64,000 nt of DNA from Diploscapter coronatus (taxonomy: Eukaryota > Nematoda > Chromadorea > Rhabditida > Rhabditidae), in assembly GCA_964036155.1 (NCBI GenBank), contig OZ038423.1, positions 69,765,249 to 69,829,248 on the forward strand. The letters run 5' to 3'. The translations under genes and the position numbers were made by a program. Positions within the stretch are counted from its first letter, which is position 1. Every line of letters begins with the position of its first letter. Under the pieces are notes generated by a model that was given only the letters and a program-made list of their open reading frames with translations, ran no database searches and had not been told where the DNA came from. This document shows positions 1 to 64,000 of this stretch, in pieces.

Positions 1-2481
1 GATTCGGAATCAGAATCCGCTGTTCTGCACACTTTTGCACATAACAAAGGGACAGAAGTGTGTTCTTTCTCAAATTTACGTACTGAAGAATAGACCCTGA
101 AAACTGACTGGCATGATTTAATAAATGATTTGAAACCTTTTAAATGGACCCAAATCTCAAATTGGCTAATAAAGCGCAACAATTGGGCCACGAGGATCAA
201 ACTTTAAAGACCTAAACATAGATTTTAGGTCTAGGGCTATTTTAAACTATGTCAAACTGAAATTGAAGTTATGTCGAAGTTGAAATTAAATTTAAAAAAT
301 GGGGGTAGCTTAAGATAGTAATTGTCTTCAAAGGATCACTATTTAGTCCGACAAAGTTAGGGCTGGCAGAAATTTTATATGGACTAGTATGGATTAAGTT
401 CAGATCCATATTCGAATTATAATTGACTTTAAATTTGGTGCTAAAATTAAATTTCTAAAAATAAAGTAAAGTTAAAGTCACGACAATAATAATTTTGAAA
501 GGCTATGACTGAGTCCGAGGAAATAAAATTGACGAAAATTTATAGCATTACGTGCGGGGGTGGGGGCGAGAGAAAGTCCGTGATGCACCAAAACTCCACA
601 AGCTGACTGTTAAGATGCAAAATCTCTCAAGGAATAAATAAAGGACGAGCCTAAGAAAGAAAGGATATTGATGACTCTGTGTGTTGTGCTTGGCTAGTGA
701 AAGAATGCCAAGGAAGGAAAATGGGCATAGGAAAAACGCTAAAGCTCAGAGGCGAGGAAGCTGAATTCATAATTATTTTTATTTCCTTATTGAAAAATTA
801 ATTCAAAATATAAAGAAAACTAGGTACTTTTCAACAAAATCTGAGCACTTTTTATATGATTTATAGGAAAAGTACTCAAAAGCTATTCAAATTTAAGTTT
901 TATAAAGAAAAAGTTAAAGTAATGAAAAGTGAGTTCATAATATTCCCACTTCGTTTCCTGATTGAGAATTCAATTTCTTAATAAAAAAGTTGGCAGGAAG
1001 TACTTTGTCGTAATTTCTTTAGGGTAAAAAATCTTTGAGAATTTAGGAATTCGAAAATTTTTTCTGAGAAATCTAGCTTCCAACCTTTGAACGTGCCATT
1101 TTGGTCCCGGAAAAATTGGAAAAGAAGGAAATCATTGCTTCTAAACGTGACAGATTCGTGTCAAAAATTTACGACAAAGTTGGACTTCATCGTGAAATTT
1201 AGACTTCCAGAAAAAGCACGCGATTTAGTAAAGCGAAAAAAGGAAAAAAGAGATATTTGATATTGTTGCATGATGTTATGAATAATAGAAAATATATAAT
1301 AGTTTAAATTTAACTAAAAATCGAATAAATGGCAATAGATTATTATAGAATCTCTTCATTCTAAATTTAAAAATTATTATTTTGAAATGGCCAGTTTAAA
1401 TTAAATAAAAGAACTAACTAGCAATATTCAAGCTTAGTTACTATGCAACTCAAATATAACGACATGTGAAAAGTGAGGATGAAACACTCTATTCTTCCTG
1501 AAGTTTCGCAACAATTTTAAGTAATTCCTTGAAGCGCTGAAAAATTTGCACTCTCGGTCTTTCAAAATGGTCAGAAAGGGCGACAAAAGATTTCAAAGCT
1601 AGCAACAATAAGTTTAAGAAGAAAAAGCAACAGAAAGTTTTCCAGCTTTTAAGCTAAATGGAAATGGATTAACCCGTGAGTTCAAATGTATAATGAACAA
1701 GTTTTTCTCGAAATTCAATTTTCTCGGACTTAGGTAATCCTTTATAACGTGAAAAATTTTACAAACTTTTCAGGGCAATTCGTATTTGTCGTGAGCTAAA
1801 ATGTCATGATGACATGACCTACTTTTCCCACGCTATTTCTTCTTACCTTTATCCTTATCTTGTTATCTATAACTCACGTCATCACAACAAACACAAGTTT
1901 CTCTTACAAAGAGCCTGTCTTAATTATTTCTTCTTGAACGAACACAGTTCCTTCTTCTGTCTTCAGCTTATCCTTGTCATCAGGTCACCAATCTGATATT
2001 TGTAAGCTCACACTTGAATCTCAGTCAACTTAACATAAATCAAAGTTTATTCAATGAATTGGAAAAGCGACCTATTTCAAGCAAGCAACAGCAACAGAAT
2101 ATCTAGCTGGCCGAGAAGAAGAGAAACATGAGCATTTTTCTAGAGAAGCAGAGAAATAGAAAAATATGTCTAAATTTACGAAATAATTCAAAATACAGAA
2201 ACAAGGTATGGATTCTCTCACACTGCTATATATTTTGAAAAATTTACCTTGAAATTCATCAATGGATTGAAATTACTATGAAATAAATATTAGATTTGGT
2301 TACAGAATTTTTTAAAGAAAATATTTTAAAGAATATTTTAGTTGCAATTATCCCTTATCACTTTTGGATGTCTTCGAGAGTTGTCTGTATCATGTTTATT
2401 GAAATTTTATTAATATTCGAATAAAGATAATAGTCATAAAATATAATACGTCATATAGAAGAGCTACATGATATTAAACTA
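1..2481. other. Intergenic, no gene seen
   Basis: AT-rich DNA with only short chance reading frames. I see no exon with family resemblance, no RNA gene and no clear repeat. It lies beyond the 3' end of the Hsp70-Kelch gene, so part of it is that gene's 3' untranslated region. Confidence 0.6.
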
Positions 2482-5276
2482 TTATTCAACTATTAATCGT
2501 CCCACTATTCTCCATTTATCCGCTTGTGGATCGTATTCTTCGATTGAATCACAAACGTTTTCACGTCCAATTTTTTGAAATCTAAATTAACAAGTATTTC
2601 GTATAAAGATATGCAAAATCTCAACTTACCCTCCGATTGCATACAATTTTCCGTTAGCGACAATGAGCGAATGATAAAATCTTGCATAATTCATATCAGC
2701 GATTCGAGAAATTCGACTGTCAACTGGAGCTGAGGGGTCGAAACACAGACAGGATTTGAATACTTTATCACTAAATATGAATTTTCAATCAGTGAACACT
2801 AGCAAAATCTACATATCATATCCTCCAGTTATATAAATTCTTCCATTTAGCGACGCGACTCCGAATAAATCTCGTCTTTCTGGAATCTCTCCAATTTCAA
2901 TCCATTCCTGTTCATCGTCTGATAATCGATATATCTTATTAGCATTCCATCCATCAATAACTGAATATCCATAATTACAATAACGAATATGCTATAATGT
3001 GACCGTATAAAATTTCATCGCATGTTATTGTTTGAACATAATTAATTGGAAAAGGAAAAGCAAATCCTGTTTGCCATTTTCCATCTATTAGAACCTGAAT
3101 AAATTATTTCATGGACTTTCATTTGATCTTCCTACATCAACTCGATTCGTATCTTGATATGTTTCAGGTTCCCATCCACCCAAATAATACAATTTGTCTT
3201 TGAAATAAGCCATAGATGCATGCCTACGCCATTCAGGAGGATCTGGACCTGTAAAATTATTTTAATCGATCATTCATGGATTTGTTGATAAGACCTTCGG
3301 AAATTTGTCGAGTATTCAAGTCATATATTTCGAATGATTTCTTTCCGTCGCTAATTCCAAAAATCTGAAACATAAGAGATTATTCAAAATAACTAACATA
3401 AGAATTTACTTTATTCTTTGTAGTTGCTACTTGAAATGGCACATAACAACTGTGGAATCTTGCAATCTCTTCGACTGAAAAATTATTAGAATTGAACAAA
3501 CATATCCTTCCTTCCTCTTCGTCATTATTTAAATATGAATCTAAATTATAATAAATTATTTTGAATCTTTTATTCCGTTAAATGTATTCTTATTTCTTAC
3601 GGTAAAACAAAACTTTAGGTGGATCATTAGAGAAACTATTTTCACCAATTTGCAAATTATTGATATTTCGGGCTAATTCATTCATTGTATTATTAATCAA
3701 TGGGGTCTCAATTCCTTTCTGAAATTATCATTCCCATTTTGTAATGAGTTATTTATTTTCAAACCTCCAAAGCATCTGCAATAATCGCAGCTCCATGAGC
3801 TACAGCCTCTTCAGGATTAACATTGTATCTCAATCTTGTCAGGCCAAATTTATGCGACAAAAGTTCTTGAATTTTTGGAATTCGAGTTGATCCACCAACC
3901 AGAATCTATAGATATTCATTGAAAAGCATATCAGAGTCTTGCTTTTTCTAATAATAAAATTACCACATTATCAATTTGTTCTGCTGAAATTTGTGCAGTT
4001 CGTAGAGCTTTTTCAACCATTTTCATCGCTTTATCGAATAAATGTTCGCAGAGTTGGTTGAAGTTAGATCGCGAAATTTTCATACTCACGCTTGTATCAT
4101 TACCAATATCCAGCTGCAAAATATGAATTTCACTGCAAAATCAATAAAATTAACATTTCTTACTTTAACATTGCATGATTCCATTTGAGATGATAGAGAT
4201 TCTTTCGCTTCTTTGCACGCTCTCCGTAATTGTCTCATCAAATCTGGTCGTTGTGACATATCATAGTTGTTCGATTTTTTGAATTCTCCGATTACGTATT
4301 TCATTATTTTTTCGTCGAAATCTTGGCCGCCTAAAATTCGGATAACAATTTCTTCATTAATAATTCTAAACCTAAGTGACAGTCACTAGTTACAGCTTTT
4401 ACCCGAATTTCTCCGTTGTCTATTTCAGCGACGCATATATCAAGAGTCCCTAAATAAAATGATGAATGCACGAATTTTTAGCTAAATGCCTCCTCCGAAA
4501 TCGAAGATTAAGATTTTAGAATCTCCTAATTTAGCTTTATGATTGTAAGCAATTGCAGCTGCAGTAGGTTCGTGTAGTAAATATTTCAATTCAAGTCCAG
4601 CCAATTCGACAGCCCTTTTCGTGGCATCTATTTGTGTTTCGTTGAATAATGCAGGGATTGTAACCACTGCGCCGGTCACTTTCGTGTTTAAATATTGCTG
4701 CAGATATAATTTTCTTACAATTATATTCACAAATTCATCAACTAACCTCTGCAGCAGCTTTCAAACTCTTCAGAATTTCAGCTGAAACTTCTTCTGCCTT
4801 TATAAACCGTTCATTTGGTTTGCCTTTGTTCAGCACATATCCACAAAAATCCTAAAATTAAGGTTTTAAAGAAAGTGATAAATACCTTGAATATCTTACA
4901 TCTCTCGTGTCGACGTTAAATGTCCAAAGATTTCGATTCCCAGCAATGGGCAAATTAGCCAGAAATTTCCAGCCAATCAAACGTTTTGAATCTGTTTTTA
5001 ATTAATTTTATCATAACTTTTCAGAAATATAATTTTTCTTACCGTATAGAATATTCGACGGATCTGTATTGCAGCTCAAAGCGGGATGACCGACTAAAAT
5101 TCCCGATTCACAATATGCGACTGCTGAAGGAATTGTGAATCTGCCTAAAATCTTAGAATATTCTTAGAGAATAATAAAAACAGACCATCATCAGAAACAA
5201 TCACAACAGGCTTTCCGTCTTCAATTACAGAAACACACGAATATGTGGTACCCAGGTTGATACCAATATAGACCAT
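2482..5276 (-). CDS. Hsp70 ATPase domain fused to Kelch propeller
   Basis: Predicted 681-residue protein from 17 exons. Residues 1 to about 380 are an Hsp70 nucleotide-binding domain: phosphate-1 motif [35 protein letters not shown] (phosphate 2) and [11 protein letters not shown] (adenosine motif). Instead of the usual peptide-binding domain and lid, a 40-60 residue linker leads into about five Kelch repeats (residues about 435-681), with motifs [25 protein letters not shown] and [15 protein letters not shown]. Exon phases agree across the junction (TTT TAC C joined to AT TCA), so one protein is read through. The phosphate-1 Asp is Asn here, while the Glu and both Asp of the phosphate-2 region are kept. 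One intron (4450-4489) has a GC donor, forced by FGGG-TLD. Start: the Met just before the ATPase domain. By inference, an ATP-dependent adaptor with Kelch-mediated binding. A false join of two genes is unlikely, because there is no stop or start codon between the halves. Confidence 0.85.
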
Positions 5277-5876
5277 CTAATTTAATTAATTTAAATATTT
5301 CTTTCGAGAAAGGATAAAGAATGGTTACATTAATATGGAATCTCTTGAAAAGAAAACGATAACCTAAGAACGTGAAACGTTTGCCAGATATTCGCTAACA
5401 CTGGCAAGACTAAGGAAATTTTGAATAAAATTGTCACTAATAAAGCGATGCTTGAGTAATAAAAATGGAATAACGACACAATTTCGCACTTGAAACATTT
5501 GAATTTTATGCAGATAACATAAGGAGCGACAAAGTTATGTGTAATTTACAGTATTCCACTGTCTATCTTCATGATATTTCGGTTTAGACGACAAGACAAA
5601 TCATGTTCCAAACACAATTGTGTGATAGTCCTAACATCTTGTTCCAACTTATTTAAAATCAAATAACGTTTTATTGTCGACTTTTATGACTACGAGAGAA
5701 CCCTGAATTAGCACAAACTCTGAAGAATAAACAAAAGTGTTCGAATTCAATATTTGCCAAGATTAATAAAACTAATCATCTCGCTGCCCGAAGGACAAAG
5801 AGCGAGGGTCGTATTTGGGTAATCAATAAAAGTAGTAGGTTAATAACATTGAAAAGGTTTTTCAAATTCAAATGAG
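5277..5876. other. Spacer upstream of Hsp70-Kelch gene
   Basis: AT-rich sequence holding the promoter side of the minus-strand Hsp70-Kelch gene. I see no heat-shock element array and no exon. Confidence 0.5.
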
Positions 5877-6239
5877 ATGATTGGAAATTGGTTCACTTCT
5901 CACTTTTGCTATCAACAAAAAGAAAACAAAATCGAGTTTCCAGAACTCGATCCTAACGCACCGTTAGGAAAAACGAACTTCAGATTCGTAACGGCATGTC
6001 CGAAAGCCCTCGAGTGTGAAAAATCAAGCAATTTGGTGGGGCACACTTTGGTAGCTTCCCTTGTAAATCAAGAAAATAGCCTGGGAGTTAGTTGTGCTGC
6101 AGGGTTGGTGATTGCTTCATCGTTTGTCTTCAACTTCGAGAAAATCGCACTCCCTTCGATCGTCGGATGCCTTCTTTTCCTCATCAAACCGTTCATTCAC
6201 ACATGGGATTTGCTGAATCTTTCGATTACTAGTCATTGA
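5877..6239 (+). CDS. Uncertain single-exon ORF, 120 codons
   Basis: An uninterrupted ATG-to-TGA frame of 120 codons in AT-rich DNA, with a hydrophilic N-terminal half (FPELDPNAPLGK, ACPKALECEK) and a hydrophobic C-terminal half (VSCAAGLVIASS, IVGCLLFLIKPF). No family is recognised and no intron is evident, unlike every confident gene here. It could be a small membrane protein, a processed copy or a chance frame. The opposite strand has a shorter hydrophilic frame in 6100-6235, which could be an exon instead. Confidence 0.2.
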   Translation: MIGNWFTSHFCYQQKENKIEFPELDPNAPLGKTNFRFVTACPKALECEKSSNLVGHTLVASLVNQENSLGVSCAAGLVIASSFVFNFEKIALPSIVGCLLFLIKPFIHTWDLLNLSITSH

Positions 6240-7794
6240 AAGGCTGAAACAATAGTGAAAGTATTTCTCCACCGAAATTCAATTAAAAATGGAAAAATAA
6301 CGAAAAAAATATTAAAAAAAAACGAAAACTTGATGAAAAATAATCTGTCCAGAAACGTTCACGTTATTTACTAGAAAACCTTACGACATTTACCAGGATA
6401 GCGCACGTCATTTAAGCTCACGACGTCCCGTAATTACGACATTTACGAATTGCCACTTTTAGTACTTCATTCTATCCCTAAGAATTGGCCTTCATGCTAG
6501 AAGATTATAAATTCCACGGTGAATATCGAATTTATTAAAGTATTTTTTATTTAGATCATTTTTCCTATAAATTTTATATCCAATTGCAGTAATATCACAT
6601 TTATTATGAAATATAATGCGATTTTTCTCACTTTCGCTATTATTTCCATTTCAGATAACTCCATTTTTCTCTCCTACAACCGAAATCGAAAGTGATATGA
6701 TAAATTTCACTCTCTCAGGAGGAGAAAAACGGATATAGGGTAATTGATATCTCTTTTTTATCTTTATCCTTTATCGACGAAAACGCTTTCCCTTTCCTCT
6801 TTTTGAAATCAAGACTAGTTTTGACATAGACAGTCATTCTTTAGATATCTTAATTCCTCCTAAATCGCTCAATCTCTAAAACAATGATAAGTCTCTCAAT
6901 CGAGATTTCGCTAAGCTTTATCTTTCTTTGGAATCTCTTAAAACCCTTTACTATTTCCTAGAAATTCCTAGAAAAGCTAGTTTTTCCAAGTTTTTTTCTT
7001 AGACGAAAGAAGAAAGTCGAGAAATTTTTCCGATGACTGGGCGTTTCTCAAAATTTTTCGAGAAAAATCAACGACAGCGACTGGATTAATTGTTTAACGA
7101 TTAACGTAGAGTGAATGCATGCATTTGAAAATCGATATCACTTTAAAAATGATGATGAAATTTCAATTTATTAAATTGCACCAAGAGATGTTCAATGTCT
7201 AATTAATTAATTAATTTGCAAAATTTACAAACAATTTGAATTTGAAACACATAAAATATATGAGATTTAAGTAGAGGTTCAGTGAGCGTTTTTGTGAAGA
7301 TGTTTAAGATAAAAAATAAATTATACGATAAATTTTTGCGACGCGTCTTAATTCCAATAGAAAAAGATGGTATTTTTGAGATTTTCAGAAAATTTTTGAA
7401 AATCGCCAAGAATACCTAGTTTTGAGCAAAACTTGTATAAGAGACCATCGCCCCGTTGGATTTTTTGAAAGAAAAAAATAAATTGAGAAAAGGGAGTTAA
7501 TTATGTTTTTTGAAGGTAGTTGATCGTCATCAAGATGAATGTTGTCGTCGTTGGGATTCGGAATCCGAAGGGTGGTTTCGACGTCGGAAGGATACTGCAA
7601 TTAGTTTAATAATCATCTTCTAAGTAGGGTAATTAATAAAAGTACTTAGCACAACAATAGGCGTTAGATTGTTGTAAAAGAAACTGGGTATATTTTATAG
7701 AAATTTTGCTTTTTGTTCTTGTAATGTATAAAATAGTCTAATTTACATATATACATTTTGAATTACTTAATAGAAATGCCGTACTTCATAAAAT
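6240..7794. other. Intergenic with one exon-like stretch
   Basis: Mostly AT-rich spacer downstream of the collagen. On the minus strand at about 7500-7603 a TTGCAG acceptor precedes a frame beginning YPSDVETTLRIPNPNDD, with higher GC and an acidic composition that looks exonic. I found no partner exon and call no gene. Confidence 0.35.
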
Positions 7795-10732
7795 TTATCG
7801 TCGGGTTCCGTCCTCGAAGAACACTCCGCCATCGATGGCGCAGTATTTCGGGCAAATTCCCTGAAATTTTGAAATTTCAATTCAATTGAATTTGAGATTT
7901 GTTCTTAACCAACCTTCTCTCCTGCTGGGCCTGATTCTCCTGGCTAAAATGAAATAGTTTAGATGTTCAAATAAAATTTTCCAATTTTAGATTAATTTTG
8001 AAATAAGATATAGCAATTTTCGGTATGAATTTTGAGCCATACCGGGCCGGGAGGTCTAAATTTGAGCCATTAAATGAATTTTTAGGATATATTAAATTTA
8101 CCCAGGCTGACCGTCGATTCCAGGGGGTCCATCCTAAAATATACACAAATAAATTACTTAGGAATAATTTCAGCGATTAATGATGACACGTACGGGTCCA
8201 GGAGGCTGAAATTGAGATTATTAAAATTCTGATAAATGGAATAAATTTAAATGGTACGCACTCCTTTGGGTCCGGCGGCTGAAATTTTTGTCATTAATTT
8301 TTTTTGTATTTTTAAAAACTCACGTCCAGGGGCTCCATCGTTGCCCGGTGCTCCAGCTAAAGTTTTTTTTAAGTCAGATAAAAATAAATCTAAAAATATA
8401 ATCGTCCATACGTGGTCCAGGAGGCTGAAATTCAATTATCAGTTAAAATTTTCTAGATTAAAAAAATATTCCTACTCCTGGTGGTCCAATGTCTCCCTAA
8501 ATGTTTAAATATATATTAAAAAATAAATTTAAATAAAATGCGCGTACTGGTTCTCCGGGTGCTCTAAAATGAATAGTTTAAGAATCTCGACAAAAATCTA
8601 TTTTTCACTAGACTTACCCAGGCGTCAGTGGCTCAGAGATAGCAGGAGTACCAGCATCGCCTATAAATATAAATATTGAAATTATTCTAGATCCTAAAAA
8701 TTACCTTGAGGTCCAGGCTGACCGGCCTCGCCCTTAAAAATGCTTAGTTTAGAATGACACGAATCAAAAATTGAGCAAAATCTCGAACCAGCGGTCCAGG
8801 AGGTCTAAAATAATTTAAGTTAATGGTGAATTCTTAGGAATATCATCAATTTTACCCTCTGGGTCCTGGAGCTCCAGGAAGTGCATCATTTCCAGGTCTT
8901 CCGGGTGCTAAAATAATTAAATTATACGAAATATTTACTCTATTATATGAATGTCTTTTCGTGTTTGGACTGGAAAAAAGCTGATCTTTGTCGTTTTAAA
9001 TTTGAAATTTATGCCAGATATTTATAATTTAGGTAAAAAACTCACTTCCGCTCTCTCCGGGTTCACATGTAATTAAATTATGAATTCAGGTTCAATTTGA
9101 GGTTCAATATGCGCGATTTTCCATTAAAAATAACGTGTAAAGTCTACGTATTATCTCAAATGAAAAATCGCGCATATTAAATCGAGTTGAAAATGAATTC
9201 ATTCGAAGGGATTTCGTACCAGGGCTGCCAGCTAAAAATATTCAAATTATTTGTATATTTGCTTAAATATAGTTTAAATATTTTACGGGGTCCGGGTGGT
9301 CCGCTAAAATTAAAATAATGATTGATTTTCACTAGAAAAAATGCGATAATCTCTTACGGTGGGCCAGGCGGGCAGGGTTTGCCTTAAATCATTAGTTTAA
9401 ACCTTAATTTAGATCTAAGCCATACATGGAGGTGGTGTAGTAGGTTCGCAAGGGGCTTGGGGTGGCTTTCCGGGTGCCCCATGAAATTTAATATTATTTT
9501 AGGGTCTGAAGTTGGGAATCTAAAAATTCGCTTACTGGAGTTCCAGGCGCTCCCTGTAATTTAAATACTTGATTTTTAAATGATTTAATTCGGGCTTACA
9601 GGCTTTCCAGGTCGACCTTAATAGTCCATATAATTCATAGTCAATTTAAATTTAATTGAAGTAAACTGTAGCTAATCGATTCAATTGAATTCAAATTGAC
9701 TAGGAATTAGAATCATACCGGGCTTCTGAAATTAAACAATTTTTAAAAGTGACATTTTATTTAACATTGTAGAGATCTTACGCCAGGAGGTCCCTAAAAT
9801 ACATGTATTAATAAAAAGAAATTTATTTTAATAGAATCAAAGGTTTTAGTGTAAAATACCTGAGGGCCAGGTGGTCTGAAATTTTAAAATGAATATTTTT
9901 CAAACTTTCAAATTTACCCAGGAAGGCAGCATCCTTCGCATTGCAAGTTGGCTGGTGCATTAACTTCTGGTCCGGTTGGGCCACTACCGTAGCCGGACTT
10001 AAATAAATTATTGATTATTTCAATTATTTCTTCTAGATTTAACCTGTCTGGCAGTACGATTTTTAGGTAATGATCCAAACGCTGACGATGCTGATTTCAT
10101 ATAATTCACTTCCAAGAATATATCTTTTGCTGATCCCTAAAATAATCGAATTTTTAGGAAAAGTTTATTATTTAAATTTTATTCTATTTTCTACTTAAAA
10201 GTGGTAAATTAGTGGTATAAACTATGAATAACTTGCAATTTTATTGTGATTTTTGAGCAGGTATTTAAAGAATAGTATATGGTTTTGCTAAGTTGTTACT
10301 TATGTTAATTTTAATACCCACCTTGCAAAAACTGAGTTCATGTTCCATTTGCCTTCTAACGTGGCTAACATAATTGTAGACCATCGGCAAAGTCATTACA
10401 ACTGACAAAACTGCCACTATAGAAAATGATACAGCCGCGTAGGCCACGAATTTATAGGCCTGAAAATTACATTGTTCAAATCTTAGGGAAATATTATGAA
10501 GACCATTTCTCAGATAAACCTTATTACTAAAAATATGATCAAATTTAATATGAAAATAAAGTTTTTTCATGAAAATCAGCTTTTTAATAACCTTTTACAT
10601 TAATAATCAAGATATGATGATCAAAAGTACAAAATTTTGTATGAAAATAATCCATGTTTCGCAAGGGTCAATCTTTTCAAAAAGTAAAAACTCTAATTTA
10701 CCTTCATACGGCCGTCGGATTCCATTTTCATT
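7795..10732 (-). CDS. Nematode cuticle collagen, SQT-1/ROL-6-like, 28 exons
   Basis: Predicted 310-residue structural protein of the extracellular cuticle. Exon 1 (MKMESDGRMK) and exon 2 give the nematode cuticle collagen N-terminus: AYKFVAYAAVSFSIVAVL membrane/signal-anchor segment, then HVRRQMEHELSFCK. A subtilisin-type site (NRTARQ) follows, then a Cys cluster (CEGCC), a Gly-X-Y domain broken at PCEPTTPPPCKPC and TPAISEPLTP, and the C-terminus CPKYCAIDGGVFFEDGTRR with stop. That tail and the Cys spacing resemble SQT-1/ROL-6. The Gly-X-Y domain is split over about 24 exons, many of 12-18 nt and one of only 7 nt (KP plus one base of G). Phases agree throughout. Two exons (starting at 9480 and 9066) follow introns that end in AT rather than AG. 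Family collagen genes in C. elegans usually have 1-4 exons. The product is certain; a few micro-exon boundaries are less so. Confidence 0.93.
9067..9222. repeat. Hairpin-forming intron in the collagen gene
   Basis: Two arms of nearly 48 nt (about 9081-9128 and 9154-9200) are inverted copies, sharing ATGCGCGATTTT and flanking sequence, with a loop of about 25 nt. The hairpin fills most of a collagen intron, and that intron ends in AT instead of AG. It may be a small MITE or an RNA structure. Confidence 0.6.
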
Positions 10733-11370
10733 GACGTCGTCGTTGTTGGAATCACGTAAAAATTTACCCCTGGTGGATTTCTCGACGAGGACTTCTGGTT
10801 GAATCGGGCCTGGAACAGAAGAGATGAAGAGAAACGAAGAAATGAAATCTCCGCTTCTTGCGGGTTTTTGACGCGCCGACTGAAAAAAATCCGAGCGAGA
10901 GCGACGAAAATCGAAAGATACAACGGAAATCGAGAGAGCGCAGAGACAGTCGTCTACCAAAGAAATCCTCGACTTTTCCATTACGATCCAGCCGTTCTTA
11001 TATGGCGCCTAGGGATATAGGAGGGATATAGGGATATCGAGAGAGGCGAGAGAAAGAGTAGTGATAAGAGAAAGAAGGATAGTGATAAGGGAGAAAGCGA
11101 GAAAGAACGCCCTAAAAGCTGATTTTCTAGATGAAAGACAGAGAATCAGTCAAATAATGGCCATATTGCGAGAAAACTCGGCGAGAAAAAGATCAAATCT
11201 GCGTTTTTTCGGGTTAAGTTGAATTGAACCAATAATTGATATGATATGTTATCAGATATGGAAAATTTCTACCAACCATAGTAAAAAATTTACATTTGGA
11301 AGAAATTATGTTATCAGTGACGTAAAAGTAGTGATAAGAAAAGGTGGACTGATAAAAGATAACAAAGGAT
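10733..11370 (-). promoter_or_regulatory. Collagen upstream region with GATA-site cluster
   Basis: About seven TGATAA/TTATCA words lie between about 11057 and 11370 (for example AGTGATAAG twice and CTGATAAAAGATAAC), and an ATATAAG TATA-like word lies near 10999. Hypodermal GATA factors (ELT-1, ELT-3) drive cuticle collagens in C. elegans. That this cluster serves the adjacent collagen is inference. Confidence 0.35.
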
Positions 11371-14258
11371 TTCCAACTATGCCGTTTTTGGAATGTTAGA
11401 AAGAATTGTGACATTTTGATTACGTAGGCATTTTACGTCATTAAAAAGCTTTCATCACATGTATCAGTTTCTTATAAGTGACAATACAAAAATCATATGG
11501 ATAAACTTTAAAATGTTTATTTTTGCAAAATAATTTGAATACAACGATGAAGATCAGCTCTATTTCATGTTTATCGTAAAAATATATTGAAGTTTCGATG
11601 GTTCAGTTTGTCTGTTTATTGCTAAATATACCAATTTTAAACATTCTTACTACGTCATTAAAGTTTGCGTAATTTTTGCAATGTATTAGCGCGGTGTTGA
11701 TATTGTTATTTACTGTGGTCAAAACCAAACCAATCATAACAAGTTCTAATCGAATTACCAAATTATCGTCACTTATGGGGTATTTCTGCATTCATTGTTC
11801 TGACACTTCTATTGCAGACTTGCAGAGAATCTGACAACTATTTCCTTGATTTCTTCAGTTACTGGTTATCCCTCTTCCAAAGCTTTATATCTCCAAAATT
11901 ATAAGTGAGATATAACCAGTTATATCTCCGAAAATATGCGATAAAAATCTATTATATCTCGTGGAAATATGGATATGTACAGGGACTATTTTGGATAGTT
12001 TTTCCTCGAAATCCTTTTTAGTTTAAATGAATTGTCGCTTGATCAAAAGGCGGGAAAAATGCGCAATGGAACCAAATAATAAAAACTGCCGCGAAAGGGC
12101 GGAAAGGTCAAAAGAGTCAGGCGAAAAAAGGAGACCGAGAAAATTTGAGAACCAGAATTCTACGAAGAAGATAAAAAGGGGAATATATTAAACCCACCCT
12201 CTTGAATGCGAAATTCGATACACATTTTATGGTCATCATCAAGTGTGCATTTTATTTCTGACCTAGAAGGAATTTCAGCCGCAACAAAAATTGTTATAGG
12301 GAGTGGGTCCGCAAGATAGAGCTCTTCTATATAAAGCTATACGTAAAGGGATTATCTTTAAGATTTTTGGAAAAACATTGACTTAAAATCTGCTTATTTC
12401 TGTTTTTCTTCAGCAAAATAAAGACGAATGTTTTTTTTCTAATTTAGAAATGGTCCATACGTGGGCCGCTTTTTTCGGAATTTCATTACCTGCAGTGGAA
12501 AAAGTTTGGAAGATGCATTTAATTTGAGTTGGGAATGGAATAGAATGATGAAGAACTTTTTCCCCATTTTAGATTTAGATAGGTTCCTCTTTTGCCACTT
12601 ACCTAACCCAGAGCCTAAACAATGTGATGAATTTAGAGTTTGAAAATGGTCAATTTAAACCCATTCTATTTGTTTTTTTTACCTTTACATTTTTATCTAA
12701 TTTTTAAAAGTATTTTCGAAAAATGTCCATTTAAATCAATTTTCTTTAGATTTTTACTTATGAAAACATCCTAAGATGTATAGAATTGATAATTTAGGCG
12801 ATTTTCTAAATTTTTAACCAAGTGTAAGTAGAGATAAGTTTGGAATTTGACATATCATACCCACATCTCCATATATCACTCTTTTAAATGCTGCGCGCTT
12901 GTTTCTTCAGGGCTACCCCTTCAAATCTTCAAAGGAGAAGCTCGGAGAGCTAATTCTCAAAAATCTAGGGGCCCATTTCGCCCCATCCCCAAGTGATGCA
13001 TTACCAGTTTGAGCCGGAACATTTCATGTTTTTGAGTTTTCTTTGCTCAAAAAGCGAGGACCTCTTACTGATCTCTTGAATCTTTGCATGCGTTTTGAAC
13101 AACCTTCTATAAACCATGGTCGAATGGTCGAGCGGTGAAGTCTTAGACCTTCATTTTTTGCAAGAATGATGGATCATGGCATAATGAACTTAAAAAATTT
13201 CAAATTTCACATGCATTTTGCTCGTTTTCTTTTATAAGCTATGGTTGAATAGTCCAATGGTTTATCTTATAGATATTTAATTTTTGAAAAAATGGCGGAT
13301 ATAGGTGTTTTCATTGGGGGAAGTGGAACTTTGGAGCTTTATTTCCTTCCTCAATCTGATTCGTAGTTTTTTTTTTCCTTTCTGACTCTCGTTTCTTTCC
13401 CAACTTAACTCCATTTTTGGAAGGCTTTTCCCTGGGCCTCGAAAAGTTTCTCTCGCGCGTTCGAGCAGAGGACCAAAACCAAGTCGGGTGGATTTTCGGG
13501 GATTTCATAAATCCCCTATGCTTCAATAAATTCGTATATTTCCTATGCTTTATTATAAAGTGAATATACTTATCATCATGTTTCAGATCTTCTTTGTACT
13601 TCAAATCTAAGATAATCTTCAGATCTATTCATCAGAATCTCCATTTCCAGCGAAAATTCCTTTTGCGATTTTACTTCGAATATTCTTATCTAGAATATCT
13701 ATAATGCAAGAGTTTCAGAACTTATATCCACGTTTTGATGGAATTTTGACATGTTTCTGGATTTTAAGCGGGACTGCGGGATCTGGAGCATTTGGAAAGG
13801 GCTCTGCTAAATTTGAGCTTTTCAAGCCGCGAATGGACTTTTCACATGTCGTGAGTTTTTTCTCCTATGAAATTTATACTTTGCTCTCAATTTCTGGGAA
13901 CATTTTTAGTACTTGGTTCCCCGTCATTTTTTGTTTATCTACGTCAAGTTTCTTTGAGTTTTCGAAATAATTGAATTTCCTTTGCGACAATTTTGACTCT
14001 CACAACAATAGCAGAAAAGTTTGAATTTTGATTTTCATTCATAACTTCTTTCCCAAGCGAGCCTTAAACATAATTATTACCCTCGGAAATTTCATTCATC
14101 TTGAGAAATCTTGTTATTGAATTTCCCCTACTAAAATTTTCCAAAATTGAGTCGTCATCTAAAATCAGGGCTCGTCATGCTCATAGGTTTAGAAAATATG
14201 ATATTTTCCAGGTTATGAAAACTATTATATTATAATTTTCTTATTTATGCTATTTTAG
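11371..14258. other. Intergenic, repeats only
   Basis: I see no supported exon. Short frames on both strands (for example 13311-13604 minus, 13704-13970 plus) lack family resemblance. The missing upstream exon or exons of the membrane-protein fragment at 14259 may lie here. Confidence 0.4.
13087..13333 (+). repeat. Two diverged direct repeats, about 124 bp unit
   Basis: The unit starting near 13087 (CATGCGTTTTGAAC ... TATAAACCATGGTCGAATGG) recurs near 13210 (CATGCATTTTGCTC ... TATAAGCTATGGTTGAATAG) with matching order and spacing. The first copy contains a tRNA A-box-like word (TGGTCGAGCGG). It may be a degenerate tRNA-derived element. Confidence 0.45.
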
Positions 14259-14565
14259 CGTTCCTACTACGATAACCCGGTTCCTGTGATAAACCTAATC
14301 GCAATATGTACGGTTGCCTTCCTAATTACGATATTACTCATAGTTTTGTTGATAACGCTGATTAGAAGAAAGCAGAAACAACTGCAGAAGGTACTAAACT
14401 CATTGGCATGATAGTTTTTGCCAGAATTCTAAAATTTAGAAGAATATCATCAGTAATTCAACAACGTCTGAATCAGTACTGGAATCTATTCCACTAACTC
14501 TGGGAGAGAATAATAATGTGTTGAGAGGTGGCGGGTATTATGACGCTATTTCGGATCTATCTTAA
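14259..14565 (+). CDS. Single-pass membrane protein, C-terminal exons only
   Basis: Two phase-compatible exons (14259-14390, 14440-14565) encode RSYYDNPVPVINL, then a long hydrophobic helix (IAICTVAFLITILLIVLLIT), a basic stop-transfer RRKQKQ, and a 40-residue Ser/Thr-rich tail ending GGYYDAISDLS and TAA. Topology is therefore probably extracellular N-terminus and cytoplasmic tail. A good TTTTAG acceptor precedes the first exon and no in-frame Met lies inside it, so at least one upstream exon is missing. Family not recognised. Confidence 0.55.
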
Positions 14566-14623
14566 AATTCATCTAGAAAATTATATTTAAATCTATGTTT
14601 TCAATAGATGAATATTGAGAACT

Positions 14624-14978
14624 CTTACTAGGAGGGTTTTTCAGATGCTAACTCTCAACTGGGCTAGCTTTTTAACCGTAGAGAAGATATTCGATGATGT
14701 TGATCACGAATCTGCAGTCCGAAAGTTCCCGATTGGAGCCGTTCGGGCAGGAAATTCCGAAAGCCATCTTATTTCATGGTTAAATAATGTATGCTAACTT
14801 GTAATTTCAGCTTTGCATACAATTTCTGCATTGCGTAAAACGGTTTTCGGAATTTCCTGCCCGAACGGCTCCAATCAGGCACTTTCGGATTCCAGACCCA
14901 CGATCGGCGTCATGAAATATCCTTATGGTAAGAAACCAGCCCATTTGAGAGTTAACACCTGAAAACTTTCCTGGTAAG
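14624..14978. repeat. Long inverted repeat, arms about 140 bp
   Basis: Left arm 14624-14763 and right arm 14843-14978 are reverse complements with roughly 20% divergence. The best core is TGGAGCCGTTCGGGCAGGAA and its complement. The arm ends look like splice junctions (TTTTTCAG, and GGTAAG in the facing orientation), so it may derive from an inverted duplication of an exon, or be a foldback element. A 60-codon plus-strand frame lies inside the left arm and I do not call it a gene. Confidence 0.7.
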
Positions 14979-15067
14979 CAGACCTAGGAAACGCTTTCGT
15001 CAGACGAAAAAACATCTATGGGGAATAGGTCGCAAGGGGTTTCTGACGATCGTTCTCCCTAGGTCTG
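14979..15067. mobile_element. MITE-like element, copy 1
   Basis: Short element with imperfect terminal inverted repeats of about 27 nt (CAGACCTAGG ... CCTAGGTCTG; inner CGTCAGA and TCTGACG). Both ends match the element at 45071-45266, which makes this a dispersed family. No coding capacity. Confidence 0.6.
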
Positions 15068-15393
15068 CTGGTAAATCTAGTAAAATTTAGAGTACTGACT
15101 AAGCCCTAATTGGGGATTACCTGTCATAGTAATGAAATATTCGAGTCTAAATTTATATGCTGCGTGCATATTTTATCTCTCTTTGCATCTTAGACTCAGC
15201 ATCAAAATCCCATTTCCGGTCCTAATCTCTCTCTTCTCCAGGTCCTATGCCATATTAGAGCGTCATCATTATATCGATTCCTAGGCAACCCCACTTTGCA
15301 TAATTTCATAATTTCTTTTCGAAAAGTCTCAATTTGTGTGATCTTCGTTGTATTTTACACGGGTTCTCGATTGAATTCTACAATAAATATTCG

Positions 15394-15767
15394 ATGATTA
15401 AGCTTCAGAAGTTAGATATGAAGGAGTATACGATGAATGAAGTTTCGAGACATGTAACCCATGACGACTTATGGATAGTGTATGAGGGAAAGGTAATTTT
15501 TAGTATTTAAAAAAGTATATTTAAATTAGAATATTTCTTATTTTGGGTTTATAACATGACACCCTATCTGAAAATGCACCCTGGTGGTTTGGCTATGATG
15601 AGGCAGGCCGGTGGGGTAAGTTTAAAATATTCGAATTAAAATAAATTGATAATTTAAATATCTAGGATGCTACTATCGCTATCAAATCCGTCCCTTCACA
15701 CGGTATTTCGTTTACTTTCATAAAATCTAAACTTGAAGAATGTTGTATCGGGGTTTTGAAGAAGTAA
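15394..15767 (+). CDS. Small soluble cytochrome b5 domain protein
   Basis: Three exons (15394-15492, 15547-15615, 15666-15767) give 89 residues, essentially only the cytochrome b5 haem domain, with no membrane tail. Motifs: EVSRHVTHDDLWIVYEGKV, YLKMHPGG with the first haem His at 44, and a second His at 68 in VPSHG, the canonical 24-residue spacing, then LEECCIG. The DATIAI and LEECCIG pattern is closest to the b5 domain of Ncb5or/CYB5R4-type proteins. Role by family: electron carrier to partner oxidoreductases in the cytosol. The first intron has a normal GT donor, but the acceptor needed to keep GKVYNMTPY reads TTTTGG rather than TTTTAG. This could be a rare splice site, an assembly error, or a mark of a decaying gene. 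Confidence 0.75.
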
Positions 15768-16049
15768 ATATTTAATAAACTTTTTTTATTTAAGATTTTC
15801 TATTTGGTATCATATAATTTCAAACAAATATAACTAACGAAAATTAGCATAAATTGTGTGCGCATTTTCAAGAAGGAATTGTGTTAGTTGAGATAGGGCT
15901 TGAGTAACTGAGGAAAAAACATTATTTAAAGAATTTAATTGCTATTTGAAATCTGGAGTGGATTTGTGAAGTTTTTAAATGAAAGATTTAAAATATCATA
16001 AAAATTGATAATAATTTTGGTTTTTTTCATAGAAGATTGAAGAATCAAA
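15768..16049. other. Spacer between converging b5 and myosin genes
   Basis: AT-rich, about 280 bp, shared 3' flank of the two converging genes. Nothing else seen. Confidence 0.5.
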
Positions 16050-19000
16050 TTATTCTTCATCGAGAACATCGTTACGCGAACCGGCCCTTCGCGAATTGAC
16101 TACCGTTGTTGACATCTTAAATTTAAAATAAATTATTATGAAAATACCTTAATTTAAATATTTTAAGACCTAAATTTAAACATATTTAAATTTCTTTTTT
16201 AATAGAAATTTTACCGAATGTGCCAATCCGCCCCTTCCAAACACTGCGCTTCCACTCCGCGACGCCAATCGCATTTTCTGTAATCAAATTTAAAATTGCT
16301 CTAAGCCAAGCTTTAATTTCGACAATCGTTAATATGCTATAAATCCTAATATCTTAGCACTAGTATTAACTCGCTAACGAATATGGTACCTGCAGGGCAT
16401 TCTCAGCTGCGTCCGCACGCTCCTCGGCGTCTTCCAATGAGTGTTGCAGTTGGCGATACTTGGTAAGGTTGCCGGCTGCTAACGCTTCCTGAAAAAGCGT
16501 TATTTACAACAAAAATGTTCTTTTTAAAAACGCTTTTTTTTAATTAATTTTTTTTTTGTAAATACTCACCGCGTCATCGATCTGTCGCTTATAAGTCTTG
16601 ATCTTCTGTTGCAGTTTCTCAATCAAGTCATACATTCGCTCAGTGGCCTTCTTGTCTTCGTCGACCTAAGTGCGGCGTCATTTATTTATTTCATATGACG
16701 CCATCATCTTTTCTGATGAATCTTCGCTACCTGGAACTGCAACTCCCTGCAGCGTCTGTCCTTGTTCCTCAGAGTCTTCGCGGTTTCGGCGTGTCGTCTC
16801 TGCTCGCTGTCCAATTCAGACTCCAAGTCGTGAACTCTAAATCAAGACGTCACCATTTATAGCAGAAAAAGAATATCTTTAACCTAGAGTCAAGTTTAGC
16901 GATGGCTTTCTTGCCGCCCTTCATCTGGTTGGCTTCAGCTTCATCCAATCGAGTTTGAAGGTCCTAAATTTTGATGGCGTCACAATCCTTTTTGATATAA
17001 CGTCAATGGCGTCATATTGGACTTACCTTAATATGCGATTCGTTGGCCTTCTTGGCGCGCTCCAGATTGGCAGAATGCTCCTGTTCTGCACGGAGCTCGT
17101 CGGAGATTTTCGCTGTGTCCATCGCGCACTAAAATGGCACCTTTTATTTTTTATATACGCGTTTTAAAGGCGTTATTTTTAATGATTAAAATGATATATC
17201 TGGATGATCCTCTCCCCGATCATGCCCTCAAAAGGGTTTCCATTTGAGGTGGCATCTTCCTCCTCGTTCTCTTCCTCAGGAATTATCCAAGATTTCCGCT
17301 TATTAATATTCCGGACCGGTTTTACTCGTAGCATAGTAAAAATAAAATATAGACTAATATTAAAGCTTAGAAATCGATAATAGGGCTTAGAACTTAGACT
17401 AGTTCCAACTACTAAGGGAGTCAAGTACCAGGACCGATTTTCTGCATGCTTGTTTGCTCTGGATATCTTTTGGATCTCGGGAATCCCCGTTATCTTTTCA
17501 AATCCACTTTTTCTCAAAGCTCTCTATTTTCCTTCGATCACTAATCAGTCCCATCCCAGTGTCTTGATGGGATCTATTTGCCCACCCTTTTTACAGTTTC
17601 AAGATAATCCTTCATGTTGAACACGTCTTCAAAGATCATTTCTGAAAAAATACCTTTTTGGCCCTGTCTTCCGAGTTCTTGGCCTCATTCAAGGCATCAG
17701 AAATTTCAGAGTGGAGTTGCTAAAATTTAGATTTTTTCACAATCTTTTCTTGGACTTACCTGAAGTTCGGACTCCAACTTTCTCTTGACCGAGGTCAATC
17801 CCATGTTCTGAGCGACCAAGTCATTGAGGGCTTCCTTGTGCTCAGCAGCCAACAACTCTGCCTGTCTTCTAGATCGTTCGGCCTGAAGAAGATTGGACTT
17901 GCTAAAAAGTCTGAAAGGAAAAAGGTCGTACCTGCTCGAATCCAACCGCCATGTCTTCCTTCTCCTGTTGCAGAGCTTGAGCTCTTCTCTCAGCGGTTGC
18001 AGCGTGTTCCCTGGCTTCGTCACGGTGTCGGGCTTCGTCCTCAGCCTGCATTTGGAGCTCTCTAACAGTTTCCTGGTATCGTTTCAGATTCCTCTGGGAC
18101 TCCACATTGGCTTTGTTGGCGTGGTCCAAAGCAATTTCGAGCTCCTAAATTGAATGCGACTTTTTTAAACCTCGAATTTCCCCATACATTGATATCACCC
18201 TCCAGCTTCTTCTTCATCCTGAGCAACTCAGCTTTTCCTCTGGTCTCATTCTCGAGAGTAGCCTGCATCGATTCAATAGCCCTAGCGTGATTCTTCCTGG
18301 TGGATTCGAATTCTTCTTCCTGAATTCCACAATGCTGATTTTTCCAAATAACAAAATTACCTTCTCTTGAAGCCGCTTTTCGATTTCGGATCTGATTTGG
18401 CTGACTTCCACCTGGGCTCTCAGAACCTTCGCTTCCTCTCCTTCCAAAGCAGCTTCGGCGTCATCCAGTGCTTGTTGAAGTTCTTCCTTCTCAATCTCGA
18501 GCTTCCTTCGGAGTTTCTGCAGATCGTGGACAGACTTTCCTCCCTCGCCCAATTGGTCGGCGATATCCTTCAGCTCTTGTGCCAGGGCGCGATTTTCTCT
18601 CTTGACTGCTTCAGTTTGCTCGTGGGACTCTTCCAATTGATTCCTCAGCCGGAACGTCTCAGTTGCGGCAGCTCTGGTCTCCCTCTGGCTCTGCTCGACT
18701 TCAGCCACCAGCGCTTCGCACTTTCTCTTCCACTCGTCGATGACCTTGTCGAAGCCTTTCTGCTTCTTCTCCAAAGAGGTGGCGATTTGGTTGGCTCTAA
18801 AATGTCAAAACCATTTGTTTCATAAATGTTTAGTTAGTTTCAATGTCAAAAATATTTTTTGATCGAATTCACACCTGTCAGCATCCACCTGTGCGTCTTC
18901 CAGCTCGTGCTGCAAGCGCTGTCTGGTCTTGTCCAGGGTAGCGATCTTCTGGTTGGCCTGCTCCAAGTGCTCTTGCATTTCTTGGACCTAAAAATTGGTA

Positions 19001-22000
19001 TTACGGAATTTCCTAAATCAGATGATTTACCTTATGAGTGAGACGTCGTCTGGCCTCCTCCAACTCCTCAGAGCGATTGACGCCTTCGCCCTCGAACTTG
19101 GCTCTCCATTGTTGCGCTTCGGCGTTAGCCTTGGAGACTTGTCTCTGGAGTTCAGTCTTTGCATCCTGTTCCTCCTCGAGCTGCTCACGGAGTTGTTCGC
19201 ATTCCAACTGGTAGTTAGCGGCCTGAATGTTTTTTTATAGAATATATCTAGAGAATGCAAACTCCACCCACTGCAAAAGCACAGCAGTGTACAAAAAGTG
19301 GTAGTACGAAGACTCCCAAAATAGGAAATAAGCTATGTTTAGACTGCGAAGACATAAAAAGACCCAATCACTATCGACGATAGATCCCATGAAAAGTTTC
19401 TGTGTCAACAATCAACGCAAAACTTTCCCGTACAACAATGTACAACCGATTTTTCGATCTTAAAAGCGTGTTCATTTGGGGGTTCAGAATTTCATTAGTT
19501 TTTCGGCCAAAAGCAATTTTTATTTTATTTTTTTCATCTAAAAATCTTAATTAAGCTTGGATATATCTTTTGGGTAGAAAATAACAGCGGAATATGGCTT
19601 TTGTGAACCCGCTTGCGCTTTCCAAGTACATCAACCGTTTGCCACAAAACAACGATACCTGTGAGTGGAGAGTGGATCTTTCCCTGGATTCTTGTTCGAG
19701 TTGTCGCTTGAGTTCTTCCAATTGAGAGTGTTGTTGCTGCTTGATTCTGTTCAATGCAGCGAGTTGGGATTCTGCATCCTCCAACTGGCGATTCAAGTCC
19801 GAATTCTCGTTGTGCATCTTGCTCTTGCCCATGGTCAGCTCCTGGATGAGTCTGGCTTGTTCATCAGATTTCAGGGTCATGTCGGTCAGCTGCGATTCCA
19901 GTTGTTTCGCCAAACGCTCGCAATTCTGAAATTAGAAATAATTCAAGTAATTATTTTTAATAAGAATACCTGTCTCTGTTTTGCATCCACGTCCAGACTC
20001 TGCTGAAGCTCATCGACTTCTCTTTGAAGGGCTGCCTTTTCCTTTTCCAGTTTTGCTCTCATCTTCTGGACGGTATCCAACTGATCCGACAGTTCGGCAA
20101 CAGCGTCGTTGTGCTTCTTCCTCAAAGCAGCCATGGCATTTTCGGAATTGATCGCAGCATCTTCCAAGTCTCTTCTCAGAGAAGCGAGTTCTGCTTCGCG
20201 CTTTTTGTTCAATTCCATCTGGGCCTGCGTAGCACCACCAGCCTCGTCCAGTCTGTCGCCGAGTTCTTCCAGCTCCAGTTGCATTTCGTTTCTTGCCTTC
20301 TCAGCCTAATTTTGGAAACCTCAGAATAATTCTCGAAAAATTCGCAGTACCTTAGCTCTGGACTGACGTTCAGCCTCCAACTCCTCTTCAAGCTCTTGGA
20401 TCTTTGCCAACAATTCCTTGATATGCTTCTGCAACTTGGCCACCAGAGATTGTTCGTCTTCCAGACGGGATTGCAAGTTGTGGATCTCAGCGTCCTTCTT
20501 CTTCAGTGCCTGTTCCTGCTCGTGGCGCTGACGATTCAGCTCCTCGACGGTTTCTTGGGCAAGCTGAACTATATAATTACTCTAACTTAAAGCGATTTGG
20601 TGACACCTTGAGCTCTCCTTCAACTTTGCGCTTCTGCTTCTCCAGATCCTGGCGTCCTCTCTTCTCCCTCTCGATCTGGTCTTCCAATTCATCCAGAGAA
20701 GATTCCAACTTGGTCTTCAGTTTATTCAGATGATTGACCTTGTCTTCTTCAGCTTGAATGTCTTCTAGCAATTTGCGGTTAACTTCTTCCTGGTGCTTCT
20801 TCTCCTTGTTGATCTTGTTGATCACTTCGTCTTGAGCGGCGATTTCGTCCTAAAACGTGTTGGTTTCCAAAAAATCCGACTTTATTTCATACTTGAAGAG
20901 ATCTGATCTGATGGTCCTTGGACTGCTTCTCGCTTTCTTGCTTCTTGATGGTGGTTTCCAGGTCGGTCACATTCTTCTTCAAGCTCTCACAATCCTGAAG
21001 TAATGTGAATTTCACAAATCCCCGAGTCCAAATGTCTCTTTACCTGTTCGACCTTCTTCTTGGCCTTGGACAGAGCGCTGTTTTTGTCTTCCTGGTCGGC
21101 CAATTGGTCGTTCAGGTCCGCGTTCTGCTTCTCGAGATCAGCCTTTTGCGCGAGCAACTTTGCGGATCTCTCTTCGGTCTCTGCATTGGCGTCTCGTTCT
21201 TGCTCGAGCTGGGCCAACAGGGCTTGCTTCTCGGCGTTCATTCTAGAATTTTAACGAAGACGTCATTTCTAGTTGATGTTTTCAAATAACATTATAGTTT
21301 ACCTGTCTGTTTCGGACTCGAGTTCCTTTCTTCTCTTCTCCTCCTTGTTCTTCTCCTCTTCCAACTCCTTGTACTTCTTCTCGAGCGCCTCGAATTCTTC
21401 GTCCTTCTTGTTGCCCTTGATCATCGGCTTCACGCGACCGAACAGCTTGAACCACGTCCAGTTGCGCAGAGTGCACCAGGCGCGCACGTTCCTCTGGACG
21501 ATGAGTAGGCCGACTCTGCAATAATAGATTGGTTAAGTAGTCAAATGGTAAGATGAGTGAGCAATATTTTTTCACCAATTCTACCTTTGTTCCTTTCTTC
21601 TCTTGTACTCGCAGAGAGCAAGATAGCCCCTAGCGGCGCATTGGAACTTCGTCATGATGATCGACAGTGCCTCGTCTCTCAGTTCCTCCAAGCGAGCCAG
21701 CACACCGGCTTTGAAGAAGACCTAATTAAATACTATTTATTGCCCTAACTATTCCAATTAATTAGCTGATTACCTTGGTGAGACCGCATTGAAACTCTTC
21801 CACCTTCAGCTGGCCCTTCTTCTCCAGTTGTCCGACGATCTTCTCTCCTGCGTCTTTGACGTCCTTTCCGGTCTTGGCAGCGTCGGCGGCTAGGATCGCG
21901 TAGCGTTGTTTGAAGTCCTGGGCAATTGGGTAATTAAATATTAAAATGGGGTAATTAAAGAGATAATTACCAGATAGGGCATTCTGTTGGGGAATCCCTT

Positions 22001-25000
22001 TCTGCAGATACGAATGCCTTCGAGCACGCCGTTGCAGGTCAGCTGGTTCAGGACGAGGTTTGCCTCGATGACGCCAGACTTCTTCTGCTCATTAGGAATG
22101 ATGCAACGAATGAAGTGCGGGTGTGTCTGTAATTGGATAAATTGTTTTAAGCTCAAAGTTAAACTTTTAAATATAGTACCTGATGGAGCATGTTCATCAG
22201 TTTAGTCAGGGACTCACGGTACATCATAGAAACCGTCATGAAAGAGGCTGATTTGCCCTAAACTTATGATTTTTGTTTTAAATTAGGTTTGAAGATCAAC
22301 CTTCTTCTTTCCAGGAACAGCCTTGCCTTCTTTGGCCTGATTGGCGATATCTTCCTGAGTATCGTAATTGGACCAGAGAGCGTCCATCAGCGCATTTCCT
22401 GCATTGGCCTTCAGAATCGTGACCGCGGTGTCGTTCAGAGGGTCTTTGTTCTTCTCCAACCAGCTAGAATTATTCAAGTTCGAGGTAAGACTTAGCTTCA
22501 AAATTAATTTCTAAATGCATACCTGAGCACATTGTATCTGACAGTTCCAGCATAGTGGACGATGGCCAGATGGGCCTCGGCTTGTTTGCCCTTAGGTGGT
22601 TTGGGCTTCTGGAAGTTGGGGTGTTTTCCTGAAATTGAACATTTCCTTTACTATTAGTTTTAAACCTTCTATTTAAAAATAAAATACCGAGATGTTGGTC
22701 GCTCAGCTTCTGCGCCAGAGTCAGATCGGTAGCCTTCGGAACGATGCACTCTTCATCCAGCATCGAGATGATTCCGAGAGGCTGAACTTTGAAAATGTGG
22801 CTTCACGGCTTTTAACGCTCTAACCTTTTCAATCAGCTCGATACAGGCCTGGAGATCGAGTCCGAAGTCGATGAACTCCCACTTGATGCCTTCACGTTGG
22901 TATTCTTCCTGGAAAGGTTATTGTATGATGACGCTAGTATTCCGAATCTCAGGCAACGTCAATTTTTATACCTGTTCGAGGACGAACATGTGGTGATTGA
23001 AGAATTGCTGCAGACGCTCGTTGACAAAGTTAATCCACAGCTGCTCGAAAGAGTTCAGGTCGAAAATCTCGAATCCGGCGATATCCAAAACGCCGATGAA
23101 GAAATCCCTCGGCAAATCCTGAGCGTCTAACGTCTTGTTGCATCGTTGAATCAACCAAGCGAACATCCTAGCGTACAGAGCCTTCGCCAACGCCCCCACA
23201 GCCCAATTAACCTAATTATCCGGATTTTATTGCCTAACTACCTCGATTATGCTAATTAATTACCTGCTCCAGATTCTGACCCTTGTTCACCCACTCGGCT
23301 CCGACCTTGACTCGAGGTTTCAACAAAGCGCCGATGAACTTCTCCGGCTCGACTTGGTACAATTTGCAACCCAATTCTCCTTCTAAAATAAGAGAGTTTG
23401 GTGAAGATCAGTCTTTCCAGATTTAAACTCCGGTAATTTTACCCTTTCCATCCTCCAACTCGGCCTGCTCCTCTCTGGGACGCTGCTTGAATTTCAACTC
23501 GCCCATGTGCATGATTCCGGCGGTGATCGCGAACAGTTCGTCTTTTTCCCTCTGGTCGAATTTCATGATGTCGAACGCCTCCTATAATAATTTGGGGTGT
23601 AACTTCACTTTTCTTGCAACTTTTTCTTTTGTAACGCCTTTTAATCTACGTACATCAGTAAGCATCATCTCTTCCTTATCGTCAACGCCCTCGATCGTGA
23701 CCTCTGCCTGAGCGACGAAATGGTAGTCCTTGATGGGGCGGGTCAGGAAAAGTCTATCTAAAGTCGCGAAAAATCAACATTTCTTCAGGTTGGTTTCAAC
23801 TTTACCCTTCAGTCCTTTTATGGCATCAGAGTAGAGCTGGTAGAAGATGTGGTAACATCTCTCTCCAGGGGCCTGCTTGATCACACGAGACTTCTCCAGG
23901 AGATCTCAAATTTAGAATTTCGGCAAAAAATTGAAACTGAGCCCTACAATGCTCGATGTCGCCTCCAGCCAATTTTCCAGCATGATTGAAATGAATACGG
24001 ATGAACTTTCCGAATCGAGAAGAATTGTTGTTACGCACGGTCTTGGCATTACCTAGATTTTGGCGATTACGGTAAAACGATTGTTTTTCAGTAATTTCAG
24101 AATTACTGTAGCTTTCCGGATATTTTTACCTACGTGACATGTGACATGATCATAAGATTAATCGATTCTTTTCAAGTACGATTCCGGTTCTTCAATTTGA
24201 ACCGGAAAGCTATTGTAGTCCCTTTCAAAAATACTTCACGCTATTTTTCTCTCTATGATTTCTTTTTCTCTTTTAGTATTTGACATACGCGCAATGGCAG
24301 ATTTCTCTACTCCTTGAGAGAGAGAGAGAGATTTTCGCTATCTCTGCGATATTTACATAGTTAGAGAGTCAGAGAAATGCGAAAATAGAAAATGTTTAGG
24401 ATAAAGATAAAGGGCATTTCATATATCTCTTCGCTTATCTCTGGGAAGGATCTAGTTTTATCACTCACACTTTCTATCCGTGGGCTTTCTACGAGCATTT
24501 TTTGCGGCAAATATAATCAACATAAGAAATGTCCCCATCGAAAAATGTGCTTCAGCGAAAAAATGTACGAGAAAAATCGATATCTCAAAATGCGAAGGAC
24601 TAACCGAAAGCCTCCAAAACGGGATTGGTCTGCACGATCTGATCTTCAAGCGTGGCGTTCTTCTTCTTGTCAGACTTCTCGTCCACTTTCTTCCTGAAAT
24701 AAAAGCTGATCTTCATCAAGTTTTTGCATTCTTGGACTTACGTTTGAGTGGCGCCGACCATCGCGAAGTAGGAGATGACCTAACGGTTCAATTGGTTATG
24801 GGGTTGAATTTGAATTTTTGCAAAAAATGTAATATGGATACAATTTTGTCTAAATAATACTCACCTTCTTGGTATTTTCGGTCTTTCCTGCTCCAGATTC
24901 TCCAGTAATCAGCATGGATTGATTTTCGTGATCGTTAACCATGTTTCGATAGGCTTCGTCGGATACAGCGAACAAATGGGGTGGCATTTCGTTACGTCTC

Positions 25001-25787
25001 TTGCCCAGGTACATCTAAATTAGCGCAATTTAAAAAGCAATGTTAGCTGATAATAAATCACGATCATTCTAATTTTTATCCTAATACCTTGGCGACAGAC
25101 TCGGTGTAGATCGGAAGACGCTTGTAGGGATTGATGACGACACAGAAAAGACCGGAATAGGTCTGAAGATAGTTTGCTTTAAATAAATTTGATATCATCT
25201 GATCGATTGACAAGAGCTTTAAAATTATACATGAATTGTCATTGGATTTTGAGATAATTGTCATTCCGTTATTCTCACATAAATCATCATGGAGTAGTAG
25301 CGCTGTCTCAGATTATTCAGCACACTGGCGTCGTTCAGGAATGTCAAGTTCGCCATGTCTTCGGTTTTCTCGAATTTCGGAGGATTCATCTGTTGGGCGT
25401 CGTCCTTCTTGATAGTTTTCTGTAACGATAAAGCGTAGGGTTTCAAAATGATTGGCATTCGGCGTTCCAAATTTGAAACTAGAAATACCTCGACGCCCTT
25501 CGCAGTGACGACTACGTGCGTATCGCCCTTCGACGACTTGATTTCAGCGGCGATGAAGCCTAATAATTTAAATTTATGAAGATAACACCTTTAAAGTCAC
25601 CATCTTCCGGATCGGCAATCCAGATGTTCTTTTTCGAGTCGAATTTCTTCGTCATTGAAGCGAGCATCTAAATTTAGAATACAGTAATCTGACGTCATCT
25701 AATTCTTGGAGGCGTTATTTCCAGATGACGTCAATTTACCTGCTCCTGCGACTGACGCAGAAACTGCCATCCCGCATCAGTCTCCAT
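16050..25787 (-). CDS. Muscle myosin heavy chain (class II)
   Basis: Full-length sarcomeric myosin heavy chain of roughly 1,950 residues in about 43 exons; the thick-filament motor that hydrolyses ATP on actin. Start [16 protein letters not shown], then the SH3-like domain ([11 protein letters not shown]), [19 protein letters not shown]-loop [13 protein letters not shown] (about 24,900), switch [12 protein letters not shown] (about 24,020), switch [10 protein letters not shown] (about 23,070), a Lys-rich loop 2 ([10 protein letters not shown]), the converter and IQ region ([25 protein letters not shown]), then a heptad-repeat rod from about 21,490 to 16,400. The non-helical tailpiece ends [13 protein letters not shown]. 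It belongs with nematode UNC-54/MYO-3/MYO-1/MYO-2; I cannot say which. Unlike unc-54 it is cut into many small exons. Several introns carry TGACGTCA-like words. Long antisense frames over the rod are shadows of coiled-coil codons. Confidence 0.97.
17134..17653 (-). other. Large intron in myosin rod, no exon
   Basis: About 520 bp between the exons encoding [12 protein letters not shown] and [14 protein letters not shown] minus-strand frame (17179-17517) is open but has no splice sites in phase and no resemblance to myosin, so I read it as intronic. The unusual length compared with neighbouring introns suggests an insertion. Confidence 0.5.
19224..19660 (-). other. Large intron in myosin rod
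   Basis: About 440 bp between the exons ending STLHSQ and starting [11 protein letters not shown]. No alternative exon in frame was found. Like the intron at 17134, it is roughly ten times longer than its neighbours. Confidence 0.5.
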
Positions 25788-26746
25788 ATCCGCTTTCAAT
25801 CACTAACTCAGGTCTGAGATTACGGTAATCTAATGTCGCGCCCTGAAATTCAAAAAGTAATCATGATATCACCAGAAAATCGATATTTATGGCGTCATAA
25901 TGCCAAAATATCGATTTTGAAATTTTTTATGGAAATAATATAGTAAATCGAATTTGTAACGCGTCGATGCGATCAAGATTTGAAGGAAAAGCTCAGCCAA
26001 AATTTCCTGAGACTGATCGGGAAATAGGGTGGGTTTTTGAGAGATTTTAAAGAAAAACGCGAAAATCTCTTATCCAGGCTTTCATCTTACAGTTCTTTTT
26101 CTTGGACTCTCTTAAAGTGCATGACATTTCTCCGGCATTCCGTTATCTTTTCATATCTCCTCTGTTTGCTCGTCGCTCAGTACCCTTCTGTATATTTTGC
26201 TTTACTTTCTTTCAAGTTTTATGTATGATTTCTCTATTTCTCTAGAAAGCACGAACTATTTCGGCCTCCCACTCAACTTTACAAATAATAATTTGCAGAA
26301 ACAAACAATGTCCCGGGTCGGGACTCTTCAGGAATCAGATTTTCGATTCAATCAAATCTCTTCTGGATAAAATTTGATTAAGTTGAAACTTTCTCATTTT
26401 TTCATGTTTCAGCACGAATAAATGTGTAAGCATCAGATAAAAAAATTCAGAGTATTTTATAGAAAGTTTATTTTAAATTAAATTAAATTATAAAGAACAA
26501 TTATACAAGTTCATCAGTTCAGTAAATAAAAAATTATGTACAATTAAAGATTTTTCTGAAAAAAAAACAATTTAAAAATACAATTTGAGACAATGATGAG
26601 GAAGAAATTTTAATATGAAAACTGATAATACAAACATTGTTTAATCTGAAATGTTTGTAACATTTCTGTTGAATGGTTGAAATTCAATTAAAATAGGAGG
26701 TGAAGAGTTAAGTTGTGTCTATTTATTTAAACCGAGATCCAAAAAG
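25788..26746. other. Myosin upstream region and Ly6 gene 3' flank
   Basis: Contains the myosin 5' leader. A TTTCAG acceptor near 25,853 suggests a 5' untranslated intron or trans-splice site. The left part is 3' untranslated sequence of the Ly6-type gene's side. A GGCGTCATAATGCC word lies near 25,890. No gene. Confidence 0.45.
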
Positions 26747-27762
26747 CTAGACTTTAAGAAGCATAAAAACGATTGCAAAAGCGATGAATGGCCAAGAGAG
26801 TTGAGTTGGCGAATAATTGCATCTAAATTTTTGATTTATTGATTTTTCTAAATATCAATTCGTGAAAACTTACGCATCTCCGTAGCAGCAGCAACTCGCA
26901 GATTCGGTGCCAATAGTGGACGTATTAACGCAGTTGGCGGGGGCGTTGATCTGTCCGTTTTGCTGAAATTACAGACTTCTGAACTCGGGTTCGAGTATTT
27001 TTCTAGGTATCGATTTTTGCCAAAACTTCAAATTATTACTGTTTAGAGCAATTTTCAGACTTGACACGAGAAATTCGTACTTTCTCAGTCGGCGACTATA
27101 TCACCTGCCTAACATTTCAAATTTTCTCCAATTCTCTCAAAATCGCGTGCTATTTCTGAAAATAATTTCCGTTTTCACATGTGAAGGAAAAGGCTCGAAT
27201 TTTCAATTGCGTCGGCTTCGCATATCACAAGGTTTTTCCGCAAATGTTTCAGACTCCGTGCCATAACAACCGAGCTATTTCGTAGGAAGAAAACAAGAAA
27301 AAAATTGATAAATAAGTTAATTGGACAATTAAATCGATAATTGCTGTAATTACCGTGCAATTAATGGATTGGCACTGCTTAAAATAGGTATGATGTGTGA
27401 AATCGACGATTTTCATGCAGGTCAAAGAGCCTATCGGGCATTCCTAAAATAATTCATTAGGGAATTAAGTCGATAATTGACATTTCTAAAGTAATTAAGC
27501 TAATTATTTCCTTCAATATGATAATTATGCAATAGGTCGGTCATGCGGTTCTAAACACATAAGTTCACTATCTTTTACCGCACGTACTTTTATTAATTGT
27601 CGATCATTAAGTAAAACAATTAAGTTAGATAATTACATCTAGCTTCTCCAAGCTTGCCGCTGGGTTCGAGTAATTGCCTGTGGCGATCGTATAACATTTC
27701 AGGGCATAGCTCAAATATATGATGGCCAGAAAACATAGCAGTGAATACAAAAATGATCTCAT
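26747..27762 (-). CDS. Ly6/uPAR-type GPI-anchored protein
   Basis: Four exons encode 126 residues. An N-terminal signal peptide (LYSLLCFLAIIYLSYA) is followed by a cysteine-rich three-finger module starting LKCYTIATGNYS and closing with CCCYGDACN, the CC-x(4)-CN ending of Ly6 domains. The protein ends in a hydrophobic tail (WPFIAFAIVFMLLKV) typical of a GPI-addition signal. Expected location: outer face of the plasma membrane. All splice sites are canonical and in phase. The first intron is long. No specific orthologue is claimed; nematode Ly6 proteins are numerous and fast evolving. Confidence 0.85.
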
Positions 27763-30222
27763 TTTATGAAATCTCTGAAACTAAATACTATTATTCAACT
27801 AAATCCTATGATTATCCCGGATAATCAGATTTGGGTAAATAATAGTGAGGTTAAGAAAAATGAAAATTGAAATGATATGTGATAGACCGTGAAATGGGAT
27901 AAGGTTTGTTAGAGAAATGAAATTCAGATCTAAAATGAAGAAATAGAGACAAAGACAAGAAAAGATAGGGTTGCCTAGGAATATGAAACGACAACAAAAG
28001 TGATAACTGAAAAGATAGAGATAAGGCAATGATAAGAGAGAGAGCAGAGGGCAGAAACCAATTACGGTGGGAAAGAGTTAGTGAAAATTCAGACTTGATA
28101 TGATTAGAATAGGGCCCGCAAGCGATTTTGCGAAATTGAAGAGAGCGTGTTAAGCCTATGCCATTGAGCTGGGCTTATCATGGGAAGATGTGGGCAGTTT
28201 TTCTTTTTCCAAGCCGATGCCCCTATCAAAAGTGATGAATTGTGTGCTTTTGGAAAAAGCGACTTTCAAGCAGGTTGGCGTCGTTTGTCGTTGATCATTT
28301 TTAAAACTTTTTGTTCTAAAATATGCAGCACACTTAGATCTATAATATACTAAGTGCTTTGACGCGGATCCCTTTTTTGAGTAGAAAAATTTTAAAAAGA
28401 AAGAAAAACGCGAAATTTGCTTGACAAGCAAACTTCAAACGGCTCTAAAATATTTCTAGATTGTTTTTACAGCGTTTAATGATGCAAATCGTTCACCCAT
28501 ATGCTCATTTGAGTATTTATAAAAGAAAATTTTCCGCGATATTGTCTAATTAACGGAATAATTAATAGGGAGCAAAAATGAGACCAATTTTTGCTTCGCA
28601 AAGTGAGCGGAACTTGCGGACTCTAGATTAGAACCTAACTTAATTTTGCTCCACTTTCATAACTCATTATCAATTCGAGAAATTCGAGATTTAGTTAATT
28701 TAATTAGAAATTTAAAATGCATCATTTTATGCAAAATGAAGGTCTAAAGTTGTACTTGCAAAATAAACCCGTTTTTCTGGGTGTGCATAATATGGGTCTT
28801 GTGACTGATCCACAATCAAATTTGAATATATCATTCCTTTGATCTTAATGATCTTTCCCAAATTAGCCTGGATCAAACAATGCGCCAATCCAAATAGCCA
28901 AAATCGATCTCACCCAACTCTAAAATTCATTCCACCAATCTTCATCTTCAGCCAACCGGCTTAACTTCCTCCAAATCAGGACTCAACTTATAAAAGCGCC
29001 GACGGGCATACAGGCTAATAGATTGTGATAAGCGAAACATTGTGGCTTGACTTGAACTCGACAGATCTGAACCGGAACCAAGCATAAGCATACAAAATCA
29101 ACTTACTCTCTCATATCAAACCTTTTCAAATTCTCTCTTTCTCACATCCATACACACACTTCTCTATACACAATTCGTGCAAATAAGTTCAAGTTTAATT
29201 CTGTGAGAATTTCTCGTATTAATCAGAAAATAGCCTGACTATTGTACAAAGGTCTTGTGTGAAAAAGGTGCTTAGTTTTTATGTGAATTGGTATATAACA
29301 ATTATGCAAAAAATGTGAAGAATGACTGGGGTTTGTACTAACATAAAAGTACATTCTGGCATTAATCAATTAAAATTAATTATTAAATAATTAGGAGTAG
29401 AGTCATGGCAACGATTAAAACATAACAGGGATGAGTTATGAAGTGAAATGTTAGGCTTCCTCGGATAATACTGAATGCAGAAGACCTTGAAATGCGAACT
29501 AATGAAGAGAGATATATGGGGATTTCATATATCCCAAAGAAACATACAAAGACAGCAATTAAAACGAACAGATATACATTCAGGCGTGAGACATAGATTT
29601 GGATATAGTTAAAAGAACAAAACTAACTAAATAATATAACATTTTATTCGATCATCGCAATGTAATTTGTGACAATAAATCGTCGAGCTTCATAATATTA
29701 TGAAATCCCTAAACTTTTGAGATGCTCATTTATACATAGAATGATAGTCTTATCACAGAGCACCATATCAAAATTATCACTAAAGTGAATGATATAATAA
29801 ATATATAATGGCAGCACGCATTTTGGAAATGCTAATATGATATAGTAACTCAGAAAAGAACCTCCAAATCAAATAAATATGAACCCAAATTTCCCTTGAG
29901 CTTCATATTTTAACGTTAAAATATTTAAATTGGGGTTTTTCATTGGATTTAGGGTACTTTCTGATTTATCATATAATATAATAATGACTAGAATGACATG
30001 AAATCTCAGGAGATTGACTATTTAGTAGTAGCTACCGTAATGATGATATAAGGCTAAATTAACAAAAATAATAAATAATAGGTAGTAAGTAGGAGCTAAA
30101 ATGAAATAAATTTCACTATCATAAAGTAATGAAAATGGGATACCAATTATTTCCGATTCATTTTATTAACTGAATGCTACCTACTACCTATCGATTATTA
30201 ACTTTATTAACGGCCATTTAAG
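27763..30222. other. Intergenic, weak inverted repeat near right end
   Basis: No exon seen in about 2.4 kb. Near 30,066-30,205 two arms containing TAGGTAGTAAGTAGG and its approximate complement (CTACCTACTACCTA) face each other, perhaps an old MITE. CT-rich stretches occur near 29,100-29,180. Confidence 0.45.
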
Positions 30223-32494
30223 TTATCCATAACTAAGCTCAGGATTAGCGCTAAATATCCGGAAAGCGTCGAACCAGTCACCATGCTCGATATGGAAGAG
30301 TTGAGGATAGGATTTGACTAGCAGCACCAATATTGTCTGGCAAGGAAAATTAGCATTATGTAAAACTCTCCTTTTAAATTAGTTAAATTAAAACTAACAT
30401 TTGATTTTTTTAAATTTAGATTATAGATGACTCAAATAAAATTGCTGATTTTAATTTAAGTTATATTATTGATATTTGGGTGAAAATTTTCAACTTATGA
30501 TAAACTATTGCACAATTTGATTTGTAAGAGATATATTTTCTTTTTCAGATAAATTATTGATTTTTAATATTATTAATTGTTACCTGGTCATCGTCGACTT
30601 TCTGTTGATAGATCAGTTGAATGAATCTTCTATGGACGAGAGAATATAATTGGCCAATGGCGCTAAATTTAAAAATATAAACTAAAATAAAATATTTCAT
30701 TTTACTGTTTATCGCCTGCGATAAAGCCGCCAGAAATCACGGACCAATCCCGTCGATACAAATTATTAATGTCGTAATCTTCGATTTTATCGTATTTCGG
30801 TGTTAGCTAAATTGTTTTACCATTTAAATTAAGGCTACCTAATTTTCCCAAATCATACTCCATAAATTGGCGGCTCAAAGATTTTTTATGAAATAATATT
30901 GGTAAAGGTGCAAATTTATGGGATTTCAAGAGGAAAACTTTTAATAGTATGCTTAAATTATTGCCTTTATAAGCGATACTTTCCTCTCCGGAAACGCGGC
31001 CCTCCACATGTTATCATAGGGGAAAACCGATTGATTTCCATGCCCATAACCGGCGTCTAGCCACACGAAATATTCTGTGTCAAATGGATTTTCGAGCTTA
31101 AATTTTCATATTTAAACATTTTTTTAAAAATTCAAATGGAATTTCTTACAGTAACATTGTACAGAAAATAGGTCTTCGAGTTGACAAGAACATCGTATTC
31201 AGCTTTATTCGCTTCAGGATGACTCTTCATACCGGCGTCCCATCTCACACCGTATAATTCTTAATCGGGTAATTAAATAATGATAATTAGGCAATTAAAG
31301 AAGACAATTAGGGCAATTAACTCACGAGGATTGGCCTTCTCGGATTCAATGATCTTCTTCGCATCGTCCAAATATTTATGTAATGGAAGATCGGAAAATT
31401 CTGCTGGATGAATCTTAAAAAGTGTTAATTTATTAAAATAAAGAGAACATCTTTACCAGGGTCTGATGCATAAGTCCTAACTTCTCCCGGTATTTCTGCA
31501 CAAAATCTATGCTAGATTCATCAACGAAGATCACCTATTGAGTTTATATTCAGATATCCAAATATTCACAAATCTTAATTTAAAATACCATTTTATTCTT
31601 CAAAGACAGCAAGTTTTCCATAAATTCGTGATATTTCTCAAGCGGTCTTCGATATTCGTTCCATTTCCCCCGACCGATGTCTATTAACGCTGTTACGACA
31701 GTAAAGTCTTGGCTAAATATGTCAATTTTTAAAAGTATGCTAATTTTTCTAACTCATAGAACACGGGTGGAGTTTCGGTTGAAGTGGAAGTCTGCATTCT
31801 AGAGGCTGTTGTATGATGATGGTGCTTATGGCCTTTCCTATCTAAAAATCAATAGACGAAAAATCGATAAAGTTACAGTAGTCCTTAAAATACCGTGATG
31901 CGGTCTGTGTGTATGATGTCTATGCGCCTGAGTGGTACTGTGTTCTACTTCATCTTCAATTGCTGGCTCAGTAGTAGTTTCTTCGGTCTCGTATTTTATC
32001 GTAGAAGTTTCATCAATGATTTTCGAAGTTGGTATCTTCAAGTTCAAAATTTTCTCTCAACTAAAGATGTTATGAGAATAATGGAGTTACAATAGGAAAA
32101 AAATGCATAACAACTCCTACATCGGTATTCTGAGTGGATTTTTCTGTTGACGTTCTTGTATAGATGAAGGGTCTTGATGTTGAGGGGGTAGGTTTAGTCT
32201 TTCTAAATTTTCAATTTAAAGAAAATGGAAATTAGCATAAATCACTTGGTCGTAGCTTGGAACCACCGCTCGTCCGGTGAATCTGGCTCTTGATCTATCA
32301 CATTTTCTTCTGAAAAAATAATTTTTAGATTTCAGATATTCGAGTCGAAAATTATTACGTAGACCCGTTTGATCTTTAGCTTTGTCTGATCCGACTGTCT
32401 GATCAGGGAAGAGTCGGAACCCATTAAGAAATAGAAGATAGAAGATAAAGACGCAGAGGAGGGCGATCAGCACCAGGTAAATGCGCTGGCGCAT
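30223..32494 (-). CDS. Type II membrane protein, HtrL/YibB family
   Basis: A short basic N-terminus (KMRQRIYL) and one membrane helix (LVLIALLCVFIFYLLFLNG) are followed by a Ser/Thr/His-rich stem (STSRPFIYTRTSTEKST, HRHHTHRPHH) and a globular domain with HtrL/YibB motifs: VVTALIDIGRGKWNEY, KNKMVIFVDESS, GVRWDAGMKSHPEANKAEYD, FVWLDAGYGHGN, VISGGFIAGD, and the end FRIFSANPELSYG. The layout is that of a Golgi type II enzyme. The family is found in nematodes and bacterial LPS loci and is thought to be glycosyltransferase-like; activity is not proven. The acceptor upstream of the Met at 32494 opens at 32525 with an in-frame ENEVPSSLK, so a further 5' exon probably exists and the true start may lie upstream. 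One junction (IAGD-KHAIGQ) is canonical when the donor at CAGTAAAA is used. Confidence 0.8.
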
Positions 32495-32525
32495 TTTCAA
32501 CGAGGACGGCACTTCATTTTCGGAT

Positions 32526-33822
32526 CTGAAAATTGAAAAGAAATCAAAATTTCTGAATGAAGATTAAAAAGTTTGAAAAGGGATTGTGAAAACCTTTCTT
32601 GTTTCTCTCGTTGAAAAACGAGAGGACGGTTGTCGAATCTCAGCTTGGCCAGTCAAAATGAGATCTTCTGCAATCAAACTTGGAAACTTGAAGATGGGCC
32701 CCAAGAATTCGAGAGGGCCTGAGAATGTGGTCCTATCCCTGAGAAATCACCTTAAATGGTTGTATTTGGAAATAGCATTTAAAATTTAGAGACTAAAAGA
32801 TAGAGAAAAAGAAATAGTATACAAATGTAGAGATCATAGAGAAAGAGATAGTATAAGATTTTTATGAGAGATTTCAGAGATAAAAGGAGGATATAGCTTA
32901 AGCCTGAAGCTACTACAAGACCCACCAATTCGGAGGTCCATTAGAAGTACAAACAAAAATCGAAATAGCATGAGCTCCGAGAGAGGCGAAAGATGGAGAG
33001 AGTGAGAAGAGCATATTTGAACATCCTAATAATGATGACCAAATTTAGACATAAGATATGGGAAATGTAAAGGTTTACAGTAAAGTTCAAATTCGATCTG
33101 AATCATAAGAAGCACAACTTTCGAAGTAAACCAAATGATTTACGACGCATAAAGCTTACATAAAATGACAAAGAGCGAGAAATAGTGTGGTAAAATGAAG
33201 AGAGACGAAAAGAGACAGAAAGAACATAGCTTCTGGTCGGGGGGTTCTAGAAAGCATGACTGTCGAGGTTGCTCGCGCGAAAGCCGAATGAACCGAACTC
33301 TTTTTCTTTCTTTCTTCTCCTTTCTACTTCTTTGTGCTCTCTTCATTTTCTATAATCTCTGACTTCCGACCGGTCTTGACGGAAAGAGAGGGAGAGAGTG
33401 AGAGCTTCATTCATGGGCAAACATATCTCGATGAAGATGAAAACAAAACAAAAACGTGCAGAATCATCATTTTCTATTTGGAAATTCCTTCATTGCAAAT
33501 GCAACATCTCAGAAAATAGGGAGATTTAGATTCGGAAGGTTCATGTTTACACAGCGAAAACCCGATAAAATCTTTTCCTAAACCTTATATCCGAATTTAG
33601 AAAATCCAGAATCCAGGAAAGCCCTTAGAAACCAAGCTGAAAAAGGCCTATAAAAGCTGAGCTTCACGGCAATTTTCACCTTTTGCACTACCTATTGCGT
33701 CATGTTTAGCTTCTGCGGAAGGAAAGGTAAATAGAGAAACAGAAGAAGCTGGGGAAATAGTGAGGGAAAAAGGAGAGGACGAAGAAGAAAAGCCCGAAAA
33801 AGGCGCGAGAGAGATAGAGGGC
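32526..33822. other. Spacer, purine-rich, no gene seen
   Basis: AG-rich runs (32,780-33,220 and 33,720-33,810) and chance frames only. It may hold the missing first exon and promoter of the HtrL/YibB-type gene. Confidence 0.4.
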
Positions 33823-34065
33823 CTAACCGATTTGCACGTTATAATTGGTAATCGGAATCTCCAAGGGTAAACAGTAGTTGTCAAATCGTATAGTTTTAGA
33901 CGAAATTAAATTTGCAGCTACATTCGACTGTCCGAAAATTTACCTTTAAGATTATCGCTGAAAGGCATTTCAACAAAATTTCCTTCTGAATTATGCTACA
34001 TAATACTGCTTTATAATAAAAAAAAACTCACTAAAAGCTGGCCTAAATGACGCAAAATGGTAAGA
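33823..34065 (-). CDS. Unidentified gene, three C-terminal exons
   Basis: Three short exons in agreeing phase (34032-34065, 33944-33985, 33823-33917) read SYHFASFRPAF, KGNFVEMPFSDNLK, AANLISSKTIRFDNY and CLPLEIPITNYNVQIG, then TAG. Donors (GTGAG, GTAAA) and acceptors (CTTAG, TTCAG, TGTAG) are canonical. The composition is protein-like, but no family is recognised. Upstream exons were not found; a GC-rich stretch near 34,390-34,445 is a candidate. It is the 3' end of a gene or a fragment of one. Confidence 0.4.
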
Positions 34066-35737
34066 CTAAGGAAAAATTATGATTTTTGTCGCTCAAAATG
34101 ATCGATGAATGTTGTTGGTGTAAATTCGGGGCTATCAACACGACAACAAAATGGGGCGGGCTGTTTTTTGCCCAAAATCGTCGCCAGCAAAATGATCGGG
34201 TAAAGTGTTAGCAATTAAAGGCGAGCGTTTCCATACCCGAGTAAATGAAAGTTAACCAGTATAAGAAGAAAAAACTAGCAAAGCGGAAAACCGGAAAAAT
34301 TAGCCAATAACCTAAAACTGTCAGCGGTAAATGATATATTCGATATGTATGCGCTTTCAAATAGATAGGCAGTCAATTTGTAAAGGTATACCCGCGGCGC
34401 CGGCTTCTAGGCTATATTCTCTACCTCGTGTGCTTAAATTACAGGGCGCATTCGAAAAAACGATATCCGCTACGAGTAGAAGTAGGCCTTCGCGTTAAAA
34501 TCGAATAAAATATCAAATAGTACATACGAGATGACGATAAAGCATAGGATAGAAAAACCGTCCGGCGCAATTATTTCCGCGGATCACATTTTACTACTAC
34601 AATCTGCATCTATTGTGTCCTCATTTTAACAAGTTGTTCCGTTGAAGCGAGTGAAATTGCGCTTGTAATTCGAGAAGGTTTTCGGAGGTGTTTTTGCCAC
34701 CTCTAAAACGCTAGAAACAAAGAAACAAAAAGAACGAGAGAAAAGTAGGAAATCGAAGTCAGCAAAGATCGCGATTTTATCACAAATGAATGATATCGAT
34801 TTCCCAACAGTTTTTCTCATTCAAAAAATGCCTTTTCAAAGAAACGTGAGTTATAGCTCGTAAAAAGCGTTCCTTTTAGAGAAGTGTACCAGCCGGTTTA
34901 AGAGCGCATTCTTAACCATGTGAAAAAGAGGTACTTGATTTTAAGTTTGACTCAAAACGTTGACAAATCGATGGTAGAATGAATCACGTAAGTTTACTGC
35001 ACCTGCTAATGTCAACCAAGAGTCAAAAGTAGTGTGGGAAATTTCGAGCGCGGTTAGATCAAAAGGAGAGCGCGGTCAATGGCCGAGTGGGTATGAGTTG
35101 GCGCCAGATTTCGAAAATTTAGCAAAAAAATTGCGGATAAATTCGATTTTGTCATTGACATTTCACTATTAGATTGTCGATTCTCATGGCTTGCTTCTTT
35201 CTTCGAGACCAAACTTTTTCGATTTTAGCCTGCATCGACAAAAACAACGTTTTTCAAAATATATTACAAAGCCCCCATCTTGCCCCACATTTTCGAGGGT
35301 TTTTGCGTGCGATCGAATCTAAGTCGAAGATTTATCAATGAAGACAAGATTAATGCTAGTATCACAGTTGGTAAATAAAATGCGTGATAAGAGGAAAAGC
35401 TAAGCAGTAAACTGATAAGATGTTACTTTGGAATTTCGACTTGAGCCCTTCATGAGAAGAGGTTTCAAAAATCCCGAACCTTGGGGATTTCTTATATCCC
35501 TTCTCTTTCTCCTTTCTCTCTTTTTGCCCTTTCGACATATGTTAGATTATGTTTAGCGTTCAGTTTTTTTAACATAAACAATCCAAGTCAAACAAATTTA
35601 AAGGGCACTGAAAAGTGGTTTATTCGATGAAAAAATCCGCTGAGCGTTGGTTTTATGATCCATGATTTGTGCTAAACTTTGACATTGACAACAAAAATAG
35701 TTAATTTAAAGAGAGAAGAAATGGAATTTCGTATATA
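34066..35737. other. Spacer, possible upstream exons not resolved
   Basis: No confident exon. GC-rich CCCGCGGCGCCGGC near 34,390 stands out from AT-rich surroundings and has an open minus frame (REYSLEAGAAGIPLQID) after a TTTAAG acceptor, but its donor phase does not match the known exons. A tRNA A-box-like word is at 35,079. Confidence 0.35.
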
Positions 35738-37485
35738 CTATCCGTAAACTCGTTGGTAGTTAGCACTGAAGTCCACTGTATCATAGGCGGTTTCAGCGCG
35801 GACCTAGGTTTTAAATATTCGGTTCTTAATTTTTAGATATGATATTTGAAATTTACAATTTACTAAATTTAAACATAATTTTAAAGATACCTTCATCAGC
35901 ATGCTATTGTAACCTTGGAGTTCTAGTTGGTGCTCGTACTATAATTAATTTGTTAAATCTAAAAAAGCGATACTTAAATGCTCCGACCTCTCTAATTTCG
36001 ATATCATTTCTGTAGCCCACGTCGAAGGTTCGTTTCAGGAACTGTTTCAAATGGAACGTCAACTTTCCATTAATCAATTGGCCTTGTTCCATCATAGACC
36101 AGCCTAATTTAAAAAAAAATATATATATATATTTTTCGGAATTAGAAAGTTGTAGGCCTATTCTTCAACGCATAAGTCTGTATTATATATATAAATAGAA
36201 TAAAGTTTGTCCCAAAATAATTCATGCCCCTGCAGGTTAGGCCGTTTCAGCAGATATCATATATTGGATATGATATTCAGATAAATGATGCTGATCCCGA
36301 AAATATATTCCATTGCACTTCTTTTGGGACTAAATACGTCTTTTGAAGTCACGCCGTTAGGCTTCTGCATGCCTTCAAACATTCGATACTTCCTTAATTA
36401 TGAAAAATAAGTTAATTTGTGAAAAAAACCGTGCCATAATCCTGTAGAATTTTTTTACAACAAACCATTATGACATTGTTAGTCCAACAATGATGTTATC
36501 ATGGCATGCTATCAGCTTCCTGATAGATCAGGTATACTCAGAACTAAATTTTTTTCCTGAATTCTCACTAACATTTTCTGTCAATTTCTATAGTTAAAGA
36601 TATTTTTCGGAAAAAGATTAACAGAAACAATATAATAAATCGGAGATAGGGCTGAAACTTTGGGGATATATCAGCAAACATGTGATAAAAATTGGACTTG
36701 ATTAGTTAACATGTGGTGATGCAGAGAGCCAAAAATTGTGGGACGACTGAAAGTACGAAATTTACTAAAAATTAGTTGTTAAAAGCTGACTTTCGGATTT
36801 TTTCACGTGAATATTAGTTTTAGCGTGCTTCCTTACCCTGGTATCATTGGCTTTATCATGAGCCTCTTCAAATCTGCTGGAATGGCCTAACCTAGGGGGG
36901 TACGAATTATCTTGGGACAGACTATACTATATTAGTCAGATTTCAGAAATTTGGGTCATCTTTAAACATATCGAATTTTTAGCTTACCTTGACTCGAGGT
37001 GGTTAGGTAAGCCACGTGCACTCTCGGATCTCTTCTCGTAGCGTTTTTCACCGGCATAAATCCATAATCGTGTCTCAGAACCTGGCCTGATCTATCGTAA
37101 TAGGTATGGCTGGAATTGTTGATTTTGTTAATAATCGATTTTTAGATTACGTAATATTAATAGCTCTAGCTCCGAATTTAGGGATTGGATTGATAGCAAA
37201 GTCAATTTGATCCGGCGGGGGTAGGTCTCCCACTCTTCCTGAGGAAGTCTAAAATTCGGGTATATCAAGTCCCAGATATATGCAATCCCCCTCACAGTTA
37301 ATCTCCAGAGTCCAATGAAATTCTGCACCGGCCTCAGATCGTAAGGCATCTTTTGTCGATCATATCCTAATTGAGAGATAATTAGTCTAATTAAATCGAT
37401 AACTTGGGACTAATTAACTGTCTTCATATCTGCCCAGAACGAGCCCGAAGAGGATTACCGAAAGCAGAGCGATGTGTTGGAACAT
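35738..37485 (-). CDS. Secreted nitrobindin/THAP4-like haem-binding protein
   Basis: Seven exons encode 195 residues. A signal peptide (FQHIALLSVILFGLVLG) is followed by a THAP4-type/nitrobindin beta-barrel with motifs PVQNFIGLWRLTTSSGRVG, LPPPDQIDFAINPIPKFG, LRHDYGFMPVKN, VHVAYLTTSSQGWSMMEQG and TFHLKQFLKRTFDVGY. Family proteins bind haem and are linked to nitric oxide or peroxynitrite chemistry. Nematodes have expanded secreted versions whose function is poorly known. The intron after GLWRLT is only about 47 nt; the intron after TTSSQ is about 900 nt and carries a MITE. ATG 37485 sits just after a TTTAG acceptor-like word, which could be a trans-splice site. Confidence 0.8.
36203..36922. 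mobile_element. Mariner-like MITE inside an intron
   Basis: About 720 bp bounded by inverted repeats of about 50 nt (left AAGTTTGTCCCAAAATAATT, right complement GTCTGTCCCAAGATAATT) and flanked on both sides by TA (36201-36202, 36923-36924). TGTCCCAAAA termini and a TA target site fit the mariner/Tc1 superfamily. I see no transposase frame, so it is a non-autonomous copy. Confidence 0.7.
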
Positions 37486-37965
37486 CCTAAATTATTGAAA
37501 AATTTCTCCCAGTGCTAAATTTAAAGAAATAAAAATTAATCCGTAAAAGCGAAAGGTTATCAAATAATCAAAAATCGATAATTGGTTGCCGAAAGTGTTA
37601 ATTGTTGTGATAGCGCGGCAAAAGGGGAAGAAAGGCCAGCTTTTCTTTAGATGGGAGAAGGAAAAATCTCTTTTCCCTTAGGTAGAGAATAGCGTGGGAA
37701 TTTTAGAGAGAAGAGAGAAAAAGAAACAAGTTTAGCTTCGATTTTCTGTCACATTCGATACAGTGCGGATGATACATTTAGTGGCATTCTTGCATTCTCG
37801 GTTCCGCTATTATCGCTACTTTTTGTCATTCCTTTTCCTCTTTCTTATCAGTTTATCATTTTTATCACAGTTAATTTATCAACGTTTACCAGCCCTTTAT
37901 TCCAATTCCAAGATTTCTTTTTTTTCTTATCATTTTTATCAACAGATAATTACCAGTTCAATTCT
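37486..37965. other. Spacer between two minus-strand genes
   Basis: Holds the promoter side of the nitrobindin-like gene and the 3' untranslated region of the SLC17-type gene. A plus-strand frame (37763-38095) is the antisense shadow of the transporter tail. Confidence 0.5.
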
Positions 37966-39938
37966 TTATTTGCTTTCTAATAGAATATCATTCGATGATT
38001 TCGAAGACTCTTCAATCTCATTTTTCTTTTCTTCTAAATTCGGCTCTGCCTCGATTTTCGTAAAGTCGGCTGGTTTATCGGTAAAAATCGGATAGGCAAT
38101 GATGGTAGCCTAAAATTCGAAATTTTCTGATGTTTTTAAAATGTGATCTAATTTTTTCGTCTTTTCTCATTTTTTATTAAATTACCCCAATCATTAAAGC
38201 GGCAATAATCAGAAAGGCAGTTCTCCAGTCGGATCTCGACGTCTCGTCACGAACAGTCACCAGAACCAACAAAGGAGCGACGAATAACGCGATCACTTTC
38301 ATGTATTGAATTGATGCTATTACAACGCTAGCGTATTGTCTATAATTGGTTAATTAAATCGATAATTAGGGCAATTCATAATCGTATTTGGGTAGTTAAT
38401 TATGCTAATTACCTCGCTACTAAACATCCACACTTATAAAAGCCACCACAGTTCATTGAAGAACTGGCATTGAAAATTGCAAATAGCAGAAACGCAATCC
38501 ACCTATGCGAGACCGGGATAAATCTAAATATGGAGTTGAAAAATAACTAAGTTTAAAATTTACCCTAAAAATAGAAAGACGAGCCCTGGAATGCCAACAG
38601 AGATCGTATTGAAGATCAGCATTTTTAAGCGGTCGTTTAAAATCCTATTTTCTTATCAATTAAAGATAAAATTGATAAGAATTACTTGCACTTATCACTG
38701 ATGAAGCCCGCAGTGTATTTGAAAGGCAATTGAAATAAAATGCTTAATGATAAGAAATAGCCTGTGGTATCTACCTAAATTTAAAGTTCACCTACAAAAT
38801 TAAACCAATTTAAGCCTACATCGAATTTAAGCACTTTGTTGAAGTAAGTCGGAGCATAAGTAATTAAGAATATCGTTACAGACATCTCTATGAAAGCATT
38901 CAACATGACAATCATAATAGGGACATTCGCGAAGATTTTCTGAAATTTCTTAATTTAAATTGAAAATTAGTCTCCCCTACCTTATAAGGAATGCTCTTAG
39001 GACGATTAATTTCTTCCTGATTTTTGCCTTTTTGAATATGATCTAATTCTTTCTTCGTGATTAAGAAGTGGTTAGCCGGGTTATCCCGATAGAAGATAAA
39101 CCATAGAAGGAAGAATACCAGCCCGAAAGCTCCGTGCAAATAATAGGATGATCTCCAAGTTAGCGGTGTAACGCATAGCTTAAAATGTATCAATTAAAAT
39201 ATTTAAATAATGAAAGATGCTCAAACTAAGAGAAAATACTTTAATTCAGATAAAAATTCTAAACTTACATATCCCGAAACCGAATTAGTTGCCACTGAAG
39301 CGATCGATGAAAATACCGTTAAACTGGCTATAAACAAAGCTAATTCATCCAACGGCGACCATGATACACAAATCGTTCCTATCACTGCGAAGTCCGCTGA
39401 GTATGCGAAGCCCTGATAAAAATCCCTTGTCACTTAGTTAATATCTATCCTATTACCTGTAAAAACCGAACCACCAGTAGGATATAATAACTGTTAGCCG
39501 CAGCTAAAGGTAGCAATCCTGTAGCTAAATTCGATACCAACCCAGCCACCAGAAATGGGAATCTAAAATGGCAGTATTTGGTATGAAATGGTAGGTTGTC
39601 ATACCTAGCCCCATATTTAACGCAGAAATGGTTCATCGGGAAGGTCCCCACGACGGTTCCCACTCCCACCGCCCAAATGATAGCCTGTTTCTCCCAGCTT
39701 TTATAATCATAGACTGATCTGGTCTAAAATCAATATAATCTTAAAAATCGATAAAATGCTGATTGATTACGCCATTTCCGTCGTGAATATATCCATCCGT
39801 AGTGTCATTCTGCATGCATATAAAAGTGAAATTTATGATTATATAGTTCGAGCATAGCGATGTGAGGCACAGAAATGCAATCAATCCGACGAAAATTCGC
39901 ACCGGGAAATACATACTTAAATATACCTCGTGTAACAT
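37966..39938 (-). CDS. SLC17-type major facilitator transporter
   Basis: Eleven exons encode about 477 residues with around twelve hydrophobic helices. Family signs: an N-terminal helix, a Cys-containing loop (FICMQNDTTDGY), WEKQAIIWAVGVG, NHFCVKYGAR (the SLC17 loop after helix 2-3), VVRFLQGFAYS, FIFYRDNPANHF, TAGFISDKC, and NASSSMNCGGFYKCG. SLC17 members move organic anions, phosphate or glutamate across plasma or vesicle membranes; the substrate here cannot be read. The acidic/Ser tail ends SSNDILLESK. Met 39938 and Met 39914 are both in frame. All introns are canonical; an apparent 21-nt intron near 38,785 resolves into a 45-nt intron starting after KVLKFD. Confidence 0.85.
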
Positions 39939-41316
39939 GTGTTCTATTGTTAATTAACCTTTTCAAATTTAGCGACGAGCAGATCTTGCATAAACGGTCT
40001 ATTTATTAGTTATTATTGATAGGCAAATAGGAGGAATTGTGTAGGTGAATGATAAAAAACGATGACAGTCGCAGAGAAAGAAAGACTACCACGCTGCACC
40101 TAAACCAGACCGACACACTATTCTAGTCAAAAGAATCGCAGAATTGATCAAACAGACATATTTTGAATCAGAATCGTCATAGCATATATTGAACATGTTG
40201 TACATTAGTCATTGTAAATTTAGTCCGTTTTTGAAAATTTTTTAAATCCCTTTATCCTCCGATTTTAATAATCACAATTAATCAAATTGACTCTTCAATT
40301 TTTTAAAGAGTTTCACGAGGTGAACAGAAATGTAAAGTTTTGTTCAAAAGACTAAGGTTCTGCTCAACAGAAGCAATATTGAAATCTTTTGAGCTATTTC
40401 GACCTCATGTTTGCATTCAGAATGGTTGATTTACCATATAAAATTGTTTCCCTGATTTTTTATGTTAGAGTTTTGAATTTAAATCCAAGGTTATTTCGAT
40501 CTCAGCCATTTTGATCTAGAAGAGGCGAGAGTGGGGCGCAGAGAAGCAGAAATTCGCTAATTATTGAATAATTGTAACGTCGCCACTTTGAAGCTTAATA
40601 ACAACGTCGGGGATAAAGCTGATAACATAAAGTTTCCAGGGTGGCTTCCCGAAGCACCCACAATGCCTATTCTAAAATTTCTGGTCGTTTTGAGGTCTCA
40701 AACTTTGCCAAAAATCGAGCTCATTCTTGCCAATTATCCCTTGCGATTTGTATGTTTAGCATTTTTCATGCAAATATTCCATCTCTCCATTCTTTATTTG
40801 GCATTCTTCATGAACAAATAAATAAAAACGTCGAATTTATATTTACAGAAAATTTTAGCGTATATAATTTCTTAGGTACACATGTTTAGCTTACGCTTGT
40901 TTAAAGAGGAGATAATAACTTACTAATCGTAAATTTAAAATAACACCGAGTTTAGGCACGTGTCTTTAGTCTAAAAATAGACTAATTTCAAAGCTACTAG
41001 CGACTTTTTACAATAAATCTCGGAAAAATCTAATCGGAAAGCTAAAAATCAGCTATATCACGAAAAATATTCACAAGATATTTGAGCATGTATATCATTC
41101 TTAGACTCACTGTAAACTTAACTTAATAGTTGGAAAGATTCACTTTTCAAAATGAGTGAATTTTTACAAATGAGTTGGTCTAAGTTGGTAAAGTTTCCAG
41201 TAATCCTTTTAAATTCGAACCGAAAAGAATAAAACAACAAAAATCATGTTATATCACATAAAGTAATTACAAAACTTCTAAAAATTTAATCGATTGTCCC
41301 AAATGCAACCTTTAAC
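39939..41316. other. Intergenic, no gene supported
   Basis: Two overlapping plus-strand frames (40564-40821 and 40641-40889) are open, but neither has family resemblance and they exclude each other. The rest is AT-rich spacer. Confidence 0.45.
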
Positions 41317-44300
41317 CTAATTCTGCTGCTCCTGATCTTCCGTGTAGGGAATGCAATTTGCCTCGTCCGGGGGGTCTAGACTCAAATCAGCGGGGGCTTC
41401 CAAGTGCACCAAATGAAAGACCTGAAGTTAAAAATTAATTGCAACATCTTTAACTCAAACTACGCCTTGCAATACCTCGTTAGAAGAATTATGAGTGCCG
41501 GTAATGCGGATGAATAGGATGGGGACGGGGTCGAATTGCAAAAGCTGCCAGGATCTGAAAATGGATATACGAAATCCTCAGATCTTAACGAGGGATATAT
41601 AAAATCTTTAAATTAAATATAAAAAGATATATGAAATTCCGTCTACCTGCACCGATATCTCCTTCTGTCGACGATCATGCTGTAGTTGACTCCGTCATTC
41701 GAGACCTCGATGTAATAGGAGTAGAATCTATCGTCCAAGTCCCAGAGTAGGATTCTGAAGATCCAGAATTTATTATCGGGATTTATACTCTTAACCCAAC
41801 CTCATAGAAGAGATCAGGTAGGGCTGGTTGAGTTGAACGACAATGGAGCCGTTCCCAAGCTGGTGGCAGGTGTAGCCGTTATCCCAATCATATCCAGAGG
41901 TCTGCAATATATTTCATTTTTGCCGCTTTAACAAAAATCCTTATAAGCAAATTTGGAAAATCTTATTATCAGTATATCAAAATCCTTATCACCCACCTGC
42001 CCATTGATCAGTGCATCCCGAATTCTCGACACCCCATCCACAACTTGCGCATCATACGTCTTCGTCGCGACGTTGCACGTCGGAACTACAGTAACTCTCA
42101 TTAAGAATGGTGAAAAAATGAATTTTTACTACACTAATCCAATATTATTTTTGCGAAAAGTTAGAATACTCCCTTACTTTGCAGCGTCGTATCGGAATCG
42201 TGCTGGAACTTTTCGGTGCTGTACATGGCTTCCAGATGAGAGAGGTGGAAATATCTGCTCTGCGCGGTGTTTGCGTGGCCTAGAACTCGAATATATCTGA
42301 AAACTGTCGTTTTATTGAACTATTTTATTTATTGATTCTTTGTTTTTTTTTATTTTACCTGACAGCCCTCGGCTTGAAGAGCAAAACCTGCCGTCTTCTG
42401 CACATATATTTCGAGTGATCGATGACTTTAGCCCAGTCAACTTTGTCTATGGAAGCCTGGATTTGAATAATTCCTTATTCTTTATCAGAGGAAAAGGATA
42501 ATTATCCTCTTATCAGTAAAAGTTAGTCTTTATCTTTTTCATCAAGGATAAAGAAAAATCTAATCACTTTATCATGAAAATCCCATAGTTTTATCAGTAA
42601 AGGAGAAATCATCATTTTATCAATGGCAAAAATTCTCCAACCTCAATAGAATAGGCCATATTCCGGTTGTCCCTCTCGTAGAGAATGAGAATGATTTTGT
42701 TGATCAAATAGGGGTTCCCCAACTGAACGACAATGCCTTCAGGATCCCCGATCTGGGTTCGGGGGATGTTTTCGTTCGAGGCTGAAAGGGTTAATTTTTA
42801 TTTTTCAAAGTGCTGCCCTAGCAGAATTTCTACTCGAGCCTTCAGTTGGATATCACATTTGTTCACTCCTTCGATAGATTATGATATGGAAAAATATTTT
42901 AACTTTGAGATTTTCTATTCATTTTTATAAACAAAAAAATTTTAAATCTCACAAGATTCCGCAGAGAGCAGATTCAGCCCCTGACCCGGCGCGGTCTCGC
43001 CGCTGATCACCACAGCGCCCAATTGGCTCGTCGCGATGTTTATATCTGGACCTGAATTTACAGATCGTAACTTTGAATAAAGACGTCGGAGAAAAACACA
43101 TTTTGAAATTAAAGGTATGACGTTTTATTTTAAAAAATTTGTAAATGTAGTTTCATCGTAGCATGAGAAATAGCATAGGATTTGTTAGGGAAACGATTCT
43201 CTCTTTACTATTTCATATGCAAAGATGCAACTACTTTTCCAAGTTGGCGCCATAAAAAATAATTATGGTAGAAAGTTTTAGTTTGAAAAAAAAAATACTT
43301 TGAAATCCTCTGTGAATGAACTCTGTGGACTTGGACTTGCTCTTGAAATCGATCGTGTCCAGCAGAACGTCAGAAGAAATTAATCCAGAAGGTCGAACGA
43401 TGGAAAGCAAATCTTTCTGGGAAATCAGAGGCAGACGGATTTCGGGAAGGAGCTGATGCATTACGCCTGCCTGAAAAATACATTTATAAAATAGTTTTAG
43501 AAAAAGCTAAAGAAGAATAATTTGAAAAATAGAAATGTGAAATTCACAATAAAAATTCGAATAATTACCGTATCCTTGTGCGCCTCGCCCCATTCTCTGA
43601 TAGTCTCGAAAATGTTGACTTCGGGAGCGCAGAAAGTGTCCCGCTTTATGAGCTGTTTCACAGCGTGAACCGGCAGGAGGAGAAAGGTCTGGAAATAAAA
43701 AAATAAAATAGTTAAAAAATAAAAAATACCGGCTCTTTCAGGATTTCATCGGCGTATCGATCCGCGTAGACGAGGCAGTATTCGGCCAAATCTCGTAGCG
43801 AAAATAATTGGGAAATATTGAAAACCGTGCACAGGTTCTTCGTGTCCAGGATTGACTGGAGATAGAAAGTAAAAAAAAAAGATTTTAAAACTGAAAATAC
43901 TTTCAAATAATCGGCGATCGAGTTCTGCAGCGCGTTGAAACCGTACTGATTCGCCAGCGTCAAAACCTCCAAAAGCAGGTCTAACTTAATCGCAGTGAAC
44001 AGCAACTGGCCCGTGTAGGCGTATCTGGAAATCATCATTTTTCTAAAATATTAGAAAAAGAAATACAACCTCAAAATGAGTTTGAACGCCTTCAAATTCG
44101 CCGAAGGGAGGCTGATTTTCTCCTCGACAGATTCTCTCATCCCGCCATAGAGAAGGGCTCTAAAATAGTGTTGAAAGGAATAGACAAAAGGATAAATATT
44201 TTCTACAAAATAACTAAAGAAAAAAACCTGAAATACTCGCTCCTAGCGGCAAGAATCACTCGATGGGCAGGAAACTGCTCGCCGTCCACGATGAACGTCA

Positions 44301-44605
44301 CGTCCGAATAGTCCTTGTTCATCAGCAGTTTCCCGATATCCGCAGCTAGCTCTTCCACATGCTCCACTTCTCCTACTGAAAATAAAAGTCGGTTTTTATA
44401 ATAGCAAAGTTCATAGCAAACATTTTTCAAATTTGTATCTTTTTTCGTAAAAGAAAGCTTGAAAAAAGATAAACTTTAGAATAAAAATAGGAAAAATCGA
44501 TAAAATTTAAAAATTACCAATTTCGCCGTCCAACCCCATCTCCAGAATTCCATGCGTGACGTCGGGCGCCCTCAGATAGTCGCTCAGCGACGCCGAATCC
44601 GACAT
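41317..44605 (-). CDS. BTBD9: BTBD9 orthologue (BTB-BACK-F5/8 type C)
   Basis: About 600 residues, close to human BTBD9 (612). An N-terminal BTB domain (DYSDVTFIVDGEQFPAHRVI, YFRALLYGGMRES, ILRYAYTGQLLF) is followed by a BACK domain (FSLRDLAEYCLVYADRYAD, REWGEAHKDT) and two discoidin-like repeats (IDGQ/NGQ-type: INKIILILYERDNRNMAYS, VRYIRVLGHANTA, ISSMRILLWDLDDRFYSYY, FIRITGTHNSSNEVFHLVH). End: CIPYTEDQEQQN. BTBD9 is a Cullin-3 substrate adaptor linked to dopamine, iron and sleep phenotypes in animals; the C. elegans orthologue is hpo-9. Splice sites are canonical. One intron (about 42,480-42,640) is rich in TTATCA words. Confidence 0.93.
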
Positions 44606-45354
44606 CTCCGGGAAAAGTCACGAGAACGGACAAAGCCGAGGCTGATTATTCGCAACGCAGTTTCTAAGCAAGCGAGTGTAAACGCAGAGCAAGGATGAAT
44701 TGGTGAATAGAAGAGGAAGAGTGAAAATGAAATTCTTCATGTTGATAGTTTTTTCCGAAAATTGGACAATAAATTTAATGAAATCTCGAACACAAATAGT
44801 TTAGAAGACGGGCTTGACGATAGGCTATGTTTCGTCAAAAGTTTCGGGTAACTTTTCAGGAAGATCGTTTTTATCGAATTGCCGGTTGGAATCTTTAAAA
44901 CTGTCATTTTGCGTTAGATTAGCGTGAGGATTGAATATTCTCAAAAAATTCCTTCAAAAACTGCATTTCCCGTATTATTCCTGTGCCGCATCGCGTTTCT
45001 GAGGTAGTTGAATTATTCACCCTCGTCCTTTTGTAGAATTCACTCTATTAAAGAGTTGTATAAAAGTGGACAGACCTAGGGAGAACGATCGTCAGATACC
45101 ATTTGCGACCCGCTCCCAGTATAATTTCTTTACGATATTTTTCAGTTGTCTTTTATTATAGACAAAAAAACTCACTTTTGCAACCTAATGTCATAGCTAT
45201 GATATCGCTCTTGCGATCTACACTCTATAGTTTCTTTTCGTCTGACGAAAGTGCTCTCTGGGTTTGAAAATGAGTGAATCATACAAAAGAGATGAAAAAG
45301 TGAACGATAATAAAGTTATTTGAGCCGAAGTCTCATTCGATTTTGGGAGAATTG
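44606..45354. other. Divergent promoter region
   Basis: Lies between the minus-strand BTBD9 gene and the plus-strand small membrane protein, so it carries both promoters. It also contains the MITE-like copy at 45071-45266. No other feature. Confidence 0.5.
45071..45266. mobile_element. MITE-like element, copy 2
   Basis: Starts CAGACCTAGGGAGAACGATC, then CGTCAGA and TTGCGACCCGCTCCC, and ends CGTCTGACGAAAGTGCTCTC. Both ends match the complement of the element at 14979-15067. About 100 bp longer in the middle. No coding capacity. Confidence 0.6.
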
Positions 45355-45834
45355 ATGGTCGTTGGGCTGTTTTTCGCATTCATCTTCGCCGTCTTCCATC
45401 TAATCACGTGCGGCACGAAAAAGAAGCCACCCGGTTACAAACAGATAAATCGAAAGAATACTGTAATTTGACGTTATACGTTATCAGAAAATATTGAATG
45501 ACGTCATCATTCCTCCTTCTTTCAAGGTGAATTGCGCATCAAACGAGCCGCCGTCGTCAGCTAAGAATCCGAATTTTACGTCAAAAATGCCGCGTCGAGA
45601 TTCAGAAGGCTTCCAGCACATCGACGTTCACCCGTCGTTGTCGAATGAATCCACCACCCAAAAGGTAAGGTAATCGAAAAAAAAAATGGAAGATTACTGT
45701 AGTTTTTCCAGAATCGCTGTTACGCGGATCCCTCGCCCGCCGACGAGCCACATGCGAAGTTGCTGAGGAAAACGAGATACAAGGAATTCGAGGTCGCGCT
45801 TCTGGAGCCGGGCACGTCGCTCGACGAAGGGTAG
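45355..45834 (+). CDS. Small single-pass membrane protein, unknown family
   Basis: Three exons with matching phase give 122 residues. Residues 1-20 (MVVGLFFAFIFAVFHLITCG) form a signal anchor or cleaved signal; then KKKPPGYKQINRKN, a Ser/Pro-rich stretch (SNEPPSSAKNPNFTSKMPRR), GFQHIDVHPSLSNES, and a basic/acidic end (KLLRKTRYKEFEVALLEP). The GC-rich coding sequence contrasts with its flanks, and introns are canonical, so the gene is probably real. I do not recognise the family. Confidence 0.7.
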
Positions 45835-48102
45835 AAGAAATTAAGGAAACAAACGAAACTAGAAAACCAGACCTGAAAACATCGAAATCTCAAAGCAATA
45901 AAGTTGTAGATAAGCAGCACGAGTGAGAAATTCACAAAATAGGTAATCGTTAATGTATGGCTTGAGTTGCAAACTAAGAAAGTCCATTAAAATACTCTGG
46001 AACTCTCGCATTAACAATACGATAGCCATAAAAATCTCGTACCGAACGCGGTGCGGAGGCGAGTTATGAATTATGTCGCGTTTTTATTTCAGATCCATTT
46101 ACTAAAATTAAAAAGTTCTGTCCTTCACGACGCTCTGTCTCTCCTAACTTCTCTGCAATTGTTCTGATCGCCTTTTCTCGTCGCTTTCCCGTCCATTTTC
46201 ACCCAACTCGTTCCCACCTTCCCGCCTTTTCAATCTGCCTGTTTTGCCCGCCCTCTGTGCGTGTTTCTTCACTAATCATCACAAATTCTCCATTTCACAT
46301 CCTATAATAGATGTTTTTCTTCTAGCCTTTATCAACAGGTTATCAAAGTTGTCTAATTATTTGCTGAAGCTTTGGAAACTTATCATTCCATTTGAATGTC
46401 CTAAAAATATATCATTTTCAATCATCTGAATTCAATGAGGACTACTTTGTAATTCTCCTAAATTTTCTACAGAAAATTATCACTTCTGCTTACCTGAAGT
46501 TATAATAAAAAAAACTTTATCACTTTCAATTTGTGGCGAAATCGGCTAAAATTCGGATCGAATCAATCCTAATCCATCGATGCAGGCGTTTTTGCCTGTA
46601 CAAATCCGCTGTCAATTGACTTTCGTCTTGCTTTCCTTTCATTTCGCATTTTCAGCTTCTTTTGTATTCTTCCGTCAATTTGTTTCTCGAGTGGTCGTTT
46701 CGAGGCGTTTTGTTCAAATACGGAAAATCGTCGTTAAGGTTTCATTTTCTGCCATTTTTCATTCAACTATCGATGAATTTATTCCTAATCTCATTAAACT
46801 CGACCATCCTGAATTTTTTACACCATTTGATGCAAAATATGATGAATTTGATTATAGAAAAATGCTCCTAATATTATTTCGTACGCATAGATGTAGCGAT
46901 GTATCTACATTGCCAGATTTCCGTACATTTTTATTTACAGATCTTCACCACATTAGAGTGGATGCATTTATGTAGCAGTTAAGCTGAAATACTCATTATT
47001 TTAATCCTCGAAAATTATGTCTATCAGACATTTAATTACGGTATGAATTTTTAGATCATGTTTTTCACACTTCTTGCAACTTGTTAAACAAATGATGTCA
47101 TATTACGAAGAAGCATGATAAATATTATTGGAAGGAAAATATCTTCTAAATTTTCTAGGCTACCTATCTTATGTCGTCCGTGTCTTATGTCATGATTTGT
47201 CGTTCGGTTTATAAATAGCCTAAAATTCTTCAGAATCGAATTATTCCATGTTGACCTTAGGGTATCATTCCAATTTATGTGACAAATTTCCCCATGATGT
47301 TTGTGGTTCAATTCACGGCTTCTGCCCATTTGCATAGGCAAATTCATGCGCACTTTTCGCCTCAGACCTTGAAATTCACCCTACCCTTTTCGAAATGTTT
47401 TGGACGGAAAAATGTAAGGGTCAAAGATATTATTCTGAGAAAATGCGCATATTTTGACTGAAATGTGCAAACATTAACTTTCTTTGAAGATAGTCTCGAA
47501 AAAGGCGCCCATCTTTGCGATCAAAACGGCTGTCATAACAATTTCGAACCAGAAAATTCCACCCTCTTTCGCCGCAAAATTGAAAAATATCAGTTACAAA
47601 ATTGACGAATTTGCAAGGAGTGGCGCTCTAACGAAAACAATTATCGCAAGCGGGCGACGAAAAGGAAACCTGAAATAGCGCTGATAAAAACGCTAATCTT
47701 TTCCCTATCACTAATCCAAAATCGACTTTTCTTATCAATTTTCCTGCTTCCCTGCACTCTCCTGACCCCACATTATCTGTCGTTCTGCTGAAGATTTCCC
47801 GTTCAAAATTCCTCTCTTCACTTTCATTTTTTGGCCTGTCAAAACTTGACCAGAATCATGCGCGGTTTTTCTTTGAAGAATTGCAAAAATTGAACAGAAC
47901 ACTTCAGCGAATTATTTCAAGTACTGAATTTTGTAGAACGATGACAAATCTGTCATAAAATGACAAGTTTGTCAAAGAATGACAATTATTTGATGACAAT
48001 GATTAGAGATCCATTAATATTTAGAAGATTAAAATTCTACTTCTAAAATTAATCCTTAATTTCAAACTAAGCGAATTTCGAGCTAAATTGATTAGTTTTC
48101 AG
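45835..48102. other. Intergenic, T-rich, first BPI exon may be here
   Basis: No supported gene. A plus frame of 131 codons (46580-46975) is open in T-rich DNA and reads protein-like near its end (DEFIPNLIKLDHPEFFTPFD); I rate it about 0.2 as a gene. The signal-peptide exon of the BPI/LBP gene should lie before 48103 but was not identified. Confidence 0.4.
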
Positions 48103-51100
48103 ATATGGCTGCTAAACTGTCTACAGGTCCACAGTCAGTTACCCAAACCGGCGATTAGAGTCCGATTAAATCGTGGTGTTTTCGACCAAACCTCGTCCAT
48201 CGTAGGCAAGTTACAATTTTGAGATACCCTATATTTTCCACCAAATTTCCAGTCCCTTCTAGTTTTTCATTTCTTATTCATCTCTCCATTTCCACGCTTT
48301 CACGTCACTTTTTCTAGAGACGTTTAGGTGTAGTGACGAGTAACTTTGATATAGTGGTAGTGCGTTGAGTATTCTCGAGTCGCTAGGCAAAGATTTCAGC
48401 ATTCCTCTTTGCAATAACTTTAGCATATTTAGCATTGTTAGCTGAGAGATAGACGAAAGTGAAGAGATGAATAAGAAACGTGAAAAAATGACGGAGCGAA
48501 AATTCTGTATAAAGTGCTACAGGGTAACTAAAAAATAAATGAAAATATCACGACAATAATAAGGGGAGTAATGCATTTAGATATTCTAGAAAGTTTATTG
48601 AGCATTAATCGTATCAAACTTATTAATTGACGATAAATCGTGTTAAGGCAGCCTTTTTTTTATCAAATCACGAAATCGTGTATTATTTCGCCGCTACAAA
48701 TCTTAGATTCAGCATTCTTTTCTTTAAATTGCCCGATTTTCCTCTTTTCCATTTTTGGAATCAAAGATTGGCTCCCTGCTCGCTTAGAAATTCAAGTGAC
48801 CCTCACGTAAAACCTGACAAAAAAGCGAAAAAGGCGAATTCACCGAGAAATGATGCCAATTCCATAAGACATGCGTTAAACGAACGTACGAAGAAAGGAG
48901 ACAATTCGCTGAAATTTCGAGACATTCAAATTTAGAAAAGAAATGACAGAAAATGATGAAAATCGAGGATTTTTTAGATTCAGAAAGGTTATCGGAAAAG
49001 ACGATTAAATTTTGCATTTCTATTATTGTAAGCTTAACTTAACCTTTAAAGTTATTTATTTTGAAGAGAGTAAAGTTGAAAATTAGCAAATTTTACAATG
49101 AACCTTGAATTTTAGCCGGGTTGATCGAATATGAAGTGCCCCGAGTGCAAATGTCACCGACGCACCAATGTTTTACAGAGGGATGCGTTCATGTATTTCT
49201 ATTTCGTTTAGAAATTGCCTATTATTTCATTTTTAGGTCAACGGCTTCAGAATGGCGTCTTTTCGGCAGCCATCTGTGGTGACGTTTGGCCCGGCTCCAC
49301 CGAACTTATTTGCCATCAAAGTATCAGACTTCGATTTTTAGTGAGTCAAGCTTTAAATGTCGTATTCAACCGGTCTTGAAATACAAAGCTAGGATCCGCA
49401 AGCCCAATCATTTCCCGCAAGACTGTCATCAAACAAGAGGAAATCGTTCATTCATTTCGCCGTATTTGTCAAGCTTTTTTCCGCTTCCTTTTCCTCTTTT
49501 CGGAAACTTTTGTATCATGTCACATGACCTCGTGGCGGTTCAATCGAAATTCCATGTTAAGAGGGCATCGAAAACCGAATCGAGAATGCATTGAAAAGCA
49601 ATAGTTACAAGAAGATTAACATCAGCTTATAAGCTTATACCATAGACTATCTGAAAGTTCATAAATGACTTTTTGAAAATCAATACTTAAGTATCATCAA
49701 ATAGTTTAATTTCAGTATAACAGGACAATTAACAGGGAATATTCAAATCATCATTCAAATCCCTATAGCCGGATCTGTGCACATTTCAGGTAGGGGATTT
49801 TATATTTGTATATACCCTTTGATCAAAAAGATTTCCATATATCCTGAGATTAAATGGAGGATCTCCAATATCTTTTCACATAATAATAAGGATTTAGGTA
49901 ATGGAGTATCGGTGACCGCATATGCAGATCTGCAAAAGACCCTGGATGACAGCCCGTATCTAAGGTTCGTTCAGTGTCACATAGATGATGGTACGATCGA
50001 TGCGAGAGTCGGAGATATGGGGCTTTTGACTGATACCGTCAATAATAAATACAAGGTTAGATCAATGGATTTTATTAAATTAAAAATAAAGTTGATCTTC
50101 ACTTGAGTTATGGTTTAAATTCATGAAAACTCAATATAAAAATTAGCTGTAAAGTTGATCCCTATGATATTTTTTCTTGCAGATTTTCACATACTTAATT
50201 AACTTCAGCATCTAATGTCAACGCAATCCAAACTCCAAATGGAGACGGCGATTTGTGATCATATGAACCTGCTAACCCAACGGCACTTTTCCGCTAGACT
50301 TTCAAAAATCCCGAAGTCCATATCTGTCAAGGATATCATCTCCATGATGCTCGCGGTAAGAAATTTCAATGTTTCAATGGTCAAAGAAAAAATTTAGGGA
50401 AGATCAACTAAGGCTCAGTTTGGACTGCCTCCAGGTACAAATTTTAAGCGATTTAACCCTATTCTTAAAATATCGAGACTCATTAATGTTAACACTCTTG
50501 GAGATAAATTTAAACCCAACAATTTAGAGGAAAAACTTATGAATATGGTTACAGAACAAGTCGGACCTAAAAGGGCTAGAGCTAGAGTTTGGAAACGGCA
50601 TAAAAGGGCGGCGAGAAATGATGACTATTATGATGACGTAGCAGCGATAGAGGGCACCCCGGCCACTACAATAACTCCTCCGAGAAAATTCATGCGTTAG
50701 TTAATAAAAACTAGCAATTTGTAACAGGTCGGTAAATTTTAGCGTCCAAGAAGATCAACTTCACCCCCAATGATATAAATCATTTCTTCAATTTGGTTAG
50801 TATAGATTAATTTCTCGAGTATGCTAATTGTCGCAATCTAGAATCGTCTTAGTCACCTGCTAATAGACATGACTTTGCTAGATTCAGCAAGTACGAGTCA
50901 AGACTTCTCAGTGGGAATGACGGGAAAAGTCTACTCAACGAAAACAAGTACCTAAAAATCTTAAGTTTTGACTCTTAAACATTTTTATTTCGGATGGTGA
51001 ATCACCTTTGTACCCTCCGTTCCCGTTCCGATTGCCCAAGAAAGCCGAAAATCGGATGATAGAAGTCTATATCTCAGACTACACAGCGAACAGTCTACTT

Positions 51101-52066
51101 TATCAGGCTCATAAGTAAATTAAGATTACGTTTTAAAACCTAGAAGATGAAATTCAGGACGAACTCATTATTGTTTCATATCGATTCACACACGCCTGGA
51201 ATTGGGAAATTGCTAAAAACCACCTGCTCAGTGGACGAAGTGTGTCTGTCGGATCAAATTGAAGAGGTCGAATTTCGAACCCGGATTTCACATGTCCTCT
51301 TAAATTTAGATCGGCAAAACTTACCCAGGAAGATCGCTGGAGTTGATTATCAGAACTACGCAGGCTCCGGTAGTGAATATATCTCAGGGTATGAAAATTC
51401 ACGATCCTTTTTAAACGAATTTAATTTCCTTTTTAGATACTGCTACCCTTCAATTTTCGGGACGATGTCTATTTTTCATCGAGGGCACCCGACAGAAAAT
51501 CGGAGTTATTCCCTTCACAGCTAAGATTCACATGCAAATGAGAACTGTTGGAGGTGTTTTGAAAGGTGGATCGAAAAAAATCAATAAGTCAATAGATATC
51601 GTGATAATTCTCAGGATCAATGACAATTCCTTACTTTGCTTTAACCGATGGAGTTGATTTCTTTGGCTTAACCGCTCGACAGTTAGAGGGTTTGCGAAGA
51701 AGTACCCAAATCGGACTGGAGACCTTCATAAACGCCAATCTAGCCGACGGGATACCATTACAAACTCAGCATATGAAGTAGGGGATTTTATTGCTCACCA
51801 ATCCATATCCAGTTTAAACTTCACTCAAAAACTTACAAGAATTCCACTTTAAAAACTATTCAAGTAATAATGTCAGTAAAGTTATACCGAATAAATCCTA
51901 CAATGGACTGGATTTACACAGATAAGTCCGGATACGTATAAAATGCTTCAATTTCAGGCTGCCACTGAGAATATCCTCCCCTATTCTAACTCTCGTACCA
52001 AATCAGGTCCAACTAGAAGTCAACGCTGATATATACAACTCATTATACGGACACTGGAATCCTTAG
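48103..52066 (+). CDS. BPI/LBP/CETP family lipid-binding protein (5' partial)
   Basis: Secreted two-barrel BPI/LBP type protein, roughly 540 residues visible. The first visible exon carries the end of a signal peptide (WLLNCLQVHSQ) and KPAIRVRLNRGVFDQTS; then AGLIEYEVPRVQMSPTHQC, APPNLFAIKVSDFDF, ITGQLTGNI, VGDMGLLTDTVNNKY, a basic linker (KRARARVWKRHKRAARND), NHFFNLNRLSHLL, YPPFPFRLPKKAENRM, DSHTPGIGKLLKTTC, IEGTRQKIGVIPFTA, and the end IYNSLYGHWNP. Family members bind lipids or LPS; nematode members are uncharacterised. The linker holds an RHKR furin-type site between the halves. The intron 48206-49115 uses a GC donor (GTAG|GCAAGT), and the intron ending at 50993 has GG in place of AG. The start exon is missing. 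Confidence 0.85.
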
Positions 52067-52465
52067 ATTGAACTTGAATTAGAAGATTACGGCAACTTAA
52101 TTGTCACATCACTAAGTGAACTGACAAAACATTACGATTGTATCGGTTCACCTACCTATGATTCATCGATCTTCAAATATTGGTTATCTTTGCATCACGT
52201 ATTAATTCTTGAACGAGGTCCTCAATTATTGAAATACGGGTAGTTTTTACTTAATAAGCGCCTAATAAATGCATTGCAATACATAAAACTGTGTGATGTG
52301 TGGTTTTCGTTGTAAAAATACAAGTCCAAAAATTTGTGAAATACACAAATTCGCAGGTAAATATTTACCCACATTTTTCGGCCTTCAACGCACAAACTCG
52401 TAGTTTACCCTCGCTATTTCATCATTTCCTGCCCGGAAAATCATTCTTAATCACCTAACCGCGAA
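52067..52465. other. Spacer between BPI and lipase genes
   Basis: About 400 bp, AT-rich, same-strand neighbours. Too long for a tight operon spacing, so separate promoters are likely. No other feature. Confidence 0.5.
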
Positions 52466-54832
52466 ATGTCGAAACTTCACGTATATTTTCTAAGTTATTC
52501 GACTATATTAATTGCTTTAATTGCTATAATTAACGCTCAAAATAATAATAATCGAAAGACTAACTATAACGAGCAAGAAGCTCGAGCTATGCTATTATTG
52601 TGCGCCGGCGCGTATGGTCAAGGCAATCAACATCAACAGTGTGTGGATAGGTAAGTTTTAACCTAGCAAGGAATATAAACTGTAAATCACGGATATTACT
52701 CAAAATCAGTAGGTAACCCCAATCTAGCACACTGATCACGATAATCAAGTCAGAAGATGCTAAAGGTCCCGAATAGCTTCGCAGTTTAGCTCCCGATTTC
52801 AACTATTCACTTCGCATGCATCAACAAAAGTTCAAAAGTAGTTTACATTGTGAAAGTGGGTGCTAGCAATGGTATTATTCGCTGCAACAGCAAAGGAAAA
52901 TTCGCAGTCAATTTGCGGTACTATTTGGGACCTTTAGCGTTTTTTTGACTTTATTAACGTGTTCAACGCATTCGATTTAGGTTGACCTAGCAGTTTTGAG
53001 CAAGATTCGTGATTTACACATTGCTTACATTCCTTATAAATCTAAAATTAGCATGAAGTTTAAGTTTATAGGGCTCTGCCTGGTACTCCAGAAAGAGAAA
53101 TTGTCATGGATCTTCTAAATGAGACTTGCGACGATCGGGGCAATCCCTGTGAATGTTATATTGGTTGGAAAATGCTAAATTTGAAGATTACTGAATTTTT
53201 AAGTGGCGTCGCACTCGATAAAAACACTTTTTATAATATTCCGAGGCACTAAAACTGATGTAGGCTGGTTTTAATCTAAAACCCAATTCAAATGTATGTA
53301 ATTTTCAGTCACAATTAATACTGGAAGGAATATCAACTCTTAAGCTTGGAACAGATTTCTTAGGAATGGGAAATGTCAATAAATGTTTAAATTTGAACAC
53401 AAACTATAATTTTAATTTAAGGTGAATGATTATTTCCTAAATGGACATAACGTTCTTTGGCCTGGTGTGGAAAATACATTGAGGAATCCCCGATATAACG
53501 GATACAAAATTATCTTAACAGGCCATTCCTTAGGCAAAACCAAACTTTACATCAAATTAACCATAATTTCAAATTTAGGAGGAGCTTTAGCGAGTTTGGC
53601 TGCAGCAAGAATAGCTAAACAAGGTAGCTTTTAATTCAATTATTTCTTAGTCGACTTATTTTAGGATATCGTCCTGGAAATATGATCAAAATGATCACGT
53701 TTGGCCAACCCAGAGTTGGAAGTCTTGAGTACGCCAAAAGCTATGATAATATGAGGATTGAGAGGTTTTAATTAGCATAATTTATAAATTCAATTTAGTT
53801 TTAGTTATCGAGTGGTTAACGCTCAAGATATAATCCCGCACTCGCCGGCGTGTCAGAAGAATAACACCTTAGGCATTCCAAATGATCAATCCAAACCCTG
53901 CGATCAAATTGCTATTGAAAAACCTTATCATCATGGAATTGAAATCTGGTTAGTAAAACTAGGTTTAGAGGGCGCAAGTAGAGTAAAATTATAGTGAAGC
54001 GAACTTTATACAGCAATTTTCCGTCACAAATATATTCCTCGAAAATAAAGCAGCTTCAAAGGGGAATTTTCTTTGCAAAAATGGAACCGACTAATAGGTT
54101 AACAATTTTCATGCACTCTCATTATTTTGACCACTGGAATGAGAAAACGAACGCATTTTCAATCATTACTGTAATCACTTCTGTGAAACTCTATCGTTCC
54201 CTCTCCCAAATGAACTAGAAATGATGGGAGAAATAACTATTTTGAAGATTTAGCAGACGATTAAATGTATTCAAAATCCTGAACACGAATTCAAGTGACG
54301 AAAAATGTTTTAAAAAGTAAAAAATTCGGAAGACGTCTTTTCGACGTTCATAACTTTCTATGGGATTATCCATTTCGAAGACGAGAAAGAGTATTGGAAT
54401 CAGTGAAATTCAAATTTTCATATAGTCCTACTCTCATTATTCAAACCCCATATTTAAAAATCCACTTGCGCCCTCCAAATAAATTATCGAAATTTGAAAG
54501 TTTGTAGGTATCCGAACTCTATGTCTCCAGGCAGTCAATATATGGAGTGTCTAGGAGCCCCCTACGGGGAGGATTTTTCATGCTCTGATCGACTCAAATT
54601 CGATTCGAAGAATAGCAAGACCTATGTTAATGATCATAGGCACTATTTTAATGTTCAAGTATTTTTATTATTTAAGTTAAAATTAAATTTCTAAATTCAG
54701 GTTCCAAAATTTGGTAAAACAGGGTGCAATTCAAACTTTCCAGAAGGTTATCCAGAGAGTGACGATAATAATAAGAATGTAATTCAAAAAGCGGCGGAGG
54801 GTATTAAAACCATTGCCAATATTATTGGATAA
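52466..54832 (+). CDS. Secreted class 3 (alpha/beta) lipase
   Basis: Ten exons encode 360 residues. Signal peptide (FLSYSTILIALIAIINA), then an Asn-rich linker and a class 3 lipase domain: oxyanion motif IIFRGTKTD, nucleophile elbow GHSLGGALA (Ser169), FGQPRVG, Asp227 in VVNAQDIIPH, HHGIEIWYPNSM, and His312 in NDHRHYF, which makes a complete Ser-Asp-His triad. Nematodes have many such secreted or gut lipases hydrolysing triacylglycerols. Cysteines in QCVD, CDDRGNPCEC, PACQ and CSD probably form disulphides. The elbow is interrupted by a 45-nt GC-AG intron (53534-53578) that is open in frame; if retained it would add 15 residues between GHSLG and GALA. The intron before YPNSM is about 500 bp. 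Confidence 0.93.
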
Positions 54833-55940
54833 ATTTTAACAATGAACGAACAAAAATGGCTGGAATAAATAAATTATATTATTAAAAAACCCTGAGATTA
54901 AACAATGAAAAGAAATCTCAAAATGATGCCAATCATAAAAGTTCATCAGTGATTATTGATAGAGTTTTCAAAGAGGAAACCCGTTTTGCTATTTGAAACT
55001 CGAATTCCAATCGACGAAACTCGAAAAAGTTGAATCATGCAAGCAGTTATACGATGAAAGAGGCAAAAAATAAAAAATAAATGACGTGATGAGAACATTG
55101 TCTTGATGAAATTTAATATAAGGATGAAAATCTATGGAAAATAGGTTTAAGTCAAAATGTAACAACTCCAAACTATGAGTGTATCTTTTCTATTGGATAT
55201 AGAATAGAATCCGTTCCAGTCCGACAACTTAGACAGTCGTTTCCTTCCTCATTTTCTTCAACTGCATTCGATCTAATGTATCGCTAAAATATGAATTAAA
55301 TTTAGAATTATTATTTAATCGTGTGAAAAGCTGATCTTCATGACATCATTATATACTTCTCCCCCTTAGACTAAATTTATCAGTGTTTACTAAACATGGC
55401 TTGTGTGATCATCGAATAGAAGTCAGAAAGAAAGGAAGAAGGGACAAGATAATTGATCTATTTTGGCGAATTGATGCTTTACAATAGAGGAAAAGCCTTG
55501 GAAAAATGGAAAAAAAATCATGTACTTAAAAGTGAATATCGCCATTTAATTTTCACTCATTTCATATAGCGTTTGTATAATTCATCAATTCATCATGATA
55601 CTATTTTTAAAGTCCACCAATATTTTTGACGTATGGTGAAGAGAGTAAAATTAGCAAATTTTAATCAAAGTGAAATGGTGTACTTTACATATGGTCGTTT
55701 TTCACTTGTTTTATATCGTCAAAATCACTCAACTCCAATCACTCGTACTTCGATTATTTCAAACAGTCTCACTATCAACAAATTTATCGACCAGTCAAAA
55801 ACTTGTCGGTAATTTCGCACACACACAACGTGTCCTGCCTGGCCCCAAGACATTTCAGTTTTCGATACGTTTTCTTCCAGGACTTATTAAACGCTCAAAT
55901 TCGGCATATTCCAGCATTTCAAACAAATTCCTATCGAAAT
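54833..55940. other. Intergenic, no gene seen
   Basis: 3' flank of the lipase and upstream region of the small peptide gene. Only short frames; nothing recognised. Confidence 0.45.
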
Positions 55941-56113
55941 ATGCAGTCAGTTACTGTTATTCTCGTAATTTTCCTACTAATTACACTATTTTCTCAAAGT
56001 TTTGGGTAAGAATTTTAATTTTTCAGTTTTTAAAGTAGAATTTTTTTAGATTATTCCCCTCGCATTGGAACATCGTATCTTCATTGCCGGATGAAATAAA
56101 GGAAATCTGGTAG
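55941..56113 (+). CDS. 42-residue secreted peptide, unknown
   Basis: Two exons (GT-AG intron, phases agree) read a strong signal peptide, MQSVTVILVIFLLITLFSQS, followed by a short mature part of about 20 residues ending SSLPDEIKEIW. There is no dibasic cleavage site or amidation Gly, so it does not look like a classical neuropeptide precursor. The frame is open further upstream, so a longer N-terminus cannot be excluded. It could also be a chance pair of exons. Confidence 0.4.
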
Positions 56114-56165
56114 ATCTCATAATTTAAAACTATTATATCTTGTAAATAATAAATATGTTTAAATC

Positions 56166-56926
56166 TTACGTGGTCTGAACTTCGACATCATTTGTAACAA
56201 TTTGTTCGGGAAAGTCGTCGTCCATCGTTCTGTTTTCGTATTTTCTTCGAGAATTTCTCGATGTTATCGTTTCCGTCGAAGCGTCTCTCGTCCGCCTGCC
56301 ATCCTAAAAATGACTAAGTTTAAGTTTTACTCCAAAATTTTCCCATTTACCTGATTTTCTCTATTATTCCTGCTTGCAGGCCTCGAGTCCCTTGATCTAA
56401 TCATAATGGGTGAATCCTAAAAATGGCTAATTCCGAATTTCCTTGAAATTCTACCATAAGGCTATCAAATAAAATTTTGACAAATACAAATAATTAGCAT
56501 ATAATTTTTTACCAATTCTGTCATAGTCAATATGTGAAAATATCATTAGAGTTAGAATGGTTGCTTTTTAAATTATCAAAATTTACCATAATTTCTCTAT
56601 TATTCCTGCTTGCAGGTCTCGAGTCCCTAGACCTAGTCATAATAGGCGTATTTCTTTCAGTTAAAGCTAGTGTTTCTGTTTCGTCACCACATTCAGAAAC
56701 AGCTTTTCTGTGTCGATCTAATAATCGATTTATTTGATCCACGTAGTTTTTCGGCAAAGGTTCGACGTCATACTGCCTAGATTTCAATTGTAAGTATATT
56801 CAAAATTAGAATCTGCTAATTCTACCGGTTTTTAAGATTAGTTCGACTATTTAAATAGCATAGAAATGCTGTAAGAAGGACTAGAATTAGGAATATCAAA
56901 ATTATGGTCCATTCGGTAAGGGACAT
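56166..56926 (-). CDS. Arg/Ser-rich single-pass membrane protein
   Basis: Four exons encode 164 residues. Start MSLTEWTIILIFLILVLLTA gives an N-terminal membrane helix with a very short luminal end, then a cytoplasmic tail: DVEPLPKNYVDQINRLLDRH, an acidic stretch, two copies of PIM(T/I)RSRDSRPASRNNRE in successive exons, a further basic RRTRDAST, and the end EQIVTNDVEVQTT. All splice sites are canonical and phases agree. Family not recognised. Basic Arg/Ser repeats suggest phosphorylation or RNA/cytoskeleton binding, but this is inference only. Confidence 0.7.
56353..56650 (-). repeat. Exon duplication within the Arg/Ser-rich gene
   Basis: About 54 bp around 56357-56410 recurs at 56592-56645, nearly identical at DNA level (ATTATTCCTGCTTGCAGG, CTCGAGTCCCT), including silent positions. 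The duplication is recent and encodes the two copies of SRDSRPASRNNRE. Confidence 0.85.
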
Positions 56927-57750
56927 TTGAACATTTTATGGCGGAAAAGTCAGTGAAAAATTAGCGACATTTTCCTGCGAAAGACAGATGCCAATTCCTA
57001 TCTGTTACAGACAAATCGATATACGAGAGAAGATGGGCAAAATGCTAGAAAAAGAGAGGAAGAAGGGGGAAGTCAATCAACCATACAAAATATGCAGTCA
57101 TCGTTTAACATGAATACTCGAGCCTCGAGGTCAAAAAAAAGTTGATATTCATTCAAACAAAAATATGCATGGTTTAAAAATATTAATAAAGATATTCGGA
57201 AATATTATAAATGCCCTAAGTCGGGGAATCATTCCATGTACAATATTTTTACGACGCTCGATAAAATTAGCCGTGTAGGAACTCAGGATGAAATTCAAAA
57301 TTGTGTTATTGTTGATTGGGGAGAACGTCGATATTCAAAAATTACGTTACTCATCTCACGTTTCTCTTATACGCGACTCACTATTTCGCTTCTCCAAATT
57401 CGATTTCTAATTTGGGGAATGAATATCGACTCTCTTCAATCAACGATATATTTATTTATTGTTGTTTTTTTCCTAAATGAATTATGTCGTATTATTTATT
57501 ATCTCTATGAAAATGATACAATTTCAGAGGCAAACTTAAACCCGTAGCTAAAATGATAGAACTTTGATGAAATTCTGAAATCGTTATTTGATTGTTCGGC
57601 AATATATACTTTGATGCAAATTATATAAGTTTTGAGATTTAGAGGTAGAAATGCATAAGTATTCAGGTTAACTATTGTTCATGGATAATTAATTTACTCT
57701 GATTTTAATAGCGCAATTTTGTAAAATGACGTTAAGAAAATGTTAAAATA
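56927..57750. other. Intergenic, one doubtful plus-strand frame
   Basis: A 103-codon plus frame (57236-57547, ending NELCRIIYYLYENDTISEA) is open but has no recognised family or supporting exon; I give it about 0.15. The rest is AT-rich. Confidence 0.4.
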
Positions 57751-60700
57751 TCACAGATGTTTCCTAAGAAATTGAAAGATTAGCAAAATAGCAATTAACA
57801 AAAGGAGCATCGAGGAAAAGGCATTAGATGAAGGACGGAGGGAGGAATTGCACACATTCTGATGACACGCGCATAGCGTCAATCTAAAAGGTTATATCAT
57901 TGTAAAATAAGTTTAGTTATTCCAACTCCAATATAAACTATTTAACTTCAAGGCAAGGTAGATTTGAAGCTGATTTAATACCTAATCAACGTAAATTTAG
58001 GCTTCAACTTAAATATGGACTTAAGCTTAATAGTACCTGGTCGGTTCCAGCTCAATTCTTCGGTGATTTGACAGAAATAAATCTCTAATTGTCGTATCTG
58101 AATTAGTCACTTAAATCATAGTTTAAGTTTGAAATATATTCAAACCTAAACACGAAGCTTGATCGGTAATCCTCCTTAATAAAGTCGTGTTATAGCCTAT
58201 GATGTCTGAGAGACAGCCTCGCATGTACCCGTGATGCCGACGGCCTAAAGTATTCAGATTTCACCTCCAACTTTAAAAGTCTTATTTCATACCCCCAACC
58301 ACATCGTTCATTTTCAGCGTGACACACATATCCGAGCAATTTTTCGTGAACAAGTATGACCTGTCCAATCTGAAAATCGATATTTTAAATTTAAGCTTGA
58401 AAAAATAAAGTTAACAATTAGCAAGGGTAGTAAGGTAGTAAGTAAGAAATATCATTCTTGCCTACTATTTAATGCTCTATTTTATTCATTTGTGCTTACC
58501 ACCTTTGGTAGTCGCCCTAAAATTTAAATAGTATTACGTATGCCGATCGCAGTGATGCGTAAATGACAGGGGCCGTCTGTACAAATGCGCCAGATTCGAG
58601 TAGTGATCCTCCAGGTACGGACTCATGCAGGAGTAACATGGTAATCGGAGAGCTAAAACGGATATTTGAAATCCAAGAGAGTATATACGATCCATATAAA
58701 TTATATGTGGATATATCAAACCCAGATATTTTAACTTCTTAGGAAATATGAAAATCCTTCCTTTTTGTTACTCTGTAATTGTCCTATTTTGCGTTTTACG
58801 TATTCTATCTCGTCTATTTTGTCTAGTTTTAGAGCTTTCGGGTCCGGAACATATTTAGCTAATTGCGAACCGAACCCAGTGGAAGGAAAGAAGTCAAACT
58901 TAATTATTTCCATCCTCAGGCCAGCTGAATTCGAGTTTTCCTAGTAATTTAGGCCGCTTTTGAATATCGATTACTTAAATCTCGTAGAAGGCCGAGAATA
59001 GTAAAACTTGAAAACATGATCCTCTTGAATTATTCAATTTTAGCTTAACATCTAACAATAAGATATCAAAGTTACTGAAATAGTAGTAGAATATTTTTGT
59101 TTAGGCACCACTTTTATTAATATTTTCCTAAATATCCAGGGAAATTATCCCTAAATTTCAAGAGGAAAAGTGGTAATTGTTTGGACTCGAAAATAGAAAC
59201 AAAAGGGTTTTTCGAATTCCAAGTCCTCAAACCCTTTGAGATTTCTGCCCAAGCTGCAGCCCCCTTTTGACTTGTCAATATTCATCTCCATAAGGAAAAG
59301 AGCATGACAAATTGCCAAGGTTCGGGACTTTGAAAAACGAAGATTTATCAGATTTCATGTCGCTTTAAGATATTTTATATTGGCTTGGAAAAGGAGAGAA
59401 TGACATGGTTAAAACACTCCAATAGGTGAATATATTTTATCCATATGATTTCGCATATCTCTTAAAAATAAATACATGTTTTTAATATATTCTTCATATA
59501 TGTACGCAAAATACAAGTGGTCTTATGAGTTGGAAAATGTGAGCATTTTGTCGTCGTTTTCCCTAAGAAGATGCGCGCTTTTGCGTCTAAAAGCCCTTTA
59601 TAGCTTTATATTTGAGAGCTTTCACTGTGAGAGAGAAGATAGAAGTTTTCGAGCCTTTTTCGCTGCCTATTTTGGCCGAGTCTGAAGCGCCCTCCGTCGG
59701 AAAGAAGCACGTTTATTCAATCAGAAACGCGAGATGGGCACGCGAAAATTCAGAGAAAATCGAGAAAGCGCCCTAGATTAAGTAAAAATGCGAAAAATTC
59801 ACTTAAGTCTGACAATTCTCCAATGGTCATTTTATGCATATCGAAAATTTCGTGTTTATGAAAAATAGAGGTTTAAATGAGATAAAATAATAATTAAAGT
59901 TAATGACCACTTCGAATAGTCATCATTTTATGCAGGTTTAAAATCTCATTTATTTGAAAAGAAATGGCTTTTAAATGGAGAATTTGGCCTTTCAATAAAT
60001 TCGTGGGATTGAAAAACTTAGAATGTATACCTTCTCCATGTTATTTCTGCTTTCAGATAAAAAGAATAAAGGTTAGGTTAAAGATGCTAATTCTGGAATT
60101 TCCAAAACTTAATGTATGTCCAAACAAAGATTAATTTTAACTTACTAGGAAACAAAAATATATCTCGGTAGTTGGACCGACGACGCCCCATACTGATTAG
60201 ACTTTCTGAGTCTAGAATTTCACATCTACGTAGAAATTAATTGAAGCTCTCTACAAAATAGACCCGAAGAAAGAACGGGTGAACGGATATAAATGGCTTG
60301 ATTTCTCGCTGAAAATGAATCGCAGACGGCAAAGAAAACCCACCCTAAGGCTTGGGGCCAAAGCAAAGTAGAAATAGAGAAAGCCGGCCATTTTTCCGGA
60401 TTAGGCCCATTTTCAGTCGAGAGAAAAACGACGATTTAATTAAAAGGGTCTATAGCCCTGAAAGGCAGACTAGCAATGAGGAAATATAAGACTAGACTTG
60501 AAATGAAAGATAAAAGTCGACGAATGTTGACAAAAATCAGGAATCCAACGATGTTTCAGGCCGCGGTAAAATATAGTCGGTCTCCAGAGGAAGTAAAGCG
60601 AAACGTTTGAAAAGTCAGCTGCTCTAGCCGCTGCGCCAGGCCGTGCAAATTTCCGTTCCACGACAATTTTACGATGAAGGCGCGCAATAAAACAATGCAG

Positions 60701-61883
60701 ATTTTGAAGTCAGAACAGCAATTTTAGGGTAAGCACGCCAAAAATGGAATGCTGACTTGAATAAATCGCTGAGAAAAATAGCGTTTGTCGACAAAAAAGA
60801 TGGAATTCCGAGGGAGAATTTATGAATATGCATTCGAAACACTGGAATTCGCATTTTTAAGGGGAAAAGCTCAACTTCTTTGACACCTCAATGTTTTATG
60901 GTTCAAATAATTAGACTATCCCCTGAAAAAGCTACACTTCACCAAGAATCCAAATTCGAGGGTCAAAAATTCAAAATTTTCGCGGCGGTACTCTTACCTG
61001 TAGTGAAATCGGATACATTGGCTAGTAGGTAGGAAAATAGCGGCAGTACGTCGGCTGCCATAGAAAGAATACAGACATTCAGGATTAGAAGAAGTTTTTC
61101 CAACTTCAAAAATGGAAGTTGAAGTCTTCGAAAAAGTGCACTTGTGTAGTGAAATGGAATTTAGCAACACTGCACTGGACTTTTAGTGGAAGAAAACAGG
61201 AGACGTCCAGATTTTGAAAGCCGAAACGGAAGGAGGCCCTCTTGCGGACGGAAGGGCAGGCGAGAGACAGAGGGATAAGGCTGGATTTAAGGAGAGATAA
61301 AAAGAAATAAAGACAGATAAGGACTGGGAGAAAAAGGGAGTGCAAGAATTCGAACAATGGCGCACGAAAGGGAGTAGATGAGTGACAGGCCACTTGGTGG
61401 GATGGCTCAGTCGGTTGGAGGCCTAATTCCACTTGTTCCACTTGTTCCACTTGGGATCTCTTTGGGATTGAGCTAGCAGATAAACAAGACGGATTTGGAT
61501 TTGCAGCCAGCGGGAGTGGGAGAGGAGGGGCGATCCGTCAAAAAACCGAGAGGAAAATGCCACTCAGCCGGAAACCGACTTCCCGGCAAAAAATTGAATC
61601 GCATAGTGCTTGAATCATAGGATTCAGAGATAATTTACTTTCGGGAGTTCTTTTTATTATCTAATAATAATAATAATAATAACATTTAAGGATCTTGTAC
61701 TTTAAGATACTAATAATTTGGATAAAGGTACCTGATCTTCATCAATTATACGATTTTAGGGGGTCTTTCAATAGTTTGAGATCCTCATATTTCAAAAATA
61801 AAAGTACCTGTATCCTCTGGGATGGCGGGGTCATGAACGTTTGCGAGAATGAATGAGAATAGTTTGGTGAATTGAGATGTCAT
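57751..61883 (-). CDS. ODR-2/HOT-like Ly6 protein, two alternative first exons
   Basis: Six shared exons (58772-58924, 58538-58652, 58293-58369, 58146-58244, 58037-58097, 57751-57883) encode a three-finger module: LRLPCYSCMSPYLEDHYSN, LSFTHHCD, FTKNCSDMCVTL, GYMRGCLSDIIGYN, LFLSNHRRIELEP, CACHQNVCN, then a GPI-signal tail (MLLLLIAILLIFQFL). This pattern fits nematode ODR-2/HOT proteins, GPI-linked and neuronal by family. Two candidate first exons, 60998-61061 (MAADVLPLFSYLLANV) and 61808-61883 (MTSQFTKLFSFILANV), resemble each other, both end in phase 1, and complete a 233- or 237-codon frame. ODR-2 in C. elegans also has alternative N-termini. Doubts: no clear signal peptide, and exon 58772-58924 may instead be a separate 60-codon gene. 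A Met just before LRLPCYSC (MDRIYSLGFQISVLALR) is another possible start. Confidence 0.65.
58925..60997. other. Large first intron with a degenerate tRNA-like piece
   Basis: About 2 kb without a supported exon. On the minus strand at 60619-60641 TGGCGCAGCGGCTAGAGC matches a tRNA D-arm/A box, but no matching acceptor stem or B box follows, so it is at most a tRNA relic or tRNA-derived SINE. Confidence 0.45.
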
Positions 61884-64000
61884 CGCCGACGCATTGCGGC
61901 GGCGGCGTCGCTTCGTCGTCGTGTGGCGTCTGACGCCCCGATGTCGACGTCCGGGGATTGTTGTCGTCGGATTCTAAGCCCTGAGACAACGACGACGATG
62001 ACGACGCTCTTTCTTTTCTAGGGATTACTGTATTTTGATTTTTCCAAAAATTCTACGAACGCGATGTAAGAGTACTTGATTCGAGTGTTTTACATATCAG
62101 CTGTTCATGAGATTTAGTTGGAAGCTCAAAAAGTGCGCAGGGATTTTTGAAATCCCTGTAGATTTAGAGATTATTAGAAATGAAGAGAGAGGGAAAAGAT
62201 GAAAAGAAAACAAGTGATTGTCGGACATGCAGGTATAGTATATGCTTGTGTGCTAGCGTCAGGGGCATCTCGAAACCTTTCTACTTCCCTCGCCCTCTCT
62301 ATTCTCTTATCGTTACGCCTCTTTATCTCTTACCCTCAAGGGAAAACTCTTAAAGAGAAATAAAATTGAGGAGAGCACAAAGAAAAATAGCACAGATGCC
62401 CGTAAAGGGAAAAGCTTAAACGCGGCCGATAGGCGGGGCGCGGCACCTCTAACGCTATTTAAACGATAGATAGAAAGCAATGGAGAGAAAGTAGAGAAAA
62501 AGAAATTCGTCTTTTCTTCATTGTCGTCTGCGGTGTTAAATCCTGAATCAAGTGCAAGAGTCGCGGGTATCTCGCATTCAATAGATTTAGCTATTGACGA
62601 CGATATGATAATAGTGTATAATAGAGGTTTATGAAATTCGTTAATCCAGAGTGAATTTAAGATAAATTTGATTCAAGCTTGCAGAATAATGGGGATTTCA
62701 TGAAAATTGACAGCAGCATAAATCTAAGGGAAATGGGAGAGGAAATCAGCTTTATCCTAAAAGAAATGACAGTAAGAAAGGGGAATGAGGAATGACTAAC
62801 GGACATGGAAAAGACGAAGGCGAGAGATGAGATTAAAGAATACCTGGCACTTGGATAGAAAGGAACGATTTCAGATATTCTCGCACAGAGAAGGATAAAG
62901 ATCAATTCCTTAGAGATCGCTAAATATACGTTTTTACAAAGCAAAAGCTATGATCTTCTTTTTGTAAATAGCAATTCAGAATGATCAAATTTCATATATT
63001 CGATAGATCTATGACGATATCACAGAGAAACAACTCGTGAAATGTCATAATTTAGAAGATCTTATAGGGCAAAAGTTATAATTTGTATAATCTGATTTTC
63101 CAATTTAAAAAAAAAGTTTTATAAAAGACAGTGAATTTTATAATCTGTTCAGAATTTCAAAATAAAATATTATCGAGAGGATGATAATAATAATAATAAT
63201 AGCTTTCATAATCTGAGTTATGGATTGTCCAAAATTTGCCCAATATGAAAAGGGAAGGGATGCACTCTGGCAATGATGCAATGATGCAATGTGCCTGAAA
63301 ATGGATAAAATGAAGAGTAGCCGTTGAGGCTGCTCGGGAAAGGAGATAGAAGAGAAGTGTGAAATCGGGCATGAAGTACACCCTGCTGAAGCAAGGAAGA
63401 TAGGCAAAAGCGAGAATTCTTTGGATTCTAGAGCAAAATTGAATAATGCGAGTGTCTATCGTAGTGAAGCTCATTGTATTATTCACTTTTTTCTACAACT
63501 TATCATTTTTTCTGAGAGATATAGATAAAAAAGAGGACGAATAATAAAATAGGGTGAGATTTACAATAAACTTCACGCACGCTGATGTACTGTTATCATG
63601 TTTTATAATATATAGTATGGCAAACATAAAAAAGGTTGAATAATACAATAAGCAATATTGAACAGGTCTGCAATGCACAAAAAATGAGATTAAATACAAT
63701 CGGCTATACACGCAAATCAAAAATGAGCCAACCGAATGCAGACAGGTGCAATATTTCTCTTTCTTGATCTCAAAATAAAATTTACGCGCGCTGAATAATT
63801 TCCCTCTTTTCCGGTCGTGATGAAAATCTTTAACATCAATGTGTATTTTAGGTTCCGAATTCAAAATACAAAACAAAATTGCATCATATCAACTTTGCGA
63901 TTCTGATACACTACTAATGATAACCAATTAAAATCAATAGAAATAGAAATCGAAAATAGAAGAAAATATCATAATGAAATGATGCTAATTGATAGCTTTG
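61884..64000. other. Upstream region with GC-rich CGT island
   Basis: 61,885-62,010 is strikingly GC-rich (CGTCGTCG runs, GCGGCGGCGGCGTCGC) directly upstream of the distal first exon; it is probably its promoter or 5' leader. The minus strand is also open there as a Ser-rich frame (ASSSSSLSQGLESDDNN). The rest, 62,050-64,000, is AT-rich with purine tracts and (TAA)n runs near 61,665 and 63,185; no gene seen. Confidence 0.4.

What the first reader, a model, noticed from the sequence alone, without database searches (positions are those of the whole stretch)
2482..5276. Hsp70 ATPase domain fused to a Kelch propeller in place of the substrate-binding domain
The sequence shows a complete Hsp70 nucleotide-binding domain running, through phase-matched exons and no stop or start codon, into about five Kelch repeats. 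The peptide-binding domain and lid are absent. Known Hsp70 relatives either keep, shorten or lose the substrate domain; I do not know a described Hsp70-Kelch chimera. By inference, ATP-driven conformational change could be coupled to a Kelch-selected client, a new chaperone or adaptor design.
Basis: partly seen in the sequence, partly recalled or inferred. Interest (0 to 1): 0.88.

Follow-up and report, generated by a model that had tools for sequence, protein, structure and literature searches.

The report
Hsp70 head on hypervariable Kelch receptor
A nematode gene joins the ATP-using half of the Hsp70 chaperone to a propeller-shaped binding domain whose binding face differs sharply between copies, and it belongs to a very large, recombining gene family that puts the same propeller on other heads as well, which suggests a repertoire of made-to-order protein catchers rather than an ordinary chaperone.

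Summary
Seventeen exons give an open 681-aa protein: a full Hsp70 ATPase domain (residues 4-378), no Hsp70 substrate domain, a linker, then a Kelch propeller. It is not a lone oddity. Twenty of 20 related loci read from the same genome (a Diploscapter nematode, judging by its relatives) carry the same join, 16 of them clean; one is the likely allele. A Kelch-exon pattern has 1,112 hits in this two-haplotype assembly. The same Kelch cassette also sits behind F-box-like, kinase and second-Kelch heads. Variation concentrates in the BC and DA loops, the face that binds clients in KEAP1-type proteins, while strands and the ATPase domain are conserved. Two diverged ATPase lineages share one Kelch pool, so cassettes are exchanged. 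Best reading: a recombining client-receptor repertoire with interchangeable effector heads, one an Hsp70 ATPase. The published account reads the Diploscapter Hsp70 expansion as heat adaptation and does not mention Kelch. Main doubts: the join crosses a short intron that opens with an in-frame TGA, so RNA must confirm the splice; positive selection on the loops is not proven; the window copy has D10N in the ATP site.

The parts
3765..5276 (-). Exons 1-9: Hsp70 nucleotide-binding domain, residues 1-378 (5186-5276, 5043-5144, 4900-4991, 4747-4851, 4490-4697, 4372-4449, 4164-4330, 3964-4113, 3765-3905)
   Evidence: spliced model; Pfam HSP70 4-378 E 1.1e-108; PDB Hsp70 NBDs
5256..5258 (-). Codon 7 (Asn), equivalent of ATP-site Asp10: GINLGTT here, Asp in the other 20 copies compared
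4450..4489 (-). GC-AG intron between FGGG and TLD
3719..3764 (-). 46-nt intron at the NBD/linker junction; starts GTTTGA, so unspliced RNA would read ALEV-stop
3601..3718 (-). Exon 10: linker ([23 protein letters not shown]...) and first Kelch strand (KVLFY)
   Evidence: codons 379-401: pN/pS 0.48 in frame against 1.04 and 0.89 in the other frames
2482..3540 (-). Exons 11-17: Kelch propeller, residues 418-681, stop at 2482-2484 (3410-3540, 3295-3364, 3136-3248, 3004-3094, 2813-2960, 2630-2770, 2482-2581)
   Evidence: AlphaFold2 and Foldseek of D. pachys homologues, not of this protein
2482..5276 (-). Whole Hsp70-Kelch gene; likely allele at C1:74.63 Mb (L025), 86% identical protein, open reading frame intact

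Best explanation
This is a member of a superfamily, seen so far only in Diploscapter, in which a hypervariable six-bladed Kelch cassette serves as the client receptor and is mounted on interchangeable heads: an Hsp70 ATPase domain (this gene), an F-box-like head (ubiquitin-ligase adaptor) or a protein kinase. Shown from sequence: the join and its repetition in many copies; variability concentrated in the BC and DA loops; purifying selection on the ATPase part and the Kelch strands; loss of Hsp70-lineage structure in the Kelch part; the same cassette behind other heads. Inferred: the Kelch top face grips particular proteins (foreign, selfish or aberrant). The Hsp70 head then recruits the J-protein, BAG and Hsp110 network to the caught protein for extraction, disaggregation or hand-over to degradation, as the F-box head would recruit the SCF ubiquitin ligase. 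Recombination among copies renews the repertoire.
For: 20 of 20 NBD-anchored loci show NBD, linker and Kelch in one model; 16 of 20 have no stop, no frameshift and no intron over 1 kb before residue 672; a second, tandem copy inside L024 is clean too. Kelch-exon pattern 1,112 hits, F-box exon 414, linker exon 194, each 0 with the pattern reversed. 15 of the 21 listed F-box hits on C1 below 39.67 Mb have an exact Kelch hit 790-844 nt downstream. Kelch variability, 34 copies: BC 1.90 and DA 1.60 bits against AB 0.61, CD 0.82, strands 0.39-0.69; 34 of the 40 most variable sites are BC/DA; 0 of 263 label shifts reach the observed mean; with AlphaFold2 strands BC 1.66, DA 1.24, AB 0.58, CD 0.45. 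pN/pS: NBD 0.31 [0.27-0.36], Kelch strands 0.40 [0.31-0.52], BC+DA 1.21 [0.96-1.53]. Separation of the two NBD types is 0.08-0.31 in the NBD and at most 0.014 beyond codon 450. Both alleles open. K71, E175, D199, D206 kept in 21 of 21, D10 and T204 in 20 of 21.
Against: No RNA or protein evidence. The junction intron carries an in-frame TGA just after the donor dinucleotide in 19 of 20 loci, and 4 of 20 have GC instead of GT. BC+DA pN/pS has a 95% range that includes 1, is 1.15 [0.89-1.50] on gap-free sites, and its range touches that of the opposite face, AB+CD 0.68 [0.45-1.07]: loss of constraint is not excluded. Between the two alleles BC+DA is 0.63. F-box Pfam hits are below the curated cut-off. 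67 of 100 listed exact Kelch hits have none of the listed heads upstream, though those lists are capped; 7 of 15 Kelch-anchored loci show no head in the DNA held. The window copy has D10N, which may weaken its own ATPase. No client, location or partner is known.
Confidence: 0.55

Rival explanations
1. Two products, not one: the ATPase part ends at ALEV-stop as a free NBD, and the Kelch exons belong to a separate downstream message.
For: The intron at codon 378 opens with an in-frame TGA (GTT TGA, GCT TGA or GTA TGA) in 19 of 20 loci, with GC donors in 4 of 20. Kelch-exon hits far outnumber hits of the NBD and linker patterns. Three Kelch loci start with the linker exon but show no NBD in the DNA held. 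Only 42 of 100 listed linker exons have a listed NBD exon 9 within 900 nt upstream; both lists are capped.
Against: Linker codons 379-389, upstream of the first common Met, are constrained in the NBD frame: pN/pS 0.49 [0.28-0.75]; for codons 379-401 the other two frames give 1.04 and 0.89; 4 of 21 copies have no Met in exon 10. 18 of 20 junction introns are 35-47 nt, too short for a transcript end and a new start (inference); the other two are 530 and 540 nt. An exact AATAAA is not kept in all copies (read by eye). D. pachys gene models join the same exons, though those models skip Kelch exons and look ab initio.
Confidence: 0.15
2. Neutral or decaying amplification: a duplicating Kelch cassette with an unconstrained loop face; the Hsp70 join is a by-product.
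For: 1,112 Kelch-exon hits; BC+DA pN/pS range includes 1; some loci broken (L040: 3 stops and 2 frameshifts, L032 and L037 one frameshift each).
Against: 17 of 20 fusions have no stop or frameshift; strands (0.40) and NBD (0.31) are under purifying selection; both alleles are open.
Confidence: 0.15
3. Heat-adaptive chaperones, as the published account of the Diploscapter Hsp70 expansion proposes.
For: PMC6872716 section 8 (read): 59-gene Diploscapter cluster, independent expansion, inferred heat adaptation. ATPase residues are kept.
Against: No substrate-binding domain or lid in the genes examined here, so they cannot refold unfolded chains in the usual way; variation sits on the Kelch client face.
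Confidence: 0.07
4. ATP-driven allosteric machine: ATP turnover opens and closes the Kelch grip.
For: Intact catalytic residues in most copies; linker coding sequence constrained.
Against: Canonical hydrophobic linker absent by eye (rows); two unlike linker types occur, and some type II genes carry the type I intron and linker; the linker stretch has low confidence in both AlphaFold2 models of homologues.
Confidence: 0.15
5. Antidotes in toxin-antidote selfish elements: the Kelch face binds a cognate toxin.
For: Fast-evolving nematode F-box proteins act as antidotes in C. tropicalis (PMC12680543, passages seen).
Against: No linked toxin gene was looked for; a parthenogen gives such elements little to drive against (recalled biology).
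Confidence: 0.06

Closest known systems
Cytosolic Hsp70 (HSPA1/HSPA8), nucleotide-binding domain
   Same: Whole NBD 4-378 and catalytic residues; fold of a D. pachys homologue
   Different: Substrate-binding domain, lid and usual linker absent; Kelch propeller instead
BTB-Kelch (KLHL/KEAP1) and F-box-Kelch ubiquitin-ligase adaptors
   Same: Six-bladed Kelch used as client receptor; the variable BC/DA face is the one that binds peptides in KEAP1, KLHL3, KLHL12 (pocket positions recalled; related structures)
   Different: Head is an Hsp70 ATPase in this gene, not BTB or F-box; cassettes recombine and their exon has over a thousand hits in the assembly
Expanded F-box and MATH adaptor families of Caenorhabditis
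   Same: Large families with fast-evolving binding domains (PMC5392922 and PMC12680543, passages seen)
   Different: Other binding folds (DUF38, MATH and others); no Hsp70 or kinase heads known to me
Diploscapter Hsp70 'cluster III' (59 genes)
   Same: May be the same kind of D. pachys genes (inference; not matched by gene name)
   Different: Published as heat-adaptive chaperones; 'kelch' has 0 occurrences in the main text

Membership tests
Hsp70 chaperones | Actin-like nucleotide-binding domain of about 380 residues | tested here: met
   Pfam 4-378 E 1.1e-108; PDB NBDs over 3-375; Foldseek of homologue P0001
Hsp70 chaperones | Catalytic residues (D10, K71, E175, D199, T204, D206; numbering recalled) | tested here: met
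   Met by the family: K71, E175, D199, D206 in 21 of 21; D10 and T204 in 20 of 21. The exception at D10 is the window copy itself
Hsp70 chaperones | Substrate-binding beta domain and helical lid | tested here: not met
   HSP70 profile match ends at 376 of 599; Kelch follows
Hsp70 chaperones | Conserved hydrophobic interdomain linker (recalled motif) | tested here: not met
   Residues 365-419 of 21 copies printed and read by eye
Kelch-repeat propeller proteins | Four or more Kelch repeats forming a propeller | tested here: met
   Kelch_1, Kelch_6 and Kelch_2 above cut-off; PDB matches; Foldseek of homologue P0002
BTB- or F-box-Kelch ubiquitin-ligase adaptors | BTB or F-box head that binds Cullin3 or Skp1 | tested here: not met
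   Window gene has the Hsp70 head only; sister genes have an F-box-like exon, Pfam E 2.2e-4, 0.0099 and 0.085, below cut-off; UniRef names D. pachys relatives F-box domain-containing
Diploscapter Hsp70 cluster III | Placement inside the published tree cluster | not tested
   Tree sequences not held; only text seen

The most novel reading that the evidence does not exclude
Diploscapter has evolved a modular intracellular recognition system: hundreds of recombining Kelch receptors with a hypervariable client face, exchanged by gene conversion among three kinds of effector head (Hsp70 ATPase, F-box ubiquitin-ligase adaptor, protein kinase), so one recognised protein can be unfolded, ubiquitinated or phosphorylated according to the head. 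In effect it is a combinatorial innate repertoire in which a chaperone ATPase is one of the effector arms.
Probability: 0.35. Interest if true: 0.95.

Novelty: new variant of a known kind. Interest (0 to 1): 0.82.

Why it matters
No Hsp70 is known to me with a Kelch receptor in place of its substrate domain, and outside Diploscapter none turned up in the searches made here (for proteins; for papers). If right, it (1) shows the Hsp70 ATPase can be re-aimed by an unrelated binding domain, (2) reveals a very large hypervariable receptor repertoire with interchangeable effector heads in a parthenogenetic animal, and (3) calls for a fresh look at the published claim that Diploscapter amplified Hsp70 to resist heat. 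It also makes a question testable: what does an Hsp70 ATPase do to a client handed to it by a specific receptor?

Tried and rejected
Assembly artefact: rejected, since the join recurs at 20 of 20 loci and in the likely allele. Lone chimera: rejected. Frameshift between EILY and the next Kelch strand: an apparent gap at 2992-3003 is resolved by a 43-nt GT-AG intron 2961-3003. Whole-genome PF00012 count: not completed. Hsp70-Kelch in other taxa: only D. pachys proteins pair PF00012 with Kelch domains among the 120 listed of 3,029 hits, among 37 hits and among 27 hits. These searches reach close relatives only, so absence elsewhere is not proved. Literature, listings seen unless said otherwise. 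One search found 0 papers holding Hsp70-Kelch or its three variants; one search found 2 papers with Diploscapter and Kelch, neither on this by title and start of abstract; one search found 25 papers, 15 listed, none on this by title. The library holds open-licence PMC papers only.

Bias to note: the 20 loci were the best NBD hits (ranks 2-5 and 7-22 of 150 listed, 329 candidates), so lower-ranked NBDs may differ. In L024 the aligner modelled the neighbouring tandem copy (rank 6), not the anchor; the anchor copy was modelled later and is open with the same join but is not in the counts. Loop classes were drawn by eye from the Kelch motif after I had seen the variability; one search repeats the test with AlphaFold2 strands for 14 strands only. 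L032, L037, L038 and L040 (frameshift, stop or long bridging intron) were kept; without them the entropies (30 copies: BC 1.87, DA 1.59, AB 0.63, CD 0.80) and ratios (BC+DA 1.18 [0.94-1.52], NBD 0.32) barely move.

Full report
What is there. The minus strand from 5276 to 2482 encodes one gene of 17 exons and 16 short introns (40-60 nt), 681 residues, no internal stop. Fifteen introns are GT-AG and one, 4450-4489, is GC-AG. Residues 4-378 are a complete Hsp70 nucleotide-binding domain; the profile match ends at 376 of 599 and no substrate domain follows. Residues 379 to about 411 are a linker. From there to the end runs a Kelch propeller. The window sits in an assembly of 169.7 Mb in three contigs, two of 87.7 and 82.0 Mb. 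The nearest named proteins are from Diploscapter pachys, so I take the organism to be a Diploscapter and the two large contigs to be homologous chromosomes; neither is proven.

It is a family. I wrote a spliced aligner, checked that it returns the window gene exactly, and ran it on 20 loci chosen by their NBD exon. All 20 hold NBD (375-378 of 378 residues aligned) and Kelch in one collinear model with nearly the same intron positions. Seventeen have no stop or frameshift; L032 and L037 have one shift each, L040 has three stops and two shifts. L038 (2.6 kb, at codon 522) and L040 (2.4 kb, at codon 401) need introns that may bridge two genes. That leaves 16 of 20 clean up to residue 672. Beyond it five loci (L026, L027, L033, L035, L036) needed improbable introns of 278 nt to 3.8 kb, so their last residues are uncertain. 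L037 and L042 have a 530-540-nt junction intron (one search lists them). L024 holds a tandem pair, both open with the same join. L025 on the other large contig aligns with window 1-6951 over 7.0 kb at 91.4% and is the likely allele; its protein is 86% identical and open. Pattern counts, both haplotypes together, at most three mismatches: Kelch exon 1,112, linker exon 194, a close NBD subtype 51, each 0 with the pattern reversed. These count exons, not genes.

Other heads. Fifteen Kelch-anchored loci sort as follows: two already counted (window and likely allele); one more NBD head (L020); three with an F-box-like exon joined in frame (L013, L014, L022); two tandem Kelch-Kelch (L019, L023); seven with no head seen in the DNA held, of which L015, L018 and L021 begin with the Hsp70-type linker exon. 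The F-box call is modest: Pfam F-box-like E 2.2e-4, 0.0099 and 0.085, all from position 1 of the model and below its cut-off; UniRef names several D. pachys relatives F-box domain-containing. An F-box exon pattern has 414 hits, 0 in the control. Of the 21 listed F-box hits on C1 below 39.67 Mb, 15 have an exact Kelch hit 790-844 nt downstream; so do 7 of 24 listed linker exons there (740-775 nt) and 3 of 6 kinase hits checked (1.3-1.9 kb). Seen the other way, 67 of the 100 listed exact Kelch hits have none of the listed heads upstream; all these lists are capped. Among exon-9 hits 42 of 149 have a listed linker exon within 900 nt downstream. D. pachys proteins P0003, P0047 and P0168 have kinase domains by Pfam joined to Kelch pieces, the latter two seen by eye.

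Where it varies. Over 34 Kelch copies, mean entropy is 1.90 bits in BC loops and 1.60 in DA loops, against 0.61 (AB), 0.82 (CD) and 0.39-0.69 (strands). Of the 40 most variable sites, 34 are BC or DA (75 of 264 sites). None of 263 shifts of the labels reaches the observed mean. With strands taken from an AlphaFold2 model of a D. pachys homologue the order holds: BC 1.66, DA 1.24, AB 0.58, CD 0.45. BC and DA loops lie on one face, the one that holds peptides in KEAP1-type proteins (recalled; relatives). pN/pS with site bootstrap, 21 fusions: NBD 0.31 [0.27-0.36], strands 0.40 [0.31-0.52], AB+CD 0.68 [0.45-1.07], DA 1.34 [0.99-1.72], BC 1.11 [0.80-1.55], BC+DA 1.21 [0.96-1.53], BC+DA gap-free sites 1.15 [0.89-1.50]. 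Loops against strands is clear; the two faces differ in entropy but their ratio ranges touch; whether the client face is under diversifying selection or merely free is not settled. Between the two alleles dN/dS is 0.31 (NBD), 0.39 (Kelch) and 0.63 (BC+DA).

Exchange. The NBDs fall into two types that differ by 0.311 between and 0.149 and 0.090 within. Their Kelch strands show no such split (0.138 against 0.123 and 0.139), and F-box Kelch domains are no further off (0.142, 0.141). Pairwise distances agree between the two halves of the NBD (r 0.87) but little between NBD and Kelch strands (0.36) or the two halves of Kelch (0.11). In 30-codon steps the separation of types is 0.08-0.31 up to codon 390, 0.03 over 391-450 and at most 0.014 beyond. 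L013 (F-box head) and L020 (Hsp70 head) share 23 identical codons across a hypervariable BC loop. dS is 0.74 in the NBD and 0.30 in Kelch of the same 21 genes. Gene conversion or repeated capture of Kelch cassettes is the simplest reading.

The weak point. The intron at codon 378 begins GTTTGA (12 of 20), GCTTGA (4), GTATGA (3) or GTTCGA (1); read through, 19 of 20 would give ALEV- or similar and stop, and 4 have a GC donor. GC donors also occur, less often, at other introns of these genes (1-2 of 20 each). Against a true end there: codons 379-389, before the first common Met, are constrained (0.49 [0.28-0.75]); over codons 379-401 the NBD frame gives 0.48 and the other two frames 1.04 and 0.89; and 4 of 21 copies have no Met in exon 10. 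The acceptor TTTCAG is kept in 15 of 20. I give the fusion about 0.85, and RNA can settle it.

Function. In the family the ATP-site residues are kept: K71, E175, D199, D206 in 21 of 21; D10 and T204 in 20 of 21. The window copy is the one with Asn at position 10 and may be a weak ATPase (effect recalled). The usual Hsp70 linker is missing by eye, so I do not adopt ATP-driven gripping by the Kelch part. The better supported picture is a receptor whose head brings in a machine: SCF for the F-box head, and for this one the Hsp70 co-chaperones that dock on the NBD (J-proteins, BAG, Hsp110; known biology). F-box and MATH adaptors are induced by Orsay virus and microsporidia in C. elegans, though not in virus-infected C. 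briggsae (PMC5392922, passages), and F-box proteins serve as antidotes in C. tropicalis (PMC12680543, passages). These are precedents, not evidence for this gene.

Against what is known. PMC6872716 (section 8 read; passages) reports a 59-gene Diploscapter Hsp70 cluster, with positive selection at its root, and reads it as heat adaptation; the word kelch does not occur in its main text. Of the D. pachys Hsp70-like proteins read here, many run from the NBD through the linker into Kelch pieces in their database models, though those models skip Kelch exons and look ab initio; P0047 instead continues into a longer Hsp70-like C-terminal part. If these are that cluster, which I could not match by name, the heat reading needs review.

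One search was made for it. Corrected: the L024 model is the tandem neighbour; the stop lies one codon after the NBD; junction intron lengths; the overlap of ratio ranges between the two faces; and the capped head counts are now told in full.

Noticed in passing
window 7767-8995, minus strand: Short reading frames rich in Gly-X-Y repeats, collagen-like, next to the gene (seen).
   Followed up: no
window 18214-18804, minus strand: 196-aa coiled-coil reading frame that looks like a myosin rod segment (recalled likeness).
   Followed up: no
window codon 7 of the gene, 5256-5258: Asn replaces ATP-site Asp in this copy only (1 of 21); the likely allele L025 keeps Asp.
   Followed up: partly
L011, L015, L017, L021 upstream of the Kelch exon: These headless Kelch loci share a similar upstream stretch (seen reading frames), perhaps a common regulatory or mobile sequence.
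   Followed up: no
L024-L043: GC donors look unusually common for an animal (introns 31, 113, 200, 226, 281, 378, 485; usual rate recalled).
   Followed up: partly
window 28411-28629 and 57308-57449: Short matches (76-82%) to locus L026 outside the gene: probably dispersed repeats.
   Followed up: no
D. pachys P0047 (988 aa): Database model joins a kinase, a Kelch piece and a longer Hsp70; may be merged genes.
   Followed up: no
C1:74.63 Mb and C2:69.77 Mb: The two large contigs align at 91.4% over 7.0 kb here, a very divergent allele pair if they are homologues, as one might expect of a parthenogen.
   Followed up: partly
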